DNA of 64,000 nt from an uncultured Bacteroidota bacterium (lineage in GTDB: Bacteria; Bacteroidota; Bacteroidia; Chitinophagales; Chitinophagaceae): the NCBI GenBank assembly GCA_903906365.1, contig CAIVKC010000056.1:1-64000 (forward strand). The letters are read 5' to 3'. Below the pieces are notes generated by a model that was given only the letters and a program-made list of their open reading frames with translations, was not told the origin of the DNA and searched no databases. Positions 1 through 64,000 of this stretch are shown piece by piece (the stretch's first letter is position 1; each line of letters opens with the position of its first letter). The translations under genes were made by a program, and so were the position numbers.

Positions 1-288
1 GTTCTGTCAATTGGGACCCCGAAAAAGGAAGATTACCATAAATCGGATTGGGGGTTGCCATCCCCCCAATCCACACGAGGGGTAAAGAGTGACTGATTTT
101 CAAAAACAAATTACAGTAGGCAATACAATAGGGATATGCGGTTTTTTAAAGGCGCCAACGACTAAAAAACAGGAATTAGGTACTATCATACCGGTTTATT
201 GTTTCGGGTATATATAAGGACTAATTATACCTTATTACATTGATCAGGTGAATAGATTTGATATCCCAACACTCCCATTTAAAAACGA
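1..288. other. Non-coding left edge with a strong hairpin
   Basis: No convincing reading frame is seen on either strand. The stretch is clearly more AT-rich than the genes around it. Positions 45-54 and 63-72 form a perfect 10 bp inverted repeat with an 8-base loop. Neither side carries a clear T run, so it is not a textbook intrinsic terminator. One plus-strand frame open at the left edge stops at 37-39, just before the hairpin, so the hairpin could end a gene lying outside the window, but too little of that frame is visible to claim it. It also lies downstream of gcvT, which reads towards it. Confidence 0.4.
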
Positions 289-1374
289 TCAGCTGAAGGG
301 CAGCTTTACTACTTTAGCCATCAGGAGTTTGTCGCGCACTTTGATATAAATGTTGGAATCGGTATGGGAAAATACCGTGCGGACATATCCCATGCCGACC
401 GCTTTGCCCAGGGTGGGTGACTGGGTGCCGGAAGTCACTTTGCCGATGGTCATGCCGGAGAAGTCTTTTATCTCATAGTCATGGCGGGGGATGCCCTTTT
501 CCACCATTTCAAAGCCCACCAGTTTGCGTTCCACGCCCGCCGCCTTTTGCGATTCCAGGATCTCTCTGGCGGTAAATTCCTTGGTGAATTTGGTGATCCA
601 GCCCAGGCCTGCTTCCAGGGGGGAGGTGGTATCGTCGATATCGTTGCCGCAGAGGCAATAGCCCATTTCCAGACGGAGTGTATCGCGCGCGCCCAGGCCG
701 ATGGGCTTGAGGCCCTGTGGTCCTCCGGCTTCGAAAATGGCCTCCCATACCCTGGCGGCAGCGTCACCGGAGTCTTCAAAATAGATTTCCACACCGCCGC
801 TGCCGGTATAACCGGTGGCGCTGATCAGCACATTGTCCACGCCGGCAAAGCGGCCCTTGACAAACGTATAGTATTTGAGGTTGAGGATATCCAGGTCGGT
901 CAGGGGCTGGAGCATCCGGGTGGCATTGGGCCCTTGGATGGCGAGCAGGCAGGTCTTTTCGGAAATATTATGCATCTCGGCCTTCTCTGAATTATGGGCC
1001 ATGATCCAGTCCCAGTCCTTTTTGATATTGGAGGCGTTGACAACCAGCATATAGACCTTGTTTTCCTCCACGCAATACACCAGCAGGTCATCCACGATGC
1101 CGCCGCTTTCATTGGTCAGGCAGCTGTACTGGGCCTGGCCGGCCTTTAATTTGGAGGCATCATTGGTGGTCACCCGCTGGATCAGGGAAAGGGCATGCTC
1201 CCCTTTGAGGATGAACTCCCCCATATGGCTTACGTCAAAAATGCCCGCATTGTTGCGCACGGCGGCATGTTCGTCGTTGATGCCGGTATAGCTGATGGGC
1301 ATATTATAACCGGCGAACTCGGCCATTTTTGCTCCCAGGGCAATGTGTTGCTGGGTGAAGGGCGTATTTTTCAT
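289..1374 (-). CDS. gcvT: Glycine cleavage system T protein (aminomethyltransferase)
   Basis: GcvT takes the aminomethyl group carried by the lipoyl H protein and transfers its methylene to tetrahydrofolate, releasing ammonia. The 361-residue length is normal for the family. The folate-binding N-terminal half shows DVSHMGE (about 47-53) and [10 protein letters not shown] (about 91-100), which contains the conserved acidic catalytic residue. The C-terminal half has [17 protein letters not shown] (about 229-245). The gene stands alone behind its own promoter (TAATTTTG box at 1407-1414), and no gcvH or gcvP is present in the window, which is common because these genes are often scattered in Bacteroidota. 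Start ATG at 1374 fits the family N terminus. Confidence 0.97.
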
Positions 1375-1406
1375 AACAAGCGGGGGTATTTAAAAAAATG
1401 TTTGGG

Positions 1407-1437
1407 CAAAATTAAAGGTTGCCCTGCAGGCCGCCAA
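1407..1437 (-). promoter_or_regulatory. Predicted promoter of gcvT
   Basis: On the minus strand TTG (1435-1437) is followed after 20 bp by TAATTTTG (1407-1414), matching the Bacteroidota primary-sigma pattern TTG-N17-23-TAnnTTTG. It lies about 33 bp before the gcvT start, leaving a short leader. Confidence 0.65.
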
Positions 1438-1441
1438 TAAT

Positions 1442-1472
1442 AAAAAGAGCCCTGCCTTTCGGCGAGGGCCCT
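1442..1472 (-). terminator. Intrinsic terminator of the padR-pspC unit
   Basis: On the minus strand a GC-rich stem with one bulge and a GAAA tetraloop (1446-1472) runs straight into a T-rich tract (TTTTTATT, about 1439-1446). It sits about 20 bp after the stop of the PspC protein and just upstream of the gcvT promoter, so it separates the two units. Confidence 0.7.
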
Positions 1473-1491
1473 GTGTTCCAACTTCAACCAA

Positions 1492-3750
1492 CTATTGAAA
1501 TAGGGTTGCTAACAGATATACCGGGGAAGTGATCTGGGCCGCATTATCGGCTCTGGCCAGTCGCTTTTCTCCCGTGGAATCCGTTTTCTTGGATTCTGCA
1601 GGTTTCTTGTTTTCCTTATTTCCTTTCCGGGGATGGAGGCTGTCCCTGCTTTTATCCCTGGCGCTGTCGGTCAGCCCGCCGCGGTAGCGGTAGCCGCCGT
1701 CGTTGCGGGGAGCAGCGGGTGTGGGTTTTTCCTCTTCCATGTTATTTTCCCCGTCATAATCGTTGTCGCGCTTGTCGGTCCTTTCCAGGCCGGTGCGGGT
1801 CATGATATACTCCACATTGGACCTCCAGTGATAGGTATCTCCCCAGTTGTCATAATCGTCATATGATTCATCATAGTCCCGGATCGTCATGCCATTGCGG
1901 TGGGCGTTGATGGTAAACCAGTTGTAGTCGCCGAGGCTCTTGTCCAGTTCGATCTTCTTGCCAACGGGTACTTCTATCACGATCAGGGCCTGCTGGTTGC
2001 GGAACTTGTCGTAGCGGCTGATGGAAAATCCACGGGCCAGCAGCAGCAGGCTGTCCTGCTGGCTGATATTGAAGCGTATCTTCCTGGCCAGCTCCCTGGC
2101 CTGACCCTGTGAGGGGGCATGGCTGAAGCGCAGGCGCTGGATATGGAAGGAAGAGTCCTTGCTGCGAACCACATTGACCCGGACGGTATTCAGATACAGG
2201 GAATCGTAGTTGTCACCAAACAGGGGCCAGTCGCCATCCCAGTTGAATCCGCGCCAGTCATGGCTGTAATAATGGCCCGCCTTCCTGCCGTTCATCAGGT
2301 CCACATAAAGCTTGCCTTTGGCAGGCTGGCTGATGGTGACTTCATCTTCCACATAATCCTTTGCGCGGAAATTGCGGATCAGGCTGGCAAACAGTGCCAC
2401 CGAACAAATCAGACCGATCAGCCAGAGACTGGCAAATACATAGCCCAGGTAATGGTTGCGGGAGCGGGCTCCCATGATGCGGCGGATCAGCCAGGTGATC
2501 AGGGCCACGATGGGCACACCCAGGAATAGCACCAAGCTTGCCCAGGCCAGCAGTTCCTGGGAATAACCGCTGAGCAGGTAGTTTTTGAGCGGGAAGGCCG
2601 CCATGCCGCCAAAGAGCAGGCCGATCAGCACGCCGAAGAGGGCCAGGGCAATGATGCCGGCAATGAACAGGAAGAACGCTTTGAAAAGGATCCCGATCAC
2701 ATGGCCAAAACCGGAGTTGCCCGTGGCGCGTTTGCTGCTCATCTCGGCAGAAAAGGCCTTTCTTTTTTCCTCGGCCGTGTTTTTGAACTCGCTGCCGAAA
2801 CGCTGGGCCCCTTCCTTGAGGTCGGTCCCCACTTTTTCAGCGCGGCCCTTAAAACCCTCCAGGTCCTCCTTGATGGTATTGGCGATGGAGTTCAGGTCTA
2901 CCCTTTCCCCGCGCATTTCCAGTTTCTCCGAAGCGGTGGTGGCAACCGGAACGGCTATCCATAATATAATATAGGTAAGTATCAGGGAGCCGCCCAGCCC
3001 GCCGGAGACGAAACGGGGTCCGAATCCGAAGTCCCAGCTCCAGAACAGGGAATGGAACACACCGGAAGCCAGTCCCAGCACAAAAGGCAGGGCAAAAATC
3101 AGCCGGGGGATCCAGGTCTGTATGTTGAAATAAGCTGCCAGGCCGCCTGCCACCCCGCCGATCACGCGGTCATCGGCGCTGCGGAAGAGCCTTTTGGTCA
3201 CGTTGGACTGCAAAGACTGGCTGGGCACGATGATCCAAAGCAGCAGGTATACCCAGATCAGGGCACCAAAGAGCAGTACAAATGCGATCCGGAGGATGAC
3301 CGGGTCAATGCCCAGGTAATTGGCCAGCCCGCTGCAGACACCGCCGAGGATCTTATCATCGGCATTGCGGTAGAGTCTTCCCCGGGGAACCGCGCTGCCG
3401 TAGGACTGGGCGCGCTGGTATTCGGGTTGCGGCTCGCTGGCAGCTGCGCCTGCAGTGGAACCGCCGCTTTTGGGGGAATCCCCGTCGGCGGCTTCAAAGT
3501 CCTCCGGTTTGCCCATGGAAGCGATGATGGCCGTAACGTCCTCATCGGTGATACAGCTGGCTCCTTTTTTGAGGCGCTCGCTGAAAAGTTCTGCGATGCG
3601 GCTTTCGATGTCATTGATGATTTCATCGCGGCCTTCCTCATTGGCAAAGTATTTCTTCAGGCTATCGCTGTATTGTCTTAAAATTTCATAGGCGGATTCT
3701 TCGATGGGAATCACCCTGCTATGATAATTTATGTTGATGACCTTTTTCAT
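1492..3750 (-). CDS. PspC-domain membrane protein with two PspC modules
   Basis: A 752-residue membrane protein of the phage-shock-protein C type, likely an envelope-stress component. Residues 1-90 form a soluble helical domain. Two PspC modules follow: the first has RNADDKILGGVCSGLANYLG (about 125-145) and an aromatic membrane helix, and the second repeats the pattern as RSADDRVIGGVAGGLAAYF. Next come a charged helical segment and further membrane helices, then an acidic soluble part rich in Asp, Tyr and Trp and a Lys/Glu-rich tail. The start lies 25 bp after the stop of padR on the same strand, so the two are co-transcribed. PadR-PspC pairs are common in Bacteroidota. The C-terminal half has no recognised function. 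Confidence 0.85.
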   Translation of the reverse strand: MKKVININYHSRVIPIEESAYEILRQYSDSLKKYFANEEGRDEIINDIESRIAELFSERLKKGASCITDEDVTAIIASMGKPEDFEAADGDSPKSGGSTAGAAASEPQPEYQRAQSYGSAVPRGRLYRNADDKILGGVCSGLANYLGIDPVILRIAFVLLFGALIWVYLLLWIIVPSQSLQSNVTKRLFRSADDRVIGGVAGGLAAYFNIQTWIPRLIFALPFVLGLASGVFHSLFWSWDFGFGPRFVSGGLGGSLILTYIILWIAVPVATTASEKLEMRGERVDLNSIANTIKEDLEGFKGRAEKVGTDLKEGAQRFGSEFKNTAEEKRKAFSAEMSSKRATGNSGFGHVIGILFKAFFLFIAGIIALALFGVLIGLLFGGMAAFPLKNYLLSGYSQELLAWASLVLFLGVPIVALITWLIRRIMGARSRNHYLGYVFASLWLIGLICSVALFASLIRNFRAKDYVEDEVTISQPAKGKLYVDLMNGRKAGHYYSHDWRGFNWDGDWPLFGDNYDSLYLNTVRVNVVRSKDSSFHIQRLRFSHAPSQGQARELARKIRFNISQQDSLLLLARGFSISRYDKFRNQQALIVIEVPVGKKIELDKSLGDYNWFTINAHRNGMTIRDYDESYDDYDNWGDTYHWRSNVEYIMTRTGLERTDKRDNDYDGENNMEEEKPTPAAPRNDGGYRYRGGLTDSARDKSRDSLHPRKGNKENKKPAESKKTDSTGEKRLARADNAAQITSPVYLLATLFQ

Positions 3751-3775
3751 CGTAAACTGATTTTGATGGTTGAAG

Positions 3776-4144
3776 TTAGAAGGTTGGGTTTTGGTTGGTG
3801 CTGTCGGGCATACTCTCCGTCTTGGTGGCCAGGGTATGCACCGCGTTCGCTAATTCGTTCCAAGTGGCTTCCAGTTCCCGGTAGAAAGTCAGCCCCTGTT
3901 CGGTCAGCGAAAAATATTTGCGGGGGGGGCCGGAATTGCTTTCCACCCAGCGGTAGGTCAGCATGTCCGCATTCTTCAGCCTGGTCAGCAGGGGGTAGAG
4001 GGTGCCTTCCAGGATATTGAGGTTGCTGGCCTTCATCTCCTCCACGATATCACTGGGGTAAGCTTCCCCCCGGCGTATGATGGAGAGAATACAGAATTCC
4101 AGGATCCCCTTGCGCATCTGGCTTTGTGTGTTCTCGATGTTCAT
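3776..4144 (-). CDS. PadR family transcriptional regulator
   Basis: A 122-residue winged-helix repressor. The N-terminal part (MRKGILEFCILSIIRRGEAY, about 10-29) begins the PadR helix-turn-helix; NILEGTLYPLLTRLKNADML (about 48-67) is the recognition helix and wing, and GPPRKYFSLTEQG (about 72-84) is the beta wing. The rest is a C-terminal dimerisation helix, so this is the short PadR subtype. It is the first gene of the padR-pspC unit and probably controls its own transcription: an inverted repeat with GTACT and AGTAC arms (4255-4275) covers the -33 element. The ligand or signal cannot be read from the sequence. Confidence 0.93.
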   Translation of the reverse strand: MNIENTQSQMRKGILEFCILSIIRRGEAYPSDIVEEMKASNLNILEGTLYPLLTRLKNADMLTYRWVESNSGPPRKYFSLTEQGLTFYRELEATWNELANAVHTLATKTESMPDSTNQNPTF

Positions 4145-4234
4145 AATCTTACATATTTATGGTTCGAAACAATCTGCTGGTCTCTTGTGGCAGGCCCCAG
4201 CTCTTTTCTCTTCCTGCCAGCTCAATTAACAATA

Positions 4235-4275
4235 CAAATATAGAAATTAATTTAGTACTATGCAACACAAAGTAC
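4235..4275 (-). promoter_or_regulatory. padR promoter with overlapping candidate operator
   Basis: On the minus strand TTG (4263-4265) and TATATTTG (4235-4242) are separated by 20 bp, a good match to the Bacteroidota promoter. The arms GTACT (4255-4259) and AGTAC (4271-4275) form an inverted repeat across the TTG, where a PadR dimer would block polymerase. The promoter is well supported; the operator is inference from position and symmetry. Confidence 0.5.
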
Positions 4276-4488
4276 CATTTTAAAAAAAGTAATTCTTATT
4301 AACGACTAATGAGTCTTGAATATAAGCCTTTGCAGGCAAGGGTTTAGCCGGTTTCTCCCGGCCTCACCGGGAAAATTACATTTGGAAGAACGGTTTATTT
4401 CAGGGATGAATGAAGGCTCCTTAGGCAAGTGAAGGCATATACATAGGGTTTTTGAGCCTTTTAAGGCAGTAAAACAGACCGCGGCCGG
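4276..4488. other. Non-coding gap between the oxygenase gene and the padR promoter
   Basis: No reading frame of note. The stretch is AT-rich, with short inverted repeats such as 4357-4361 with 4367-4371 (5 bp stem, 5-base loop) and a GCC(T/A)nGGC palindrome near 4458-4467. No clear terminator follows the oxygenase gene. Confidence 0.35.
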
Positions 4489-5442
4489 CTATTTTTTCAG
4501 ACCGATTTCCCGGAGTCTTTCATCGAGGTATTCGCCAGCCGTGAAGTCTTCATAGGCCTTGGGATGCGCCCCGTCCACACAACCCTCCAGGCAGGCCAGG
4601 CTGACTTCGCTTCTGGGATGCAGGAAAAAGGGAATGGAGAACCGGGAGGTGTGCCAAAGGTTACGCGGCGGGTTGACTACGCGGTGGGTGGTGGACCTCA
4701 GGCGGTTATTGGTCAGCCGCTGGAGCATATCCCCCACATTGACCACAATCTGGCTGGGCGAGCAGAGGGCATCCACCCACTGGCCCTGGCGGTTGAGGAT
4801 CAGCAGCCCGCCGGCGGAGGCGCCCACCAGCAGGGTGATGAGATTGATGTCTTCGTGCTGCTCCGCCCTGATGGAGGAACTGGGCTCCGAAATAATCGGC
4901 GGATAGTGGATGGCCCGCAGGATGGAATTGCCATTGTGCACCCTTGGCTCAAAATAGCCGGGCTCCAGGCCCAGGTAGGTGGCAATGGCCTTCAGCAGTA
5001 TTCTTCCCGTCTGTTCGAAGGCCCGGTAGGCTTGCAGCAGGGTGGGGGTAAAGGCGGGAACCTCACTGACCACCACATTAGCAGGGTATTCCGCCGCCAC
5101 CGGGTCCGCGTCTTCCACCACCTGTCCGAACTGGAAGAATTCCTTGAGGTCGGGGGCTGCAAAGCCCTTGGCATGTTCTTTTCCAAAGGAGGTGTAGCCG
5201 CGCTGTCCGGCCAGTCCGGGGATCTCATAGAGGCACTTTAGGGGGGCGGGCAGCGAAAAGAACTGTTGAACGTACTTATAGAGGTCGCCGATCAGCTGTT
5301 CGGAAATGCCGTGGCCGGTAATGGCCACAAATCCCACTTCCTCATAAGCCTGCCCGAGGGCCTGCACAAAACGGCTGCTGACGGCGGGATCCGGGGACAG
5401 GTAATCGGCGAGGTTCAGCTCCGGAATGGCGTTCATATGCAA
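4489..5442 (-). CDS. 2-oxoglutarate/Fe(II)-dependent oxygenase, isopenicillin-N-synthase-like
   Basis: A 317-residue cytosolic oxygenase with the layout of the isopenicillin N synthase superfamily: an N-terminal DIOX_N domain (about 10-120) and a C-terminal double-stranded beta helix. The iron triad is visible as H196, D198 (in EQHED) and H253 (in STTHRVVNPP), and the 2-oxoglutarate anchor as R267-x-S269 in SRFSIPFF. The family hydroxylates, desaturates or cyclises small molecules. The substrate cannot be inferred because no biosynthetic partners adjoin it. It diverges from the DUF3089 gene across 57 bp. Confidence 0.88.
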   Translation of the reverse strand: MHMNAIPELNLADYLSPDPAVSSRFVQALGQAYEEVGFVAITGHGISEQLIGDLYKYVQQFFSLPAPLKCLYEIPGLAGQRGYTSFGKEHAKGFAAPDLKEFFQFGQVVEDADPVAAEYPANVVVSEVPAFTPTLLQAYRAFEQTGRILLKAIATYLGLEPGYFEPRVHNGNSILRAIHYPPIISEPSSSIRAEQHEDINLITLLVGASAGGLLILNRQGQWVDALCSPSQIVVNVGDMLQRLTNNRLRSTTHRVVNPPRNLWHTSRFSIPFFLHPRSEVSLACLEGCVDGAHPKAYEDFTAGEYLDERLREIGLKK

Positions 5443-5499
5443 TCCTTTTTTCAGTTAGAAAAATATTGTAGGTAGATTTACCGGATAAAAGTAGAAAAT

Positions 5500-6537
5500 T
5501 TGAGACAAAGCGGTTACTACATTTTGGGCCTCTATATCCTCCTGGCCCTGGGCAGCTGTTCCCCCCAGTACACCAGGCACCTCTCCGAATACCACTTCTC
5601 CAGCCCCGATGACCGCCCCGATTACAGCCGCCTCGACTACTGGGCCGCCCATCCGGACAAAAAGGATCTGGCTGACAGCGTGCCCCCGCCCCTGCAGCCC
5701 CTCTATATACGGGACAGCCTGGCCGATGTATTCTTTGTGCATCCCACCACCTTCGCCAGCCAGGACACCGGTTCCTGGAATGCGGATATCAACGATTCCC
5801 TTCTCAACGCCAAGACCGACTATACCACCATACTCTACCAGGCCAGCTGCTTCAACGAATGCCGCCTGTTTGCCCCGCGCTACCGCCAGGCCAACCTGAA
5901 AGCCTACTATACGGCTGATTCCGCCTCGGCGGCGCGGGCCTTCGAACTGGCCTACCAGGACATCCGCCGGGCATTCCTGTATTACCTGGAGCATTATAAC
6001 CAGGGCAGGCCCATCATCATCGCCTCCCACAGCCAGGGGAGCACACATACTAAAAGACTGCTCCGGGAATTCTTTGACGGCCGTCCCCTGCAGCACCGCC
6101 TGGTGGCAGCCTATATCCTGGGCATGGGCATTCCCCGGGATTTTTTCACCAGCCTCAAACCCTGCTCGGATTCCGCCCAGACGGGCTGCGTCATCAGCTG
6201 GCGCACTTTTTTGGAAGGCTATGAACCCGCCTATATAAAAAAGGAAATGGGAAGCTCCATTGCCATCAACCCCCTGACCTGGAACCAGGATACCGATCCG
6301 GCCCCCAGGACACTGAACAAAGGCGGTATACTGCCCGGTTTTTCCAACCTGGTTCCCCGTGTCTCCGACGCACAGGTGCATGACGGCGTGCTGTGGATCC
6401 ACCGTCCGCATTTTAAGGGCAGCATCCTGTACCGTACCAAAAACTACCACATCGCGGACATCAACCTGTTTTATGTCAATATCCGGGACAACCTGCGTAC
6501 CCGCCTGGCTGCCTACCGGCAAAACCTAACCTTATAA
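5500..6537 (+). CDS. DUF3089 lipoprotein, alpha/beta hydrolase fold
   Basis: A 345-residue exported protein of the DUF3089 family. The start is TTG: no ATG or GTG lies in frame before an upstream stop at 5473, and the first residues give a proper lipoprotein signal (hydrophobic run, then LGSC with the acceptor Cys near residue 20). FFVHPTTF (about 83-90) and the nucleophile elbow ASHSQGS (about 179-185) mark an alpha/beta hydrolase, and FNECRLFAPRYRQA is typical of DUF3089. The substrate is unknown. It heads a plus-strand run: the next gene starts 15 bp later and the following ones overlap, so a functional link to glycosyl transfer is possible. Confidence 0.85.
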   Translation: MRQSGYYILGLYILLALGSCSPQYTRHLSEYHFSSPDDRPDYSRLDYWAAHPDKKDLADSVPPPLQPLYIRDSLADVFFVHPTTFASQDTGSWNADINDSLLNAKTDYTTILYQASCFNECRLFAPRYRQANLKAYYTADSASAARAFELAYQDIRRAFLYYLEHYNQGRPIIIASHSQGSTHTKRLLREFFDGRPLQHRLVAAYILGMGIPRDFFTSLKPCSDSAQTGCVISWRTFLEGYEPAYIKKEMGSSIAINPLTWNQDTDPAPRTLNKGGILPGFSNLVPRVSDAQVHDGVLWIHRPHFKGSILYRTKNYHIADINLFYVNIRDNLRTRLAAYRQNLTL

Positions 6538-6552
6538 TACAGCGCACAGCCT

Positions 6553-8172
6553 ATGACCGGGGCCCTTCCTAAAATAACTGCCTCACCTGTTTTTTCTGTT
6601 GCGGCCTGCTGCCTGGCCCTGGTGGCGATCAATGCCTGGCAGCTGGTACTCCCCAATTTCTCTTTTGACAACTCCTTCAGCCTCGCTGCGGCCAGGAGTC
6701 TCTCCGAAGGGCATGGCTACAGCCTGGCCACCGCCGCGGTCGATGACCTTTCCCGCGTCCATTACCAGGCCCTCAATAAATGGCCGCCGGGATATGCGGC
6801 CCTGCTCTGGCTGGTAAGGGGGATCTCGGGGGTATCCTGGACCCTGGCCTGTTACCTGGTCAATGCGGCCGGCGCCACCCTGTTGGTCCTGGCCATCCGC
6901 CAGACCCTCTGCCGGCTGGAGCTTTCCCGCACGGTGATCAATTTATCGACCCTGTATGCCGGGATGCTGCCCTATCCATTTCTGGGCGTATGGTTCTCCG
7001 ACCTGCTGGGGGTGGCCTGCTACCTGTGGGGGGTGGTCCTGCTGCTGAAAGTCCTGTCATCAGGCAGCAGTAAAACCGGGTATGCGGTCCTGGCCGGCCT
7101 TCTTTTTTCCGGCTGCCTGCTGCTTAAATACCTTTACCTGCCCCTGGCCCTGCTTCCCGGCGCCTTGTTGCTGCTCAAGAGCTGGCGAGGTAAAGACTTC
7201 TCCCTGCAGGGAGCGGCCCTGCTGTCGCTGGCCGTCACGGCCGCTTCGATGGGGGGCCTGCTCTGGTTCCAGTACCGGGGAAGCGGTACGGCGGTCTATA
7301 TAAACCCCACCGGCCGTGGGTTTTTCCCCCGCCACCTGCTGCATATGGGCCCCTTTGTCCCGGCGAGCTTCCTCAACCTGGCCCTCTATTATGAGCAGAC
7401 CAGTCGATGGCTGCACCTGTCATGGACCCAAACCCTGCTGGTCTGGCGGATATTGGGTTATATGCTTGCGGGCTGTATGGGACTGGCCGCCTGGCGCTAC
7501 TTCCGGAAAACGGGCATGGACCTGGGCCGGCCCGCCGGTTATTTTAGCTGGCTGGGCATACTGGTTACCCTGGTCCTGCTCAGCATGCTGGCCGCCCTGT
7601 CCCTGAGCTGGGGCCACTATGTCAATGCCGGCCTGCCCTACTGGACCTACCTGGAAGAGCTACGCTATTACGGTGTCGCGCTCCTGTTTATCCAGATCTC
7701 CGTAATTGCCGCGCTCTTCGGGTCTCCGGCAGCGGCCCTGCCTCTGTCCTGGAGGCGTTTCTTTCGGGTCTGCCTGCTGGCTGTGGGCCTGGTGGAATGC
7801 CTGCACGGCCTCTATTACCTGCCCCGGCAGGTACTAATAAAAAAACAGGTCGCGACCGCCAGGACCTCCGAACAGCCGGACCTCTATGCCCTCCGTATCT
7901 GCACCCGGCTGGCCCGGCAGGGCCCGGCACTGGTCCTTTGTTCGGATAACCATGAACTGGTCAATATCGCGAGCCTGGGCGGGGCAGCCGTCCTCTATGA
8001 CTGGCATGAACTATCCAAAGACCTCCGCAGCAGCCGCCCGGTCAGGCTGCTGGTCATGCTCCATCCCTCCGACTGGGACCGCTACGGGCCCGGGCTGGCA
8101 AAATACCATCCCCGGCTCCTTGGGCAGCAATACAATTTCTACTTTTACCTAACCGATATTCCAGGTCAATGA
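6553..8172 (+). CDS. Multi-spanning membrane protein, GT-C glycosyltransferase-like
   Basis: A 539-residue integral membrane protein with about ten hydrophobic segments. The first long loop, after membrane helix 1, carries FDNSFSLAAARSLSEGHGYS (about 37-56) and ALNKWPPGYAALLWL, the pattern seen in polyprenyl-phosphate-dependent sugar transferases (GT-C/PMT-like), in which acidic residues of the first loop act in catalysis. The C terminus (about 430-539) is soluble. Its stop overlaps the start of the GT2 gene by 4 bp, so the two are translationally coupled. GT2 plus DUF2304 plus a large GT-C-like protein is a recurrent lipid-linked sugar set. The assignment rests on topology and context, not on a firm family match. 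Confidence 0.65.
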   Translation: MTGALPKITASPVFSVAACCLALVAINAWQLVLPNFSFDNSFSLAAARSLSEGHGYSLATAAVDDLSRVHYQALNKWPPGYAALLWLVRGISGVSWTLACYLVNAAGATLLVLAIRQTLCRLELSRTVINLSTLYAGMLPYPFLGVWFSDLLGVACYLWGVVLLLKVLSSGSSKTGYAVLAGLLFSGCLLLKYLYLPLALLPGALLLLKSWRGKDFSLQGAALLSLAVTAASMGGLLWFQYRGSGTAVYINPTGRGFFPRHLLHMGPFVPASFLNLALYYEQTSRWLHLSWTQTLLVWRILGYMLAGCMGLAAWRYFRKTGMDLGRPAGYFSWLGILVTLVLLSMLAALSLSWGHYVNAGLPYWTYLEELRYYGVALLFIQISVIAALFGSPAAALPLSWRRFFRVCLLAVGLVECLHGLYYLPRQVLIKKQVATARTSEQPDLYALRICTRLARQGPALVLCSDNHELVNIASLGGAAVLYDWHELSKDLRSSRPVRLLVMLHPSDWDRYGPGLAKYHPRLLGQQYNFYFYLTDIPGQ

Positions 8173-8855
8173 CAGTGCAGCGGATATATATCATCGTTCC
8201 CGTATACAATGAGGCGGCTGTGATCTCTGCCACCCTGCAGGACCTGCTGGGCACGGGCTACCCGGTCATTGTCGTGGACGACGGATCCACCGACGCGCTG
8301 CCGCAGATACTGGCCGGCCTGCCGGTGCACTATATACGCCACTGCTTCAACCTGGGGCAGGGGGCCGCCCTGGAGACCGGTATGGAGGAGGCCCGCCGGC
8401 TGGGGGCGGATGCCGTGGTGCATTTTGACGCCGACGGACAGCATGCGGCCGGGGCTGTGTCCGTCCTGCTGGCCCCTATCCTTGAAGGCTCCTGCGATAT
8501 CGTCTTTGGCTCGCGCTTCCTGGAGCGGTCAGGGGCGGGCCAGCTGCCCTTTACCAGGCGACTGGTCCTGCAGGCGGCCCGCTACCTGAATTACCTGTTC
8601 ACGGGCATCCTGCTCAGTGACGCCCATAACGGCCTGCGCGCCCTGGGGCCCCTTGCGCTGCAAAAAATAAGACTCACCCAGGACCGCATGAGCCATGCCA
8701 CGGAGATCCTCGAAGAAGTGCACGAATACGGCCTGCGCTACCGGGAGGTGCCGGTCACCATCCGCTACAGCCCCTATTCGAAGGCCAAAGGACAGAGCCT
8801 GCTGAATTCGGTCAATATCCTTTTTGATGTACTGTTTAAAAAGATGCAGAAATGA
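8169..8855 (+). CDS. Family 2 glycosyltransferase, dolichol-phosphate-mannose-synthase-like
   Basis: A 228-residue GT2 enzyme with a GT-A fold. It shows the nucleotide-sugar site IIVPVYNEA (about 6-14), VVDDGSTD (about 34-41), and the metal-binding DADGQH (about 86-91), all standard for the DPM1/DPG-synthase branch that loads a sugar on a polyprenyl phosphate. There are no C-terminal membrane helices, so membrane contact probably comes from the partners. It overlaps the gene before it and the DUF2304 gene after it by 4 bp each, which points to coupled translation and a shared complex. The donor sugar is unknown. Confidence 0.9.
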   Translation: MTVQRIYIIVPVYNEAAVISATLQDLLGTGYPVIVVDDGSTDALPQILAGLPVHYIRHCFNLGQGAALETGMEEARRLGADAVVHFDADGQHAAGAVSVLLAPILEGSCDIVFGSRFLERSGAGQLPFTRRLVLQAARYLNYLFTGILLSDAHNGLRALGPLALQKIRLTQDRMSHATEILEEVHEYGLRYREVPVTIRYSPYSKAKGQSLLNSVNILFDVLFKKMQK

Positions 8856-9199
8856 AACTCATACAGCTCATTTTACTCACCGCCCTCCTTGCCACGCTGG
8901 TCTCCTATTTCCGATGGTTCCGCAAGCCGGCCCTGGATAAGGTCCTGGTCGTGGGGGTGGGGCTGGCAGGCATGGTCTTTGTCATCTTTCCCGATTCCAC
9001 GACCCGCATTGCAGGCTGGCTCGGCGTGGGCCGCGGAGCCGACCTGCTTTTCTATATCGCGATCGTGGCGCTCACCTACCTGGTGCTGCTGCTGTACTCC
9101 AAAATCAAAAAACTGGAATCCCGGGTCACCGAACTGGTCCGCCGGCAGGCGCTGCTGGAAGCAGGCCGGGAGAACCCCTCGGGAGAGGTCAGGCCGTAA
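8852..9199 (+). CDS. DUF2304 membrane protein
   Basis: A 115-residue protein with three membrane helices (about 2-18, 28-47 and 64-85) and a charged C-terminal helix (KIKKLESRVTELVRRQALLE), the layout of the DUF2304 family. Members usually follow a DPM-like GT2 gene, as here, where it starts inside the last codons of the GT2. It probably anchors or assists the glycosyltransferase or helps lipid-linked sugar cross the membrane; that role is inference from context. It ends 10 bp before the convergent membrane-protein gene. Confidence 0.85.
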   Translation: MKLIQLILLTALLATLVSYFRWFRKPALDKVLVVGVGLAGMVFVIFPDSTTRIAGWLGVGRGADLLFYIAIVALTYLVLLLYSKIKKLESRVTELVRRQALLEAGRENPSGEVRP

Positions 9200-9209
9200 A
9201 TATTTTTAT

Positions 9210-10838
9210 TCAGGGAGTGGTTTTTTCAAGCACCCAGACCGGCAGGCAGCCCGGAGCGGATGAGGCTGCCCGGTAGCGCAGGGAGAGATTCCACACCTGC
9301 CGGTAATAAAAGGGGATGGACTGCTCGGCCCCGCCCAGGAAAAAGACCCGGCTGCCGGTGGCCAGATCACCGGGATCACGGATGGAAAAACGCCGGTACA
9401 GGTCCTGCTCGGTATGGTTGAATAATAGGTCACGGTATAGCAGGTTGGCCAAAGGGAAACGGTTCGGCGACTGCCAGACGGAAAAATAATCCAGCGGGAA
9501 ACGGTTGTCCGTCACTATAAAGAGACTGTCCGCCCGGGCGTGCACCTGCTGCCAGGCGCACACAAAACGCCGGTTGGCCGCCTGGTTGAAAGCCGCTGTT
9601 TTTTCCATGCGTATCCCGGCCCAGACCAGCAGGCAGGCAGCCCCCAGCCAGTTGAGCCCCTGCCGGTAGCCGGCGGCAGCCGGCAGAAAAGGGGCTGTCA
9701 GCACGGCCCAATAAAAGGATACACCCAGCAGCATACCCTCCAAAAAATAGGGCGGCAGTTTGCCAAAGACCAGCAGCCCGCCTGTCATCCCCAGGGCCAG
9801 GGCCAGGGAGGCCAGCGGCGCCAGCCACCGCCTGCAGTTACCCCTGATCGTGAGCGCAAGCGTTGCCATCGCGGCGGCCAGGACCGCCAGGTAGAGGCGG
9901 TTATTGGTGAACAGCCAGTAGAGGGTGGAAGAAAATCCCGGCGCCTCCAGGGCCGTGGCCAGCCTCGTTTGGCTGCCCAGCGCTCTGATGGCCCCGACGG
10001 AAAGAAAACGACGGTCCCAGAACATCCCGTTTTCCAGCAGCTCCAGCCTGCCCTGTTTCATGGCTGCCGCCGGATCGCCGGAGGCGATCTGTTTATTCAG
10101 GGGCCGGTTGACCAGGTCAAAGACAGCCTGGCGGTATTGTTCCTCCTGGTCCCAGCCCGGGATCCGGCGCTCATAGAAGCGGACCTGGGCTGCATGCAGT
10201 AAAAACAGGCAGCAACCTCCCACAGTGAGGTGCAACAGCAGGGCCGTGATCTTCTGTCTGCGGGCAACCGTCAGCATAAAAGGCAGGCTGGTCACTATAA
10301 TGGGGATGAGTACGTGAAATCGGAACAGCGATGCCACCAGCAAAACAATCAGATAGGGCAGCATCCTGGCCAGGCTGCCCGCGGGCCGCTGCGCCTCTGC
10401 CAGCAGTCCGGTCAAAGCGGCCACGGAGAGCACCAGGGCCGTATTGGAAAAAGTGGGCTGCAGCAGGAAGGGGATCTCAAAAACAGCCAGCAGCACCAGC
10501 AGCGCGGTCAGCGCACCGGATAAGTTCCGGGTCCCTGACAGCAGGTTGGCCAGCAACAGGCAGGCCGTCAAATGGCCGCCATACAGGGCCAGCGAATACC
10601 AGTTGACCACGGGAAAATAAGTGAAAAGGGCGGACAGGGGAATACCCAGCCCGGGATGCATCAGGTAATTGTAATGCAGCAGGGCCGTTGGCGGGGCGCC
10701 AAAACCGCCCCCCATCAGATAGAGCAGGTAGACGTCATCGCCCGATCCATAGACGGGGTGACCCAGCCAGAGGGCGAGGCCGAACAGCAACAGGCAGCTG
10801 CCCAACAGGATCCGTTTATTTTTTGCAGGCAGGGACAT
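9210..10838 (-). CDS. Large multi-spanning membrane protein, unknown function
   Basis: A 542-residue protein with about eleven hydrophobic helices and a soluble C-terminal tail of about 120 residues. The first external loop holds YGSGDDVYLLYLMGGGFG (about 29-46), an acidic pair just after helix 1 as in GT-C transferases, and the topology resembles the 6553-8172 protein although the two share little obvious sequence. It converges on the GT2/DUF2304 unit with only 10 bp between stops. I do not recognise a named family; a sugar-lipid transferase or O-antigen-type membrane protein is the best guess. Confidence 0.55.
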   Translation of the reverse strand: MSLPAKNKRILLGSCLLLFGLALWLGHPVYGSGDDVYLLYLMGGGFGAPPTALLHYNYLMHPGLGIPLSALFTYFPVVNWYSLALYGGHLTACLLLANLLSGTRNLSGALTALLVLLAVFEIPFLLQPTFSNTALVLSVAALTGLLAEAQRPAGSLARMLPYLIVLLVASLFRFHVLIPIIVTSLPFMLTVARRQKITALLLHLTVGGCCLFLLHAAQVRFYERRIPGWDQEEQYRQAVFDLVNRPLNKQIASGDPAAAMKQGRLELLENGMFWDRRFLSVGAIRALGSQTRLATALEAPGFSSTLYWLFTNNRLYLAVLAAAMATLALTIRGNCRRWLAPLASLALALGMTGGLLVFGKLPPYFLEGMLLGVSFYWAVLTAPFLPAAAGYRQGLNWLGAACLLVWAGIRMEKTAAFNQAANRRFVCAWQQVHARADSLFIVTDNRFPLDYFSVWQSPNRFPLANLLYRDLLFNHTEQDLYRRFSIRDPGDLATGSRVFFLGGAEQSIPFYYRQVWNLSLRYRAASSAPGCLPVWVLEKTTP

Positions 10839-10924
10839 GTCGCTACAGGTTATGCGCTAAGATAAGGATATATGGCTCCTGATCAGGGCAAAAAAGCGGT
10901 CCTCCCTTTTATGCGGTCCTGCGG

Positions 10925-12361
10925 CTAGAAAGAGGCGTTCTTGGGGGTCCTTGGGAAGGGAATGACATCCCGTATATTGGTCATGCCGGTCACGAACTGT
11001 ACCATACGCTCAAAACCCAGTCCGAAGCCTGCGTGCGGCACCGTGCCAAAGCGGCGGGTGTCCAGGTACCAGTCGAGTTCTTCAGCGGGGATATGCATCG
11101 CTTCCATCCTGGCCGTAAGCCGGTCGAGCCGCTCCTCCCTTTGGGAGCCGCCGACGATCTCCCCGATGCCGGGGGCCAGTATATCCATGGCAGCGACCGT
11201 TTTTCCGTCGTCATTCATGCGCATATAGAAGGCTTTGATGGCCGCCGGATATCCGGTCACGATGACCGGTTTTTTAAAATGCTTTTCCACCAGGTAGCGT
11301 TCGTGCTCGCTTTGCAGGTCGATGCCCCATTCCACGGGGTATTTGAATTTTTTCTTTTTGTAATGGCTGCTCTCCAGCAGGATGGAGATGGCCTCCGTGT
11401 AGGTGATCCGCTCAAAGGCATTGGAGAGGACAAATTCCAGCTTTTGCAATAGCCCGAGCTCGCTGCGCTTGTCCTGTGGCAGCTGTTTTTCCTCTTCGGC
11501 CAGCCGCTGGTCCAAAAACTGCAGGTCCTCTGCATTGTGCTCCATCGCATAGCGGATGATGTAGCGGATGAATTCCTCTGCGAGGTTCATGTTGTCTTCG
11601 ATGTCATAAAAAGCCATTTCGGGTTCGATCATCCAAAACTCCGCCAGGTGGCGGGTGGTATTGGAGTTCTCGGCCCGGAAAGTGGGACCAAAGGTATAGA
11701 TCTCGCTGAGGGCCATAGCAGCCAGCTCCCCTTCGAGCTGTCCGCTCACGGTGAGGTTGGTGGCCTTGCCGAAAAAGTCTTCCCGGAAATCGACCGCGCC
11801 TTCCGGTGTGCGCGGGGGATTGTCAAAGGGCAGGGTGCTGACGCGGAACATCTCGCCCGCGCCTTCGGCATCGGAGGCCGTGATGATGGGAGTATTTAAA
11901 TATATAAATCCTTTTTCATGGAAAAACTGATGCACCGCGAAAGCCAGCGCATGACGCACGCGGAATACTGCGCTGAAGGTATTGGTGCGAAAGCGCAGGT
12001 GGGCGATCTCGCGCAAAAATTCGAGGCTGTGCTTTTTAGGCTGCAACGGGTATTTTTCGGCGTCACTGTCTCCCAGCACCTCGATATGGGTGGCTTTGAG
12101 CTCGACGGCCTGTCCCTTGCCCAGGGAAGCCACCACATTACCCGTCACTTTGAGGGAGGCGCCGGTAGTGATCCTTTTGAGAAAGGCATCGTCATACTGG
12201 CCCAGGGGGGCCACAATCTGTATATGCTGGTTGGTGGATCCGTCATTGAGGGCAATAAACTGGTTATTGCGGAAGGTCCGCACCCAGCCCATCACCGTCA
12301 CTTCCTGGCCTGCCGGCGCTGCGGCCAGCAGCGCTTTCACTTTCACTCTCGTATTGAACAT
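10925..12361 (-). CDS. asnS: Asparaginyl-tRNA synthetase
   Basis: A class IIb synthetase that charges tRNA-Asn with asparagine. The start is placed at 12361 (MFNTRVKVK), giving 478 residues; a start 12 codons further up at 12397 would fall within the likely promoter region. The N-terminal OB fold for anticodon binding (about 1-120) has [20 protein letters not shown]. The catalytic core shows motif 2 ([21 protein letters not shown], broken here as [11 protein letters not shown] then EFWMIEPE) and motif 3 ([21 protein letters not shown] as [10 protein letters not shown]). The motif 2 NSNT favours Asn over Asp specificity. Single gene, divergent from rho. Confidence 0.97.
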
Positions 12362-12383
12362 AGAAAAATATGTTAAGGTCGCG

Positions 12384-12391
12384 CAAAGATA
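12384..12391 (-). promoter_or_regulatory. Predicted -7 element of asnS
   Basis: On the minus strand TATCTTTG followed by GCGC, about 23 bp before the asnS ATG, is an exact TAnnTTTG match. No TTG is found at the right distance upstream, so the promoter is only half supported. It lies downstream of the alternative start at 12397 and so argues for the shorter protein. Confidence 0.45.
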
Positions 12392-12408
12392 TAGCAAGCG
12401 TTCTATAG

Positions 12409-12660
12409 ATGTGCGCAGTGCACCAGGAAGACCACCGGCGGAAGCTGTTTTTTTATCCTTCCACCACCCCCCTGCCGGGGTGGTGGACCTGAAAGACAGC
12501 GCGGCCGCCCCTGCAGGCCCTTAGAAAGGGCCTGCCTGTAAACCCAGCAGGGTCTCCGCTGCCTTCGGGCGGGGGAAAAAACAGGGCGAAAACCAATGCC
12601 CCGCAAGGGCTTGACCGCCCCGGGGAAAGGCGCCGGGAGCCCTTGATAAAAGCTTGATTT
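12409..12660. other. Structured non-coding stretch between asnS and rho
   Basis: Three strong inverted repeats occur within 190 bp: 12461-12470 with 12477-12486 (perfect 10 bp stem, 6-base loop), 12513-12522 with 12526-12535 (perfect 10 bp stem, 3-base loop), and 12604-12611 with 12638-12645 (8 bp stem enclosing an inner CGCC/GGCG stem). T or A runs lie nearby (12449-12453 region and 12584-12589). No protein-like frame is convincing; a 27-codon frame starts at 12409. It could be a structured RNA, a degraded palindromic repeat, or paired transcription barriers between divergent genes. Confidence 0.4.
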
Positions 12661-12673
12661 TTAAAATATTTTT

Positions 12674-12703
12674 TTGCTTTTTATCGTTTTTATGCTAAAA
12701 TTG
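12674..12703 (+). promoter_or_regulatory. Predicted promoter of rho
   Basis: TTG (12674-12676), a 19 bp spacer and TAAAATTG (12696-12703, one mismatch from TAnnTTTG) followed by GCA match the Bacteroidota promoter. The region upstream is an AT-rich run. It predicts a leader of about 140 bases before the rho ATG. Confidence 0.55.
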
Positions 12704-12849
12704 CACTGGAATTAAGCTGGTCAGTCATATCCAATTGCTCACAGCTCATCAGTTTTAAGTCATTCCGTTCATTCATTATAATCCATTTCAAAACATTTTT
12801 CAACGAAAACAGGCTGGCTGTTTTTACTGTGTAACTCTCAAGTATTCTT
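12704..12849 (+). promoter_or_regulatory. Long C/U-rich, G-poor leader of rho
   Basis: The roughly 140-base leader is poor in G and rich in C and T over 12728-12815, with repeated TCATTC-type pieces. Unstructured C-rich, G-poor RNA is what Rho binds (rut sites), and rho is known to limit its own expression through its leader in Escherichia coli. A similar feedback is likely but not proven here. Confidence 0.4.
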
Positions 12850-14523
12850 ATGTACGATATCCTTCAATTGAACGACATGCTCGTTCCCGAACTGCTCGAT
12901 ATTGCAGAACAGTTAAAGATTCCCGGTTCTAAAAAGCTCGATAAACAGGAACTAGTCTATAAAATCCTGGATAAGCAGGCGGTAACTGCCAGCGAAACCA
13001 AGTCGACGGATGCTGCTGACGAAAAACCCAAACGCAAGCGTATCATCAAGACCGCCACCGCCAATTCCACCGAAGAAGCCATCGTGGAAAGCGGTGAGCT
13101 GGAAAAGCCCGTCAAGGCTGAACTGAAAAAAGAGCCACGCAAAAAAGAAGAAAAGCCCCTGATTCGCAAAGCCCGCAAAAAAGACGAAGATGCCGAAGCC
13201 GCGGCCGCTGCCATGAAGCAGGATGATCCCGCCCAACAGGAAGAGCAGGATGGCAACAGCAATGCAGGCGATTCCCAGGAACAGCAGACCAATATTGAAG
13301 CCTTCTTCCCCGAAGAAAGGGAGAATATGTCGGAAGCCAACCGCTCACAGGATTCCGGCGCCAACAAAAATTATACGCCGCGCCGCAACGAAGTGTTCAA
13401 CATCGAATTCGACGGCATCATCCAGGCCGAAGGCGTGCTGGAAATGATGCCCGACGGCTACGGTTTTTTGCGCAGCAGCGATTACAACTACCTGTCCTCC
13501 CCCGATGACGTATACGTTTCTCCCTCCCAGATCAAACTCTTCGGTCTGAAGACCGGCGATACGGTCTGCGGTTCGGTGCGCCCGCCCAAGGAAGGGGAAA
13601 AATATTTTGCCCTGCTCAAGGTGGAGACCATCAACTCCAAGGGACCCGAAGAAGTGCGCGACCGCGTGCCCTTCGATTACCTCACCCCGCTGTTCCCCTT
13701 TGAGAAACTGAACCTCTTTACGGCGCCCAATGATTATTCCACCCGCATCATGGACCTGTTTACCCCCATCGGCAAAGGCCAGCGCGGACTGATCGTGGCG
13801 CAGCCCAAGACGGGAAAAACCATGCTGCTCAAAGCCGTGGCCAACGCCATCGCGGCCAACCATCCGGAATGTTACCTGATGATCGTGCTGGTGGACGAAC
13901 GCCCCGAGGAAGTGACCGACATGGAACGCAGCGTACGGGCAGAGGTCATCGCCTCCACTTTTGACGAACCTGCTGAAAAGCACGTAAAAATATCGACCAT
14001 CGCATTGCAGAAGGCAAAACGACTCGTGGAATGCGGCCATGATGTGGTGATCCTGCTGGATTCCATCACCCGCCTGGCCAGGGCCCACAACACCGTGGCG
14101 CCTTCATCGGGCAAAGTGCTCTCCGGAGGTGTGGAAGCCAATGCGATGCAGAAACCCAAACAGTTTTTCGGGGCTGCCCGTAAAATCGAAAACGGCGGAT
14201 CGCTGACCATACTGGCCACGGCCCTCATCGATACCGGCTCCAAGATGGACGAAGTGATCTTCGAGGAATTCAAGGGAACCGGTAATATGGAACTGCAGCT
14301 GGACCGCCGCCTTTCCAACCGGCGCGTATTCCCGGCCATTGACCTGGTAGCTTCCTCCACCCGCCGCGACGAACTGCTGCTGGAAAGGGAAGTACTGCAG
14401 CGCATGAACCTGCTGCGGGTATTCCTCAATGACATGAATACCGAGGAGGCCATGAATGAACTACTCAAACGCATGCGCGGAACCAAGAGCAATGAAGAGT
14501 TCCTGGCTTCGATGAGCAGCTGA
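12850..14523 (+). CDS. rho: Transcription termination factor Rho with long disordered insertion
   Basis: Rho is a hexameric RNA-dependent ATPase that ends transcription. The start ATG gives the usual Rho_N helical domain (about 1-45). Residues about 46-180 are a low-complexity insertion rich in Lys, Glu, Asp, Ala and Gln, absent from Escherichia coli Rho (419 residues). Then come the cold-shock-like RNA-binding domain ([20 protein letters not shown], about 195-215) and the ATPase core with Walker A PKTGKT (K323), the [10 protein letters not shown] segment and the Q-loop and R-loop. Such insertions are typical of Bacteroidota Rho and have been linked to phase separation in Bacteroides. A clear terminator follows at 14553-14582. 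Confidence 0.97.
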
Positions 14524-14552
14524 AGGGATTCGAGTAAACGACCTTATAACAG

Positions 14553-14582
14553 AAGCCGCTGATTATTCAGCGGCTTTCTTTT
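14553..14582 (+). terminator. Intrinsic terminator of rho
   Basis: A perfect 10 bp stem (14553-14562 with 14567-14576) with a TTAT loop is followed by TCTTTT. It begins 29 bp after the rho stop codon and ends just before the convergent phhB gene. Confidence 0.85.
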
Positions 14583-14611
14583 GCCGGTCCGCTGTGCCAG
14601 CAATTCTTTGA

Positions 14612-14845
14612 TCAGCCGATAAGCCGGTCGATGGCCGCTGAGAGCTGGCGGTCCCTGTCGGTCACGATATCGCCCGCACTGTGGGTGGATAGCCAGATCT
14701 CCACCCGGTTATAGACATTGGTCCACAGCGGATGGTGGTCCGCTTTTTCTGCCTCTATGGCAACCCGGGTCATAAAGCCAAAGGCCTCGGAAAAGTCCCG
14801 GAACTCGAATTTCTTATAGAGCGTGTTGTTCTGCTGGATCCACAT
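14612..14845 (-). CDS. phhB: 4a-hydroxytetrahydrobiopterin dehydratase
   Basis: A 77-residue pterin-4-alpha-carbinolamine dehydratase that recycles the pterin cofactor used by aromatic amino acid hydroxylases. The family core is present: [17 protein letters not shown] (about 13-29), the active-site EKADHHPLW (about 33-41) and a second His in STHSAGD (about 53-59). It is shorter than the roughly 100-residue enzymes because it begins at the conserved Trp (MW). It is the last gene of a minus-strand run behind the IPExxxVDY protein (44 bp gap). No phenylalanine hydroxylase lies in the window. Confidence 0.92.
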
Positions 14846-14889
14846 ATGGTGATTGTATTTAGGATGGAAGGAATCGGGTGGTAAAATCC

Positions 14890-15324
14890 TCAGAAAATCA
14901 GGTGCCCCTTGCTTTTTATCTTTTCATTGGTCAGTTCGGTGACCAGCTGCACCGAATGGATCCCCCGGATCGAACCGATCAGGTCCCGGAGCATGTGGTC
15001 GTCCACCAGGTCTCCTTTGAGCAGCCACAGAAAATCCAGGTGCCTGAATTCCTGCAGCAGGTATTCGCCGTCGAACTGGTTGTTATAGAGGTAATGGGTC
15101 AGCGAGGAACTGGGTTCTGGATACTGGTAGACGCCGAAAAAATACGTGCGCTGTTTTTTGCTCAGCTGGATTTCTATGTCATGGTTGATCCTGAAATCAA
15201 AGCGCAGGAAATGATTGAGCTGCCAGCAGAGCTGGTAGTCCTTGACCGGCGCTACGATGCCCAGCAGGCGCGTGTCCTCAAAAAAATCTTCGGCCAGTTC
15301 ATCAAAGTCCAGTTTGAGTCTCAT
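14890..15324 (-). CDS. IPExxxVDY family protein (degenerate motif)
   Basis: A 144-residue cytosolic protein of the Bacteroidota-restricted IPExxxVDY family, whose function is unknown. The N terminus ([28 protein letters not shown]) and the middle match the family pattern. The name-giving motif appears at about residues 92-100 as LQE-FRH-LDF instead of IPE-xxx-VDY, followed by LWLLKGD. It sits between the M28 peptidase gene (45 bp) and phhB (44 bp), the same strand, probably one transcript. In other members the usual neighbours are rnc and pyk, which are absent here. Confidence 0.7.
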
Positions 15325-15369
15325 ATCGGAATGGATCTGTTCATGGTGGCGGGGCCGCCGGGCCCCTGT

Positions 15370-17025
15370 CTAAAACTGCACCTGCGTCTCGGCCGTCTCG
15401 GTTCCCCGCTTGTATTTCAGTTTGGCGCTGTCGCCTTTTTTGAATTTCCCCAGGGCCTGCATGTAATTGTCCAGGGAAGATACCGGGTACTCGCCGAGCT
15501 GCAGGATGACATCCCCGGTTTTGATGCCCGCTTTCTGCGCCGGCCTGGAATCACTGACCCCGTCGACCCGCACGCCGGTCCCGCTGAAAGTATAGTCCGG
15601 CATGATGCCCAGCGTCACGCTGAACCGCGCTGAGCCGCCGGAGGTGTTTTCCCGGGTCCTGGTAAAAGCCAGTTTGTTCATGGAGGCGAGTTCCTGGATC
15701 AGGGAATACATGTATTTGACCACGGCCAGTTCGCCGTTGTAGTTGATCTTTTCATAATCGTCGGTGGGCTTGTGGTAGTCGGAGTGTATGCCGGTAAAAA
15801 AGAACAGCACGGGGATGTCCTTTCGGTAAAAGGAAGTATGGTCGCTGGGGCCCGAACCGCTGGAATCGTATTTGAGCACGAAGCCTCCCGCCGGGTAGGG
15901 CCTGGCCAGCAGGGGGCCCCAGGCAGGGGAAGTGCCGTAGCCGCCGATGGTCAGCACATGGGTGGAATCGTTGAGCCTGCCTACCATATCCATATTGATC
16001 ATGTAATCCACCTGCTTCAAATCCACGGTGGGGTGATCCACATAGTATTTGGATCCGAACAGGCCGAGCTCTTCCCCGGAAAAGGCGATGAACAGGTAGT
16101 TGTAATTTTTGGACCTGTTTTTTTCCAGCAGCTTGGCCAGTTCGATCAGGGCCGCCGTACCGCTCGCGTTGTCGTCGGCCCCGTTGTGGATGAGCTTTTC
16201 GGGACCCCGGTACATGGAATTGCCGTCTTCGCCATAACCCAGGTGGTCATAATGGGCCCCCAGGATCACGGTAGCCGCCGCCCCGTTGTTCAGGTACCCG
16301 ATCACGTTATGCCCGGTCCTTTTCTTTTCGGTGATGTCCACTTTTATCTTCACTTCCAGGGAAGCGGACTCGTCCTTTAAATATTTTTTGCGCGCAGCCG
16401 CCGTCACATACAGGACGGGCACGGGGGCCACCGGTGATTTGTCTTTGGGGTTGAAGCTGATATTGTCGGCGGTGCGGGAGCTGTTGAAAAAGATCACGGC
16501 CGTGGCCCCATGGGAAGCCGATTCGGTGATCCGCTGCTGCATCTCCTGCTCGAGGTCAAAATGCGGGTTGTTCTGGTTGGAATCGAGGGCTTCCTTCAGA
16601 TCGATGAACCAGGGTACGCCGTTTTCCTGCAGGGCTATGGCGGGGCTGCCTTCGACGCTCCTGAGGGCGCTGTAGGCCAGGGGGAAATAGTCTTTTTCCA
16701 GCTGCAGTTCGCTGCCGTTGATCTCAAAACGGGTCCCGCTCCGGTTGATCTGTTTTCCGTCATTGATATCAAAGGGCTGCAGCCAGCCGCCGGCCGCACC
16801 CGGCTGCAGGCCGGCATGCATGAATTCCAGGGTAATATAGTCGCTGGCCAGTTTTTCCCCGGGGGTGCCTGCCCTTCTTCCCTCCAGCTTGTCATCGGCC
16901 AGGTATCGGATATGGGTCTCCAGGCCCTGGAGGATCACCTTATCTGCCTTCTTTAATTTCTGGGACAGACCGACAGGCAGGCAGGCAAACAGGATCAGGG
17001 AGGCAAGCAGGAGGCGCTGAATCAT
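15370..17025 (-). CDS. Exported M28 family metallopeptidase with PA and PDZ domains
   Basis: A 551-residue exported zinc aminopeptidase. The start at 17025 (MIQRLLL) gives a clean signal peptide ending near LSQK; a start 8 codons earlier at 17049 would put charged residues ahead of it. A protease-associated (PA) insert occupies about 110-220. The M28 zinc site is visible: GAHYDHLGYG, then HNGADDNASGT with the bridging Asp, FSGEELGLFGS with the catalytic Glu pair, and the Asp of NMDMVG and the His of GPSDHTSF. A PDZ domain (GVRVDGVSDSRPAQKAG, about 470-550) ends the protein. It probably trims peptides in the periplasm or outside the cell. A good promoter lies at 17055-17084. Confidence 0.92.
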   Translation of the reverse strand: MIQRLLLASLILFACLPVGLSQKLKKADKVILQGLETHIRYLADDKLEGRRAGTPGEKLASDYITLEFMHAGLQPGAAGGWLQPFDINDGKQINRSGTRFEINGSELQLEKDYFPLAYSALRSVEGSPAIALQENGVPWFIDLKEALDSNQNNPHFDLEQEMQQRITESASHGATAVIFFNSSRTADNISFNPKDKSPVAPVPVLYVTAAARKKYLKDESASLEVKIKVDITEKKRTGHNVIGYLNNGAAATVILGAHYDHLGYGEDGNSMYRGPEKLIHNGADDNASGTAALIELAKLLEKNRSKNYNYLFIAFSGEELGLFGSKYYVDHPTVDLKQVDYMINMDMVGRLNDSTHVLTIGGYGTSPAWGPLLARPYPAGGFVLKYDSSGSGPSDHTSFYRKDIPVLFFFTGIHSDYHKPTDDYEKINYNGELAVVKYMYSLIQELASMNKLAFTRTRENTSGGSARFSVTLGIMPDYTFSGTGVRVDGVSDSRPAQKAGIKTGDVILQLGEYPVSSLDNYMQALGKFKKGDSAKLKYKRGTETAETQVQF

Positions 17026-17054
17026 ATCTAGAGTTTTAAACGGGCTCAACCAGG

Positions 17055-17084
17055 CAAAGGTATACCCGGCAAAGGCTATTCCAA
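17055..17084 (-). promoter_or_regulatory. Predicted promoter of the M28 peptidase-IPExxxVDY-phhB unit
   Basis: On the minus strand TTG (17082-17084, inside a T run), a 19 bp spacer and TACCTTTG (17055-17062) followed by CC give one of the best promoter matches in the window, 30 bp before the start at 17025. It supports the shorter start of the peptidase. Confidence 0.65.
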
Positions 17085-17204
17085 AAAAGCGCGAAAATAT
17101 TTTATTTTTCGGGCTTGCCGGGATTTTTTGTTAAAGCACTGTTAGACACATTATTTTGGGATTAATACTTGTTCAATTCTTTTCTACACTCGTCTTTTTT
17201 CCTT

Positions 17205-17212
17205 TACTTTTG
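17205..17212 (+). promoter_or_regulatory. Predicted -7 element for the SNF2 helicase
   Basis: TACTTTTG followed by CA is an exact extended Bacteroidota -7 box. No TTG lies 17-23 bp upstream, so only half the promoter is seen. It would give a leader of about 95 bases before the ATG at 17308. Confidence 0.45.
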
Positions 17213-17307
17213 CAGATTGACCTTTTCACAAAGGCGCTCCGGGAAATGTGCCCCAGGATGCCCTGAGCGGGGTTGCCTTTTACTCAAAAAACAGGAAATA
17301 ATACAGA

Positions 17308-20300
17308 ATGGCCTTACCGCACCTTATCAAATATGTGTACACCAATGGAACGGATGAAGTAATCCGGCGCGGCAAGAAGATCCATGCCATCGGATATGTC
17401 GAGCTGATAGAATACGATGAGTTGTTCGAGTCGGTGACTTTCCGGGTGAAGGACGACAGTTACGCCACCTACTATAAGGTTTATATCCAGAAATTCAAGG
17501 ACGCCAAGACCCTGTCGGTCCGCTGCAGCTGCCCCTATAACCTCGGGGACATCTGCCGTCATGAGGCAGGCGCGCTCATCCAGCTCCAGGAGCTGCTGGA
17601 CCGCAACATGCTTAAAGCCGAAGAGGTCCGCTACGACCAGCAGCATACGATCGTAAAGATGAAATTCATCGATCTCAAAAGCATCCGCGTGCTCTGTTCT
17701 CCCCAGACGCTCACGGAGGCGGAGACCTACCTGAGAACCAAAAAGGCCCGTATCGAATTTGCCAGGGACGAGACCGTGAAGGCCACCGTATCCCTGGATG
17801 GAGGGGACTACCAGGTCATCCTGCGGAAGAACGAGGAAAGGAATTTTGATACCAGCTGCGACTACCCCGACCCGGCCCATCCGCTGTGCCTGCCCAAAGT
17901 GATTGTTTTCCTGCAGCTCCTCTATGCCCACGGGGCCTATTATTTTGACAGCATCCGCAACTGGGATAAGGAAAAGAACAAACTGCTGGAAGCCTATGGC
18001 TATTCGCTGGCAGATGACCTGAAAGGCAAATTTGAATTCACCTATAAGGAAGGGAAACCCTTTTTGCGCGTGCTGGACCTGTCCATCAAACGCATTGCCC
18101 CGGTTGCCCTCAACCGCCAAAAGCAGCTCGCCGAAGAAGAGGCCGCCGCCGTGGCCGTGGAAGAGGAAAAGGCCGCCGGAGCCGCCCAGCGACTGGGCAT
18201 TGTCTTCAACTTTAACCAGGATGCCTACCCGGGATTTACCCTGGATGCCATCAGCGGCGAAAGCAACGAGGAGCAGACCGGCTACGTGAGCCGGGTGGAA
18301 AAACTCGACCTCTCCAAGTTCGTCAACACCGACGGCCTGCCGGAGACCGACAGGCAGCTGCTGCCTTCCCTGCGTAAGATGCAGACCCAGGAGATCACCA
18401 AATACCTCAACCGCAATTCCCCGTTCAGCGGCATCTGGGAAAACATCATCCACCACGAAGAAGACGTGCTGCCCGATGAGACCAAGGTGCTGATCATCGA
18501 ATACCTGCAGCCCAAACTGCGCAAGCTGTTTTCCGATATCACCACCAACCCCTTCCTGTTTTATCTCAACGGACGCAAGGCCTTCAAGACGGAGAACCTC
18601 CAGCCAGTGGGTATCGGCGCCGATGCGGTAACGCCTTTTTTCAGGGTCAGTGCCCAGAAAAACAGTTTTGAACTCGCCTGCTTTGTCAAAGTCAACGGAC
18701 AGCCCGTGGAAATCACCCAAAACGAGCTGAGCAGCCAGGTGATCTTTTTTTATAACAACAACCTCTACCTCTGGAACCGTCCCGAGGACGTGCTGCTGAT
18801 CGAGAAATTCGCTACCAAAGGGAAGATGACCTTCCCCGGGGCGGAATGGCCCGAACAGCTCCGCAATTTCGTGCTGCCCCTCGCCAAGGAGTACCACGTG
18901 GAATTCGAACCGGACCTGGTCCGGGAGATCAAGGACGGCAACCCGGAAAAAAGACTGGTGCTGCAGGAAAAGGGCGATTACCTGGTCTTCCAGCCCCTGT
19001 TTACCTACAAGGGCTATGAGACCCGGCCGGGCGGCAAGGAGGAAATCATTGTCCCCGACGGGGACAAGGTCCTGCTGGTGCGCCGCAACCGGGAAGCGGA
19101 GGCGGAATTCATCCGCAAGCTGGAATCCCTCCACTCCCAGTTCGTATACCCGGAAGGCTCCCAGAGCCTGGCCCTCAAAGGCGCCGACGTACTAAAGAAC
19201 AACTGGTTTTTCCTGTTCGTGGATGCCATGCAGGAAATGAAGATTCCCATATTTGGGTTTGAGGCCCTCAAGAACTTCCGCTTCAACACGGCCAAGCCGC
19301 AGACCAAGATCCATATCAGCAGCTCCACCGACTGGTTTGACGCCAAGGTGGACATCGTTTTCGGTGACCAGAAAGTGACCATTGCCGACGTCAAAAAGGC
19401 CCTGGCCAACCGCCAGCAGTTTGTGCCGCTCAGCGATGGTACCCTGGGGGTGTTGCCCGAGGAATGGATCAAAAAATATTCCCTGCTCTTCCGGGTGGGC
19501 GAGGGCAAGAGCAACGAGCTCCGCCTGTCCAAATACCACATGAGCGTGATCGACGAGCTCTACGCCAACCGCAACGAGGAAGAGCTGATCATCCGGCTGG
19601 AGGAAAAATACGAACAGCTCCGCGAGTTCAACCATATCCGGGAGATCCCGCCGCCCTCCCACCTGGACCATGTCCTGCGGCCCTACCAGGTGCACGGCTT
19701 CCACTGGCTCAACTATTTGAGCGAGGTCAGGTGGGGCGGCATCCTGGCCGATGACATGGGTCTGGGTAAAACCGTGCAGGCCTTAAGCTACCTGCAGTAT
19801 TACAAGGACCACCATCCCAACATGATCGCCCTGGTGGTCTGCCCCACCACGCTGATGTTCAACTGGGAAAATGAAATCCGCAAATTCACGCCGACCCTCA
19901 GCTACCATATCCACCACGGGGGCGACCGCTCTCGCAGCAGGCCCGAACTGGAGAAATTCAACGTGATCATCACCACCTACGGCACCCTGCGCTCCGACAT
20001 CAAGCTGCTCATGGACATACCGCTGGATTACGTGGTGCTCGACGAATCCCAGGCCATCAAAAATCCCGCGAGCAAGGTGACCAAAGCAGCCTGCCTGCTG
20101 CGCGCCAAAAACAGGCTCTGTATGAGCGGTACCCCGCTGCAGAACAATACATTTGACATTTTCGCCCAGATGAATTTTCTCAATCCCGGCATGCTGGGCA
20201 GCATCGAGTTTTTCCGTCAGGAATTTGCCATACCCATTGACAAGTTCGGGGAGCAGGACCGCAAGGATCACCTGCGCAAGCTGCTGTTTCCCTTTATCCT

Positions 20301-21063
20301 GCGCCGGACCAAGGAACAGGTGGCCAAGGACCTGCCGGAAAAAACGGAGACCATCCTGTTTTGCGAAATGGAAGAGGAGCAGCGCAAGGTCTACGAAGCC
20401 TACCGCAATGATTACCGGGATAAAATCATGGGCACCATCGATTCCCAGGGGATCAACAAAAGCCAGCTTACCATCCTGCAGGGTCTCATGAAGCTCCGGC
20501 AGATCTGTGATTCGCCGGCCATCCTCAATGAAACGGACCGTTATCCCAATCATTCCATCAAGCTCGATGAACTGACGCGGGAGATCACCGAAAACATCGG
20601 GGACCACAAGGCCCTGGTCTTCTCCCAGTTCCTGGGCATGCTGGCCCTGATCCGGGGCAAACTCAAGGAACTCGGCGTTCATTTTGAATACTTTGACGGA
20701 AGTACCACCGCCCAGGAAAGGGAGCGGGCTATCCAGCGTTTCCAGCACGATGACAGCTGCCGGGTGTTTTTGATCTCCCTGAAGGCGGGGGGCGTGGGCC
20801 TTAACCTGACCGCGGCGGACTATGTCTATATCGTGGACCCCTGGTGGAACCCGGCTGTCGAACAGCAGGCCATCGACCGGACCCACCGCATTGGCCAGAC
20901 CAAGAACATCTTCGCCTACCGGATGATCTGCAAAGACACCATCGAAGACAAGATCCTCCAGCTCCAGGAAAAAAAGCGCATCCTGGCCAAGGACCTGATC
21001 GCAGACGACGACGGCTTCGTCAAGACACTGTCCAAGGAGGACGTGGAATACCTGTTCAGCTAA
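17308..21063 (+). CDS. SWI2/SNF2 family helicase with N-terminal SWIM zinc finger
   Basis: A 1251-residue DNA-dependent ATPase of the bacterial SNF2 (RapA/HepA-related) group. A SWIM zinc finger (C73-x-C75, C83-x-H85) lies near the N terminus, followed by a middle region (about 130-770) of bacterial-SNF2 type. The ATPase core has Walker A DMGLGKT (K821), DESQ (912-915) as the DEAH-like motif II, SGTPLQNN, and motif VI QAIDRTHRIGQ (about 1187-1197). SNF2 proteins translocate on DNA and remodel bound proteins; SWIM-SNF2 proteins in bacteria act in recombination, repair or transcription recycling, and which one here cannot be told. It stands alone, with no restriction or defence genes beside it. 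Confidence 0.93.
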   Translation: MALPHLIKYVYTNGTDEVIRRGKKIHAIGYVELIEYDELFESVTFRVKDDSYATYYKVYIQKFKDAKTLSVRCSCPYNLGDICRHEAGALIQLQELLDRNMLKAEEVRYDQQHTIVKMKFIDLKSIRVLCSPQTLTEAETYLRTKKARIEFARDETVKATVSLDGGDYQVILRKNEERNFDTSCDYPDPAHPLCLPKVIVFLQLLYAHGAYYFDSIRNWDKEKNKLLEAYGYSLADDLKGKFEFTYKEGKPFLRVLDLSIKRIAPVALNRQKQLAEEEAAAVAVEEEKAAGAAQRLGIVFNFNQDAYPGFTLDAISGESNEEQTGYVSRVEKLDLSKFVNTDGLPETDRQLLPSLRKMQTQEITKYLNRNSPFSGIWENIIHHEEDVLPDETKVLIIEYLQPKLRKLFSDITTNPFLFYLNGRKAFKTENLQPVGIGADAVTPFFRVSAQKNSFELACFVKVNGQPVEITQNELSSQVIFFYNNNLYLWNRPEDVLLIEKFATKGKMTFPGAEWPEQLRNFVLPLAKEYHVEFEPDLVREIKDGNPEKRLVLQEKGDYLVFQPLFTYKGYETRPGGKEEIIVPDGDKVLLVRRNREAEAEFIRKLESLHSQFVYPEGSQSLALKGADVLKNNWFFLFVDAMQEMKIPIFGFEALKNFRFNTAKPQTKIHISSSTDWFDAKVDIVFGDQKVTIADVKKALANRQQFVPLSDGTLGVLPEEWIKKYSLLFRVGEGKSNELRLSKYHMSVIDELYANRNEEELIIRLEEKYEQLREFNHIREIPPPSHLDHVLRPYQVHGFHWLNYLSEVRWGGILADDMGLGKTVQALSYLQYYKDHHPNMIALVVCPTTLMFNWENEIRKFTPTLSYHIHHGGDRSRSRPELEKFNVIITTYGTLRSDIKLLMDIPLDYVVLDESQAIKNPASKVTKAACLLRAKNRLCMSGTPLQNNTFDIFAQMNFLNPGMLGSIEFFRQEFAIPIDKFGEQDRKDHLRKLLFPFILRRTKEQVAKDLPEKTETILFCEMEEEQRKVYEAYRNDYRDKIMGTIDSQGINKSQLTILQGLMKLRQICDSPAILNETDRYPNHSIKLDELTREITENIGDHKALVFSQFLGMLALIRGKLKELGVHFEYFDGSTTAQERERAIQRFQHDDSCRVFLISLKAGGVGLNLTAADYVYIVDPWWNPAVEQQAIDRTHRIGQTKNIFAYRMICKDTIEDKILQLQEKKRILAKDLIADDDGFVKTLSKEDVEYLFS

Positions 21064-21175
21064 AGGTTCGGCCCGGTTCACCCTGCCGCCCACCGAAAAT
21101 TGCCATTAATACTTACCGGGACTTCCCTGAGTACCCAATTGCGTACTTTTAGAGGCAAGCCAAAATCATCCCAGA

Positions 21176-24007
21176 TTGAAAAAACTATTTTTCTTCGCAG
21201 TACTGCTATGTGTGTTGTCAAACCGGTCCGCGGCGCAGGGCAATAGCCCCGTACACGGAAGGATTGCGGACACCACCGGCAGCAGGCAGGACCTGAGCGC
21301 CGCCTCCGTATCCATCCTTAAAGCCCGGGATTCCGTTTCCGTCGCCTTTACCCTGACCGACAAACAGGGCGTTTTTTCGGTCTCCGGCCTGCCCCCCGGC
21401 AGTTACCGCCTGCAGATCAGCTTCCTGGGTTATGAGACCATCACCCGGCGCTTCAGCCTGGCAGCCCCGGGCGAGGGCTATGATTTTGGGCTGGTATACC
21501 TGCAGAAAAAATCGGATCTCCTCAAGGAAGTCGTCGTGGAGCGTCCCCCCATGCAGCTTAAAAAGGACACCGTGGAATACAGCGCGGGCTCCTTTGCCAC
21601 CAAACCCAACGCGGTGGCAGAAGACCTGCTGAAGAAAATGCCGGGAATCCAGGTCGATAAAAGCGGGGCCATCACCGCCCATGGGGAAACCGTCACCCGC
21701 GTACTGGTCAACGGCAAGAAGTTCTTCAGCGACGACCCCAAACTAGCCACCCGCAACCTGCCCCCCGATGTAATCGACAAAATACAGGTCTTCGATGACC
21801 TGAGCGACCAGAGTAAATTCACGGGTTTTGACGACGGCAACCGGGTCAAGACCATCAATATTGTGACCCGCAGGGACAAACAGCAGGGGTATTTCGGCAA
21901 AATGGTGGCCGGAGCGGGCAGCTCCGAAGACTATGACGCCTCCGTCAACATGCACCGCTTCAAAGGCAGCCAGCAGATCTCCGTACTGGGCCAGGCCAAT
22001 GACATCAATAAGCAGAATTTCACCATCCAGGACATCCTGGGTTCCTCCGGCGGCGGGGGTGGCCGCCGGGGCGGTAATGTCAACAGCGGCGGCAGTACCA
22101 CCAGCAGCCCGGGGATCACCACCGTGTGGGCCGGCGGCGCCAATTACCGGGACGCCTGGGGGAAAAATACGGATGCCTACGGTTCCTATTTTTTCAACAG
22201 CCAGCATGTCTCCACCACCAGCTCGGCCAGCACACGCAATATCTCCCCGGAAGACACCGTCTATCCCAACAGCCAGAGCCAGTCGGCTTCCATCCAGCGC
22301 ACCCGGAACCACCGGGTCAATTTTAACCTGGAACACCGCTTTGACACCAGCAATTCCCTGATATTCAGGCCCAATATCACGTTCCAGACCACCAAACCGG
22401 TGACCAGTTCCTCCACCCTGCAGTACCTCAACAACGGGGATACCCTCACCCAGTCCAGTACCCGGGGCAATTCCTCCAACAGCGGTTATTCGGTGAGCGG
22501 GGCCAACCTGCAGCTGCGCCATAAATTCTCCAAAGCCTATCGCACCGTTTCCCTGGACCTCAACAGCAGCGCAAATGCCAATAACGGGGATGGCTATAAT
22601 TATACGGTCAACCACAAATATGTCTATCACCAGGCAGATACCCTCAACCAGTACTATACCGATTCGCTGCATTCCGTCACGCTGAGCCCGACTCTGTCCT
22701 ATACCGAACCGGTCGGAAAAAACCAGATCCTGGAACTCAATTACAACTATACCTATACGCATTACACCAGCGCCAACAGCACCTACGGATACGATGCCGT
22801 TTCCAAGGTATACAGCGCCTTTGACAGCCTGTTCAGCAATTCCTATAAATTCACCTCCAATGCCAACCGCTTCACGCTGAATTACCGCATCCAAAACAGT
22901 GTCTATAACCTGAGTGTGGGAACAGGGGTACAGCTGACCCATTTTTCCAGTTTCAATACCACCAAAAACATCCTGGTCAGCCCCAATACCTATGTCAACC
23001 TGACCCCGACAGTGAATTTCCGGTATGCCTTTACCAAGACCAGCAACCTCCGGGTCAATTACTCCGGCCGGACCGGGACGCCTTCGGCAGCCCAATTACA
23101 GCCACTGGTAACCACCATCGACAACCTGAACTTCCAGGTGGGCAACCCCCATCTCAAACCCCAGTTCACCCACAGCCTCCGGGTCCTCTACGCCAATTTT
23201 GACCCGGTGACCCAGCATGTCATGTTTGCCACCGTCAACGCCTCCACCATCGTCAACGATATCCAGAGCGCGGTCATCCAGAACCCGGGCGGGGGAAGGA
23301 CCAGCACCTATGTCAATCTCAACGGCACCTATAATGTCAACGGCTTTTTCAACTACGGCTTCGCCCTGAAAAAACCCAAGAGCAACCTGAATTTCATCAC
23401 CAACTTCAACTATTCCCAGAGCCAGACGCTGACAGGAGACTCCCTGCAGAATGTGAAAAATCAGCTCAACCATACCTATACCCGCAATACCTCCATGGGA
23501 GAAACCCTTTCGTGGACAACCAACCTGAAAAAGCACTTTGACATGAATATCAGTGCTCCCTTCACCTACTACATCGTCAGCAATGCCAGCAGCCCCCTGC
23601 ACTATTTTACCCAGGCGGTGTCCACCGAATTGACGGCCTATACCACCACCGGATGGCTGATAGCGGCCAGTTTCGACTATACCTATTACGGCGGAAACCG
23701 CGGGCCCTCCAGCGCCACGGCTTCCGTGCCCATTTTCAGCCCGAGCATCGCCAAACAGCTTTTCAAAAAAAAGGACGGGGAACTGCGCCTGAGCTGCTTT
23801 GACCTGTTCAACAAAAACCAGGTCATCTCCACTTCATCGCTCAATAACCAGGTCACCAACAGCCAGACCAACCTGCTGGGCAGGTACCTCATGCTTACCT
23901 TCACCTTCAACCTGAATAATTTTGCAGGATCCCAGCAGCAGCGGATGCCGGGCATGTTCAACAATTTCCGCAGTGGTCCCGGCGGGGAAGGCCCTCCCCG
24001 GGGATGA
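21176..24007 (+). CDS. Outer-membrane beta-barrel receptor (TonB-dependent-receptor-like)
   Basis: A 943-residue outer-membrane protein. The start codon is TTG at 21176; it yields a proper signal peptide (MKKLFFFAVLLCVLSN...AAQ) and no ATG lies in frame upstream nearby. A carboxypeptidase-regulatory-like domain (about 24-105) precedes a plug-like region with LVNGKKFFSDDPKLATRNLP (about 178-197), then a Gly/Ser/Arg loop (about 284-308) and a long Tyr/Asn-rich beta barrel. This is the outer-membrane beta-barrel family that pairs with TonB. No SusD partner is adjacent, so it is not a PUL transporter. The C terminus is Gly/Pro/Arg-rich (GPGGEGPPRG) and lacks the usual terminal aromatic residue. 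Confidence 0.88.
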   Translation: MKKLFFFAVLLCVLSNRSAAQGNSPVHGRIADTTGSRQDLSAASVSILKARDSVSVAFTLTDKQGVFSVSGLPPGSYRLQISFLGYETITRRFSLAAPGEGYDFGLVYLQKKSDLLKEVVVERPPMQLKKDTVEYSAGSFATKPNAVAEDLLKKMPGIQVDKSGAITAHGETVTRVLVNGKKFFSDDPKLATRNLPPDVIDKIQVFDDLSDQSKFTGFDDGNRVKTINIVTRRDKQQGYFGKMVAGAGSSEDYDASVNMHRFKGSQQISVLGQANDINKQNFTIQDILGSSGGGGGRRGGNVNSGGSTTSSPGITTVWAGGANYRDAWGKNTDAYGSYFFNSQHVSTTSSASTRNISPEDTVYPNSQSQSASIQRTRNHRVNFNLEHRFDTSNSLIFRPNITFQTTKPVTSSSTLQYLNNGDTLTQSSTRGNSSNSGYSVSGANLQLRHKFSKAYRTVSLDLNSSANANNGDGYNYTVNHKYVYHQADTLNQYYTDSLHSVTLSPTLSYTEPVGKNQILELNYNYTYTHYTSANSTYGYDAVSKVYSAFDSLFSNSYKFTSNANRFTLNYRIQNSVYNLSVGTGVQLTHFSSFNTTKNILVSPNTYVNLTPTVNFRYAFTKTSNLRVNYSGRTGTPSAAQLQPLVTTIDNLNFQVGNPHLKPQFTHSLRVLYANFDPVTQHVMFATVNASTIVNDIQSAVIQNPGGGRTSTYVNLNGTYNVNGFFNYGFALKKPKSNLNFITNFNYSQSQTLTGDSLQNVKNQLNHTYTRNTSMGETLSWTTNLKKHFDMNISAPFTYYIVSNASSPLHYFTQAVSTELTAYTTTGWLIAASFDYTYYGGNRGPSSATASVPIFSPSIAKQLFKKKDGELRLSCFDLFNKNQVISTSSLNNQVTNSQTNLLGRYLMLTFTFNLNNFAGSQQQRMPGMFNNFRSGPGGEGPPRG

Positions 24008-24025
24008 CCCCGATGGGTACCCCCC

Positions 24026-24055
24026 AAAAAAGCGGCCGCATCTTTCGATGCGGCC
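24026..24055 (-). terminator. Intrinsic terminator between the receptor and the 58-codon gene
   Basis: A perfect 9 bp stem (24034-24042 with 24047-24055) has a 4-base loop. On the minus strand it runs within two bases into TTTTTT (24026-24031 complement), a classic terminator for the minus-strand frame at 24110-24286. On the plus strand the T run lies 11 bases further on (24067-24072), so it may also stop transcription from the receptor gene, less efficiently. Confidence 0.75.
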
Positions 24056-24109
24056 TGAGCACATACTTTTTTGGTTTCAGAGGTAAGTGCTGTAAGTTAT
24101 AAGAAGGTA

Positions 24110-24286
24110 TTATCTGGATTTCTTCAAACGGTAAAAAGAGGTGTTGGCGGCTGCTGCCGGAGACTGTCCCATGACAATCACCGAGACCAGTGTCCTGAAA
24201 AAATGGGTCATCCTGGAGGAAGGCCGGTAGCTGTCCTGATAAATCTGGGTCTTGCTGGTTTCAAAATACATCTTACTTTTCTGCAT
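24110..24286 (-). CDS. Small hypothetical protein (58 residues)
   Basis: A short minus-strand frame from ATG at 24286 to TAA at 24110. The product starts MQKSKMYFETSKTQIYQDSY, continues with a Thr/Phe/Arg piece and a short hydrophobic segment (TLVSVIVMGQS), and ends in the basic LKKSR. The codons are G/C-ending like those of nearby real genes, and a terminator with a directly adjacent T run on this strand lies 55 bp downstream. It has no recognised family and no clear signal peptide. The main alternative is that the frame is chance, and a plus-strand frame across the same bases (24071-24301) looks less natural. Confidence 0.5.
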   Translation of the reverse strand: MQKSKMYFETSKTQIYQDSYRPSSRMTHFFRTLVSVIVMGQSPAAAANTSFYRLKKSR

Positions 24287-24404
24287 GGATATGGGATTTA
24301 ACGTGATGAATTGCCTGGTTTCGTAAAACTAACGTATGTTTTATCATCTTAGTATGTGGGAATTGTTAAAATAGCCGGGCGTAGATTTTCTATTGTCTTA
24401 AACC

Positions 24405-24412
24405 TAGATTTG
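24405..24412 (+). promoter_or_regulatory. Predicted -7 element for the 24437 gene
   Basis: TAGATTTG is an exact TAnnTTTG match 25 bp before the ATG at 24437. A TTG at the proper distance is missing. Confidence 0.35.
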
Positions 24413-24436
24413 TAGTAATATTGAGTCTAGCTAAAG

Positions 24437-25015
24437 ATGAAAAACCTGTTATTTATATCAGTTTGTCTGGTTTATGCCGCAGGCACCTCCGCCCAGGGGG
24501 TTTTTGCAAATAAGACAAGTTCCACCCTGGAAAAAGTGATCCAGGACTATCCCAACCGGTTCCGCAACATAAAAGGCGAGGTGCTGGAAGAAAACCCCCA
24601 GACCACCGAATACCGCTCCACCATCGGCCTGCCCGGATCCTCCTCCTGCACGGTCACCCGCTATAATTCCAAGACCGACGACGTGTACAGCTGGACCTGT
24701 GTGGTTTTTGAAGGGGAAGACTTCACAGTGGTCAAAAACAAGTATAAAGAACTCTTTGGCCAGATCAAAAATGCCATCATCAAAGTGGAAGGACAGCACC
24801 CCTTCATTTTGAACGGGCAGTATGAGTCCCCCAGCGAGGAAAAAAAATTCACCACCGTCATCTTTGAACTGCTTCCGGCGGTGGGTGAAATGAAAAAGCT
24901 CAAAATAGACCTCACCCTTCAGTACATGATGAGCGGTTGGAAAATCTCCTTAAGCGTCTACGACCGCCAGCATCCCGAAGATGAACAGATCGGCGCTCTA
25001 ATAAAGAGCTTTTAA
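24437..25015 (+). CDS. Exported protein of unknown function (192 residues)
   Basis: The protein begins with a signal peptide (MKNLLFISVCLVYAAGTSAQG, cleavage after AQ or SAQ near residue 20). The mature part is an alpha/beta protein with two Cys in the CTVTRYNSK and WTCVVFEGED strands (about 71 and 86), which could form a disulphide, and repeated amphipathic strands; YTLTLQYMMSGW-like residues precede a C-terminal KSF. I do not recognise a family. It is a single gene with its own promoter-like box, 206 bp ahead of the Cox1-like gene, and is likely periplasmic. Confidence 0.75.
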   Translation: MKNLLFISVCLVYAAGTSAQGVFANKTSSTLEKVIQDYPNRFRNIKGEVLEENPQTTEYRSTIGLPGSSSCTVTRYNSKTDDVYSWTCVVFEGEDFTVVKNKYKELFGQIKNAIIKVEGQHPFILNGQYESPSEEKKFTTVIFELLPAVGEMKKLKIDLTLQYMMSGWKISLSVYDRQHPEDEQIGALIKSF

Positions 25016-25209
25016 CCCGGCTGCCTCTTTCCAGGACTACCCGGGACATACCGGGCGGCCATGACAGGCAAAAAAAACAGGGGTTTGCCCTTCCAAAAAT
25101 GCCCATGACCCGGGATTAATCCATGGCTTCCCTTTGATCAAAGCCAGCCTATGCAGCCCGGCCAGAGCACACAACCCGCTTAAGACCGTGAAATCCGCTT
25201 CCCGAAAGT

Positions 25210-25217
25210 TATCTTTG
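25210..25217 (+). promoter_or_regulatory. Predicted -7 element for the Cox1-like mini-protein
   Basis: TATCTTTG is an exact TAnnTTTG match ending only 4 bp before the ATG at 25222, which would place the transcription start at or next to the start codon, giving a leaderless message. A -33 TTG is not visible. Confidence 0.35.
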
Positions 25218-25221
25218 ACTC

Positions 25222-25716
25222 ATGACAGCATTCAAGGAGCGGCCTTACCGCCTTTTATTTTGGGCGGCCCTGCTGGTTTTTGCCCTGGGCCTCCTAGATG
25301 CAAATACCTCGCCCTATATCCGGCTGCAAAGCCTGTATTTTCCTGTTTCAAGCGCGCTACTCTACCACCTCCTGTCCCTGGGGCTGGCTTTAGCCTGGCT
25401 GCTGTACCGGCTGACGGAGCGGTTTTTATTTTCCAGGTATTTGACCTGGATCCATGTCACGGTGACCCTTGGGAGTTTGCTCGCGCTATATTGGGGGTGG
25501 CTGTACCTGAACGCAGCGCCCTTGGCCGGGGCCCCCAGACGCTACCTGGATTATCACTCCTGCGGCTTATGCAATGGCATCCGTTTTATGACCGGACCCC
25601 TTAGGGCCTGCGCGCTGCTATTGATCTATTCCCAGCTGCTCTATCCCATCCATTTGCTTACCGGGATATTTTCTGCGGCCAGGTCCCATAAAAGTAGCCT
25701 CCGCCAACCAGGGTGA
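25222..25716 (+). CDS. Small membrane protein resembling the C-terminal part of cytochrome oxidase subunit I, without metal ligands
   Basis: A 164-residue protein with four hydrophobic helices. It resembles the last helices of A-type oxidase subunit I. Compared with the coxA at 62167 in this window it keeps LYF (38-40), IHxxVTL (77-83, IHFWVTL in CoxA) and LAGxPRRYLDY (101-111, near identical to CoxA 493-503), and the distance from LYF to RRYLDY is the same, 76 residues counted from two before LYF. The haem ligands of CoxA helix X (H436, H438) are replaced by SSALLY-type residues, so it cannot bind the oxidase metals there. A CGLC pair (C114, C117) follows the motif. Function unknown. Confidence 0.7.
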   Translation: MTAFKERPYRLLFWAALLVFALGLLDANTSPYIRLQSLYFPVSSALLYHLLSLGLALAWLLYRLTERFLFSRYLTWIHVTVTLGSLLALYWGWLYLNAAPLAGAPRRYLDYHSCGLCNGIRFMTGPLRACALLLIYSQLLYPIHLLTGIFSAARSHKSSLRQPG

Positions 25717-25948
25717 AATCCCATTGGCCACGGGCGCCTGGCAGCCAGGGTTCATTGTCCGTAAATAAATAAAAGGGATAAGATAGCCCGGGCCAGCAGG
25801 GATCCCGCAGGCATGTAAAAGCCCGGGGCCTACTGGGTTTTGGACTGATTGGCCCGGCACGGGCCTGAAACCGATGATTTGCCTTTGCCCTTCAGCAGGC
25901 AGGGGCCTTTCCGGCAGGAGCAGGCCCTGCCGGGGTCAATTGGTTTAT
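25717..25948. other. Non-coding gap with a hairpin before the histidine kinase gene
   Basis: No reading frame is supported. Positions 25911-25918 and 25926-25933 form a perfect 8 bp GC-rich stem just after the kinase stop codon (minus strand), but no T run follows, so it would be a weak terminator at best. Confidence 0.35.
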
Positions 25949-28900
25949 TTAGACCAGGAGCATATATTCTTTGAGCACCGCTTCAATTTCCTCCCTTTTA
26001 AAGGGCTTGGAGATATAGTTGTTCATACCGGCATCCAGGCATTTTTCCCGGTCCCCCTTCATGGCGTCTGCCGTGAGGGCAATGATGGGTATCTGGCTGT
26101 GGGGCTCGGGCAACTGGCGCATCAGCCGGGTGGTGGTATAGCCATCGATCTCCGGCATGTTGACATCCATAAAGATCATCACGGGTTCGTAATGCGGCAG
26201 GGCTTCCAGGGCCTCCTTGCCATTATGCATCTGGATGATCTCAAAGCCCATCCGGCGGAGCACTTCGGAGATCAGCAGCATGTTGATCGGATCGTCATCC
26301 ACGACCATGATGCTGGCTGCCTGGGTAATTTTTTCTATGACCGGCAGGGAAGGATGAAGGGCGTCGCTTTGCATGTTCTTTTCAAACAGGGACAGCAGGG
26401 TAGCGCTCAGTTCATGGGTCTTCACCGGCTTGGACAGAAATTTTTGAATGCCGGCTTTGTCGGCTTCGTACTGGTACATGTTCTTTTCCAGGGAGGACAG
26501 CATCAGGATGGAAGGCGGCGTTTTTTCCCTGGTAATATTTTTCATTTCCCGCACAAAGGTGATCCCGTCGATGCCGGGCATATGGTGGTCGGTGATGACC
26601 AGGTCAAAGGGTTGTTTTTGTTTCATGGCTTCCCTGATTTTCATCAGCGCCGAAGTGCCGTCGGCAAAGGCCGTGCAGCTGATTCCCCAGAACTGGAAGA
26701 TCTCCTGCAGCAGTCCCCGGCTGGTGGCGTTGTCATCCACCACCATTACTTTTTTCACCAGCGGCTTGGACGTTCTGCGCACTTCTTCCTGTTCGTTGGC
26801 CACTTCCAGCACCAAGTGGAAGGTAAAAGTGCTGCCGTTGCCCGGATCGCTTTCCACGGTCAGGTGGCAGCCCATCAGTTCTGCCAGGCTGCGGGAGATG
26901 GTAAGACCCAGCCCCGTTCCGCCGTATTTGCGGGTGGTGGACGTATCGGCCTGCGTGAAGCTCTCAAAGATCTTCTGCAGCTTTTCCCGGGAAATGCCAA
27001 TGCCGGTATCGGCGACCAGTATATCCAGGTTCATGTATTTGCGGTCGTCTTTGAGGTAGATATCACCCGCCTTGTTGATGGAAATGAATATTTCACCTTC
27101 CTGGGTGAATTTGATCGCATTGCCCAGCAGGTTCACAAGCACCTGCTTGATGCGCACCGGGTCCCCCAGGAACTGGGAAGGAAGCTGCTGGTCCACGCGG
27201 AAAAGCATTTCCAGGTTCTTTTCATAGGCTTTCACCGTCAGGATGTCAATGGTGTCTTCCACCAGTTCATCGAGCTTGAAGATGACGTGGTCGATATGGA
27301 GTTTGCCGGCTTCTATCTTGGAGAAATCCAATATGTCGTTTATGATGTCCAGCAGGCCATAAGCCGATTTTTTAACGTTTTGCAGGTAATCGCGCTGCGT
27401 TTTCTGCAGGTCGGTGGTCAGCACCAGGTCCGTAAAGCCGATGATGCCGTTCATGGGTGTGCGCAGTTCATGGCTCATATTGGCCATAAATTCGCTTTTG
27501 GCTTTGCTGGCCGATTCGGCGACTTCCTTGGCCTGTATCAGTTCCACTTCAATCTGCTTTCTTTCGATGGCAGCCGACAGGGAAGAGGCAAAGGACCGCA
27601 GGATGGAAAATTCAGCTTCGGTCCATTCGCGGTGCTTTTTGAACTCATCAAATCCCACAAATCCCCAGAACTCATTTTTTACAAATATCGGCACCGCCGC
27701 CGAAGAGAGCAGGGAAGTCCGTTCATAGATTTCGATCAGCTGGGCATCTTCTTCGGTATCCCGGTAGCTGATGAAGGGCTGGTTGGCCTGCAGGGGCTCG
27801 ATGATTTTGCGGATGCTGCTGAAGGGCAGGTTGGTGATGTCCGCGCTATTGAGACGAATGTCCCGGGGGTCTTCGGTCCATTCGTGGGTCTCGCTGGTAT
27901 ACCACTGCAGGTCGGCAGGGTTCTGGTAATTGGTAAACATATAGACCCTGTTGACCATCGCCTTGCTGCCCAGGATGGCCAGCGACTGGTTGATGGCCTG
28001 GTCCAGGTTGGTATTGATCAGCAGGGAATGGGTCGCTCCGGCAACGGCATGGAGGAGCTGGTCTTTTTTCTTCAGTTTTTCCTGTGCATTCTTCTGGTCG
28101 TTGATATTGCGGGAGGTACAGATCAGTTTGATGACCTCGTTGTCATCGATGATGGGTTTGACAATACTTTCCAGCCAGATGTAGGATCCGTCCTTTTTGG
28201 TGATCCGGTACCGCAGGATCAGGGTTTCACTTTCGGACAGCGAGGTCCTGCTCTCCGCCGAAGGGGTGAACTTATAGCGGTCATCGGGATGCACATACTG
28301 CAGGATCGGCCTTCCGATGATATCATCCACCTCATAGCCCAGCACACTGGTGACGGAAGGGGAGAGATACCACATCGTGCCGTCGGCTGCATGGACACTG
28401 ATGATGTCCTCTGAGTTCTCGGCCAGCAGCCTGAACTTCTGTTCGCTGTTCAGCAGGGCGTTCTCGGACTCCTTTTGGGCGGTGACATCCTGGGCGATCC
28501 CGAAACTGCAGCTTTCATTGATCACCTTTCCTTTGATGAAAATATAACGCATCCAACCGTGGTTGGTGATCACCCGGCAGGAAAAGGACGTTTCGTATTC
28601 GCGGTTATGCCTGCTTTCAATGGCCTTTGCAAACTCATCGGAAACGGTCTCGACGTCTTCAGGCACGATGTAGCGGTTCAGAAACTCTTTGACATGGATG
28701 ATGTCCGAGGAATCATCAATGGCCAGCAGGGCCTTGAACTCCCGGCTGAGCATCAGCTCCCTGGAATCAAAATCCAGCCGCCAGGAACCCATCTTGGCAT
28801 AGGTCATGGCATAGGAAAGCGTATCGATGGCCTCTTCTTTGATTTGTTCGGACTGTACCTTATCCGTTACGTTCAGGCCGATTCCCTGGATTTCTTTGAC

Positions 28901-29899
28901 ATAGCCATAATCATCGGTCAGGGCGATGAATTCCCATTCGGTCCACAGGAAGTCCCGGGTGGTGCCAATGGGTTTTTTGATCAGTATCTTGGAGATCCTG
29001 CCCGGGTTCTTCCAGCAGTCGTCGGCCACCTGCTGGCATCTAAGCATGTCTTTGGGAAAGATCGTCTCGTAAAAGAAGCGGTTGCGCAGTTCCTCCTCGG
29101 TATGGAGGAAGGTGTTGAGAAAAGCCGGGTTGGCATAGGTAAAATTCCCCACCCGGTTGATGCGCACCACATAATTGGTCTGGGAATGCAGGATCGAAGT
29201 CAGGTATTTTTTCTCCTGCAGCAGCTCGTTTCTGGCCTTCTGCAGTTCCTTGTAGTTTATTTCCCCCCTTTTGAAGGCGGGTTCCAATACCAGGATGATG
29301 AGCAATATGATGGCTACGATGAGGGAGACCAGTTTGCTGGCATCGATGGTGGAGGCCTGGCTGTTTTTTTCATTGACCACCACGGTATAGCGTTTGGTGA
29401 TCTCCCGCATGAGGGGCAGGTATTTTTGCTCGTTGCTCAGCATTTCCCTTAGGTAAAGGCTGCGGTTGATCTTGAGCAGGCCGGTATCGGACTGCGCCAT
29501 TTCCTTTCCGGTGGCCAGGATCCCCTTGTAGTAGATGGAGGCCGTGGAAAACAGCAATTTGATGCTGAATATGGTCTGGGGAACCGGCAGCTGCATTTTT
29601 TCGATATTGTGCTGGAGCAGCTCCTCCTGGTTCTGGAAACTGACCAGGGTGGCGGCCAGGCTGTCCTGCAGGGCGGCTATCTGGGATTCAGGATAGATAT
29701 CACTGGATAGCAGGGCCGCATCCTTGGCAATGACCTGGCTCAGCGTCTGCTGACGTCCGGAAATGCTTTTAGCCTCGGTAAAACGGTCGTTTTGCGTGGA
29801 ATTGATGTGCAGAAGATAATACCCGAAAAAATTGAACAGCAGGACCACCACAAATAAAATGGCCGAAATGCGGATTAGCTTTCGAAAGGGACTCTTCAT
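25949..29899 (-). CDS. Hybrid sensor histidine kinase with PilJ-like sensor, PAS, GAF and two receiver domains
   Basis: A 1316-residue two-component protein anchored in the inner membrane. After helix 1 (about 10-30), a periplasmic part starts with [19 protein letters not shown], resembling the PilJ/NarX nitrate-type sensor, and ends at helix 2 (about 190-212). Inside are PAS domains (three seen, about 230-340, 370-480 and 490-610), a GAF-like domain (about 640-770) and the kinase core with H-box SHELRTP (H810) and an ATP site ([10 protein letters not shown]). Two receivers follow with phosphoacceptors D1104 (ITDHHMPG) and D1245 (FMDVNMPE). No Hpt domain is present, so phosphate must pass to a separate Hpt protein or the receivers act as regulators. 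No response regulator gene adjoins it. Confidence 0.93.
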
Positions 29900-30057
29900 G
29901 GGTTTTTGTATAGGATGTCGAACCCTTTAACGCAGAAAAAGCGTTTTAAGTTTCTCCCGGCGCTGATTTTTAGGTAAATGCGCTTAGGAAAGGCTGGAAT
30001 TAGATGGAAATTAAAGTGTAAGGTTCTGATATTCAGCAATATGAAAAAATACGGCCT

Positions 30058-30339
30058 TTAAGGGGTTTTAGCGGCGCTGAAGCGGGTAAATCCGTATTTC
30101 AGGAAATACATGATGGTAAAGGAAGGGATGATATCGGTGCCGGGCAGGATTTCCTCGCAGCCGTTAAGTATACCGCCAACAGCCCCTTTCCAGCCGCCGA
30201 AAGTCCGGTAGAAGATGAACCCGGACAGGGGCGCCCAGAGGATATCGGTGAATTCTCCCAGGCCGGGCAACAGGTAGGACCCGCAGCCGATGAGGTCCAT
30301 CAGCAGGCAAAAAGAAAGGGTGGGCGCTTTGCTGTTCAC
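30058..30339 (-). CDS. Small conserved-looking membrane protein (93 residues)
   Basis: A short protein with two or three hydrophobic stretches: SFCLLMDLIGCGSYLLPG (about 9-26), FTDILWAPLSGFIFYRTFGG (about 30-49), and IIPSFTIMYFLKYGF at the end. Gly and Pro residues in the loops (GGILNGCEEILPGTD) and its balanced composition support a real gene. I do not recognise the family. It lies 95 bp after mqnC on the same strand and may share its transcript; no role in menaquinone synthesis is implied by the sequence. Confidence 0.75.
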   Translation of the reverse strand: MNSKAPTLSFCLLMDLIGCGSYLLPGLGEFTDILWAPLSGFIFYRTFGGWKGAVGGILNGCEEILPGTDIIPSFTIMYFLKYGFTRFSAAKTP

Positions 30340-30434
30340 GGCCTGTTGGAAGCAAACCCCGTACCATTTTTGGAGACACCGGCCCTGATCCCCCCTGCGT
30401 AGGAGTGGCCCTGCGTTTAAAGCGCCTGGCGGGA

Positions 30435-31559
30435 TCAGTAGTCAACCACCTGCTCTTCGATCGCAGCGGGGATATCGCGCCATTCGTATTGCTGGTTACG
30501 CAGCTGGGGTTCAAAACCCGCCTCGCGGATGGCGTCCTGGATGCTTTTGGACGTGAAGCGGTGCGGAGCCCCGGCCGCGCTGACCACGTTTTCCTCCAGC
30601 ATGATGCTTCCGAAATCATTGGCCCCCGCATGCAGGCAGAGCTGTGCGGTCTGCTTGCCTACCGTCAGCCAGGAGGCCTGAATGTTTTTGATATTGGGCA
30701 GCATGATGCGGCTCAGGGCGATCATGCGGATGTATTCCTCCGGGGTAGTGAGGTTGTGTACGCCCCGGATGCGGGCCAGCAGGGTATCGACGTCCTGGAA
30801 GGTCCAGGGAATAAAGGCCAGGAAGCCCTTGGCCCCTTCGGGTTTGCGGGACTGGACTTCCCGGAGCCGTACCAGGTGTTCAAAGCGTTCTTCGATGGTC
30901 TCCACATGGCCGAACATCATGGTGGCGGAGGTGGTGATGTGCAGCTGGTGGGCTTCGGCCATGATATCCAGCCATTCCTGTGCCCCGCATTTGCCCTTGG
31001 AGATCAGCCGGCGCACCCGGTCAATGAGGATCTCCGCTCCGGCGCCGGGCAGGGAATCCATGCCCGCCTGCTGCAGGGCGGAGAGGACCTCGCGGTGGCT
31101 CATCTTCTCCAGTTTGCAGATATGGGCCACTTCCGGGGGCCCGAGGGTATGCAGTTTGAGGTTCGGGTAGAGCTGCTTGAGTTCCCGGAACAGGGAGGTG
31201 TAAAAGGACAGCCCGAGATCGGGATGGTGTCCCCCTTGCAGCAGCAGCTGGTCTCCGCCCCAGCGGAAGGTCTCCTCGATTTTTCTTTTATAGGTCTCCA
31301 GCCCGGTGATATAGGCTTCGGGGTGACCGGGTATGCGGTAAAAATTGCAGAATTTACAGTTGGCTATGCAAACATTGGTGGTATTGACATTGCGGTCAAT
31401 CTGCCAGGTTACCTTTCCATGGGGCACCTGGATCTTCCGGAGTTCGTCGGCCAGGTACATCAGTTCGCTTAAGGGTGCCTGTTCAAACAGGTATACCCCT
31501 TCTGCCACGGAGAGGAATTCAAAATCCAGGGCCTTGCGGTAGAGTTCGGACAAATTCAT
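30435..31559 (-). CDS. mqnC: Cyclic dehypoxanthinyl futalosine synthase
   Basis: A 374-residue radical SAM enzyme of the futalosine route to menaquinone. It converts dehypoxanthine futalosine to its cyclic form. The iron-sulphur site is C64-xxx-C68-xx-C71 (CIANCKFC). LLQGGHHPDLGL (about 106-117), GAGAEILIDRVR and FGHVET are MqnC-type features and distinguish it from MqnE. Its product feeds the quinol pool oxidised by the ACIII operon at 52348. No other mqn genes are in the window. A TAACTTTG box lies 26 bp before the start. Confidence 0.93.
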   Translation of the reverse strand: MNLSELYRKALDFEFLSVAEGVYLFEQAPLSELMYLADELRKIQVPHGKVTWQIDRNVNTTNVCIANCKFCNFYRIPGHPEAYITGLETYKRKIEETFRWGGDQLLLQGGHHPDLGLSFYTSLFRELKQLYPNLKLHTLGPPEVAHICKLEKMSHREVLSALQQAGMDSLPGAGAEILIDRVRRLISKGKCGAQEWLDIMAEAHQLHITTSATMMFGHVETIEERFEHLVRLREVQSRKPEGAKGFLAFIPWTFQDVDTLLARIRGVHNLTTPEEYIRMIALSRIMLPNIKNIQASWLTVGKQTAQLCLHAGANDFGSIMLEENVVSAAGAPHRFTSKSIQDAIREAGFEPQLRNQQYEWRDIPAAIEEQVVDY

Positions 31560-31584
31560 GGTAATCCGCTTTAGAGTTGAGCTG

Positions 31585-31592
31585 CAAAGTTA
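31585..31592 (-). promoter_or_regulatory. Predicted -7 element of mqnC
   Basis: On the minus strand TAACTTTG followed by GCAGC is an exact extended -7 match. The nearest TTG on this strand (31607-31609) leaves a 14 bp spacer, shorter than usual. Confidence 0.4.
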
Positions 31593-31693
31593 GGGGGGAG
31601 CGGCGTCAATTTCAGAAATTGTATAAATGGTTTGGGCTAACCGCAAAGTTGTGATACATTTAAACTACCTGAGAGAATTGTAACGCTGTAAAA

Positions 31694-32977
31694 ATGGCTC
31701 AACCATCTTATCCGACCATACAGAGGCCCGGCCCCGCTGGCCCTGCCGACAACCGCAGGCCTGCCCCGGGCTGGGTGAAAGGAAAAATACGGGCCCTGTG
31801 GCTGCTGCTGGCCTGTCTGGCCGCAAGCCCCCTGCTGCAGGCCCAGGAGGAATTTATCCCCCCGCCCTCCCAGATGATCACCAGTTTTCCCTTCCGGATG
31901 CTGACCGGGGGCATCATCATTACCCGCGCCAGGGTGGCCAATTACCCCGACAGCATGAATTTCATCTTTGATACCGGCAGCGGGGGCATTTCCCTGGATT
32001 CGATGACCTGTGTCCATTATCAAATCCCCTCCGAGCTTTCCGACAAGACCATCCGGGGGATCGCGGGCATACGCCGCGTCCGGTTCGTATACAACCAGAC
32101 CCTGCATTTGCCGGGCCTGAACGTGGACAGCCTGAATTTTCATGTCAACGACTATGATATCCTGACCAGCGTTTACGGTGAAAAGATCGACGGCATCATC
32201 GGGCTCAGCTTTTTTTCCCGCTATATCGTGAAATTCGATTTCGACAGCATGCGGGTCATGGTATTTTCCAAGGGCTCCCTCAAATATCCCAAGGGCGGCT
32301 TTTTGCTGCATCCCATCTTTGCGGGACTGCCCATCCAGTCGGCCCATATCCGGGACCGCGCCAACGTGCTGGCCCGCTTCTACTTTGATACCGGGGCCGG
32401 GCTCTGTTTGCTGCTGAGTTCGGATTTTGTCAGCGACTCCAACCTGCTCAACACCAAAAAGCACAAGCCGGTGCTCACCCAGGCCGAAGGCCTGGGCGGA
32501 AAGGCGGAAATGAAACTGACCACCGTAAAGGAGTTCCGGCTGGGGCCCTATCATTTCCACAATGTCCCGGCCTATATTTTTGACGACGAAAACAACGTGA
32601 CCTCCTATCCCAGCCTGGGCGGGCTGATCGGCAATGACCTGCTCAGGCGGTTCAATATCATCCTCAACTACGACCGCCGGGAAATACACCTGAGCCCCAA
32701 CAGCCATTTCCGCGACCTGTTTGACTATTCCTACACCGGCCTGGGCATCTACTGGGTGGACGGACAGGTGGTGGTGGGGGATGTCATGAGGGAATCCCCG
32801 GCGGAAAACGCCGGTTTCCAGGTCGGCGACATCATCATGGCCGTCAACAACAACTTCACCAAGAACGTCCAGGTCTACAAAAACATGCTGCAGGCCCCCA
32901 ATGAGAAGATCAAAGTCATCGTATCCCGGAAAGCAGGACTGGTTCAGCTTGTGCTCCGCGTGGGGAGCATTTTTTGA
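31694..32977 (+). CDS. Exported retropepsin-like aspartyl protease with PDZ domain
   Basis: A 427-residue exported protein. A proline-rich head (about 1-33) precedes the hydrophobic signal segment (ALWLLLACLAASPLLQAQ). Two aspartyl motifs, FDTGSGG and FDTGAGL, at about 94 and 233 mark the two lobes of a pepsin/retropepsin fold, and a PDZ domain (about 340-420) with VVVGDVMRESPAENAGFQ ends the protein. An acidic, peptide-binding layout like this is common in Bacteroidota and its substrate is unknown. Divergent from mqnC, it probably cuts peptides in the periplasm or at the outer surface. ATG at 31694 is the first in frame. Confidence 0.88.
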   Translation: MAQPSYPTIQRPGPAGPADNRRPAPGWVKGKIRALWLLLACLAASPLLQAQEEFIPPPSQMITSFPFRMLTGGIIITRARVANYPDSMNFIFDTGSGGISLDSMTCVHYQIPSELSDKTIRGIAGIRRVRFVYNQTLHLPGLNVDSLNFHVNDYDILTSVYGEKIDGIIGLSFFSRYIVKFDFDSMRVMVFSKGSLKYPKGGFLLHPIFAGLPIQSAHIRDRANVLARFYFDTGAGLCLLLSSDFVSDSNLLNTKKHKPVLTQAEGLGGKAEMKLTTVKEFRLGPYHFHNVPAYIFDDENNVTSYPSLGGLIGNDLLRRFNIILNYDRREIHLSPNSHFRDLFDYSYTGLGIYWVDGQVVVGDVMRESPAENAGFQVGDIIMAVNNNFTKNVQVYKNMLQAPNEKIKVIVSRKAGLVQLVLRVGSIF

Positions 32978-33040
32978 TTTCTTTACCATTATAATGGTCA
33001 ACTTGTCCTTATTTTGCACTTCTTTACCCAGCCTGGAACT

Positions 33041-34279
33041 ATGATACAATTCGAAAAATTTCAGTTAAGCAATGGATTGAGGGTGGTGGTACATGAGGAT
33101 CCCTCCACGCCCATGGCCGTGCTCAACGTGCTCTATGATGTGGGAGCCCGCGACGAAGACCCCGAAAAAACCGGCTTTGCCCACCTGTTCGAACACTTGA
33201 TGTTCGGGGGGTCGGTGCATATTTCCGATTATGAGACCCCCCTGCAGCTGGCCGGCGGGGAAAACAACGCCTTTACCACCGAAGACCTCACCAATTATTA
33301 CGAGCAGCTTCCGGCAGAAAACATCGAAACCGCCTTCTGGCTGGAAAGCGACCGCATGCTATCGCTGGCCTTTTCGGAGAAAAGCCTGGAAGTGCAGCGC
33401 AAGGTCGTTTGCGAGGAATTCAAGGAGCACTATATCAATAAACCCTACGGGGATGCAGGCTTTAAGATGCGGGAGCTGGCTTTCCGGGTTCATCCCTACC
33501 GGTGGATGACCATCGGAAAGGAACTGAGCCATATCGAGCAGGCGAGCCTGACCGACGTCAAAGAATTCTTTCACAAACATTACTGCCCGGCCAACGCCAT
33601 CCTGGTCATAGCCGGCAATATCAAGACCGCCCCCATGCTTTCCCTGGCGGAAAAATGGTTCGGGTCCATTCCCGGCGGCCAAAAATATATCCGCCGTTTG
33701 CCGCAGGAACCCCTGCAGACCGAGGCGCGCACCCGGGAAGTGAGGGCCGATGTGCCGCTGGACGCCATCTATAAATGCTACCATATGGCCCCGAGGCTGG
33801 AGGACGGGTATTACCACGCCGAGATGATCACCGAGATCCTGGGCGGCGGATCCTCCTCCCGGCTGCACCAGCACCTGGTCAAAGAGCAGCAGCTGTTCAG
33901 CCATATCGAATGTCACCAGACCGGTTCGATGGATGCGGGACTGGTGGTGATCGAAGGCCGGCTGATCAAAGGCGTAGACATGATGGCCGCCGACCGGGCC
34001 ATTGAGGCGGAACTGGACAAGATGATGACCGTGGCCATCGGGGAAAAAGAACTGACCAAGGTGAAAAACAAGACCGAGTCCGCCATACAGTTTGAGGATA
34101 TGGCCCTGATGAACCGGGCCACCAGCCTGGCCATCTATGAACTGCTCGGGGATGCCAACCTCATGAACACGGAACTGGCCCGCTACCAGGATGTCACCTC
34201 CGCGCAGCTGCTGGAGACCGCCCGCCGGATTTTTGACAATGCCAACTGCAGCACCCTGTATTATTACAGCAACAACTAA
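33041..34279 (+). CDS. M16 family zinc peptidase, catalytic subunit
   Basis: A 412-residue insulinase-family peptidase. The start is placed at ATG 33041; a TTG at 33014 would sit inside a promoter-like TTATTTTG box (33009-33016). The zinc motif HxxEH is H48-LFE-H52 (HLFEHLMF). The substrate-binding Arg of the C-terminal domain is present (SSSRLHQHL), but the Tyr that pairs with it is replaced by Phe (QQLFSH). The following gene supplies that Arg/Tyr pair, so the two form a heterodimer of the PqqL/M16B type. The 28 bp spacing supports coupled expression. No signal peptide is seen, so it is cytosolic. Confidence 0.93.
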   Translation: MIQFEKFQLSNGLRVVVHEDPSTPMAVLNVLYDVGARDEDPEKTGFAHLFEHLMFGGSVHISDYETPLQLAGGENNAFTTEDLTNYYEQLPAENIETAFWLESDRMLSLAFSEKSLEVQRKVVCEEFKEHYINKPYGDAGFKMRELAFRVHPYRWMTIGKELSHIEQASLTDVKEFFHKHYCPANAILVIAGNIKTAPMLSLAEKWFGSIPGGQKYIRRLPQEPLQTEARTREVRADVPLDAIYKCYHMAPRLEDGYYHAEMITEILGGGSSSRLHQHLVKEQQLFSHIECHQTGSMDAGLVVIEGRLIKGVDMMAADRAIEAELDKMMTVAIGEKELTKVKNKTESAIQFEDMALMNRATSLAIYELLGDANLMNTELARYQDVTSAQLLETARRIFDNANCSTLYYYSNN

Positions 34280-34307
34280 CCCATATTAAACCCAGAAGGG
34301 ACCCATT

Positions 34308-35594
34308 ATGCCCAACAGATCAAAGGCGCCCAGGATGACCGATGCCGTGGAGTTTCATCTTTCACTGCCCCCCTACCGGCTCTATGAACTCGATAACGGG
34401 GTGCATGTCTATGCCCTGGACCTGGGCCAGCAGGACACGCTGATGTTCAATTTCATCTTCTACGCCGGCAACTGCTATGAAGACCGCAACCTGGTGGCGG
34501 CCACCACCAACCACCTGCTCAAAAACGGAACCTCCGGCAGGAATGCCTATGAAATCAACGAACATTTTGAATATTACGGTTCTTACCTGAGCCGCCACTG
34601 CCACAATGAAACGGCGGATATTACCCTGCACTGCCTGGGCAAACATGTCCACCACCTGCTGCCTGCGGTAGCCGAGCTGGTCACCGATGCGGTCTTTCCC
34701 CAGGAGGAAATCGATATCTATAAAAAGAACATGCAGCAGCACCTGCAGGTGAGCCTTAAAAAAAGCGATTTCATTGCCGGCCGGCTGATCGATACCTATC
34801 TGTTCGGGCGCTCCCATCCCTATGGCAGGTATTCTTCCCTGGAAGAATATGCGGGCCTGCAGCGCGGGGAGTTACAGGATTTTTACAAAACCTTTTACCA
34901 GCACGGCCGCTGTGTCATCTTTGTGGCAGGCAAGCTGCCCTCCGATATCTACCTGCAGCTCAACCGGCATTTCGGGCGGCTCCCCCTGCAGGGCCACCTG
35001 CAGGAAAAAGACGAGCCCAGGCACCCCATTATACCGGCCGCGGCCAAAAAATACCGGGTCACCAACGACCCCGCCGGCGTGCAGGGCTCCATCAGGATCG
35101 CCCGCAATTTCCCCAACCGGCATCACCCGGATTTCCAGGCGGTCAGCATGCTCAACAATGTCTTCGGCGGCTATTTCGGCTCCCGTCTGATGAACAATAT
35201 CCGGGAAGACAAGGGCTATACCTACGGCATCTATTCCTACCTGCTCAACCATATCCAGGAGAGCGCCTGGCTCATATCCACCGAGGCGGGCAAAGAGGTC
35301 TGCGAACCGACCATCGAAGAGGTCTACCGTGAAATGAAGATCCTGCGGGAGGAGCCCGTTGACGCAGAGGAACTGAAGATGGCGCGCAACTACATGATCG
35401 GAACCATCCTGGGGGACCTGGACGGCCCCTTCCAGGTTGCCGGACGCTGGAAGAATATCCTGCTCAACAACCTGGACGAGCAATATTTCTACCGCGGCAT
35501 CGAAATCATCAAAACCATCACGCCCCTGCAGTTACAGGAGCTGGCCAACAAGTACCTCCAACCCGAACAATTTTATGAACTGGTAGTGGTGTAA
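34308..35594 (+). CDS. M16 family non-catalytic partner subunit
   Basis: A 428-residue homologue of the preceding peptidase with no HxxEH: the equivalent region reads TNHLLKNGT. It keeps the C-terminal Arg/Tyr pair (R293 in FGSRLMNNI and Y306 in KGYTYG) needed to position the substrate, and has the expected M16 two-lobe length. Together with the upstream gene it makes an active alpha/beta peptidase. It lies 28 bp after it and 39 bp before the next gene. The start ATG at 34308 has an AGAAGGGA-like stretch 14 bp before it, which may act in initiation. Confidence 0.9.
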   Translation: MPNRSKAPRMTDAVEFHLSLPPYRLYELDNGVHVYALDLGQQDTLMFNFIFYAGNCYEDRNLVAATTNHLLKNGTSGRNAYEINEHFEYYGSYLSRHCHNETADITLHCLGKHVHHLLPAVAELVTDAVFPQEEIDIYKKNMQQHLQVSLKKSDFIAGRLIDTYLFGRSHPYGRYSSLEEYAGLQRGELQDFYKTFYQHGRCVIFVAGKLPSDIYLQLNRHFGRLPLQGHLQEKDEPRHPIIPAAAKKYRVTNDPAGVQGSIRIARNFPNRHHPDFQAVSMLNNVFGGYFGSRLMNNIREDKGYTYGIYSYLLNHIQESAWLISTEAGKEVCEPTIEEVYREMKILREEPVDAEELKMARNYMIGTILGDLDGPFQVAGRWKNILLNNLDEQYFYRGIEIIKTITPLQLQELANKYLQPEQFYELVVV

Positions 35595-35633
35595 GTCATC
35601 AAATCTTCCTAACTTTTCGGACAATTCTTTATT

Positions 35634-35990
35634 ATGAATTTCATTGTCCGCATCATCATATCGGCCGTCGTTGCCTTTGGACTGTCCTATGTACTCAAAG
35701 GGATACACATCGATGAATTCACCACAGCCCTGGTGCTGGCCCTGGTGCTGGCCGTGTTCAACGCGATCCTAAAGCCCATCCTGATCATCCTGACCCTGCC
35801 CATTACCATACTGACTTTCGGCCTGTTCCTGTTTGTGATCAACGCGCTGATCATCCTGCTGGCCACCCGCTTTGTGGACGGTTTCAGGGTGGATGGTTTC
35901 TGGTGGGCCCTGCTGTTCAGCCTGCTGCTGTCCATCATGACTTCAGTGCTCTATGGCAATGCCCGGCAGGACCAGGCGCAGCAGCGATGA
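35634..35990 (+). CDS. Small membrane protein of the phage holin 4-2 superfamily
   Basis: A 118-residue protein with four membrane helices (about 3-20, 28-48, 53-75 and 88-110) and a short basic tail. The layout, with IDEFTTALVLALVLAVFNAI and FGLFLFVINALIILLATRFVDGF, fits the phage_holin_4_2 superfamily, whose chromosomal members are not phage genes; they are ordinary envelope proteins in most bacteria. No phage genes are nearby. It is the third gene of a plus-strand run (39 bp before, 36 bp after). Confidence 0.85.
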   Translation: MNFIVRIIISAVVAFGLSYVLKGIHIDEFTTALVLALVLAVFNAILKPILIILTLPITILTFGLFLFVINALIILLATRFVDGFRVDGFWWALLFSLLLSIMTSVLYGNARQDQAQQR

Positions 35991-36026
35991 CCCCCTGTAT
36001 TTTCGAAAACCTTACTGGAAGCCATT

Positions 36027-38048
36027 ATGAATTTCTACCGAAAAGATCTATCCGACCAGACCCTGACTGACCTCTACCGCAGCCTGCTGCTTCCCCGCAT
36101 GATCGAGGAAAAAATGCTTCTCCTGCTGCGCCAGGGCCGTATCAGCAAGTGGTTCTCCGGCATCGGGCAGGAAGCGATTTCGGTGGGGGCCACCCAGGCC
36201 CTGGAGCCCGATGAATGGATCATGCCCCTGCACCGCAACCTCGGGGTTTTCACCGGGCGCGGCATGCCCCTGCACAAACTCTTCAGCCAGTGGCAGGGAA
36301 GCCAGGACGGCTATAGCAAGGGTCGGGAAAGAAGCTTTCATTTTGGCAGCCGGGAGCACCATATCTGCGGAATGATCTCCCACCTCGGCCCCCAGCTGGC
36401 CATTGCAGACGGGGTCGCCCTCGCCCATAAGCTCAGAAAAGAAAATAAGATTGCGCTGGCCTTCAGCGGTGACGGAGGCACCAGCGAAGGGGATTTCCAT
36501 GAAGCCCTCAACGTGGCGGCCGTATGGGATCTGCCGGTGATATTTCTCATTGAAAACAACGGCTACGGTCTCTCCACGCCGGTCTCCGAACAATACCGCT
36601 GCAAGCGCCTGGTGGACAAGGCCGCCGGCTACGGCATGGAAGGCGTGCAGATCGATGGCAATAATGTGCTGGAGGTCTACGACACCATCAAAGGGGTGCG
36701 GGAATACTGTATCCGGGAGCAGAAACCCTATCTCATTGAATGCATGACCTTCCGCATGCGCGGTCATGAAGAAGCCAGCGGCACCAAGTACGTCCCCAAA
36801 GAACTCTTTGACCTGTGGAGCGGCAGGGACCCGGTCAGCAATTTCGAAATGTACCTGCTGCAGCAAAAAGTCCTGGACTCCGATTCGGTTAACCAGATCC
36901 GTGAACAGACCCGGCAGCTGATCGAAGCAGAGCTGAAAACCGGTTTTGAGCCAGTGCCCCTGGTCGTGGACAGCGCTTCGGAAATCCGGGATGTTTACCA
37001 GCACAGGGAAGCTTCGGGCGCACTGCCCCTGGCCGCTGTCCGGGATCATGCGCTGCCCGGCCCCTGGCCTGCGGGGCAAAAGGGAAAAGAAAAAAGAATG
37101 ATCGACGCCATACAGGAAGGCCTGCTCCAATCGATGGAAAAAATACCCGGCCTGGTTCTCATGGGACAGGATATCGCCGCTTACGGGGGGGCCTTCAAGA
37201 TCACCGAAGGGCTTTTTGAGCGCTTTGGAAAAGAAAGGGTCCGTAATACCCCCCTTTGCGAGAGCGCCATCGTGGGTGCCGCCCTGGGCATGTCCCTGGA
37301 AGGATTCAAGACCGTAATGGAGATGCAGTTTGCCGATTTTGTCACCGTAGGATTTAACCAGATCATAAACAACCTGGCCAAGATCCACTACCGATGGGGA
37401 CAGCAGGCCGATGTGGTGATCCGAATGCCGACCGGGGCCGGCGTGGGGGCAGGCCCCTTCCATTCCCAGAGCAATGAGGCCTGGTTCATGCATACCCCCG
37501 GCCTCAAAGTGGTATACCCCTCCACCCCCTCCGATGCCAAGGGGCTGCTGATCGCTTCCATCCTGGATCCCAACCCGGTGCTGTATTTTGAGCACAAAGC
37601 CCTTTACCGCAGCGTCAGCGGCTGGGTGCCCGAGGAATATTATGAGATACCCATCGGCAAGGCGCGCCTCTGCCGGCAGGGGGAGGAGCTCTCTGTCATC
37701 ACCTACGGGGCGGGGGTTCACTGGGCCGAAGACTACGCCGCGGCCCATCCCGAAACCTCCATGGACATCCTGGATCTGCGCAGCCTGCTGCCCCTGGATT
37801 ACGAAGCCATACGCGCCAGCGTCCAAAGGACCGGGAAAGTGCTGGTCCTGCACGAAGATACCCTGACCGGCGGCAGCGGGGCAGAGATTGCTGCCTGGAT
37901 CAGCGAGCACTGTTTTGAATACCTGGATGCCCCGGTGCTGCGCTGTGCCTCCCTGGACACCCCGATTCCCTTCAATACGGAGCTGGAGAAAAATTTCCTG
38001 GCCAGCGCGCGGCTTGAAAAATACATCGCCCAGCTGCTGGCATACTGA
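36027..38048 (+). CDS. 2-oxoacid dehydrogenase E1, fused alpha and beta subunits
   Basis: A 673-residue thiamine-diphosphate-dependent E1 in which the alpha (about 1-320) and beta (about 350-673) chains, separate in most bacteria, are fused. The thiamine motif is GDGGTSEGDFHEALNV... to ENNGYGL (about 149-183). The beta half has the KITEGLFERFG, PLCESAIVGAALG and RMPTGAGVGAGPFHSQSNEAWF pieces of the branched-chain/pyruvate E1 type. A branched-chain 2-oxoacid (isovalerate-type) specificity is more likely than pyruvate, but it cannot be decided. No E2 or E3 gene is adjacent. The same fusion is common in Bacteroidota. Confidence 0.9.
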   Translation: MNFYRKDLSDQTLTDLYRSLLLPRMIEEKMLLLLRQGRISKWFSGIGQEAISVGATQALEPDEWIMPLHRNLGVFTGRGMPLHKLFSQWQGSQDGYSKGRERSFHFGSREHHICGMISHLGPQLAIADGVALAHKLRKENKIALAFSGDGGTSEGDFHEALNVAAVWDLPVIFLIENNGYGLSTPVSEQYRCKRLVDKAAGYGMEGVQIDGNNVLEVYDTIKGVREYCIREQKPYLIECMTFRMRGHEEASGTKYVPKELFDLWSGRDPVSNFEMYLLQQKVLDSDSVNQIREQTRQLIEAELKTGFEPVPLVVDSASEIRDVYQHREASGALPLAAVRDHALPGPWPAGQKGKEKRMIDAIQEGLLQSMEKIPGLVLMGQDIAAYGGAFKITEGLFERFGKERVRNTPLCESAIVGAALGMSLEGFKTVMEMQFADFVTVGFNQIINNLAKIHYRWGQQADVVIRMPTGAGVGAGPFHSQSNEAWFMHTPGLKVVYPSTPSDAKGLLIASILDPNPVLYFEHKALYRSVSGWVPEEYYEIPIGKARLCRQGEELSVITYGAGVHWAEDYAAAHPETSMDILDLRSLLPLDYEAIRASVQRTGKVLVLHEDTLTGGSGAEIAAWISEHCFEYLDAPVLRCASLDTPIPFNTELEKNFLASARLEKYIAQLLAY

Positions 38049-38067
38049 TTGCAATACCACTCCACAT

Positions 38068-41000
38068 ATGAGTTGTCAAAAATGCTTCCCCGCACGCATA
38101 CAGATCGGTTTGTTTTTCCTTTTCTTTTGCCTGCGCCCGGCCCAGGGACAAGGCCCGGGCGATGCCGTGCGCATCGTGCAGCGCAACCATGCGCCGGTCT
38201 TTGAGATACGTAACGGCCTGATGGGCCTGGTGCTCCCCCTGCAAAGCAGCTACCGTCCCGGTCATGCGGATTCCACGCTCGCACCCATCCAATCGGTGAT
38301 CTACCGGGATGGCACCTACTCGGACGGATCCCCCAATTACCTGCACGCACCCACCCCGCCCCTGGCCATGCAGGTGCAGGTACTCATCAATACCCCGGCA
38401 CGCTGCATGGTGCAGATCTCCTACCGTTTTCACAAACCAAAATTCCTGGACGGTTCCGGGGACTATCCCGGCGGCGGGGAAGGGGAGGGCTATTACCGCT
38501 CCACCATTACCCTGGACCGCGGTTCCCGTTCCGCGGTGATCGAGGAAGAGGCGGATTTTGAGATCTATTATGAATTCAGGATACACAACGGGCTGAGCCC
38601 GGACCGGGCCCGTTACCGCGGCTGGAATGCTCAGGCCCCGGAGTACGGATATGAACCCGGTGGCGGCGTGTACCGTCCCGAAGACCGCCGCAAGCCCCTG
38701 GACGCCACCATCGACCTGCATTACGACAAACAGCTGGTCTATCCCTGGCTGAACCTGTGGGCCCCACTGGGCGGGGAGATCAATACGGGTCGCTACTGGC
38801 AGCTATTCAACCAATCGGCCCCTGCCAGTGCCAACCTGCTTGGCTTTTACCAGGGCAGGGCCTCCCGCCTGCTGGGCGCCCATGACGTGGGACCCCGGCT
38901 GGTGCTGAGGCCGGCCCAGCCCGCGGGCGCCAAAAATGACGCGGCAGGGGACGGGGCAGGCGCGTCCATCCAGGTATTCATCACCAGGAGGACCCCGGAT
39001 AACCAGTGGTATCCCAAAAAAAGATACCAGTGGTGCCTGTTTGTGTCCACCAAGGCCGATCTGGCTGACCCGGATAAATACCAGCCCATCGGCCATGAGA
39101 TGAATATGGTTTCCGGAATGGGGGCAAAAGTGGACAGCTTTGCCAGAACGCCCGCCCGGCTGATACCTGCTTTTTACCAGGGGGCCCTCTACATGCCGGC
39201 TGAAAAAGTCCAGGCCCTCATCGCCCAGGTGAAATCCGACCCCGCCTTCTGCAACCTGGTCAACGGGGTGGATTCCTATTTCAAGACCATCACGGATGCC
39301 TGGAGGTACCCGGATTCAGCCCGTTCGGCCATCCGGTCAATTTTAAATTACGGCGAACAGCTCAAAGAGATCTATAAGAACGGCGACGGCATCCATGAAT
39401 ACAATACATCCTACTGGAAGGGCGGATTCCGCTATAAAGACAAAGTGCTGGAAATTTCCTGCCTCTTTGCCGATAAAAGCATCCCCCTGAGCCCCGGAGC
39501 GCGGGATTCCCTGGAACAGATGGTGCGCATGATGGCAAGGATTGAATGGGACAACGATAATGTACCCTTCTTTGACAGCGCGGGGATCAATTTCGGGCCG
39601 GCCAATATGTCCTTTCAGTACCAAAGCAACGGCCGCAATTTCTTTGCCCTTCTTTTTGCCCAGGACCCCGCCTTCAGGGACCGCGCGGCCGCGGTGACCG
39701 GAATTACCAGGGCCAATCTCATCGGGGCCTTTTATGATAACGGGGCTTCCTTCGGCACGCCCCATTACACTCAGGCCACCATCGACCCCATTCTTTTTGT
39801 GATGCTACAGCTCAAGCAGGCGGGGGTGGTCAACCTCTTTGCCGAGCAAAAGCAGCGGCTGGAAAAATTCATCGATTTTTATACCACCCTGCTGACCCCG
39901 CCCTCCGTGCGTTTCAGCGGCTACCGAAAACTGATCTCTTTTGGGGACGGTTCCGAAGAGAGTGCGGTTACCTTTGGGCTGCTGGGTTCGGGGTTTGCCC
40001 AATCGGATCCGGCGCTGAGCCGCCAGCTCTACAGCATATTGCAGCATGGCGCCCCGCGTCTTTCCTTATTTGGCCATGTGGTCATGGCCATAGACCTGGC
40101 GGGAAACTATCCGCCCCCTCTCCAGGGCGGCAGTGCCAATTTCCCGGGATACCTGTCCTGTCTGCGCAGCGGGGAAAACACCGCCCATGAAACGGCGGTC
40201 TGGGTGCTCAACGGGGATAAGTTTTTTGACCACCGCAACGACGATGCCGGGGAGGCCGCCATCTATGCCCTGGGGGCGCCGCTTTCTGTGAGCAGGAGCA
40301 GTTTTTATTATCCGGCCGTCACCGATGCGCGCATGAGAAGCGGGGTGGTCCCCGAAGCGCTCTTCGGGGAATGGAACCGGAATTCCCAGGCCATTACCCC
40401 CCGGTCCCTGACCAGCCGCACCTGGACGGGATCCGACCAGCTGGATTTTGCCAAACTGGCCTACAGCGACCTGTCGGTCTCCCAGATGAAGACCTCTGAC
40501 AGGACCTGGGTTCGCCACCTGATGATGATCCATCTGCTCGAAGAGCAGCCGGTCATTGTCTTCTATGACAGCATTCAGGGCTCCGGCGCCAATATTTGGA
40601 GCCTGCCCAATATGTCACAGGGCGCGGTGGCCACACCGGCCGGCCCGATCACCCCCAGGGACACTGCCTATAAAAATGTCAATGGCCCCATACAGGGACT
40701 TCCGCCGGTAACCCCGGAAAAACCCCTGGCAGCAGGGCTGAACCTGTTTACCTTTACCGGCCAGTCCTGGTCTGCCAAACTGCATCCGGCAGGCGGTATC
40801 GACTGGGACCTTTATGCCATCAGCGGGGACCCCTCCAGTTTCAATCTTTCCCAATGGACAAACAACTGGCAGAATTCACAGGAGTCCAGTGAATTTTACA
40901 GGACCAACGCAAGGCCATACAGCGAGACCCAGCAGATCCTGCGCATCAGGAGCGATCGGCCGTTTTTCCACCTGCTGCTGCCTTATAATAAAGGGACAGC

Positions 41001-41408
41001 CCCCTACAGGGGCCAGGTCCGGCTCGTGGCCGCTGACAGGGTCAGCCTGCCTTATGGCAGCGGACAGCTGATCATCGGATCCGGTTTTTACCGCTACACG
41101 GCCGGGGACACCCTGGTTGTTACCACTTTTACCGGGGACCTTTACCGGATAAAGGCATTGAAATCAGCGGCGGGGTCACCGAACTGGAAATCGCCGGCGA
41201 AGCGGTCACCGTGCGTATACATGGCCTCAGCGGTCCCCGGACCCTGCAGGTCCCCTTCCGTTTGTCCGCGTCGGGCAACCAGGATGGGGCTTCCTTACAG
41301 GAGAACCCGCAGGGAACCCGGATCCGGATCGATTATACGAGCGGCGGAGCAGACCTGCTGTCCACGGCGCAGGGGTATAAGGTCTGGCATTTCCAGAAAA
41401 AAAAATAG
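38068..41408 (+). CDS. Large exported heparinase II/III-like protein, frameshifted near its C terminus
   Basis: Starts at ATG 38068 with a signal peptide (GLFFLFFCLRPAQGQG). As read, the frame runs to 41490 but from about 41155 its residues turn basic and unnatural. The frame one base back gives a natural end (GIEISGGVTELEIAG... to KVWHFQKKK, stop TAG 41406-41408). Adding one G in the GG at 41154-41155 joins both halves into 1113 residues, so a one-base deletion (or a read error) is likely. The middle (about 390-640) is an alpha toroid, and ETAVWVLNGDKFFDHRNDD (about 708-726) matches the heparinase II/III lyase core. It probably cleaves acidic polysaccharide; no PUL is near. It follows the E1 gene by 19 bp. 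Confidence 0.6.
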
Positions 41409-41696
41409 GGTCAGGTGCGTAAGTAATGCCGGCGGCTGCAAGGCCAGGAGTGGGTCCACACCTGGACGGGTAGGTGGGACTGAAGGATAACATCGATTCC
41501 CTGCCGGAGGAAATCCCTGAGGGCTGGCTGCGCCCTACGGAAACGCATTTCCAAAGCATGATCCGAAGGGGTCTTATCCAGCCCCCGCATAGGCTGAAAG
41601 CGGCCTTGGCGGGCACTCAAAGGCCCACGCCGCCGCCGCCTGACAGCATGGGAAGACGACCGGTTAAGGGTCAATATGCAAGGGCTGCCAACCGGG

Positions 41697-44600
41697 TTAT
41701 TTTTTTTGCAACAGTTCCTTTACCGCAGCCTCAATTTGCTGGTCCTGACCGGATGAAAGCAGATCGGGTTCATTGCGCACTTTTATATCCGGCTCCAGCT
41801 GGTGGTTCTCCTGGAAATGACCGTCCGGGCTTCTCCATCCGCCCATGGGCATTCCGAAGACCAGGTTGGGGTCGATCTGCTCCTCCCACCAGACGAAGGT
41901 ACCGGTACCCGGCACGGGCATGCCGACGGTCTTGCCAACGCCTTTGAGCTTATAGGCCACCGGGAACAAATGGGCATCGGAATAGTTGGATTCCCCGATC
42001 AGCACGATGGATGGCTTGATCCATTTGTCATAGGGCTCGTATCCAATATACTGGCCGTGGGGGATGATGTCGAAATATTTCTTTCCGCTCAAAAAATCGG
42101 ACAACTGTTCGTGAATATTGCCACCCCCGTTGAAGCGGGTATCTATGATAATGGCTTCCTTGCCGAGGTTCCTTCCCAGGGCTTCTTCAAAGACCGTGCG
42201 CATGCTGGCGTCGTCCATCGCCCTTACATGGATGTATCCGATCCTTCCTTTGGAGAGGGAATCGACTTCTTTGCGGCGGTTATTGACCCATCTTTTATAG
42301 AGCAGTTCGTTTTCCTCCCTGCCGCTGACGGGTTTGGTAGTCTCTTCCCAGCGGGCGCCTGAAACGGGATCCAGCAGGGAGAGCAGGGTCAGCTTGTTGG
42401 CCTTGCGGTTCAAAAACTGGTAATGGTCGGTCTGCTCGGTGATCTCCTGGCCATCGATTTTTTCGATGATGGTGCCATTGGTTATTTTGGAACCGGCCCT
42501 GTCCAGCGGACCGCCCTGGATGACTTCTGCCACCCTCAGCCCTTTTCCGGTATACTGGTAATCGGAGAATATCCCCAGGCAGGCGGTGGCATCCCCGGAG
42601 GGCTGACTGCTGAAATAATAACACCCGGTATGGGAGGCATTGAGCTCACCGAGCATCTCGCTCAGCATTTCTGCAAAATCGTAGTCGTTGTTGATAAAAG
42701 GCAGGAATTTTTTATAGGAATCATGGTAGAAGGCCCAGTCGACGCCCTGCATGTCAGGGAATATGAATTTTTCCTTGAGCAAACGCCAGGCATGGTCGAA
42801 AATATAATTCTTCTCTTCGGCCTCCTTAAGGGTCATTTCCCCGTTGATGCCAATACCTTCCGTCTTGGCGGATTCGGCGTCTATTTTGGTAATGCGGCCA
42901 TCAGAAAGCAGCAGGATGAATTTGCCGTCCGGGGAGAGTTCCATGCCCACGTTGCGGGCGCCCAGTTTGGCAAAAAGCCGGGTCTCATGGGTGCGGGTTT
43001 CGGTCATCCAGAGATCGTAGCCTTTTTCAAAACTCGACAGGTAGTAGAGTTTCTCGCCGTCTTTGGACAGGACCCAGTCGGCGGCATCCGAGGTATGGGT
43101 GGTCAGTTTGATCTTCCTTTCCGTCAGGTTGTCCCAGTCAAATTCAAGGTCTTTTTCGGCCGAGTCTTTGGCCGGGGCTTTGGCAGGCCCTTTTTTGCCC
43201 TTGTCCTGCTTTTCTTTGTTTTTTTCCTCCTGGGCTTTTTTATCCTTTTCTTTTTTTTCTTCCTCTTCCTTGACCAGGGCGAGTTCCTCCTTGGTCAGTT
43301 TGAACCGGTCAAAGGATTCCCTGGAAAAAAACAGGGCATATACATCGCCGGAAGCCGGGTAACCGGCCTGCTGGCGGGTCCCGTTGCGGTCCGTCCCCCA
43401 GATCATGATCTTTCCTCCCATGGCCCATTTGGGCCCGAAATCATCATAGCCGCTCTGTGTCAGGTTGACGACCGGTGAGCGGCCGTCGGCTGCCACCAGA
43501 CCCACTTCGGCTGACTGTATCCTTTCGGGGAGTCCATAGCTCACCAGCAGCCATTTGCTGTCGGGAGACCACTGGTAATACTGGTCCCCGTCGGAATAGG
43601 AATAATTCCTGTCTGCCGGCAGGACCATGCGGCTGACACCGCTGGCCAGGTTGATCACTTTTAAGGTGGTACGGTTTTCCAGGTAGGCTACTTCCTTGCC
43701 ATCGGGGGAATACATTGGCTGGAATTCCTCTGCCTGGGTAGCCACGACCGGTTCTTCCTTCAGCACGGTCGATGCATAAAAGTAAGGCTCTTCTTTTCTG
43801 ATGATGGATGTCCTGTAAACATTCCAGTTGTTGTCTTTTTCCGCCGCATACAGGATGGACCGGCCATCCGGGCTGAAGCTGACATTGCGCTCCTGCCAGG
43901 GGGTATTGGTGATCCTTTTGGTGATGCCTCCTGTCACGCTGGTCACAAAAATCTCCCCGCGAAATACAAATACTATTTCCTTGCCGCTGGGGGAAAGCTT
44001 CATTTCGGTGACTCCTCCGCTGACCGGCAGGGGTTTGTCCAGACTGGTTCGTCCGTCTTCGGCGATACGGACATCGATCCTAACGGGGTCGGCCCCTGCT
44101 TTTTTGGTATAGATTTCACCCTCGTATCCAAAGCAGAGGGTATTGTCCCGGGACGCCGTGAGGAAACGCACGGGATGCCGGGAGAAATGGGTCTCCATGG
44201 TGGAGGCATCCGGGTGATCGATGGAGCTCTTATATATGTTGAACGATCCGTTCTGTTCGCTTAAATAATAGAAGTCCCTGTCATTGGCATCAAAGACCGG
44301 ATTGCGGTCCTCCCCGTTGAAATGGCTCAGCTGGCTGTACCGGCGGGTCTTCAGGTCATAGAGCCAGATATCGCGCGTGACGGAGGAGACATGGTGCTTG
44401 CGCCAGTCGCTTTCATAGCCTTTCTGATCATGATAAATGATTTTGTCGCCTGCCGCGTTCACGGTGGCATCCAGGGCAGGCACCGGCAGCACCTGGCTTA
44501 CCCTTCCCCCGCTGACCGGCACACTGTATAATTCGCTCATGACCGAAATGGGGAACTGGGCATTGGTCACCACATCCTGGCGGTAGGCGGAAAAAAGTAC

Positions 44601-44978
44601 GGCCTTGTCGTCGGCCGTAAAGGAACTGGGGATCTCGGGGCCGGAATGGAAAGTCAGCCTCCTGGATTCCCCGCCCGTGGCGGGCATGATAAATACGTCA
44701 AAATTGCCATACCGGTCCGATGCAAAGGCGATGGATTTGCCATCGTGTGACCATACCGGGGCGAACTCGTAGGACTCACTTATGGTTAGCGGCATGGCCG
44801 TTCCGCCCGCTGCCGGCACCCTGTAGATATCCCCTTTGTAGCTAAACAAAATGGTCTGTCCGTCGGGTGATAGGGAAGGGTAGCGCATCCACAGCGGGTG
44901 TTCCTGGGCCTGGGTGGGAAGGGCAACACCCAGTAAGACAGACAGTATGGCCATACAGGCGAGCGGCAATTTTATCAT
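41697..44978 (-). CDS. Tricorn-type S41 protease
   Basis: A 1093-residue exported protease (signal peptide about 1-24, SVLLGVALPTQAQ). Residues about 30-555 form beta-propeller repeats of the PD40/WD-like type, with SPDG recurring (YPSLSPDGQTILFSY, SFSPDGRSILYAA). A charged Lys/Glu-rich linker lies at about 563-612. A C-terminal PDZ domain (about 780-870) precedes the S41 catalytic domain with RFNGGGN and the nucleophile region GESNYSDAHLFP. The archaeal tricorn protease has the same order and degrades peptides made by the proteasome; here it likely works outside the cytoplasm on imported peptides. It converges on the heparinase-like gene. Confidence 0.92.
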   Translation of the reverse strand: MIKLPLACMAILSVLLGVALPTQAQEHPLWMRYPSLSPDGQTILFSYKGDIYRVPAAGGTAMPLTISESYEFAPVWSHDGKSIAFASDRYGNFDVFIMPATGGESRRLTFHSGPEIPSSFTADDKAVLFSAYRQDVVTNAQFPISVMSELYSVPVSGGRVSQVLPVPALDATVNAAGDKIIYHDQKGYESDWRKHHVSSVTRDIWLYDLKTRRYSQLSHFNGEDRNPVFDANDRDFYYLSEQNGSFNIYKSSIDHPDASTMETHFSRHPVRFLTASRDNTLCFGYEGEIYTKKAGADPVRIDVRIAEDGRTSLDKPLPVSGGVTEMKLSPSGKEIVFVFRGEIFVTSVTGGITKRITNTPWQERNVSFSPDGRSILYAAEKDNNWNVYRTSIIRKEEPYFYASTVLKEEPVVATQAEEFQPMYSPDGKEVAYLENRTTLKVINLASGVSRMVLPADRNYSYSDGDQYYQWSPDSKWLLVSYGLPERIQSAEVGLVAADGRSPVVNLTQSGYDDFGPKWAMGGKIMIWGTDRNGTRQQAGYPASGDVYALFFSRESFDRFKLTKEELALVKEEEEKKEKDKKAQEEKNKEKQDKGKKGPAKAPAKDSAEKDLEFDWDNLTERKIKLTTHTSDAADWVLSKDGEKLYYLSSFEKGYDLWMTETRTHETRLFAKLGARNVGMELSPDGKFILLLSDGRITKIDAESAKTEGIGINGEMTLKEAEEKNYIFDHAWRLLKEKFIFPDMQGVDWAFYHDSYKKFLPFINNDYDFAEMLSEMLGELNASHTGCYYFSSQPSGDATACLGIFSDYQYTGKGLRVAEVIQGGPLDRAGSKITNGTIIEKIDGQEITEQTDHYQFLNRKANKLTLLSLLDPVSGARWEETTKPVSGREENELLYKRWVNNRRKEVDSLSKGRIGYIHVRAMDDASMRTVFEEALGRNLGKEAIIIDTRFNGGGNIHEQLSDFLSGKKYFDIIPHGQYIGYEPYDKWIKPSIVLIGESNYSDAHLFPVAYKLKGVGKTVGMPVPGTGTFVWWEEQIDPNLVFGMPMGGWRSPDGHFQENHQLEPDIKVRNEPDLLSSGQDQQIEAAVKELLQKK

Positions 44979-45721
44979 AAGCGTGATTTGAACTATAAAT
45001 TTAAATGAATAGGGCCAACAGCCACGGGACTTCCGCAGATTTGGTATTAAGCCGAATCTATGCAGGTTGAGCGGTCGGCCAAAAGGATGACCTGAAAGGC
45101 GCCGGGCCCCAAACCCGCTTTCCGCAAAACAGGGGTTAACCTGTCGGCTGTTTTTTTCAAACTAAGGATTTTTCTGCGCCGCCCCAAAGCGGTCAACCCC
45201 TATGAAATCAAACAAGGAAATAGCCGCTGCGGGCAGGGAGGCGGGAATAAGGCATAATACCTTTAAAGCCGGCAATAGTGGATGTCTGCGATTGGGTGGC
45301 GCGGATGGTCAGGCGGATAAAACGCCCCCGGTCCCGATTCAGTTCCCCCTATTGGGGCCGGATCCGCTGCCAGACATAGGCGATCCCAAAACCCAGTACA
45401 ATATATAGGATCATCCGGATGATACGCTGTTTGGTCCTGGTCTTGCCATTCATGGTCGGTCGGGTATGGTTTTGGCATTTTATGGTTCAGATCGCTGTTG
45501 CGGTCCTTCCGGTCTCGCCGGCAGGTCCGGGCTGGGTCCATTCATTCAGATGGCCACCGCCCACCCCCGGGTGCCGCCCAGCCATATCCTCCGGCATTCC
45601 CGGATACAGGCCCGGAGGGGACCCTGATTTAACCGGGGGATGTTGAATTGGTAATTTATATACCCTTATATCCCGGTTTGATTTTAAACGCGCCGTATCT
45701 TCCTATGTGAGGGCCCGCCGT
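44979..45721. other. Long gap upstream of the tricorn gene, containing one small frame
   Basis: 743 bp without a confident long gene. It is partly GC-rich and holds one 34-codon minus-strand frame (45349-45453). Longer frames on either strand (about 45202-45408 plus, 45263-45541 minus) have unnatural residues. An ACAGG/CCTGT repeat (about 45130-45145) stands before a T run on the plus strand. No tricorn promoter with both elements was found. Confidence 0.4.
45349..45453 (-). CDS. Small single-helix membrane protein (34 residues)
   Basis: A minus-strand frame, ATG at 45453 and TAG at 45349. The N terminus is strongly basic (MNGKTRTKQRIIRM), followed by one hydrophobic helix (ILYIVLGFGIAYVW) and a short basic tail (QRIRPQ), so the positive-inside rule predicts an N-in small membrane protein. 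This layout is unlikely by chance, yet a 34-codon frame cannot be proved from sequence alone. It lies between the deacylase gene (upstream) and the tricorn gene (downstream) on the same strand. Confidence 0.45.
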   Translation of the reverse strand: MNGKTRTKQRIIRMILYIVLGFGIAYVWQRIRPQ

Positions 45722-47320
45722 TCAATGGCTGTAACCCGGTCCGTACAGCGGGGTGCCGCTCCTGACTCCGGTATGTTTGCCCTGCTCGATTACGACCTGG
45801 CCATTGACCAGCACATAGGAAAAGCCGGTAGAAAACTGGTGCGGGTTCTCAAAGGTGGCCCTGTCTGTGACCAGCTCGGGATCAAAGATCACCAGGTCCG
45901 CCGCATAGCCGGGCCGCAGCAGGCCGCGGTCTGTAAGCTGGAATTTCTGCGCGGGCAGGGAACTCATCCTGCGCACGGCTTCTTCCAGGCCCATGACATG
46001 CAGCTCCCGGACGTATCTTCCCAAAATGCGCGCATTGGTCCCATAGGCCCTGGGGTGTGGCATGCCCTTGCCCTGCACCGGCACCCCCGCATCGGAGGCC
46101 GCCATATTGAATGGATAGGACATGATATAGGTGACGTCTTTTTCATTCATGGAATGGTATACCATCTGGGCGCCCCCTTTTACCATCATATCCAATATGG
46201 TCTCCGCCTCCTGGCGTGCCCCTGCCCTGCGGCCCAGGAGGCGGTTGATCTGGGTGATGCTTTTGCCATTGAAGGTGCTGTCCGCCCCGTAGGAAGCCAC
46301 CACCGCAAAACTGAAATCGGGGAACTGGTAGCGGCGGATTTCTGCGAGCATCCCGGAGATGATTTTCTTTCTGATGGCCGGATTGGAAATCCGGCTGACA
46401 ATGGAATCCTGTGTCCCTGCGATCGCCCAGGAGGGCAGCCTTGCACCGAGGTTGGTGCTGCTCGCCGTATAGGGATACTGGTCGATGGTTACGTCGATGC
46501 CTTCTTTCCTGGCCTGCTCCACCAGCGCCAGGGTTTCGTGGGACCTTCCCCAGTTGGCCTTTCCGCCTACCTTGAAATGGGAGATTTCCACGCCCATGGA
46601 GGCCATCCTGCCTACATTAATGGCTTCTTCCACCGCCTGGGTCACCTGGCTTTCCTCGTTGCGAATATGGGAGGCATAGACCCCATGATACCGGGCTGCG
46701 GCCCGGGCCAGCCCGACCACTTCCTCGGTATGGGCAAAAGTGCCGGGGACATATATAAGCCCGGTGGACAATCCCACTGCCCCATCCCGCATCCCCTGTT
46801 CTACCATGGCTTCCATCCGGCGGGTTTCTTCCGGGGTGGGCTGCCGGTCGTCGCGGCCCATAACGGCCTCCCGCACACTGCCATGACCGATCAGGGTCGC
46901 CACATTCAGGGATACTTTCACGCTGTCCAGCTGGTGGAAAAAGGCCGCTATATCTGTCTGGGAGCCGCCGCAGTTGCCTGTAATGGCGGTGGTTACCCCG
47001 TCAAAGAGAAAATTATCTGCGGTAGGATGACCCAGTATGCCCCCAAAGAGCCCGCCTTCCAGGTGGGTGTGCACGTCGATAAACCCGGGCGCCGCCACCA
47101 GGCCGTGTGCATCAATGATACGGGCCGCTCCCGCGCTGTCGATGTGGCGGGAGACTTCCCGTATCCTGCCCGCTTTAATGGATATATCACCATAGAACCA
47201 GGGGTTGCCGGTGCCATCTATGATCCTGGCGTGGCGGATCAGCAGGTCAACGGAGGGCTGCGAGATGGCCAGTACCGGGACAAGTAGCAGGGTGCAAAGC
47301 AGTGTTTTGTTGATTTTCAT
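45722..47320 (-). CDS. N-acyl-D-amino-acid deacylase (D-aminoacylase), exported
   Basis: A 532-residue amidohydrolase that hydrolyses N-acyl-D-amino acids. The signal peptide (about 1-21, LLLVPVLAIS) is followed by the small beta domain and the barrel. Metal ligands are visible as H84 and H86 (DVHTHLEG) and C117 (TGNCGG), with SHIRNE and ISHFKVGG as the later His/Lys-side motifs. It is the last of a minus-strand run (dipeptidase, unknown 182-residue protein, serine hydrolase), 57 bp after the dipeptidase gene. The set suggests processing of D-amino-acid-containing peptides such as peptidoglycan fragments. Confidence 0.93.
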   Translation of the reverse strand: MKINKTLLCTLLLVPVLAISQPSVDLLIRHARIIDGTGNPWFYGDISIKAGRIREVSRHIDSAGAARIIDAHGLVAAPGFIDVHTHLEGGLFGGILGHPTADNFLFDGVTTAITGNCGGSQTDIAAFFHQLDSVKVSLNVATLIGHGSVREAVMGRDDRQPTPEETRRMEAMVEQGMRDGAVGLSTGLIYVPGTFAHTEEVVGLARAAARYHGVYASHIRNEESQVTQAVEEAINVGRMASMGVEISHFKVGGKANWGRSHETLALVEQARKEGIDVTIDQYPYTASSTNLGARLPSWAIAGTQDSIVSRISNPAIRKKIISGMLAEIRRYQFPDFSFAVVASYGADSTFNGKSITQINRLLGRRAGARQEAETILDMMVKGGAQMVYHSMNEKDVTYIMSYPFNMAASDAGVPVQGKGMPHPRAYGTNARILGRYVRELHVMGLEEAVRRMSSLPAQKFQLTDRGLLRPGYAADLVIFDPELVTDRATFENPHQFSTGFSYVLVNGQVVIEQGKHTGVRSGTPLYGPGYSH

Positions 47321-47377
47321 TCATATTATTTTTTTGGGGTACAGTATGCACGGGATAGCCCTTGCCTTCAGCGCCGC

Positions 47378-48562
47378 TTATTTTTCATTGGCTTTCAGCA
47401 CCCGCATGAAATTGCCGCCCAGGATCTTTTTGATATCCGCTGCCGGGTAACCGCGCTTTACCAGCGCCTCGGTGATCCGGGGGTAATCCTGCACCCCTTC
47501 CAGACCCTGCGGGGCAGATTCTATGCCGTCAAAATCAGAACCCAGTCCCACATAATCAACACCAACCAGCTTGGCAATATAATCGATGTGGTCGATCAGC
47601 AGCGAAAGCGGCGGGCGCAGTGCGGCGGCTTCTTCGGGATATTTCCTGCTGAAAATGGCATTCATCTCATATCCGGGTGTCCGGAGCCCTGACAGCGAAT
47701 CGTATTCCTGCCGGTGACGGCTCATGAACGCATTGGCCCGCTTGAGATAGGAACTGTCCAGGAAACCCGAATAGAAATTGACCTGGATGACTCCGCCGTT
47801 TTTGGCAACCGCACGGATCTGGTCATCTTTCAGGTTGCGGAATACCGGGCAGATCGCATATACGGAACTGTGGGAGGCGATGACGGGTTTGGTGGTGGTT
47901 TGCATCACGTCCCAGAAAGTCTGTTCCCCCACATGGGAAATATCGACGATCATGCCCAGTTGGTTCATTCTCCTGACCACCTGGCGGCCAAATTCATTGA
48001 GCCCTTTTTGGGGGTTGGGCACCGTGGCCCCGCTTTCGTCTTTGGCAGAGGACGCCCAGGAAGTGCTGTTGTTCCAGGTCAGGGTCATGTAACGCACCCC
48101 GCGTTTGTAGAAGCTGTCCAGTTTGTCCAGGTCGTCCTCGATCATGTGACCGCCTTCCACCCCGCTCATGCAGGCCAGTTTCCTTTCCTTGAAAGCCCGG
48201 TATACCTGGCCGGAATTATAAACGATCCGCATCTTGTCCGGGTTCCTGCGGGCGATGGCATAGAGGGAATCGATTTCAATATTGGCAAATTTATAGGCCG
48301 TGTCTTTTCCAAAACGCTCATCGCAGAAAATGGAAAATACCTGCAAGCCAACCCCGCCTTTTTTAAAACGGGCCAGGTCGGTATGGGTCTTTCCCTCCAG
48401 GTCCTCCTCTATGGAAAGCCCCTTGAGGGTTACTGTGGACAGCACGTCGTTATGGGTATCCACCAGCAGGGCGCTGCGGTGAATGCGGCGGTAATCCTGG
48501 CAAAGGCAAAGACCCGGCAGAACAAGTAGGACTGCCAGCAGGCATAACAGGGGGTTTTTCAT
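47378..48562 (-). CDS. Membrane dipeptidase, M19 family, exported
   Basis: A 394-residue zinc dipeptidase of the renal-dipeptidase family, whose members accept D-amino acids at the C-terminal position. The signal peptide (about 1-21) has Cys residues near its end (GLCLCQ). The metal site begins with H37-x-D39 (VDTHNDV); EGGHMIEDD, DISHVGE, ASHSS and GSDFDG follow in the family order. Its proximity to the N-acyl-D-amino-acid deacylase and a serine hydrolase supports work on peptides that contain D-residues. Gap of 57 bp to the deacylase gene, 73 bp from the 182-residue protein. Confidence 0.94.
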   Translation of the reverse strand: MKNPLLCLLAVLLVLPGLCLCQDYRRIHRSALLVDTHNDVLSTVTLKGLSIEEDLEGKTHTDLARFKKGGVGLQVFSIFCDERFGKDTAYKFANIEIDSLYAIARRNPDKMRIVYNSGQVYRAFKERKLACMSGVEGGHMIEDDLDKLDSFYKRGVRYMTLTWNNSTSWASSAKDESGATVPNPQKGLNEFGRQVVRRMNQLGMIVDISHVGEQTFWDVMQTTTKPVIASHSSVYAICPVFRNLKDDQIRAVAKNGGVIQVNFYSGFLDSSYLKRANAFMSRHRQEYDSLSGLRTPGYEMNAIFSRKYPEEAAALRPPLSLLIDHIDYIAKLVGVDYVGLGSDFDGIESAPQGLEGVQDYPRITEALVKRGYPAADIKKILGGNFMRVLKANEK

Positions 48563-48635
48563 GAGCGGTTAATGTGTTTGTTAAAAAATGAAGCGGTTTA
48601 ATTTACCGGGGTGGAGGAGCTAATAAAGACTCCCC

Positions 48636-49184
48636 TCAATCCTCCTTGCTGCCTTTGTCGCCGATGAACCAGTGTTCCTTATTTCTGAACAGCACGTTGA
48701 AGGTGGTCAGGGATCCGTAAATGCGGGTGATATACTGCTGCAGGTTGACTTTGTCTGCATCGGTGAGCACCTTGTGGGCATTGATTTGCTGCTCCATGAC
48801 CCGCAGCCGGTCGCGCAGCATGACGATTTTGTGAAAGAAAATATCGATGGGCACTTCCTTCGGTTTTTGGCTTGAGTCCCTGGGCTGCAGCAACATCGTG
48901 CCGCCCATCCAGCGCTCCCCCAGGGGTATGACCTCGGTAACGTCGCCCCATAGCCGGAGAATCTTCAGCAGGGACTTCTCCACTTCGGAGGTGGTTTCTA
49001 TTTCCGCGGTGACGTTTTCGGGGATGATCTCATCGAGGTGGGTGTCTGTCTTGTCGATTTCCTTGATGCCATGGTGGATAAAGGAGATCAGGTAGGTGGC
49101 ATAACGGACGGCAACGATGACGCCGGGTCCCAGCTGGGTATGCTGGAGCCGGGTGCCGATGCCCAGTGTGGTTTGTTCGCTCAT
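48636..49184 (-). CDS. Hypothetical protein (182 residues) with a UvrD-tail-like start
   Basis: A soluble protein with no signal peptide. The N-terminal part (GTRLQHTQLGPGVIVAVRYATYLISF, in pieces of 20 or fewer: GTRLQHTQLGPGVIVAVRYA) resembles the Tudor-like fold at the UvrD/PcrA C terminus (GxRVxHPxFGxGxV). The rest is helical. Typical of a conserved Bacteroidota protein of unknown role. Its start is 6 bp after the stop of the serine hydrolase, so it is in the same operon. A DNA- or RNA-polymerase-linked role is only suggested by the fold. Confidence 0.8.
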   Translation of the reverse strand: MSEQTTLGIGTRLQHTQLGPGVIVAVRYATYLISFIHHGIKEIDKTDTHLDEIIPENVTAEIETTSEVEKSLLKILRLWGDVTEVIPLGERWMGGTMLLQPRDSSQKPKEVPIDIFFHKIVMLRDRLRVMEQQINAHKVLTDADKVNLQQYITRIYGSLTTFNVLFRNKEHWFIGDKGSKED

Positions 49185-49190
49185 GGTTAT

Positions 49191-50486
49191 TTAGGGTTGA
49201 ATGGGTAAGGGTTGATCGATGGCCTGGTAAACCAGGGCCTTGAATTTCTCGGTGATGTCACCGTGGCTGTTGGGGGACTGCTGGGTCATAAACAAACAGA
49301 CCAGTTTTTCCTTCGGGTCCGCCCAGTAGAAAGTGCCAAAATAGCCGCCCCAGGAAAAACTCCCCTCATTCCAGGGGCCTTTGGAGCTCCCTTTGGGACT
49401 GACCAGTTCAAAACCCAGCCCGAAATAATCGGTGCCGTTGAAGGGGAAATCCAGCTGGGAACTGGTCATCATCTCCACCGAGCGGGCAGAGAGGATCCGG
49501 TGCCCGTTATAGGTTCCCTTGTTCAGCATCATCTGCAGGAAAATGGCATAGTCATAAGCCGTAGAGGAGAGTCCGGCCCCGCCGGAGAAATAGTGCTTGA
49601 CGATGGTGGGATAATCCGGGTCAATGTCTTTGTGGTTTTTGCCCCAGGCGATGATGTGCTCCTGGTCGTCCTGGGTATATACTTTGGCCAGCCGCCCGGC
49701 ACGGTCCGCCGGCAGGTTGAAATAAGTGTCCTTCATGCCCAGGGGAATGAAAATATGGGTGCGCATGAAATTTTCCAGGCTCATGCCGCTGATCTGCTCC
49801 ACCAGGCATCCCAGCAGGTCGGTGTTGAGGCCGTAGATCCATTTTTCCCCCGGCTGGGCAAACAGGGGAAGCGAACCGAGCACCTTCATTTTTTCGGGCA
49901 GGCTGGCGTTGACCACCCCCAGGCCGGACCTGAGCCCGTTTTTGGCATACAGGGCGTTCATTTCCGGGCTTCCGATCTCGGCATAACCGATACCCGAGCT
50001 CTGGGTCAGCAGGTCACGGATGGTCACTTCCCTTTTGGCCGCCACCGTCGTATAGGTAGTGTCCGCCAGGTTGAAATGATCGATCACCCTGGGGTTCCTG
50101 AATGCAGGGATATACCGGCTTACCGGGTCGTCGAGCAGGAGTTTGCCCTGTTCGTAAAGGATCATCACGGCCACCGAAGTGATGGCTTTGGACTGGGAAG
50201 CGATCCGCATGATCTGGTCCTTTTGCATGGGACTGCGCGCAGCGATGTCATTATAGCCAAAGGACCTGTAATAGGCCAGCTTCCCGTTGCGGTAGACGAT
50301 GGCCACCGCTCCGTTGAGCCATTTTCTGGAAATGTAATCCTGGACACTGCTGTCGATATAGGACAGCCGGTAGGCGGACATTCCGCTCAGGGAGGTCTCC
50401 GGCCCCGCCGACAGGACAGGCGTCTGTGACCGGACCTGGGATGCAAACTGCAGCAGGAGACAGCAGGGGATCAGCCATTTTTTCAT
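49191..50486 (-). CDS. Serine hydrolase, beta-lactamase/PBP4b-like, exported
   Basis: A 431-residue exported protein of the beta-lactamase-related (class C) fold. The start at 50486 (MKKWLIPC) gives a normal signal peptide; an ATG three codons earlier is possible. The active site shows SQSK as the SxxK serine/lysine pair (about 92-95), and YGLN (about 217-220) is close to the YxN motif. No third HTG-type motif is obvious. Such enzymes include D-aminopeptidases, esterases and PBPs. It begins a run with the 182-residue gene, M19 dipeptidase and deacylase, which fits D-peptide turnover. Confidence 0.88.
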   Translation of the reverse strand: MKKWLIPCCLLLQFASQVRSQTPVLSAGPETSLSGMSAYRLSYIDSSVQDYISRKWLNGAVAIVYRNGKLAYYRSFGYNDIAARSPMQKDQIMRIASQSKAITSVAVMILYEQGKLLLDDPVSRYIPAFRNPRVIDHFNLADTTYTTVAAKREVTIRDLLTQSSGIGYAEIGSPEMNALYAKNGLRSGLGVVNASLPEKMKVLGSLPLFAQPGEKWIYGLNTDLLGCLVEQISGMSLENFMRTHIFIPLGMKDTYFNLPADRAGRLAKVYTQDDQEHIIAWGKNHKDIDPDYPTIVKHYFSGGAGLSSTAYDYAIFLQMMLNKGTYNGHRILSARSVEMMTSSQLDFPFNGTDYFGLGFELVSPKGSSKGPWNEGSFSWGGYFGTFYWADPKEKLVCLFMTQQSPNSHGDITEKFKALVYQAIDQPLPIQP

Positions 50487-50604
50487 GGTAAACAATTAAG
50501 GGGTAAATCTTTGGACAAGAAAGGTAATGAAATTTGTGAGAAAAGGGCCCGTGCTCAACCGGCCCGGGCCAGGGCCGGAAGGTCATGACCGGCTGGAGAG
50601 CTGC

Positions 50605-51417
50605 TCAGAAAGGCTTTTTATCCCGGTTCTGGAGGCGGACCGGACGATTGCGGTTTTGTTTGTATTCAATGGACGCCAGTTTGATGTATTCATCAAAATC
50701 ATAATCGGTGCTGGTCTGGGCAAACTGGAAAGAAGGCCGGTACCTGGCCATGAAGGTTTCCAGGTCCGTACCGCTCAGGTGGGTGATCTTTCGCACCAGC
50801 AGGGGGCTGAAGCGGTGGTCTATGAATTTATCCTGCTCCTCGGTGATCAGCCGCTGCTGGAAGGAGGCCAGCCGCCGGTTGCGGCTGAAGCGGAATACAT
50901 TGATGAGTTCATCCAGGTCCAGTCCCACGCCCGTTCCCCCCGAACCGGGTTCCGTCAGCTTGAGGCCGGGTTTGTGGTAATCAAAGTAGCGGGCATAGTC
51001 CTTTCGGTTCTGCAGGGAGTCAATATGGTAGTTGCGGGGCGCTACCCGTACCGTCCTGAGTTCGGTGGGCTCCACATGGAGGGCAATATCAAAATCGTTG
51101 TAGGCGCTGATGTTTTTCACCGGGTACTTGTAGGTCTCCCGGCCCAGGTAGGAAAAGGAGATGGAGTCCTGGTCAGAGACGTTGATGCTGTAATGACCGT
51201 TGGAATCCGTCACCGTGCCCCTGCCCGAAGTGCTCATCACGCTGACCGACTGCATGGGTTTGGTGCGGGTCATGTTGTATACGGTTCCTTTGACGGTCAT
51301 GGTCTGTCCCAGGGCATCCTGGGGACAAAATCCGGTATATAGCAGGATAAAACAAAGTAAACCACTGAATACAGTTGGACGCAAAGGCGGTAAATTAGGC
51401 TGTGATATTACCATCAA
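50605..51417 (-). CDS. Carboxypeptidase-regulatory-like domain protein, exported
   Basis: A 270-residue exported protein. A long N-terminal hydrophobic segment (about 17-38) is the signal or membrane anchor. A CarboxypepD_reg-like beta-sandwich follows (about 40-115; VKGTVYNMTRTKPMQSVSV, then GTVTDSNGHYSINV and ISFSYLGRETYKYPV), as in the head of outer-membrane receptors, but no beta barrel follows; the rest is charged and helical. It lies 12 bp after purN and is likely co-transcribed. Function unknown; a cell-surface or periplasmic binding role is possible. Confidence 0.8.
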   Translation of the reverse strand: MMVISQPNLPPLRPTVFSGLLCFILLYTGFCPQDALGQTMTVKGTVYNMTRTKPMQSVSVMSTSGRGTVTDSNGHYSINVSDQDSISFSYLGRETYKYPVKNISAYNDFDIALHVEPTELRTVRVAPRNYHIDSLQNRKDYARYFDYHKPGLKLTEPGSGGTGVGLDLDELINVFRFSRNRRLASFQQRLITEEQDKFIDHRFSPLLVRKITHLSGTDLETFMARYRPSFQFAQTSTDYDFDEYIKLASIEYKQNRNRPVRLQNRDKKPF

Positions 51418-51429
51418 TAATGCAATTTA

Positions 51430-52044
51430 CTACTGCCCGGCCTGGGATTTAACGATATTTTGCGAATCGATTACTTCTTCGATAACCCTCGGATAATGGC
51501 GGTGCTCCAGCTGGTGGATGCGACTGGCCAGGCTTTCGGGCGTATCGCCGGGCACTACCTCGCAGCGCGCCTGGAACAGGATGGCCCCGTTGTCGTAGAG
51601 GGCATCCACGTTATGGATGGTGATACCGCTTTGTTTTTCCCCGGCGGCCAGGACCGCCTCGTGGACCCGGTTACCGTACATGCCTTTTCCCCCAAATTTG
51701 GGAAGCAGGGCGGGGTGGATATTGATGATCCTTCCCCCGTAGGCCCCAATGAGGGTTTCGGGGATTTTCCATAAAAAACCGGCCAGCACGATAAAACCGA
51801 TGCGGTGTAAGGCGAGTTCCGGCAGGTAGCCATCCCCCCGCAGGAACCGGTCGGGTTCAATGAGCAGGACCGGTATCCGCTCCCTGGCGGCTATCCGGAT
51901 CACACCGGCCTGGGGTTTATTGCAGACGACCAGGCCGACCCGGATGCGGGGATGGTCCCTGAAATGATCCATGATCTTTTCTGCATTGGACCCGGCACCC
52001 GAGGCGAAAATGGCAATCTGAAGGGGAATCGTACTGTTTTGCAT
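51430..52044 (-). CDS. purN: Phosphoribosylglycinamide formyltransferase
   Basis: A 204-residue cytosolic enzyme that formylates GAR with 10-formyltetrahydrofolate in purine synthesis. The start ATG at 52044 gives IAIFASGAGSNAEKIMDHF, the phosphate-binding loop. The catalytic Asn-His-Asp set is visible in NIHPALLPKFGGKGMYG (Asn and His) and IHNVDALYDNG (with the Asp of DNG). Length matches the family. It heads the minus-strand run that continues with the carboxypeptidase-like gene. No other pur genes are present. Confidence 0.96.
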   Translation of the reverse strand: MQNSTIPLQIAIFASGAGSNAEKIMDHFRDHPRIRVGLVVCNKPQAGVIRIAARERIPVLLIEPDRFLRGDGYLPELALHRIGFIVLAGFLWKIPETLIGAYGGRIINIHPALLPKFGGKGMYGNRVHEAVLAAGEKQSGITIHNVDALYDNGAILFQARCEVVPGDTPESLASRIHQLEHRHYPRVIEEVIDSQNIVKSQAGQ

Positions 52045-52269
52045 GTAATAATTATGTAATATGGAAAATCCGGGTCTCCATTTTCGGGGGACCTGCCGGA
52101 CAAAGGTGGCAATATAGTCCCGAACGGTAAAAATTGATTAAACCCCGGGAGAATCCCAGGCGGTTTTGGTTGCACAAATCTGTTGACAAAAACATGACAG
52201 TTCATAATGTCATTCTTCTACAATTCGCTGAAACACACGCCAGACAAGGGAAAAAAAATTTTTCGTATG

Positions 52270-52302
52270 TTGGTATTTTGTTGAAATCCTGACTTATTTT
52301 TG
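52270..52302 (+). promoter_or_regulatory. Predicted promoter of the act operon
   Basis: TTG (52270-52272), a 22 bp spacer and TATTTTTG (52295-52302) followed by CACC match the Bacteroidota promoter. The position rules out a TTG start at 52300 for ActA, because that codon lies in the -7 box, and supports the ATG at 52348 with a leader of about 40 bases. Confidence 0.6.
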
Positions 52303-52347
52303 CACCGACTCAGGAGATTTTTCCACATTTATACACAGCTTGTATAT

Positions 52348-53595
52348 ATGCATCATAATAGACTAATTGCTAAAAGATTATTCCTCAGTATCCTTCTCTC
52401 AGCCGTTTTTTCCATTGGTAATGGTCTGTTAGCCCAGGATGGTAAGGCCCTTTTTCAGGCCAATTGTGCGTCCTGTCATAACCCGGTCAAGGCCCTGACC
52501 GGTCCCGCCCTAAAGGGGGTGACCGAGCGGGTTCCGGACTCCAAACTGCTGCATTCCTGGATCAGGAATAACCAGGCGGTACTGGCCTCCGGCAATAAAT
52601 ATTTCAATGACCTCTACGCCTCTTATAATAAGACGGCGATGAACCTGTTTACCACCCTCACCGACCCGGAAATTGATGCCATACTCAAATATGTCAACGA
52701 TTATAAGGAGCCCGTCCAGGCAGGTCCCACCCCCGGCGCGCCGGCCCAGGAAGGCGACAACAGCCTTCTTTATGGTATCCTGACCCTCATTTTGGCCGTT
52801 ATCATGCTGACGCTCGTGCAGGTAAACAGCAACCTGAAAAAACTCTCTGACGACAAGGAAGGGATTCCGGCCATGGAGCCGATCCCCTTCTACCGCAATA
52901 AGGTATACATCACTTTTGTCATCCTCATCCTGTTTGTAGTGGGCGGATTTTATGTGGTGGAAGGCGCCATCGGCCTGGGTCGCACCAAGAACTACCAGCC
53001 GGAGCAGCCCATTTATTATTCCCACAAGGTACATGCCGGCACCAACCAGATCAGCTGCCTGTACTGCCATGGCGGCGCCTGGGAAAGCAAGCATGCCGCC
53101 GTTCCCTCCCTCAATGTGTGTATGAACTGCCATGCGGCCATCAATGAATACAAGGGGGAAAAGCTATTCCGCGAAAACGGGGAGGAAGTCAACGGCACGG
53201 CTGAAATCCAGAAATTATACGCCCATGCGGGTTACGACCCCAAAATGGGCAAATACACTTCGGCCGGAACCCCGGTGGAGTGGACCAAGATACACAACCT
53301 GCCCGACCACGTATACTTCAGCCATGCCCAGCATATCCGCGCGGGCAAAGTACAGTGCCAGACCTGCCACGGACCTATCCAGGAGATGAATGAAGTCAAG
53401 CAGTTTGCCGACCTGAGCATGGGATGGTGCATCAACTGCCACCGCAATTCCAAGGTCAATTTCCCGGATTCAGCAGGCAATAACGGCAATAAATTCTACA
53501 GCATTTACGAGAAGTTCCACAAGGACCTGCAGCCCGGTGACAGCATCACTGTTGAGAAGATCGGCGGAACCGAATGCCAGAAATGTCACTATTGA
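52348..53595 (+). CDS. actA: ACIII subunit ActA: multihaem cytochrome c with an added N-terminal haem domain
   Basis: ActA passes electrons from ACIII to the oxidase through c-type haems. The 415-residue protein has a signal peptide cleaved near residue 29 (LLAQ). An N-terminal monohaem domain has C40-ASC-H44 style binding (CASCH 40-44), two membrane helices follow (about 137-155 and 185-210), and five further CxxCH sites occur at 237, 258, 337, 361 and 410, the last at the C terminus. The pentahaem form is the core; the extra N-terminal haem makes six in all. It is the first gene of the operon. Confidence 0.9.
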   Translation: MHHNRLIAKRLFLSILLSAVFSIGNGLLAQDGKALFQANCASCHNPVKALTGPALKGVTERVPDSKLLHSWIRNNQAVLASGNKYFNDLYASYNKTAMNLFTTLTDPEIDAILKYVNDYKEPVQAGPTPGAPAQEGDNSLLYGILTLILAVIMLTLVQVNSNLKKLSDDKEGIPAMEPIPFYRNKVYITFVILILFVVGGFYVVEGAIGLGRTKNYQPEQPIYYSHKVHAGTNQISCLYCHGGAWESKHAAVPSLNVCMNCHAAINEYKGEKLFRENGEEVNGTAEIQKLYAHAGYDPKMGKYTSAGTPVEWTKIHNLPDHVYFSHAQHIRAGKVQCQTCHGPIQEMNEVKQFADLSMGWCINCHRNSKVNFPDSAGNNGNKFYSIYEKFHKDLQPGDSITVEKIGGTECQKCHY

Positions 53596-53691
53596 TTCCT
53601 GCCTGCACCAAAGGGTTCCAGGTATATTAAATACTATCATACTTATAATTAAAATACAAGCCCCTCCAGGGTTTGGGGTAAATAAGCAAAT

Positions 53692-56600
53692 ATGAGCGAT
53701 AAAAAATACTGGCAGACATTCGGAGAGCATAGTAACAGCGAGGCTTTTCAGGAAGCAGCAGCCAATGAATTCCGCGAAGACCTGCCGGTGGAAGGTCTGG
53801 ATTCCACGGGTCTGCTCGACGCCAAGACCCCCCGCAGGGATTTCCTGAAATACCTGGGTTTTTCCACCGCTGCCGCTGCACTGGCCGCCAGTTGCGAGAT
53901 ACCCGTTAAAAAGGTGATCCCCTACGTCAACAAGCCCGAAAATACCATCCCCGGGGTGGCTGATTACTACGCCACCACCTTCCAGTCCGGAGGGGACCTG
54001 GTCTCCGTAGTGGCCAAGGTCCGGGACGGAAGGCCCATCAAGCTGGAGGGCAATGAACTTTCTTCCATTACCAAAGGAGGTACCTCTGCCAGGGTGCAGG
54101 CATCCGTACTGGATTTATACGACACCGCCCGCCTGCGGCATCCAAAGCAGTCCGACGGCAATTCCTTCCAGGAAGTCACTTCCCTGGAAGCCTTTGACCA
54201 GCTGGCTGCCACAGCCCTGGGTTCCCTGGGCGGAGCGCCGCTGGTGATCCTCACTGGCACCATCACCTCCCCTACCACCAAAGAAATCATCAGCCAGTTC
54301 CTGGCCAAATACCCGGGCAGCCGCCATGTGCAGTACGATGCAGATTCCTATAGCGGCATGCTGCTGGCCAACGAAGCGGCCTATGGCAAAAAAGCCATTC
54401 CTTCCTACCAGTTCGACAAAGCCAAAGTCATTGTAAGCCTGGGTGCCGATTTTCTGGGTACCTGGCTTTCTCCCATAGAATTCGCCCGCCAGTATGCGGC
54501 TGGCCGCCGGGTCACCGACAAAAACGCCGAAATGAGCCGGCACTACCAGTTTGAAAGCCTGCTGTCGGTAACGGGTGGCAATGCGGACAAAAGATTTACA
54601 CTCCGTCCTTCAGAGACCGGGCCCCTGGCCCTGGCCCTGCTGGCCGAACTGGGCGGCCCGGTGAGCGCCCCCGCCCTGGATGGCCGCCTGAAATCCGCCG
54701 TGCAGCTGGCTGCCAAGGACCTATCTGCCGCCAAAGGCAGCGCCCTGGTGGTCTGCGGAAGCAATAACCCCCATGTGCAGCTCATCGTCAACGCCATCAA
54801 CGAAGCCATTGGAGCCAACGGCACCACCATCAACTGGGCTGCGCCCGTGCTCTGGCGCCAGGGACTGGATGCGGAAATGAGCAGCCTGGTAGCCGATATG
54901 GATGGCGGCAAGGTAGGCGCCCTGCTGGTGTACGGAGCAAATCCCGCCTATGATTATTACGACGCGGACAAATTCAGGGCCGCCATCAAAAAAGTAAAGA
55001 CCACCATTTCCTTCAACGACCGGCTGGATGAGACCACCGAGTTGTGCAAATACATTTTACCGGCGCCCCATTTCCTGGAAAGCTGGGGAGATGCCGAACC
55101 AAAGACCGGCTATTTCTCCTTCATGCAGCCCACCATCGCCCCGCTGTTCAAGACCAGGTCCTTTGAGGACTCCCTGCTCAAATGGAGCGGAGCCACCGAC
55201 ACCTACGAAGCCTATTTCAAAGCCTACTGGACTGCCAAACTCGGCGGTATCGACGGCTACGAAAAAGCCCTGCAGGACGGTGTGGTTGAACCGGCCGCCC
55301 CCTCCACCGGAGGAGCGCCCTTCAGCAGCGCGAAAGTATCGGAGGCAGCAGCAGCGATCGGGAGCATGAAAAAAGGCGGAGCCTATGAACTGGCCCTTTA
55401 CCAGAAGGTCTCCATGGGAACCGGCAAGCAGGCCAACAACCCCTGGCTGCTGGAACTGCCTGACCCCATCACCAAAGCCACCTGGGATAACTATGCAGTG
55501 GTCTCCCCCAAATATGCCAGGGACAACTGGCATATCGACCTGGGCGACCGCCGGCAGGCCGACAAATTCGAAGTGCATCCCGACAGGCAGGTCGTTTCCG
55601 TGAAAGTGGGCGGCAAAGAAATTACCCTTCCGGCCCTGGTGGTTCCCGGTGTACACGATGAGGTGATCGGTATTGCCGTGGGTTACGGCCGCCAGAGTGC
55701 CAACAAAGACAATACCGCCGATTATATCGGAAAAGCAGTAGTGGGCGCAGGCAGGAATGCCTTCCCGCTGGCCACTTTCAACGGCCTGACCGTGGAATGG
55801 TCTGCCCCGGAAGCCACCTGCGAAACAACCAAAGAATTCTACCAGGTCGCACAGACCCAGACACATAGCAATTACGAAGGCCGCACTGAAGCGGTGAAGG
55901 AACTCACGCTGGAGGATTTCAAAAAATCACCCGATGAGATTCTCAACGAAAGGGAAGAGGAACTAAAGCCCTATGGCGGACTGAAGAGTTTCACCGAGCA
56001 GGGTACCCTCTACGGTGTCTATGACAAGCCCGGCATCCACTGGGGCATGTCGGTGGACATGAACTCCTGCGTGGGCTGCGGTGCCTGCGTGGTAGCCTGC
56101 CACGCCGAAAACAACGTTTCTGTAGTGGGTAAAAAAGAAGTGCTCCGTTACCACGACATGCACTGGCTGCGCATCGACCGTTATTTCAGCGGCAACCTCC
56201 AGGAGGCCGACAGCATCCAGACTGTTTTCCAGCCCATGCTTTGCCAGCATTGCGATAATGCGCCCTGCGAGAATGTGTGCCCGGTATCTGCCACCAACCA
56301 TTCCTCAGAAGGACTCAACCAGATGGCCTATAACCGCTGCATCGGCACCAGGTACTGCGCCAACAACTGTCCGTTCAAAGTGCGTCGTTTTAACTGGGCC
56401 GATTATACCGGGGCCGATTCATTCCCCGATAACCAGAACGGTATTATCTCCGATGCCACCATGATGATGAATGATGAACTGCCCCGTATGGTGCTCAACC
56501 CGGATGTAACCGTACGCTCCAGGGGGGTGATGGAAAAATGCTCCTTCTGTGTGCAGCGCCTGCAGGAAGGAAAACTCAAAGCCAAAAAAGCAGACCGCCC

Positions 56601-56856
56601 TTTAAAGGATATGGAAGATGTGAGAACAGCCTGCCAGCAGGCCTGCCCGACGGAAGCCATTGTTTTTGGCAACGCCAATGACAAAGAAAGCCGCATCCGC
56701 CAGACCAGGCTGGAAAACGAAGGCCGCCTGTTCTATGCGCTGGAAGAACTCCATGTATTGCCCAATGTCAATTACCTGGCAAAAATCCGCAATACAGATG
56801 TCATCCAGGGAAAGGCCGGGGAGAAAAAGGAAGAAACGGCTGAAAAGAAAGCCTGA
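53692..56856 (+). CDS. actB: ACIII subunit ActB: molybdopterin-like and iron-sulphur protein
   Basis: A 1054-residue periplasm-facing subunit of Alternative Complex III. The N terminus has a twin-arginine-like signal (RRDFLKYLGFS at about 48-58, a Tat variant used by this family) and an extension before it. The first part (about 90-780) resembles molybdopterin oxidoreductases but lacks the metal ligands, and the last part carries iron-sulphur Cys clusters (C793 in NSCVGCGACVVAC, C851 in CQHCDNAPCENVC, C883 in CIGTRYCANNC, C950 in CSFC and C981 in CQQACP). It bridges menaquinol oxidation and haem transfer. Confidence 0.95.
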   Translation: MSDKKYWQTFGEHSNSEAFQEAAANEFREDLPVEGLDSTGLLDAKTPRRDFLKYLGFSTAAAALAASCEIPVKKVIPYVNKPENTIPGVADYYATTFQSGGDLVSVVAKVRDGRPIKLEGNELSSITKGGTSARVQASVLDLYDTARLRHPKQSDGNSFQEVTSLEAFDQLAATALGSLGGAPLVILTGTITSPTTKEIISQFLAKYPGSRHVQYDADSYSGMLLANEAAYGKKAIPSYQFDKAKVIVSLGADFLGTWLSPIEFARQYAAGRRVTDKNAEMSRHYQFESLLSVTGGNADKRFTLRPSETGPLALALLAELGGPVSAPALDGRLKSAVQLAAKDLSAAKGSALVVCGSNNPHVQLIVNAINEAIGANGTTINWAAPVLWRQGLDAEMSSLVADMDGGKVGALLVYGANPAYDYYDADKFRAAIKKVKTTISFNDRLDETTELCKYILPAPHFLESWGDAEPKTGYFSFMQPTIAPLFKTRSFEDSLLKWSGATDTYEAYFKAYWTAKLGGIDGYEKALQDGVVEPAAPSTGGAPFSSAKVSEAAAAIGSMKKGGAYELALYQKVSMGTGKQANNPWLLELPDPITKATWDNYAVVSPKYARDNWHIDLGDRRQADKFEVHPDRQVVSVKVGGKEITLPALVVPGVHDEVIGIAVGYGRQSANKDNTADYIGKAVVGAGRNAFPLATFNGLTVEWSAPEATCETTKEFYQVAQTQTHSNYEGRTEAVKELTLEDFKKSPDEILNEREEELKPYGGLKSFTEQGTLYGVYDKPGIHWGMSVDMNSCVGCGACVVACHAENNVSVVGKKEVLRYHDMHWLRIDRYFSGNLQEADSIQTVFQPMLCQHCDNAPCENVCPVSATNHSSEGLNQMAYNRCIGTRYCANNCPFKVRRFNWADYTGADSFPDNQNGIISDATMMMNDELPRMVLNPDVTVRSRGVMEKCSFCVQRLQEGKLKAKKADRPLKDMEDVRTACQQACPTEAIVFGNANDKESRIRQTRLENEGRLFYALEELHVLPNVNYLAKIRNTDVIQGKAGEKKEETAEKKA

Positions 56857-56965
56857 GGCCGGGCTTATAGGGACAGAAATCTGAATATAAACAACTAGTT
56901 AGAGGGTTCCAATACATTTTTAAAAGCATGCGGCCCCCGGGCCGACGCTAAAAGCTCAAAGAATT

Positions 56966-58414
56966 ATGGCATTATTAAAATACGAATCACAAGTCAGGCC
57001 GCCATTGGTGAATGGTACGAAGGATTACCACCAGGTTACGGAAGACATTGTACGCCCCATTGAGGCCAGGCCGGGAAAACTCTGGTGGATCGGCTTTCTG
57101 ACAGCGGTGGGACTGCTTTGCTTCGGCATGTATTCCGTCTACCGGGAGGTCACCTACGGGATTGGCCAGTGGAACCTCAACAAGACCATCGGCTGGGGCT
57201 GGGACATCACCAATTTCGTGTGGTGGGTGGGTATCGGTCACGCGGGTACCCTGATTTCCGCGATCCTGCTGCTGTTCAGGCAGGGATGGAGGACGGGGGT
57301 GAACCGTGCGGCAGAGGCGATGACCATTTTTGCGGTCATGTGCGCCGGCCAGTTCCCCATCTGGCATATGGGTCGCGTCTGGATGGCGTTTTTCGTATTG
57401 CCTTATCCCAATACGCGCGGCCCGCTCTGGACCAATTTCAACTCCCCCCTGCTCTGGGACGTATTTGCGATATCGACTTATTTTACCGTTTCCCTGCTTT
57501 TCTGGTACTGCGGACTGCTGCCTGACCTGGCTTCCGTGCGTGACCGCGCCAAACTGAAATGGCGTAAATTCTTCTACGGGCTGACTTCTTTTGGCTGGAC
57601 CGGTTCCACCAAACACTGGCAGCGCCACGAGGCCCTGTCGCTGGTGCTGGCAGGCCTGAGTACCCCGCTGGTACTCTCCGTGCACACCATCGTATCCTTT
57701 GACTTTGCCACTTCGGTCATACCCGGATGGCATACCACCATCTTCCCTCCCTATTTCGTGGCGGGAGCGATCTTCTCCGGTTTTGCGATGGTGCAGAGCC
57801 TGCTGATCATTACCCGCAAGGTGCTGCACCTGGAAGATTATATTACCCTGGAACATATCGAAGTGATGAATAAGGTGATCGTACTGACCGGCTCCATCGT
57901 GGGGGTGGCCTACCTGACCGAACTGTTCATCGCCTGGTACGGACAGAATAAATTCGAGAACTGGGCCTTCATGCAAAACAGGGTGAACCTGTTCAGCCCG
58001 CTGGGCTGGAGCTATTACCTGATGATGGGCTGTAACGTGCTTTCCCCGCAGATCTTCTGGTTCCGTAAAATGCGCAGGAACCTGACGGTGACCTTTTTCA
58101 TGTCTGTGATCGTCAACATCGGAATGTGGTTTGAGCGTTTTGTGATCATCGTGACCTCCATTTACCGCGATTACATACCCAGCAGCTGGAGCACCTATTA
58201 TACCCCTTCGGTTTGGGAAATCGGGTTTTACCTGGGGACATTCGGGCTGTTTTTCACCTGCTATTTCCTGTTTTCAAAATTCTTCCCGGTCATCGCACTG
58301 GCGGAGATCAAACATATCCTGAAAAAATCAGGGGAGAACTTTAAGGAAAAGATGGGGGATGCCGAGGCCGAACCCGTCGAGGAATTTGCGCACGAAATGG
58401 CTCACGCCCATTAA
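56966..58414 (+). CDS. actC: ACIII subunit ActC, NrfD-like membrane protein
   Basis: A 482-residue multi-spanning protein of the NrfD/PsrC family with about ten membrane helices. It holds the menaquinol-oxidising site at the periplasmic side, with its related partner ActF. Visible: the first helix after KLWWIGFLTAVGLLC (about 32-46), WWVGIGHAGTLISAILLLF (about 75-93), a loop with TSVIPGWHTTIFPPYF (about 249-264) and a tail with acidic residues. 109 bp separate it from ActB. The start ATG is 56966. NrfD proteins act in quinone pools of many respiratory complexes. Confidence 0.95.
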   Translation: MALLKYESQVRPPLVNGTKDYHQVTEDIVRPIEARPGKLWWIGFLTAVGLLCFGMYSVYREVTYGIGQWNLNKTIGWGWDITNFVWWVGIGHAGTLISAILLLFRQGWRTGVNRAAEAMTIFAVMCAGQFPIWHMGRVWMAFFVLPYPNTRGPLWTNFNSPLLWDVFAISTYFTVSLLFWYCGLLPDLASVRDRAKLKWRKFFYGLTSFGWTGSTKHWQRHEALSLVLAGLSTPLVLSVHTIVSFDFATSVIPGWHTTIFPPYFVAGAIFSGFAMVQSLLIITRKVLHLEDYITLEHIEVMNKVIVLTGSIVGVAYLTELFIAWYGQNKFENWAFMQNRVNLFSPLGWSYYLMMGCNVLSPQIFWFRKMRRNLTVTFFMSVIVNIGMWFERFVIIVTSIYRDYIPSSWSTYYTPSVWEIGFYLGTFGLFFTCYFLFSKFFPVIALAEIKHILKKSGENFKEKMGDAEAEPVEEFAHEMAHAH

Positions 58415-58457
58415 TGAACCCGTATTGAAGGAAATAAACACTGGAATCTGATCTATT

Positions 58458-59048
58458 ATGGCTATAAAAAAATTTGTTGTTGGTGCTTTCACGGATGAAG
58501 CGGTCCTTTTTCCCGCAGTCAAAAAAGTGCGCCAGGCGGGCTACAAGATCCACGATGTGTATACCCCCATGGCCATTCATGGCCTGGACAAGGCGATGGG
58601 CCTGAGGGAGACCAGCCTGCATACCGCGGGTTTCATCTACGGGATCACCGGCACGACCACGGCCCTTTCGGGCATCGGCTGGATATTTACCAGCGACTGG
58701 CCGTTGAACTTTGGCGGTAAACCCCATTTTTCCCTGCCGGCCTGGATACCCATCACCTTTGAACTGACGGTGCTGTTTGCAGCCGTAGGGATGGTATTGA
58801 CTTTTTGCTATCTCTGCCAGATGGCCCCCTTTGTCAAGAAACACCATTTCAGCCTGCGGGCCACCGATGACCATTTTGTCATGGTGATCGAATGCACACC
58901 GAGGACCAATGTAGCCGAGGCGCAGGCCTTTTTGGGCAGCATCGGCGCGGTGGACATCAACGTCCAGGACGCAGAAACCGGCTGGTGGCTGGGGCGCTAT
59001 GACAAAGACACCAAACCTTTTGAGATGAACAAAACAGCGATCGTATAA
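58458..59048 (+). CDS. actD: ACIII subunit ActD, DUF3341 protein
   Basis: A 196-residue accessory subunit. The N-terminal soluble domain (KFVVGAFTDEAVLFPAVKKV, about 4-23) resembles a ferredoxin-like regulatory fold (DUF3341). Two membrane helices follow, at about 55-76 and 95-117, and the C-terminal half returns to a soluble regulatory-like domain (ECTPRTNVAEAQAFLGSIGA). It assists ACIII assembly or stability. It is 43 bp after ActC and 25 bp before ActE, so it is co-transcribed. Confidence 0.93.
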   Translation: MAIKKFVVGAFTDEAVLFPAVKKVRQAGYKIHDVYTPMAIHGLDKAMGLRETSLHTAGFIYGITGTTTALSGIGWIFTSDWPLNFGGKPHFSLPAWIPITFELTVLFAAVGMVLTFCYLCQMAPFVKKHHFSLRATDDHFVMVIECTPRTNVAEAQAFLGSIGAVDINVQDAETGWWLGRYDKDTKPFEMNKTAIV

Positions 59049-59073
59049 ACTGACAAGCATTCAAGACATTCAG

Positions 59074-59727
59074 ATGAAAAAAATAACCATCATATCACTG
59101 GTTGCATTCACAGGGATCCTTATCGCGAGCTGCAGTGATGTCAGGCGCAAACCAGGCAGGATCTATATGCCGGATATGGCCTACAGCCGCGCCTACGAGA
59201 CGTACTCGGTTACCGAGGAAGACAGGCAGGCCCTTGAAAAAGACGGAATCCATTTCAGCAATACGCCGGTTGCCGGTACCATCAAGCGCGGGGAACTGTT
59301 TCCCTTCCTGCTGGCCAAAGACAAGGACGGTGATACCACCAACTATGCCGCCTCCAAAAAAGTAGTCAACCCGCTGCCGGCCCTGACCGAAGATCAGGCC
59401 GTGGAAGCAGAAAGGCTGTTCCTGGTTAACTGTGCCATCTGTCACGGCCCCAAACTGGACGGCAATGGCCCCCTGTATAAAGGCGGCGATGGTCCTTATC
59501 CGGCCAAACCGGCCCAGCTGGTGGGTGACGCCAAGTATGAGGCCATGCCCGACGGGCAGATGTACTATTCTGTGCTCTACGGAAAAAACAAAATGGGCAG
59601 CTACGCTTCCCAGCTGGATTCCAGGCAGCGCTGGATGGTGATCCATTATATTAAAAGCAAGCAGGCTGCTGCCAAGGGAACGGCTGTGGCCGCCCCTGCC
59701 GCTGATTCAGCAGGCATGAAGAAATAA
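59074..59727 (+). CDS. actE: ACIII subunit ActE, monohaem cytochrome c lipoprotein
   Basis: A 217-residue lipoprotein. The signal ends in LIASC (Cys about 20). The haem site is C120-AIC-H124 (NCAICHGPK), and the Met of KNKMGSYASQL (about 175) is the likely second ligand. It takes electrons from the ACIII core or gives them to the oxidase side. With ActA it brings the complex to seven predicted c haems. C-terminal residues are Ala/Lys-rich (AAAKGTAVAAPAADS), probably disordered. Position between ActD and ActF matches the standard order. Confidence 0.94.
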   Translation: MKKITIISLVAFTGILIASCSDVRRKPGRIYMPDMAYSRAYETYSVTEEDRQALEKDGIHFSNTPVAGTIKRGELFPFLLAKDKDGDTTNYAASKKVVNPLPALTEDQAVEAERLFLVNCAICHGPKLDGNGPLYKGGDGPYPAKPAQLVGDAKYEAMPDGQMYYSVLYGKNKMGSYASQLDSRQRWMVIHYIKSKQAAAKGTAVAAPAADSAGMKK

Positions 59728-59767
59728 GAGGAGCAAACGAATTACCGAATACATTAAACTTTTGTGA

Positions 59768-60985
59768 ATGTCACTGAAAGAACATTTTGAAATCCCGGCG
59801 AAGTACAAACTGTGGTCCATGATCCTGATGGGTGTCGGGGCGCTTTCGCTCATCCTGGGTTATGTACTCTATGGCAACCAGGACGGCGGGGTACGTTTCT
59901 GGTCAGCCCTGCTGCATAACAGTGTATATTTTCTGCTGGTGGTCAACGCAACCATGTTTTTCTACTGCGCGACCACGCTGGCCCTGGGCGGCTGGCAGAT
60001 ATCGTTCCGCCGGGTCACGGAAGCCATTTCCGCTTCGGTCATACCCATCGGGGCCATCACCTTTGTCATTTTGCTTTGCCTTGTAATGGGCCATAAGACC
60101 ATCATATATGAATGGCTGGACAAGGACGTGGTCAGCAAGGACGCTGTACTCAACGGCAAAAAGGGATTCCTCAACCCGTCCTTCTTTATCATCTGGACCA
60201 CACTGACCATCGGTCTGTGGATCCTGCTGGGGCTTAAGATGCGCCAGATCTCCAGGAGCATCGACGATGCGCCGCTGAGTGTGGAGGAAGGCAAGGCCTT
60301 TACCTGGAAAAATACCGTCTGGTCATCTGTGTATATCGTCTGGTTCGCCCTGACGGTGGCCTCCACGGTACCCTGGCTCTGGCTGATGAGCATCAATGCA
60401 CACTGGTTTTCCACCATGTACAGCTGGTACACTTTCGCCAGCACCTTTGTGGCCGGCATTGCGCTGATGACCCTGTTTGTCATCTATCTCAAGAACCTGG
60501 GCTACCTGGAATTCACCAATGAGGAGCACCTGCACGATCTGGGCAAATTTCAGTTTGCGTTCTCCATTTTCTGGACTTACCTGTGGTTCTCCCAGTTCAT
60601 GCTGATCTGGTATGCCAATATTTCGGAGGAGACCATTTATTTCAAAAACCGTTTCGAAGGACCCTACAGCGGAATATTTTATTTAAACCTGGTCATCAAT
60701 TTCCTGGCTCCTTTGTTAATCTATATGACGCGTTCTTCCAAACGCAACTACGCCACGGTGACCTTCATGTCGGTGGCCCTGCTGTTTGGACATTGGCTGG
60801 ATGTATACCAGATGGTTTTCGGATCCACCATCAAAGGCGAGGTTATGCTGGGTCTTTTTGATTTCGGGATTGCAGCCGGTTTTGTCGGCCTGATCATGTG
60901 GCAGACCGCAAGGGTCCTGGCCAAGTACCCGCTGATCATCAAGAATCATCCTTTCCTCAAAGAAAGCATCATACATCATACATAG
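59768..60985 (+). CDS. actF: ACIII subunit ActF, NrfD-like membrane protein
   Basis: A 405-residue membrane protein with about ten helices, a shorter relative of ActC. It is the second NrfD-like subunit of ACIII; whether it binds quinol is less certain than for ActC. Visible: SMILMGVGALSLILGYVLYG (about 17-36), the AIFWTYLWFSQFMLIWYANI-type region (about 275-292), and a closing helix ending at TARVLAKYPLI. It is followed by coxB after 64 bp, so the act unit leads into the oxidase genes. Confidence 0.94.
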   Translation: MSLKEHFEIPAKYKLWSMILMGVGALSLILGYVLYGNQDGGVRFWSALLHNSVYFLLVVNATMFFYCATTLALGGWQISFRRVTEAISASVIPIGAITFVILLCLVMGHKTIIYEWLDKDVVSKDAVLNGKKGFLNPSFFIIWTTLTIGLWILLGLKMRQISRSIDDAPLSVEEGKAFTWKNTVWSSVYIVWFALTVASTVPWLWLMSINAHWFSTMYSWYTFASTFVAGIALMTLFVIYLKNLGYLEFTNEEHLHDLGKFQFAFSIFWTYLWFSQFMLIWYANISEETIYFKNRFEGPYSGIFYLNLVINFLAPLLIYMTRSSKRNYATVTFMSVALLFGHWLDVYQMVFGSTIKGEVMLGLFDFGIAAGFVGLIMWQTARVLAKYPLIIKNHPFLKESIIHHT

Positions 60986-61049
60986 AAAAAGGAATTAATA
61001 TAATTGGTTCAGTTTATACAACTATCAGTCTAAAATTTCAAAATCTACC

Positions 61050-62114
61050 ATGTCAACGACTTTTCTGATATTAATTCTGTTACTCGGCTTCCTGATCACT
61101 TTCCAGATAGCGAAAGCCAGTGAGTACGTGGCTGTGCTGAAAGGAGAAAAGAAAGCCTTTGAGAGCAATAACCGGATCAATGGCTTTTTGATGATGGTCT
61201 TCCTGGTGGCAGGCCTGATCGGCGTATACTGGTGCAACGAGCTCTTCAAGGGAAAGGTCCTGGGCGAAGCGGCTTCCCAGCACGGTCAGCAGATTGACAA
61301 CATGCTGCATATTACCTTTATCATTACCGGCATCGTGTTTTTGATCACCCAGATCCTGCTGTTCTGGTTTGCCTACAAATACCAGTATTCCGAAACCAGG
61401 AAAAGCTATTATTTCCCCCACGACAACCGTCTGGAAATGATCTGGACCGTAATCCCGGCCATTGCATTGACCGTGCTGGTGGGTTTTGGCCTGTTCTACT
61501 GGTTTCGTATCACCGGGGATGCCCCCAAGGATGCCTTGAAGGTGGAAGTGACCGGAAAACAGTTTGGCTGGATTTTCCGCTATGAGGGCAAAGACGGGGT
61601 ATTTGGCAAAAAATACTACCAGAATATCAGCGATGCCAAGAACAATTCCCTGGGCTTGCTCTGGGATGACCCGGCTACCCATGATGACATCGTGGTTTCC
61701 AATGAAATGTACCTGATTGTCAATAAACCCGTTAAACTGATCATCAATTCCCGCGACGTCATCCATGATGTGGGCCTGGTGCATTTCCGCATGAAGATGG
61801 ATGCCGTGCCCGGCACGCCTACCACCATGTGGTTCACCCCCCTGTTTACCACAGAGGAAATGAAGAAAAAAACGAATAATCCTAATTTTGAATATGAGAT
61901 TTCCTGTGATCAGATGTGTGGCAAAGGTCATTACGGCATGAAGGGCGTGATCAAGGTGGTTTCCGAAGACGAATTCATCCTGTGGCATGCCAAGCAGAAG
62001 TCCAATTATGCCCAGGTATTTGAAAACGGCGAGGCGCCCGTCAAAAAGGACAGCACCTTAAAGGCCGTCATCCCGGCTCCGGCGCCTGCAGCGCTGATCG
62101 CCGCCAGGAATTAA
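61050..62114 (+). CDS. coxB: Cytochrome c oxidase subunit II
   Basis: A 354-residue subunit that carries the CuA centre receiving electrons from c haems. An N-terminal hydrophobic helix (about 3-23), then two more helices (about 48-66 and 87-108), are followed by the cupredoxin domain. The CuA ligands are H239 (DVIHDVG), C286 and C290 (SCDQMCG), H294 and M297 (GHYGMKG). No haem c domain is attached, unlike caa3-type subunits. The C terminus is Ala/Pro-rich. It follows actF by 64 bp, and coxA follows by 52 bp. Confidence 0.95.
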   Translation: MSTTFLILILLLGFLITFQIAKASEYVAVLKGEKKAFESNNRINGFLMMVFLVAGLIGVYWCNELFKGKVLGEAASQHGQQIDNMLHITFIITGIVFLITQILLFWFAYKYQYSETRKSYYFPHDNRLEMIWTVIPAIALTVLVGFGLFYWFRITGDAPKDALKVEVTGKQFGWIFRYEGKDGVFGKKYYQNISDAKNNSLGLLWDDPATHDDIVVSNEMYLIVNKPVKLIINSRDVIHDVGLVHFRMKMDAVPGTPTTMWFTPLFTTEEMKKKTNNPNFEYEISCDQMCGKGHYGMKGVIKVVSEDEFILWHAKQKSNYAQVFENGEAPVKKDSTLKAVIPAPAPAALIAARN

Positions 62115-62166
62115 TCAGTTTTGGCAACATTGCGTACCCAGCAGTCATTGATATAAAAAATTTCTC

Positions 62167-63987
62167 ATGAGCAACGAATTAACAGTACATGGACATCCCG
62201 GTGTGGCAGCTCCTGATATTCACTACGAAGATCACGAAGTGCATCACCACAAGGAGACTTTTATTACCAAATATGTTTTCAGCCAGGACCATAAAATGAT
62301 ATCCAAACAGTTTATCATTACCGGGATGGTCTGGGCCATTCTGGGTGGTCTGATGTCGGTCTTATTCCGCCTTCAGCTCGGATACCCCGATACCGCCTTC
62401 CCCTTCCTGGAAGACCTGCTTGGAAAATGGGCAAAGGGCGGAAAGATCCAGCCTGAGTTCTACTATGCCCTGGTGACCATGCATGGCACCGTACTGGTGT
62501 TTTTCGTACTGACCGGGGGACTCAGCGGCACTTTCGCCAATTTCCTGATTCCCCTGCAGATCGGAGCCCGGGATATGGCTTCGCCATTCCTGAATATGCT
62601 GTCCTACTGGTTTTTCTGGCTGGCAAGCGTGGTAATGGTATCCTCTTTGTTTGTGGAGACCGGCCCTGCCAGCGGCGGTTGGACATCCTACCCTCCCTTA
62701 AGCGCCCTGGGTGACGCCTCGCAGGGTTCCAAAGCCGGCATGGACCTGTGGATCATTTCCATGGCCCTGTTCGTGGTATCCTCCCTGCTGGGTGGCCTGA
62801 ACTATATTTCCACCATCCTTAACATGCGTACCAAAGGAATGAGCATGACCCGGATGCCGCTCACCATCTGGGCGATCCTGTTTACGGCCATCCTGGGGGT
62901 TTTGTCCTTCCCGGTACTGCTGAGCGGATTCATCCTGCTGCTGTTTGACCGCCATGCCGGGACCAGCTTCTACCTCTCTGACATTTTCATCGCTTCCACC
63001 CAGAAGGCCCTGCCCAATGAAGGCGGCAGTGCCATCCTGTTCCAGCACCTGTTCTGGTTCCTGGGTCATCCGGAAGTCTATATCATCATATTACCTGCGA
63101 TGGGCCTGGTTTCAGAGGTCATGGCCGTCAACACCAGAAAGCCCATTTTCGGCTATATGGCGATGGTCGGTTCCCTGTTTGCCATTACCATCCTGGCCTT
63201 CCTGGTATGGGCGCACCATATGTTCGTCACGGGGCTGAACCCGTTTTTGGGTTCCGTCTTCGTACTGCTGACCCTGCTCATCGCCATTCCTTCGGCCATC
63301 AAGGTATTCAACTGGATTACCACGCTCTGGAAGGGAAATATCCGCTTTACCCCGGCCATGCTCTTTGCCATCGGTTTTGTGAGCCTGTTTATCTCCGGCG
63401 GACTTACCGGGATCTTCCTGGGTAATTCCACCCTGGATATCCACCTCCATGACACCTATTTTGTGATTGCCCACTTCCATATCGTCATGGGCGTATCGGC
63501 CTTCTTCGGCATGTTCTGCGGGGTATACCACTGGTTCCCCAAAATGTACGGCCGGTACATGAACAATACCATGGCCTATATCCATTTCTGGGTTACCCTG
63601 GTGGGCGCCTACCTGATATTCTGGCCCATGCACTATGAGGGCCTGGCCGGTATGCCGCGCCGCTACCTGGATTACAGCGGATGGGCTTCCTTCAACCAGT
63701 TCGGGGAGCTGAACCGGTTTATCTCCACGGTGGCCATGGTGGTCTTTGCCGTGCAGCTGATGTTTGTATTCAATTTCTTCTATTCCATATTCAAAGGCCG
63801 CCGGGTGACATCACAGAACCCATGGGGCTCCACGACACTCGAATGGACGGCGCCCATCCGGCCCGGACATGGCAACTGGCCCGGTGAAATTCCCGAAGTG
63901 CACCGCTGGGCTTATGATTATGGCAAAGACGGAAGGGATTTCATCATGCAGACCGAGCCGATCGGCGATCATGAAAGCAAGCATTGA
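62167..63987 (+). CDS. coxA: Cytochrome c oxidase subunit I
   Basis: A 606-residue catalytic subunit with about twelve membrane helices that reduces oxygen and pumps protons. Haem and copper ligands are present: H106 (TMHGT, haem a), H301 and Y305 of GHPEVY (CuB His with its cross-linked Tyr), H350 and H351 (AHHMF, CuB), and H436 and H438 (AHFHIV, haem a3 and a). A soluble His-rich head occupies about 1-45 and a charged tail follows the last helix. Its last helices provide the template to which the 25222 mini-protein is compared. Stop at 63987, 13 bp before the edge; subunits III and IV probably follow. Confidence 0.97.
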   Translation: MSNELTVHGHPGVAAPDIHYEDHEVHHHKETFITKYVFSQDHKMISKQFIITGMVWAILGGLMSVLFRLQLGYPDTAFPFLEDLLGKWAKGGKIQPEFYYALVTMHGTVLVFFVLTGGLSGTFANFLIPLQIGARDMASPFLNMLSYWFFWLASVVMVSSLFVETGPASGGWTSYPPLSALGDASQGSKAGMDLWIISMALFVVSSLLGGLNYISTILNMRTKGMSMTRMPLTIWAILFTAILGVLSFPVLLSGFILLLFDRHAGTSFYLSDIFIASTQKALPNEGGSAILFQHLFWFLGHPEVYIIILPAMGLVSEVMAVNTRKPIFGYMAMVGSLFAITILAFLVWAHHMFVTGLNPFLGSVFVLLTLLIAIPSAIKVFNWITTLWKGNIRFTPAMLFAIGFVSLFISGGLTGIFLGNSTLDIHLHDTYFVIAHFHIVMGVSAFFGMFCGVYHWFPKMYGRYMNNTMAYIHFWVTLVGAYLIFWPMHYEGLAGMPRRYLDYSGWASFNQFGELNRFISTVAMVVFAVQLMFVFNFFYSIFKGRRVTSQNPWGSTTLEWTAPIRPGHGNWPGEIPEVHRWAYDYGKDGRDFIMQTEPIGDHESKH

Positions 63988-64000
63988 TCAGGCGTGCAGG

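Follow-up and report, generated by a model that had tools for sequence, protein, structure and literature searches.

Short membrane proteins homologous to the last four helices of cytochrome oxidase subunit I form an apparently undescribed family, mainly in Chitinophagaceae

Subunit I of cytochrome oxidase, CoxA/CtaD (PF00115, TIGR02891), has a twelve-helix architecture. Helices I–VIII contain the proton channels and the ligands of CuB, and helix II among them provides a ligand of haem a; helix X carries the haem a and haem a3 histidines. The side with the HDTY and PRRY motifs presumably points towards subunit II, the haem propionates and the region of Mg and CuA; we take the HD pair to be the Mg site and the PRRY loop to be the carrier of the haem-propionate arginines. 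With respect to the bacterial oxidase assembly proteins CtaG, Surf1, Sco and PCuAC, we know of none that is a CoxA fragment. In a review of these assembly proteins (PMC9145763), neither "truncated" nor "small protein", "Bacteroidetes" or "Chitinophag-" appears. In the open-access literature on truncated or unusual forms of subunit I, we found no paper on proteins like those described here, which does not imply their absence from print.

The proteins described here, called mini-Cox1 or minis, are stand-alone proteins of mostly ~150–170 residues, which apparently form an undescribed family, mainly in Chitinophagaceae. The first copy was noticed in a stretch of 64,000 nt (the window) from an uncultured member of this group (contig CAIVKC010000056.1, assembly GCA_903906365.1), as an open frame of 164 codons from ATG that encodes a membrane protein. 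Like CoxA, this protein has homologues of helices IX–XII, the same motif order and the same helix-flanking charges. Unlike the 606-residue CoxA, it has 164 residues, lacks helices I–VIII and contains four main helices in a low-confidence model. The features of the locus are listed in Table 1.

Table 1. Features of the mini-Cox1 locus and the full-length coxA gene in the window
Feature	Position	Strand	Remark
mini-Cox1 gene	25222..25716	+	membrane protein of 164 aa with homology to CoxA helices IX–XII
TAnnTTTG box, possible own promoter with very short leader	25210..25217	+	12 nt before ATG
Residues 7–28, CoxA helix IX counterpart, with P8 (25/25 members)	25240..25305	+	low-confidence model
Residues 39–65, CoxA helix X counterpart, with family-specific W59	25336..25416	+	low-confidence model
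S44 and L46, aligned with haem ligands H436 and H438 of CoxA	25351..25359	+	alignment
Residues 72–98, CoxA helix XI counterpart; signature L74-T-W76-x-H78 at its cytoplasmic start	25435..25515	+	alignment, low-confidence model
P105-RRYLDY111, counterpart of the CoxA PRRY loop	25534..25554	+	intact in window protein, aligned to CoxA
C114-G-L-C117	25561..25572	+	window protein only, 1/25 members
Residues 112–160, CoxA helix XII counterpart with Q138 and family-specific G148	25555..25701	+	low-confidence model
coxA, full-length parent type, 606 aa	62167..63987	+	residues 415–546 aligned by BLASTP

An alternative complex III-like plus cox operon, which includes the full-length coxA, occupies positions 53692–63987 of the window, ~37 kb from the mini gene. 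Convergent with the mini gene is a large gene (25949–29899, minus strand) whose 1316-aa product, by reading, resembles a hybrid sensor kinase. The box upstream of the mini gene has the form TAnnTTTG, which we take to be the Bacteroidota −7 consensus. Of 34 mini and half-CoxA genes (the latter are introduced below), 8 have such a box no more than 110 nt upstream, compared with 1.76 expected from letter shuffles. No cassette-type repeats were found near the window copy. It resembles any other gene of the chromosome and may have a promoter of its own.

To begin with the relationship to CoxA, BLASTP aligned residues 23–154 of the window protein with CoxA encoded in the window at E = 6e-8 and 25% identity, and CoxA was the sole other match in its own genome (5.1e-5). 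The open frame is real, and so is the relationship to CoxA proposed in the first-pass annotation. Searches of profile libraries with the window protein alone gave three unrelated Pfam models below the cut-offs (best 0.015; CopD 0.23), with COX1 (PF00115) absent up to E 10, and one NCBIfam model at 0.16, which is no oxidase; phmmer with the same query retrieved no oxidase from the PDB. A profile of 25 members, including the window protein, was then compared with the PDB, and all 32 distinct sequences with E ≤ 10 were COX1 (best E 9.9e-8). The similarity to CoxA is beyond chance, because the profile of relatives matches COX1 alone in the PDB. At E ≤ 0.01, Pfam COX1 matches 7 of the 25 members and NCBIfam CtaD_CoxA matches 8, which entails a risk of misannotation as cytochrome oxidase subunit I. 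One member (1/25) matches an unrelated membrane family of Pfam, Frag1/DRAM/Sfk1, at 4.2e-5. Judged by these profile comparisons, the window protein is homologous to COX1, but lies outside the PF00115 profile.

The motifs that had been described as shared with CoxA indeed occur in the same order, but CoxA has TYF instead of LYF, so that only YF is common. Their spacing is similar without being identical: the X–XI stretch of the window protein is 3 residues shorter than that of CoxA (39 versus 42 from Y to H), and the XI–XII stretch is 3 residues longer (27 versus 24 from H78 to P105).

The AlphaFold model of the window protein was poor (pLDDT 58.6), and Foldseek returned no oxidase in the top 50 rows for it. 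The relative L090 was modelled better (pLDDT 78.1). With this model, plain Foldseek gave no match at E ≤ 0.001 and listed a COX1 chain fourth (E 0.57), while a second-look aligner ranked oxidase subunit I, helices IX–XII, first. A structural match to the oxidase helices was therefore obtained with the L090 model, by the second-look aligner only, but not with the model of the window protein. The ratios of K/R to D/E in the minis are 56:3 at the N-terminus, 61:4 in the X–XI loop and 84:6 at the C-terminus, compared with 22:52 and 69:66 in the two remaining loops. These charges follow the positive-inside rule for a predicted N-in/C-in topology.

The distribution of the family was estimated with two queries. 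With the window protein and a threshold of E ≤ 1e-5, 15 of 396 genomes of the order had matches, i.e. 12 short frames, one of which (G275) is a six-helix form, and three full-length CoxA; the 395 genomes of the class yielded three matches, all of them short. With the 25-member profile, at least 21 of the 176 family genomes proved to have short frames of 147–323 aa, at 23 places among the matches listed, a 348-aa frame (G868) being left out of this count as a likely cut CoxA. Two short frames at E ≤ 1e-18 were found in 148 genomes of the phylum. Seven of 33 genomes of the genus have short frames, and the window copy alone scores as a mini; its value is 158 bits against a profile that includes it, compared with at most 75 bits for the other short frames of the genus. 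The best near-full-length identity of the window protein to another mini is 34%. Named carriers are Flavihumibacter fluminis and F. cheonanensis, a genus that belongs to the Chitinophagaceae, as well as Sphingobacteriales bacterium 44-15 and the MAG SZAS-81. No relative was found in searches of plasmid, phage and viral sequences, and the first contig scan with the window protein alone retrieved none either.

The family alignment has 25 rows; L003, L076/L087, the near-identical L091/L092 and later finds were left out. L003 and L076/L087 were dropped as minis since the shortened X–XI loop is missing in the alignment, and a 450-aa match in G034 is, by reading, an unrelated membrane protein. The window protein has the signature of the family, i.e. 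P8, L74-x-W76-x-H78, Q138, G148 and the shortened helix IX stretch and X–XI loop. Homologues with the same motifs exist outside this genome, and on the sequence side the earlier proposal stands. In the genus of the window, two further short proteins (L180:6878-7330 and L182:7070-7540) contain HDT[YF] and no histidine at the position of H78, and one of them keeps both haem histidines; they may represent a second, very divergent branch.

A tree was calculated with 30 of the 82 CoxA segments found and six other truncated forms. All 25 minis fall into one clade with an UFBoot value of 100. The minis differ from CoxA in shortened stretches and in signature residues of their own. The distance from P to D is 23–26 in all 25 minis versus 28 in CoxA, i.e. 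the helix IX stretch is 2 to 5 residues shorter, and the distance from Y to H between helices X and XI is 39 in 24 minis and 38 in one, versus 42 in CoxA. New to the family are G148 (25/25), W76 (24/25) and W59 (23/25).

Selection was estimated from 16 pairs of relatives, three of which had no usable dS, while three near-identical pairs had a dS of 0. Among L136, L192 and L193, three congeneric copies without haem ligands, dN/dS is 0.056–0.073, and these three relatives are under strong purifying selection. The values are 0.19–0.21 for L089 versus L090/L092 and 0.16–0.32 for five other pairs, four of which have dS > 2, near saturation. None of the 33 genomes searched in the genus contains a close relative of the window copy, so the figures refer to other minis. 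This isolation, together with the presence of other CoxA fragments such as L003 in the genus, would fit a functionless, decaying coxA fragment or a chance open frame. The monophyly, the shared shortened stretches and the dN/dS values well below 1 in relatives argue against it, as do the intact frames in the single-contig genomes G831, G282, G141 and G322, because of which the minis are not contig-end artefacts either. We consider decay or chance highly improbable. The earlier idea of an evolved CoxA fragment is upheld by the family profile, by the tree and by purifying selection in some homologues, and an origin of the family from CoxA helices IX–XII with a function under selection is close to certain.

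To determine what has been retained, we used as a reference the 71 positions that are invariant (≥95%) in the 82 CoxA segments. Their mean retention in the minis is 0.25. The best-kept positions are H473 and Q530 (0.96), Y454 and N536 (0.84) and T477 (0.80). The values for the periplasmic motif are 0.80 (D429, T430), 0.76 (D424, Y431) and 0.64 (H428), and those for PRRY are 0.72 (Y500), 0.56 (R498) and 0.48 (R499). CoxA-invariant glycines have a retention of 0–0.24, and since they are mostly lost, the mini is unlikely to occupy the position that CoxA itself takes. The periplasmic patch varies within the family: HD is complete in only 16 of the 25 minis and RR in only eight, and the window copy, in which PRRYLDY is intact, has Q36 and S37 instead of HD. 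On the inner side, a cluster is formed by H78 (kept in 24/25), Q138, N144 and the family's own W59, W76 and G148. In the alignment, this inner-side cluster is the firmest constant of the family, the periplasmic HDTY is common, and the metal sites are mostly given up.

That the inner-side cluster is kept better than the periplasmic motif speaks for a separate, new activity that has nothing to do with the oxidase. In this case, the four helices would repack, perhaps into a homo-oligomer as in MAPEG enzymes (LTC4 synthase, mPGES-1) or styrene oxide isomerase, which are four-helix trimers, and a lipid, a quinone or another hydrophobic ligand would be bound near H78/Q138. This is the main alternative to an action on the oxidase, and we regard it as rather unlikely. 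For the quinone handling that had been suggested for the window protein, no evidence was found.

The replacement of both helix X haem ligands, noted at first reading, is confirmed for the window protein by the residues aligned with H436 and H438. The further claim that all metal ligands are lost holds for the window copy, but not for the whole family: H436 and H438 are each retained in 5 of the 25 minis (0.20), with both histidines in two members, one in six and none in 17. The members with HTH could bind or deliver haem, perhaps as dimers, and the ligand-less ones could use other residues for it, for which the near-universal H78 would be available. However, 17 of the 25 minis have neither histidine, and the strongest constraint measured is that on three of these copies. 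Moreover, the retention of the two histidines is no higher than that of the average CoxA-invariant position, and the second haem a ligand, which presumably sits in helix II of CoxA, is absent from the mini. A haem-binding function is thus very unlikely, and, as far as the residue counts indicate, the family has no general need for iron ligands. The CGLC pair that had been pointed out at C114/C117 is present, but the occurrence of CxxC in a single member leaves copper or thiol handling via this pair unsupported, and it was rejected.

Five open frames of 220–266 aa (L179, L181, L087, L197 and L198) encode half-CoxA proteins. They resemble the minis in being truncated CoxA-type proteins that end with the same helices, and they differ in having about two more helices (by reading, VII–VIII). 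In the tree, they are placed between CoxA and the minis, with a modest support value of 64 for the group of all truncated forms. The frame L179:6909-7634, from the genus of the window, encodes 241 residues like the last part of CoxA, keeps WAHHM and AHTH, and with them the HH and HxH pairs, and matches Pfam COX1 at 4.6e-37; it is perhaps an early stage of a truncation series. In L197 and L198, from two Flavihumibacter, the HH and HxH pairs are lost and HDTY and PRRY are kept, and dN/dS for this pair is 0.257/0.808 = 0.32. In both genomes (L197/L199 in G370, L198/L200 in G1037), the half-CoxA gene is preceded by a similar gene of ~115 residues amid variable small genes. The first 100 residues of one of these upstream products had no Pfam match.

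The neighbours of 29 loci (27 minis, L032 and L087) were compared. By reading, no family recurs beyond congeners and generic families, and in the compared loci no gene neighbour or fusion ties the mini family to the oxidase. A function based on an operon was rejected, since the neighbours shared by two or three loci are congeneric or generic. A Sco-like gene lies three genes downstream of the L186 mini and was not seen again at the other loci.

In five loci of different genomes of Flavihumibacter and relatives (L080, L090, L091, L092 and L125), the mini is a single-gene cassette of the integron type. Palindromes of ~100–180 nt form arrays at these loci, and 17 of the 25 long palindromes terminate in AAC and GTT on the outside. 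Complementary GTT...AAC ends at palindrome-bounded genes are a mark of integron gene cassettes. Of the 13 intervals between neighbouring sites, 8 have two ends that are exact complements of each other; in 2000 re-optimised permutations, this number never exceeded 6. The ends of the mini's own cassette are exactly complementary in L090, L091, L092 and L125, and one of nine positions differs in L080. A scan with the strict attC consensus and site lengths of at most 160 nt found no cassette sites. The integron integrase model TIGR02249 matches 12 of 12 genomes at E ≤ 1e-20, none of them over the cut-off, and also 4 of 14 controls. Recombinase frames of 389–464 aa with split TIGR02249 matches (below the cut-off) occur in 8 of the 12 genomes, i.e. 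all five with cassettes and three in which no cassette was seen at the mini. At L192, ten long palindromes were counted, compared with 0.2 in shuffles. Between F. fluminis and F. cheonanensis, dS is 0 for the mini versus 0.311 for coxA, which points to a recent transfer of the mini between these two species; the comparison concerns one gene and one species pair.

The single-gene cassettes and this one transfer, together with the patchy spread over at least 21 of 176 family genomes and the small genes without obvious function around several copies (by reading), would be compatible with a role in resistance or immunity. The mini would then serve as a decoy that presents part of the CoxA surface and captures a toxin, a phage protein or an inhibitor directed against the oxidase. 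In contrast, PADLOC yielded weak matches only (best E 0.013 and 0.04, one of the 25 members each), no toxin or defence partner was identified at the mini loci, and the closest trio is strongly constrained and not diversifying. A decoy is in our view quite improbable.

As the mini is a single-gene cassette in five genomes, no co-transferred partner is needed, and the mini would therefore act on something that the hosts already have. In this family, a gene of the coxA type has been reduced to the part for the last four helices. The N-in/C-in charge pattern has been kept, the helix IX stretch and the X–XI loop have become shorter, and most members have lost the haem histidines by drift, with purifying selection persisting in the testable copies. 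We propose that the mini most likely works by protein–protein contact in the inner membrane, without redox chemistry of its own. Its contact surfaces would be the periplasmic D-x-x-x-HDTY with PRRY and the inner-side cluster of W59, W76, H78, Q138, N144 and G148. That it is such a metal-free pseudo-subunit derived from CoxA, which functions through binding to a protein, perhaps the aa3 oxidase, is our preferred reading, to which we give somewhat less than an even chance.

The oxidase would be the likeliest partner, because it is near-universal in the hosts and because the periplasmic motif lies on what we recall as the side facing subunit II. Searches with the L003 fragment mostly returned full-length CoxA, and this CoxA-like query matches 380 of the 396 genomes of the order. 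The mini might bind the aa3 oxidase or an assembly intermediate, on the CoxB side, and tune assembly or activity. We put forward an action on the oxidase tentatively. If the possible assembly function, which the first-pass annotation had suggested as a new job, is right, the mini would share this job with CtaG, Surf1, Sco and PCuAC. The widest form of the proposal, that mobile metal-free pseudo-subunits consisting of the last four helices or, in other branches, of about the last half travel as single-gene integron cassettes and modulate or shield the aa3 oxidase of the host, is rather doubtful.

CoxA is highly constrained, yet its C-terminal helices have been freed, have lost their metal sites and have been kept by selection. 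This shows that parts of the oxidase scaffold can be useful beyond the reduction of oxygen. If the minis bind the oxidase, they would represent a new class of mobile respiratory regulators, and also a natural experiment on which surfaces of CoxA are needed for contact rather than for chemistry.
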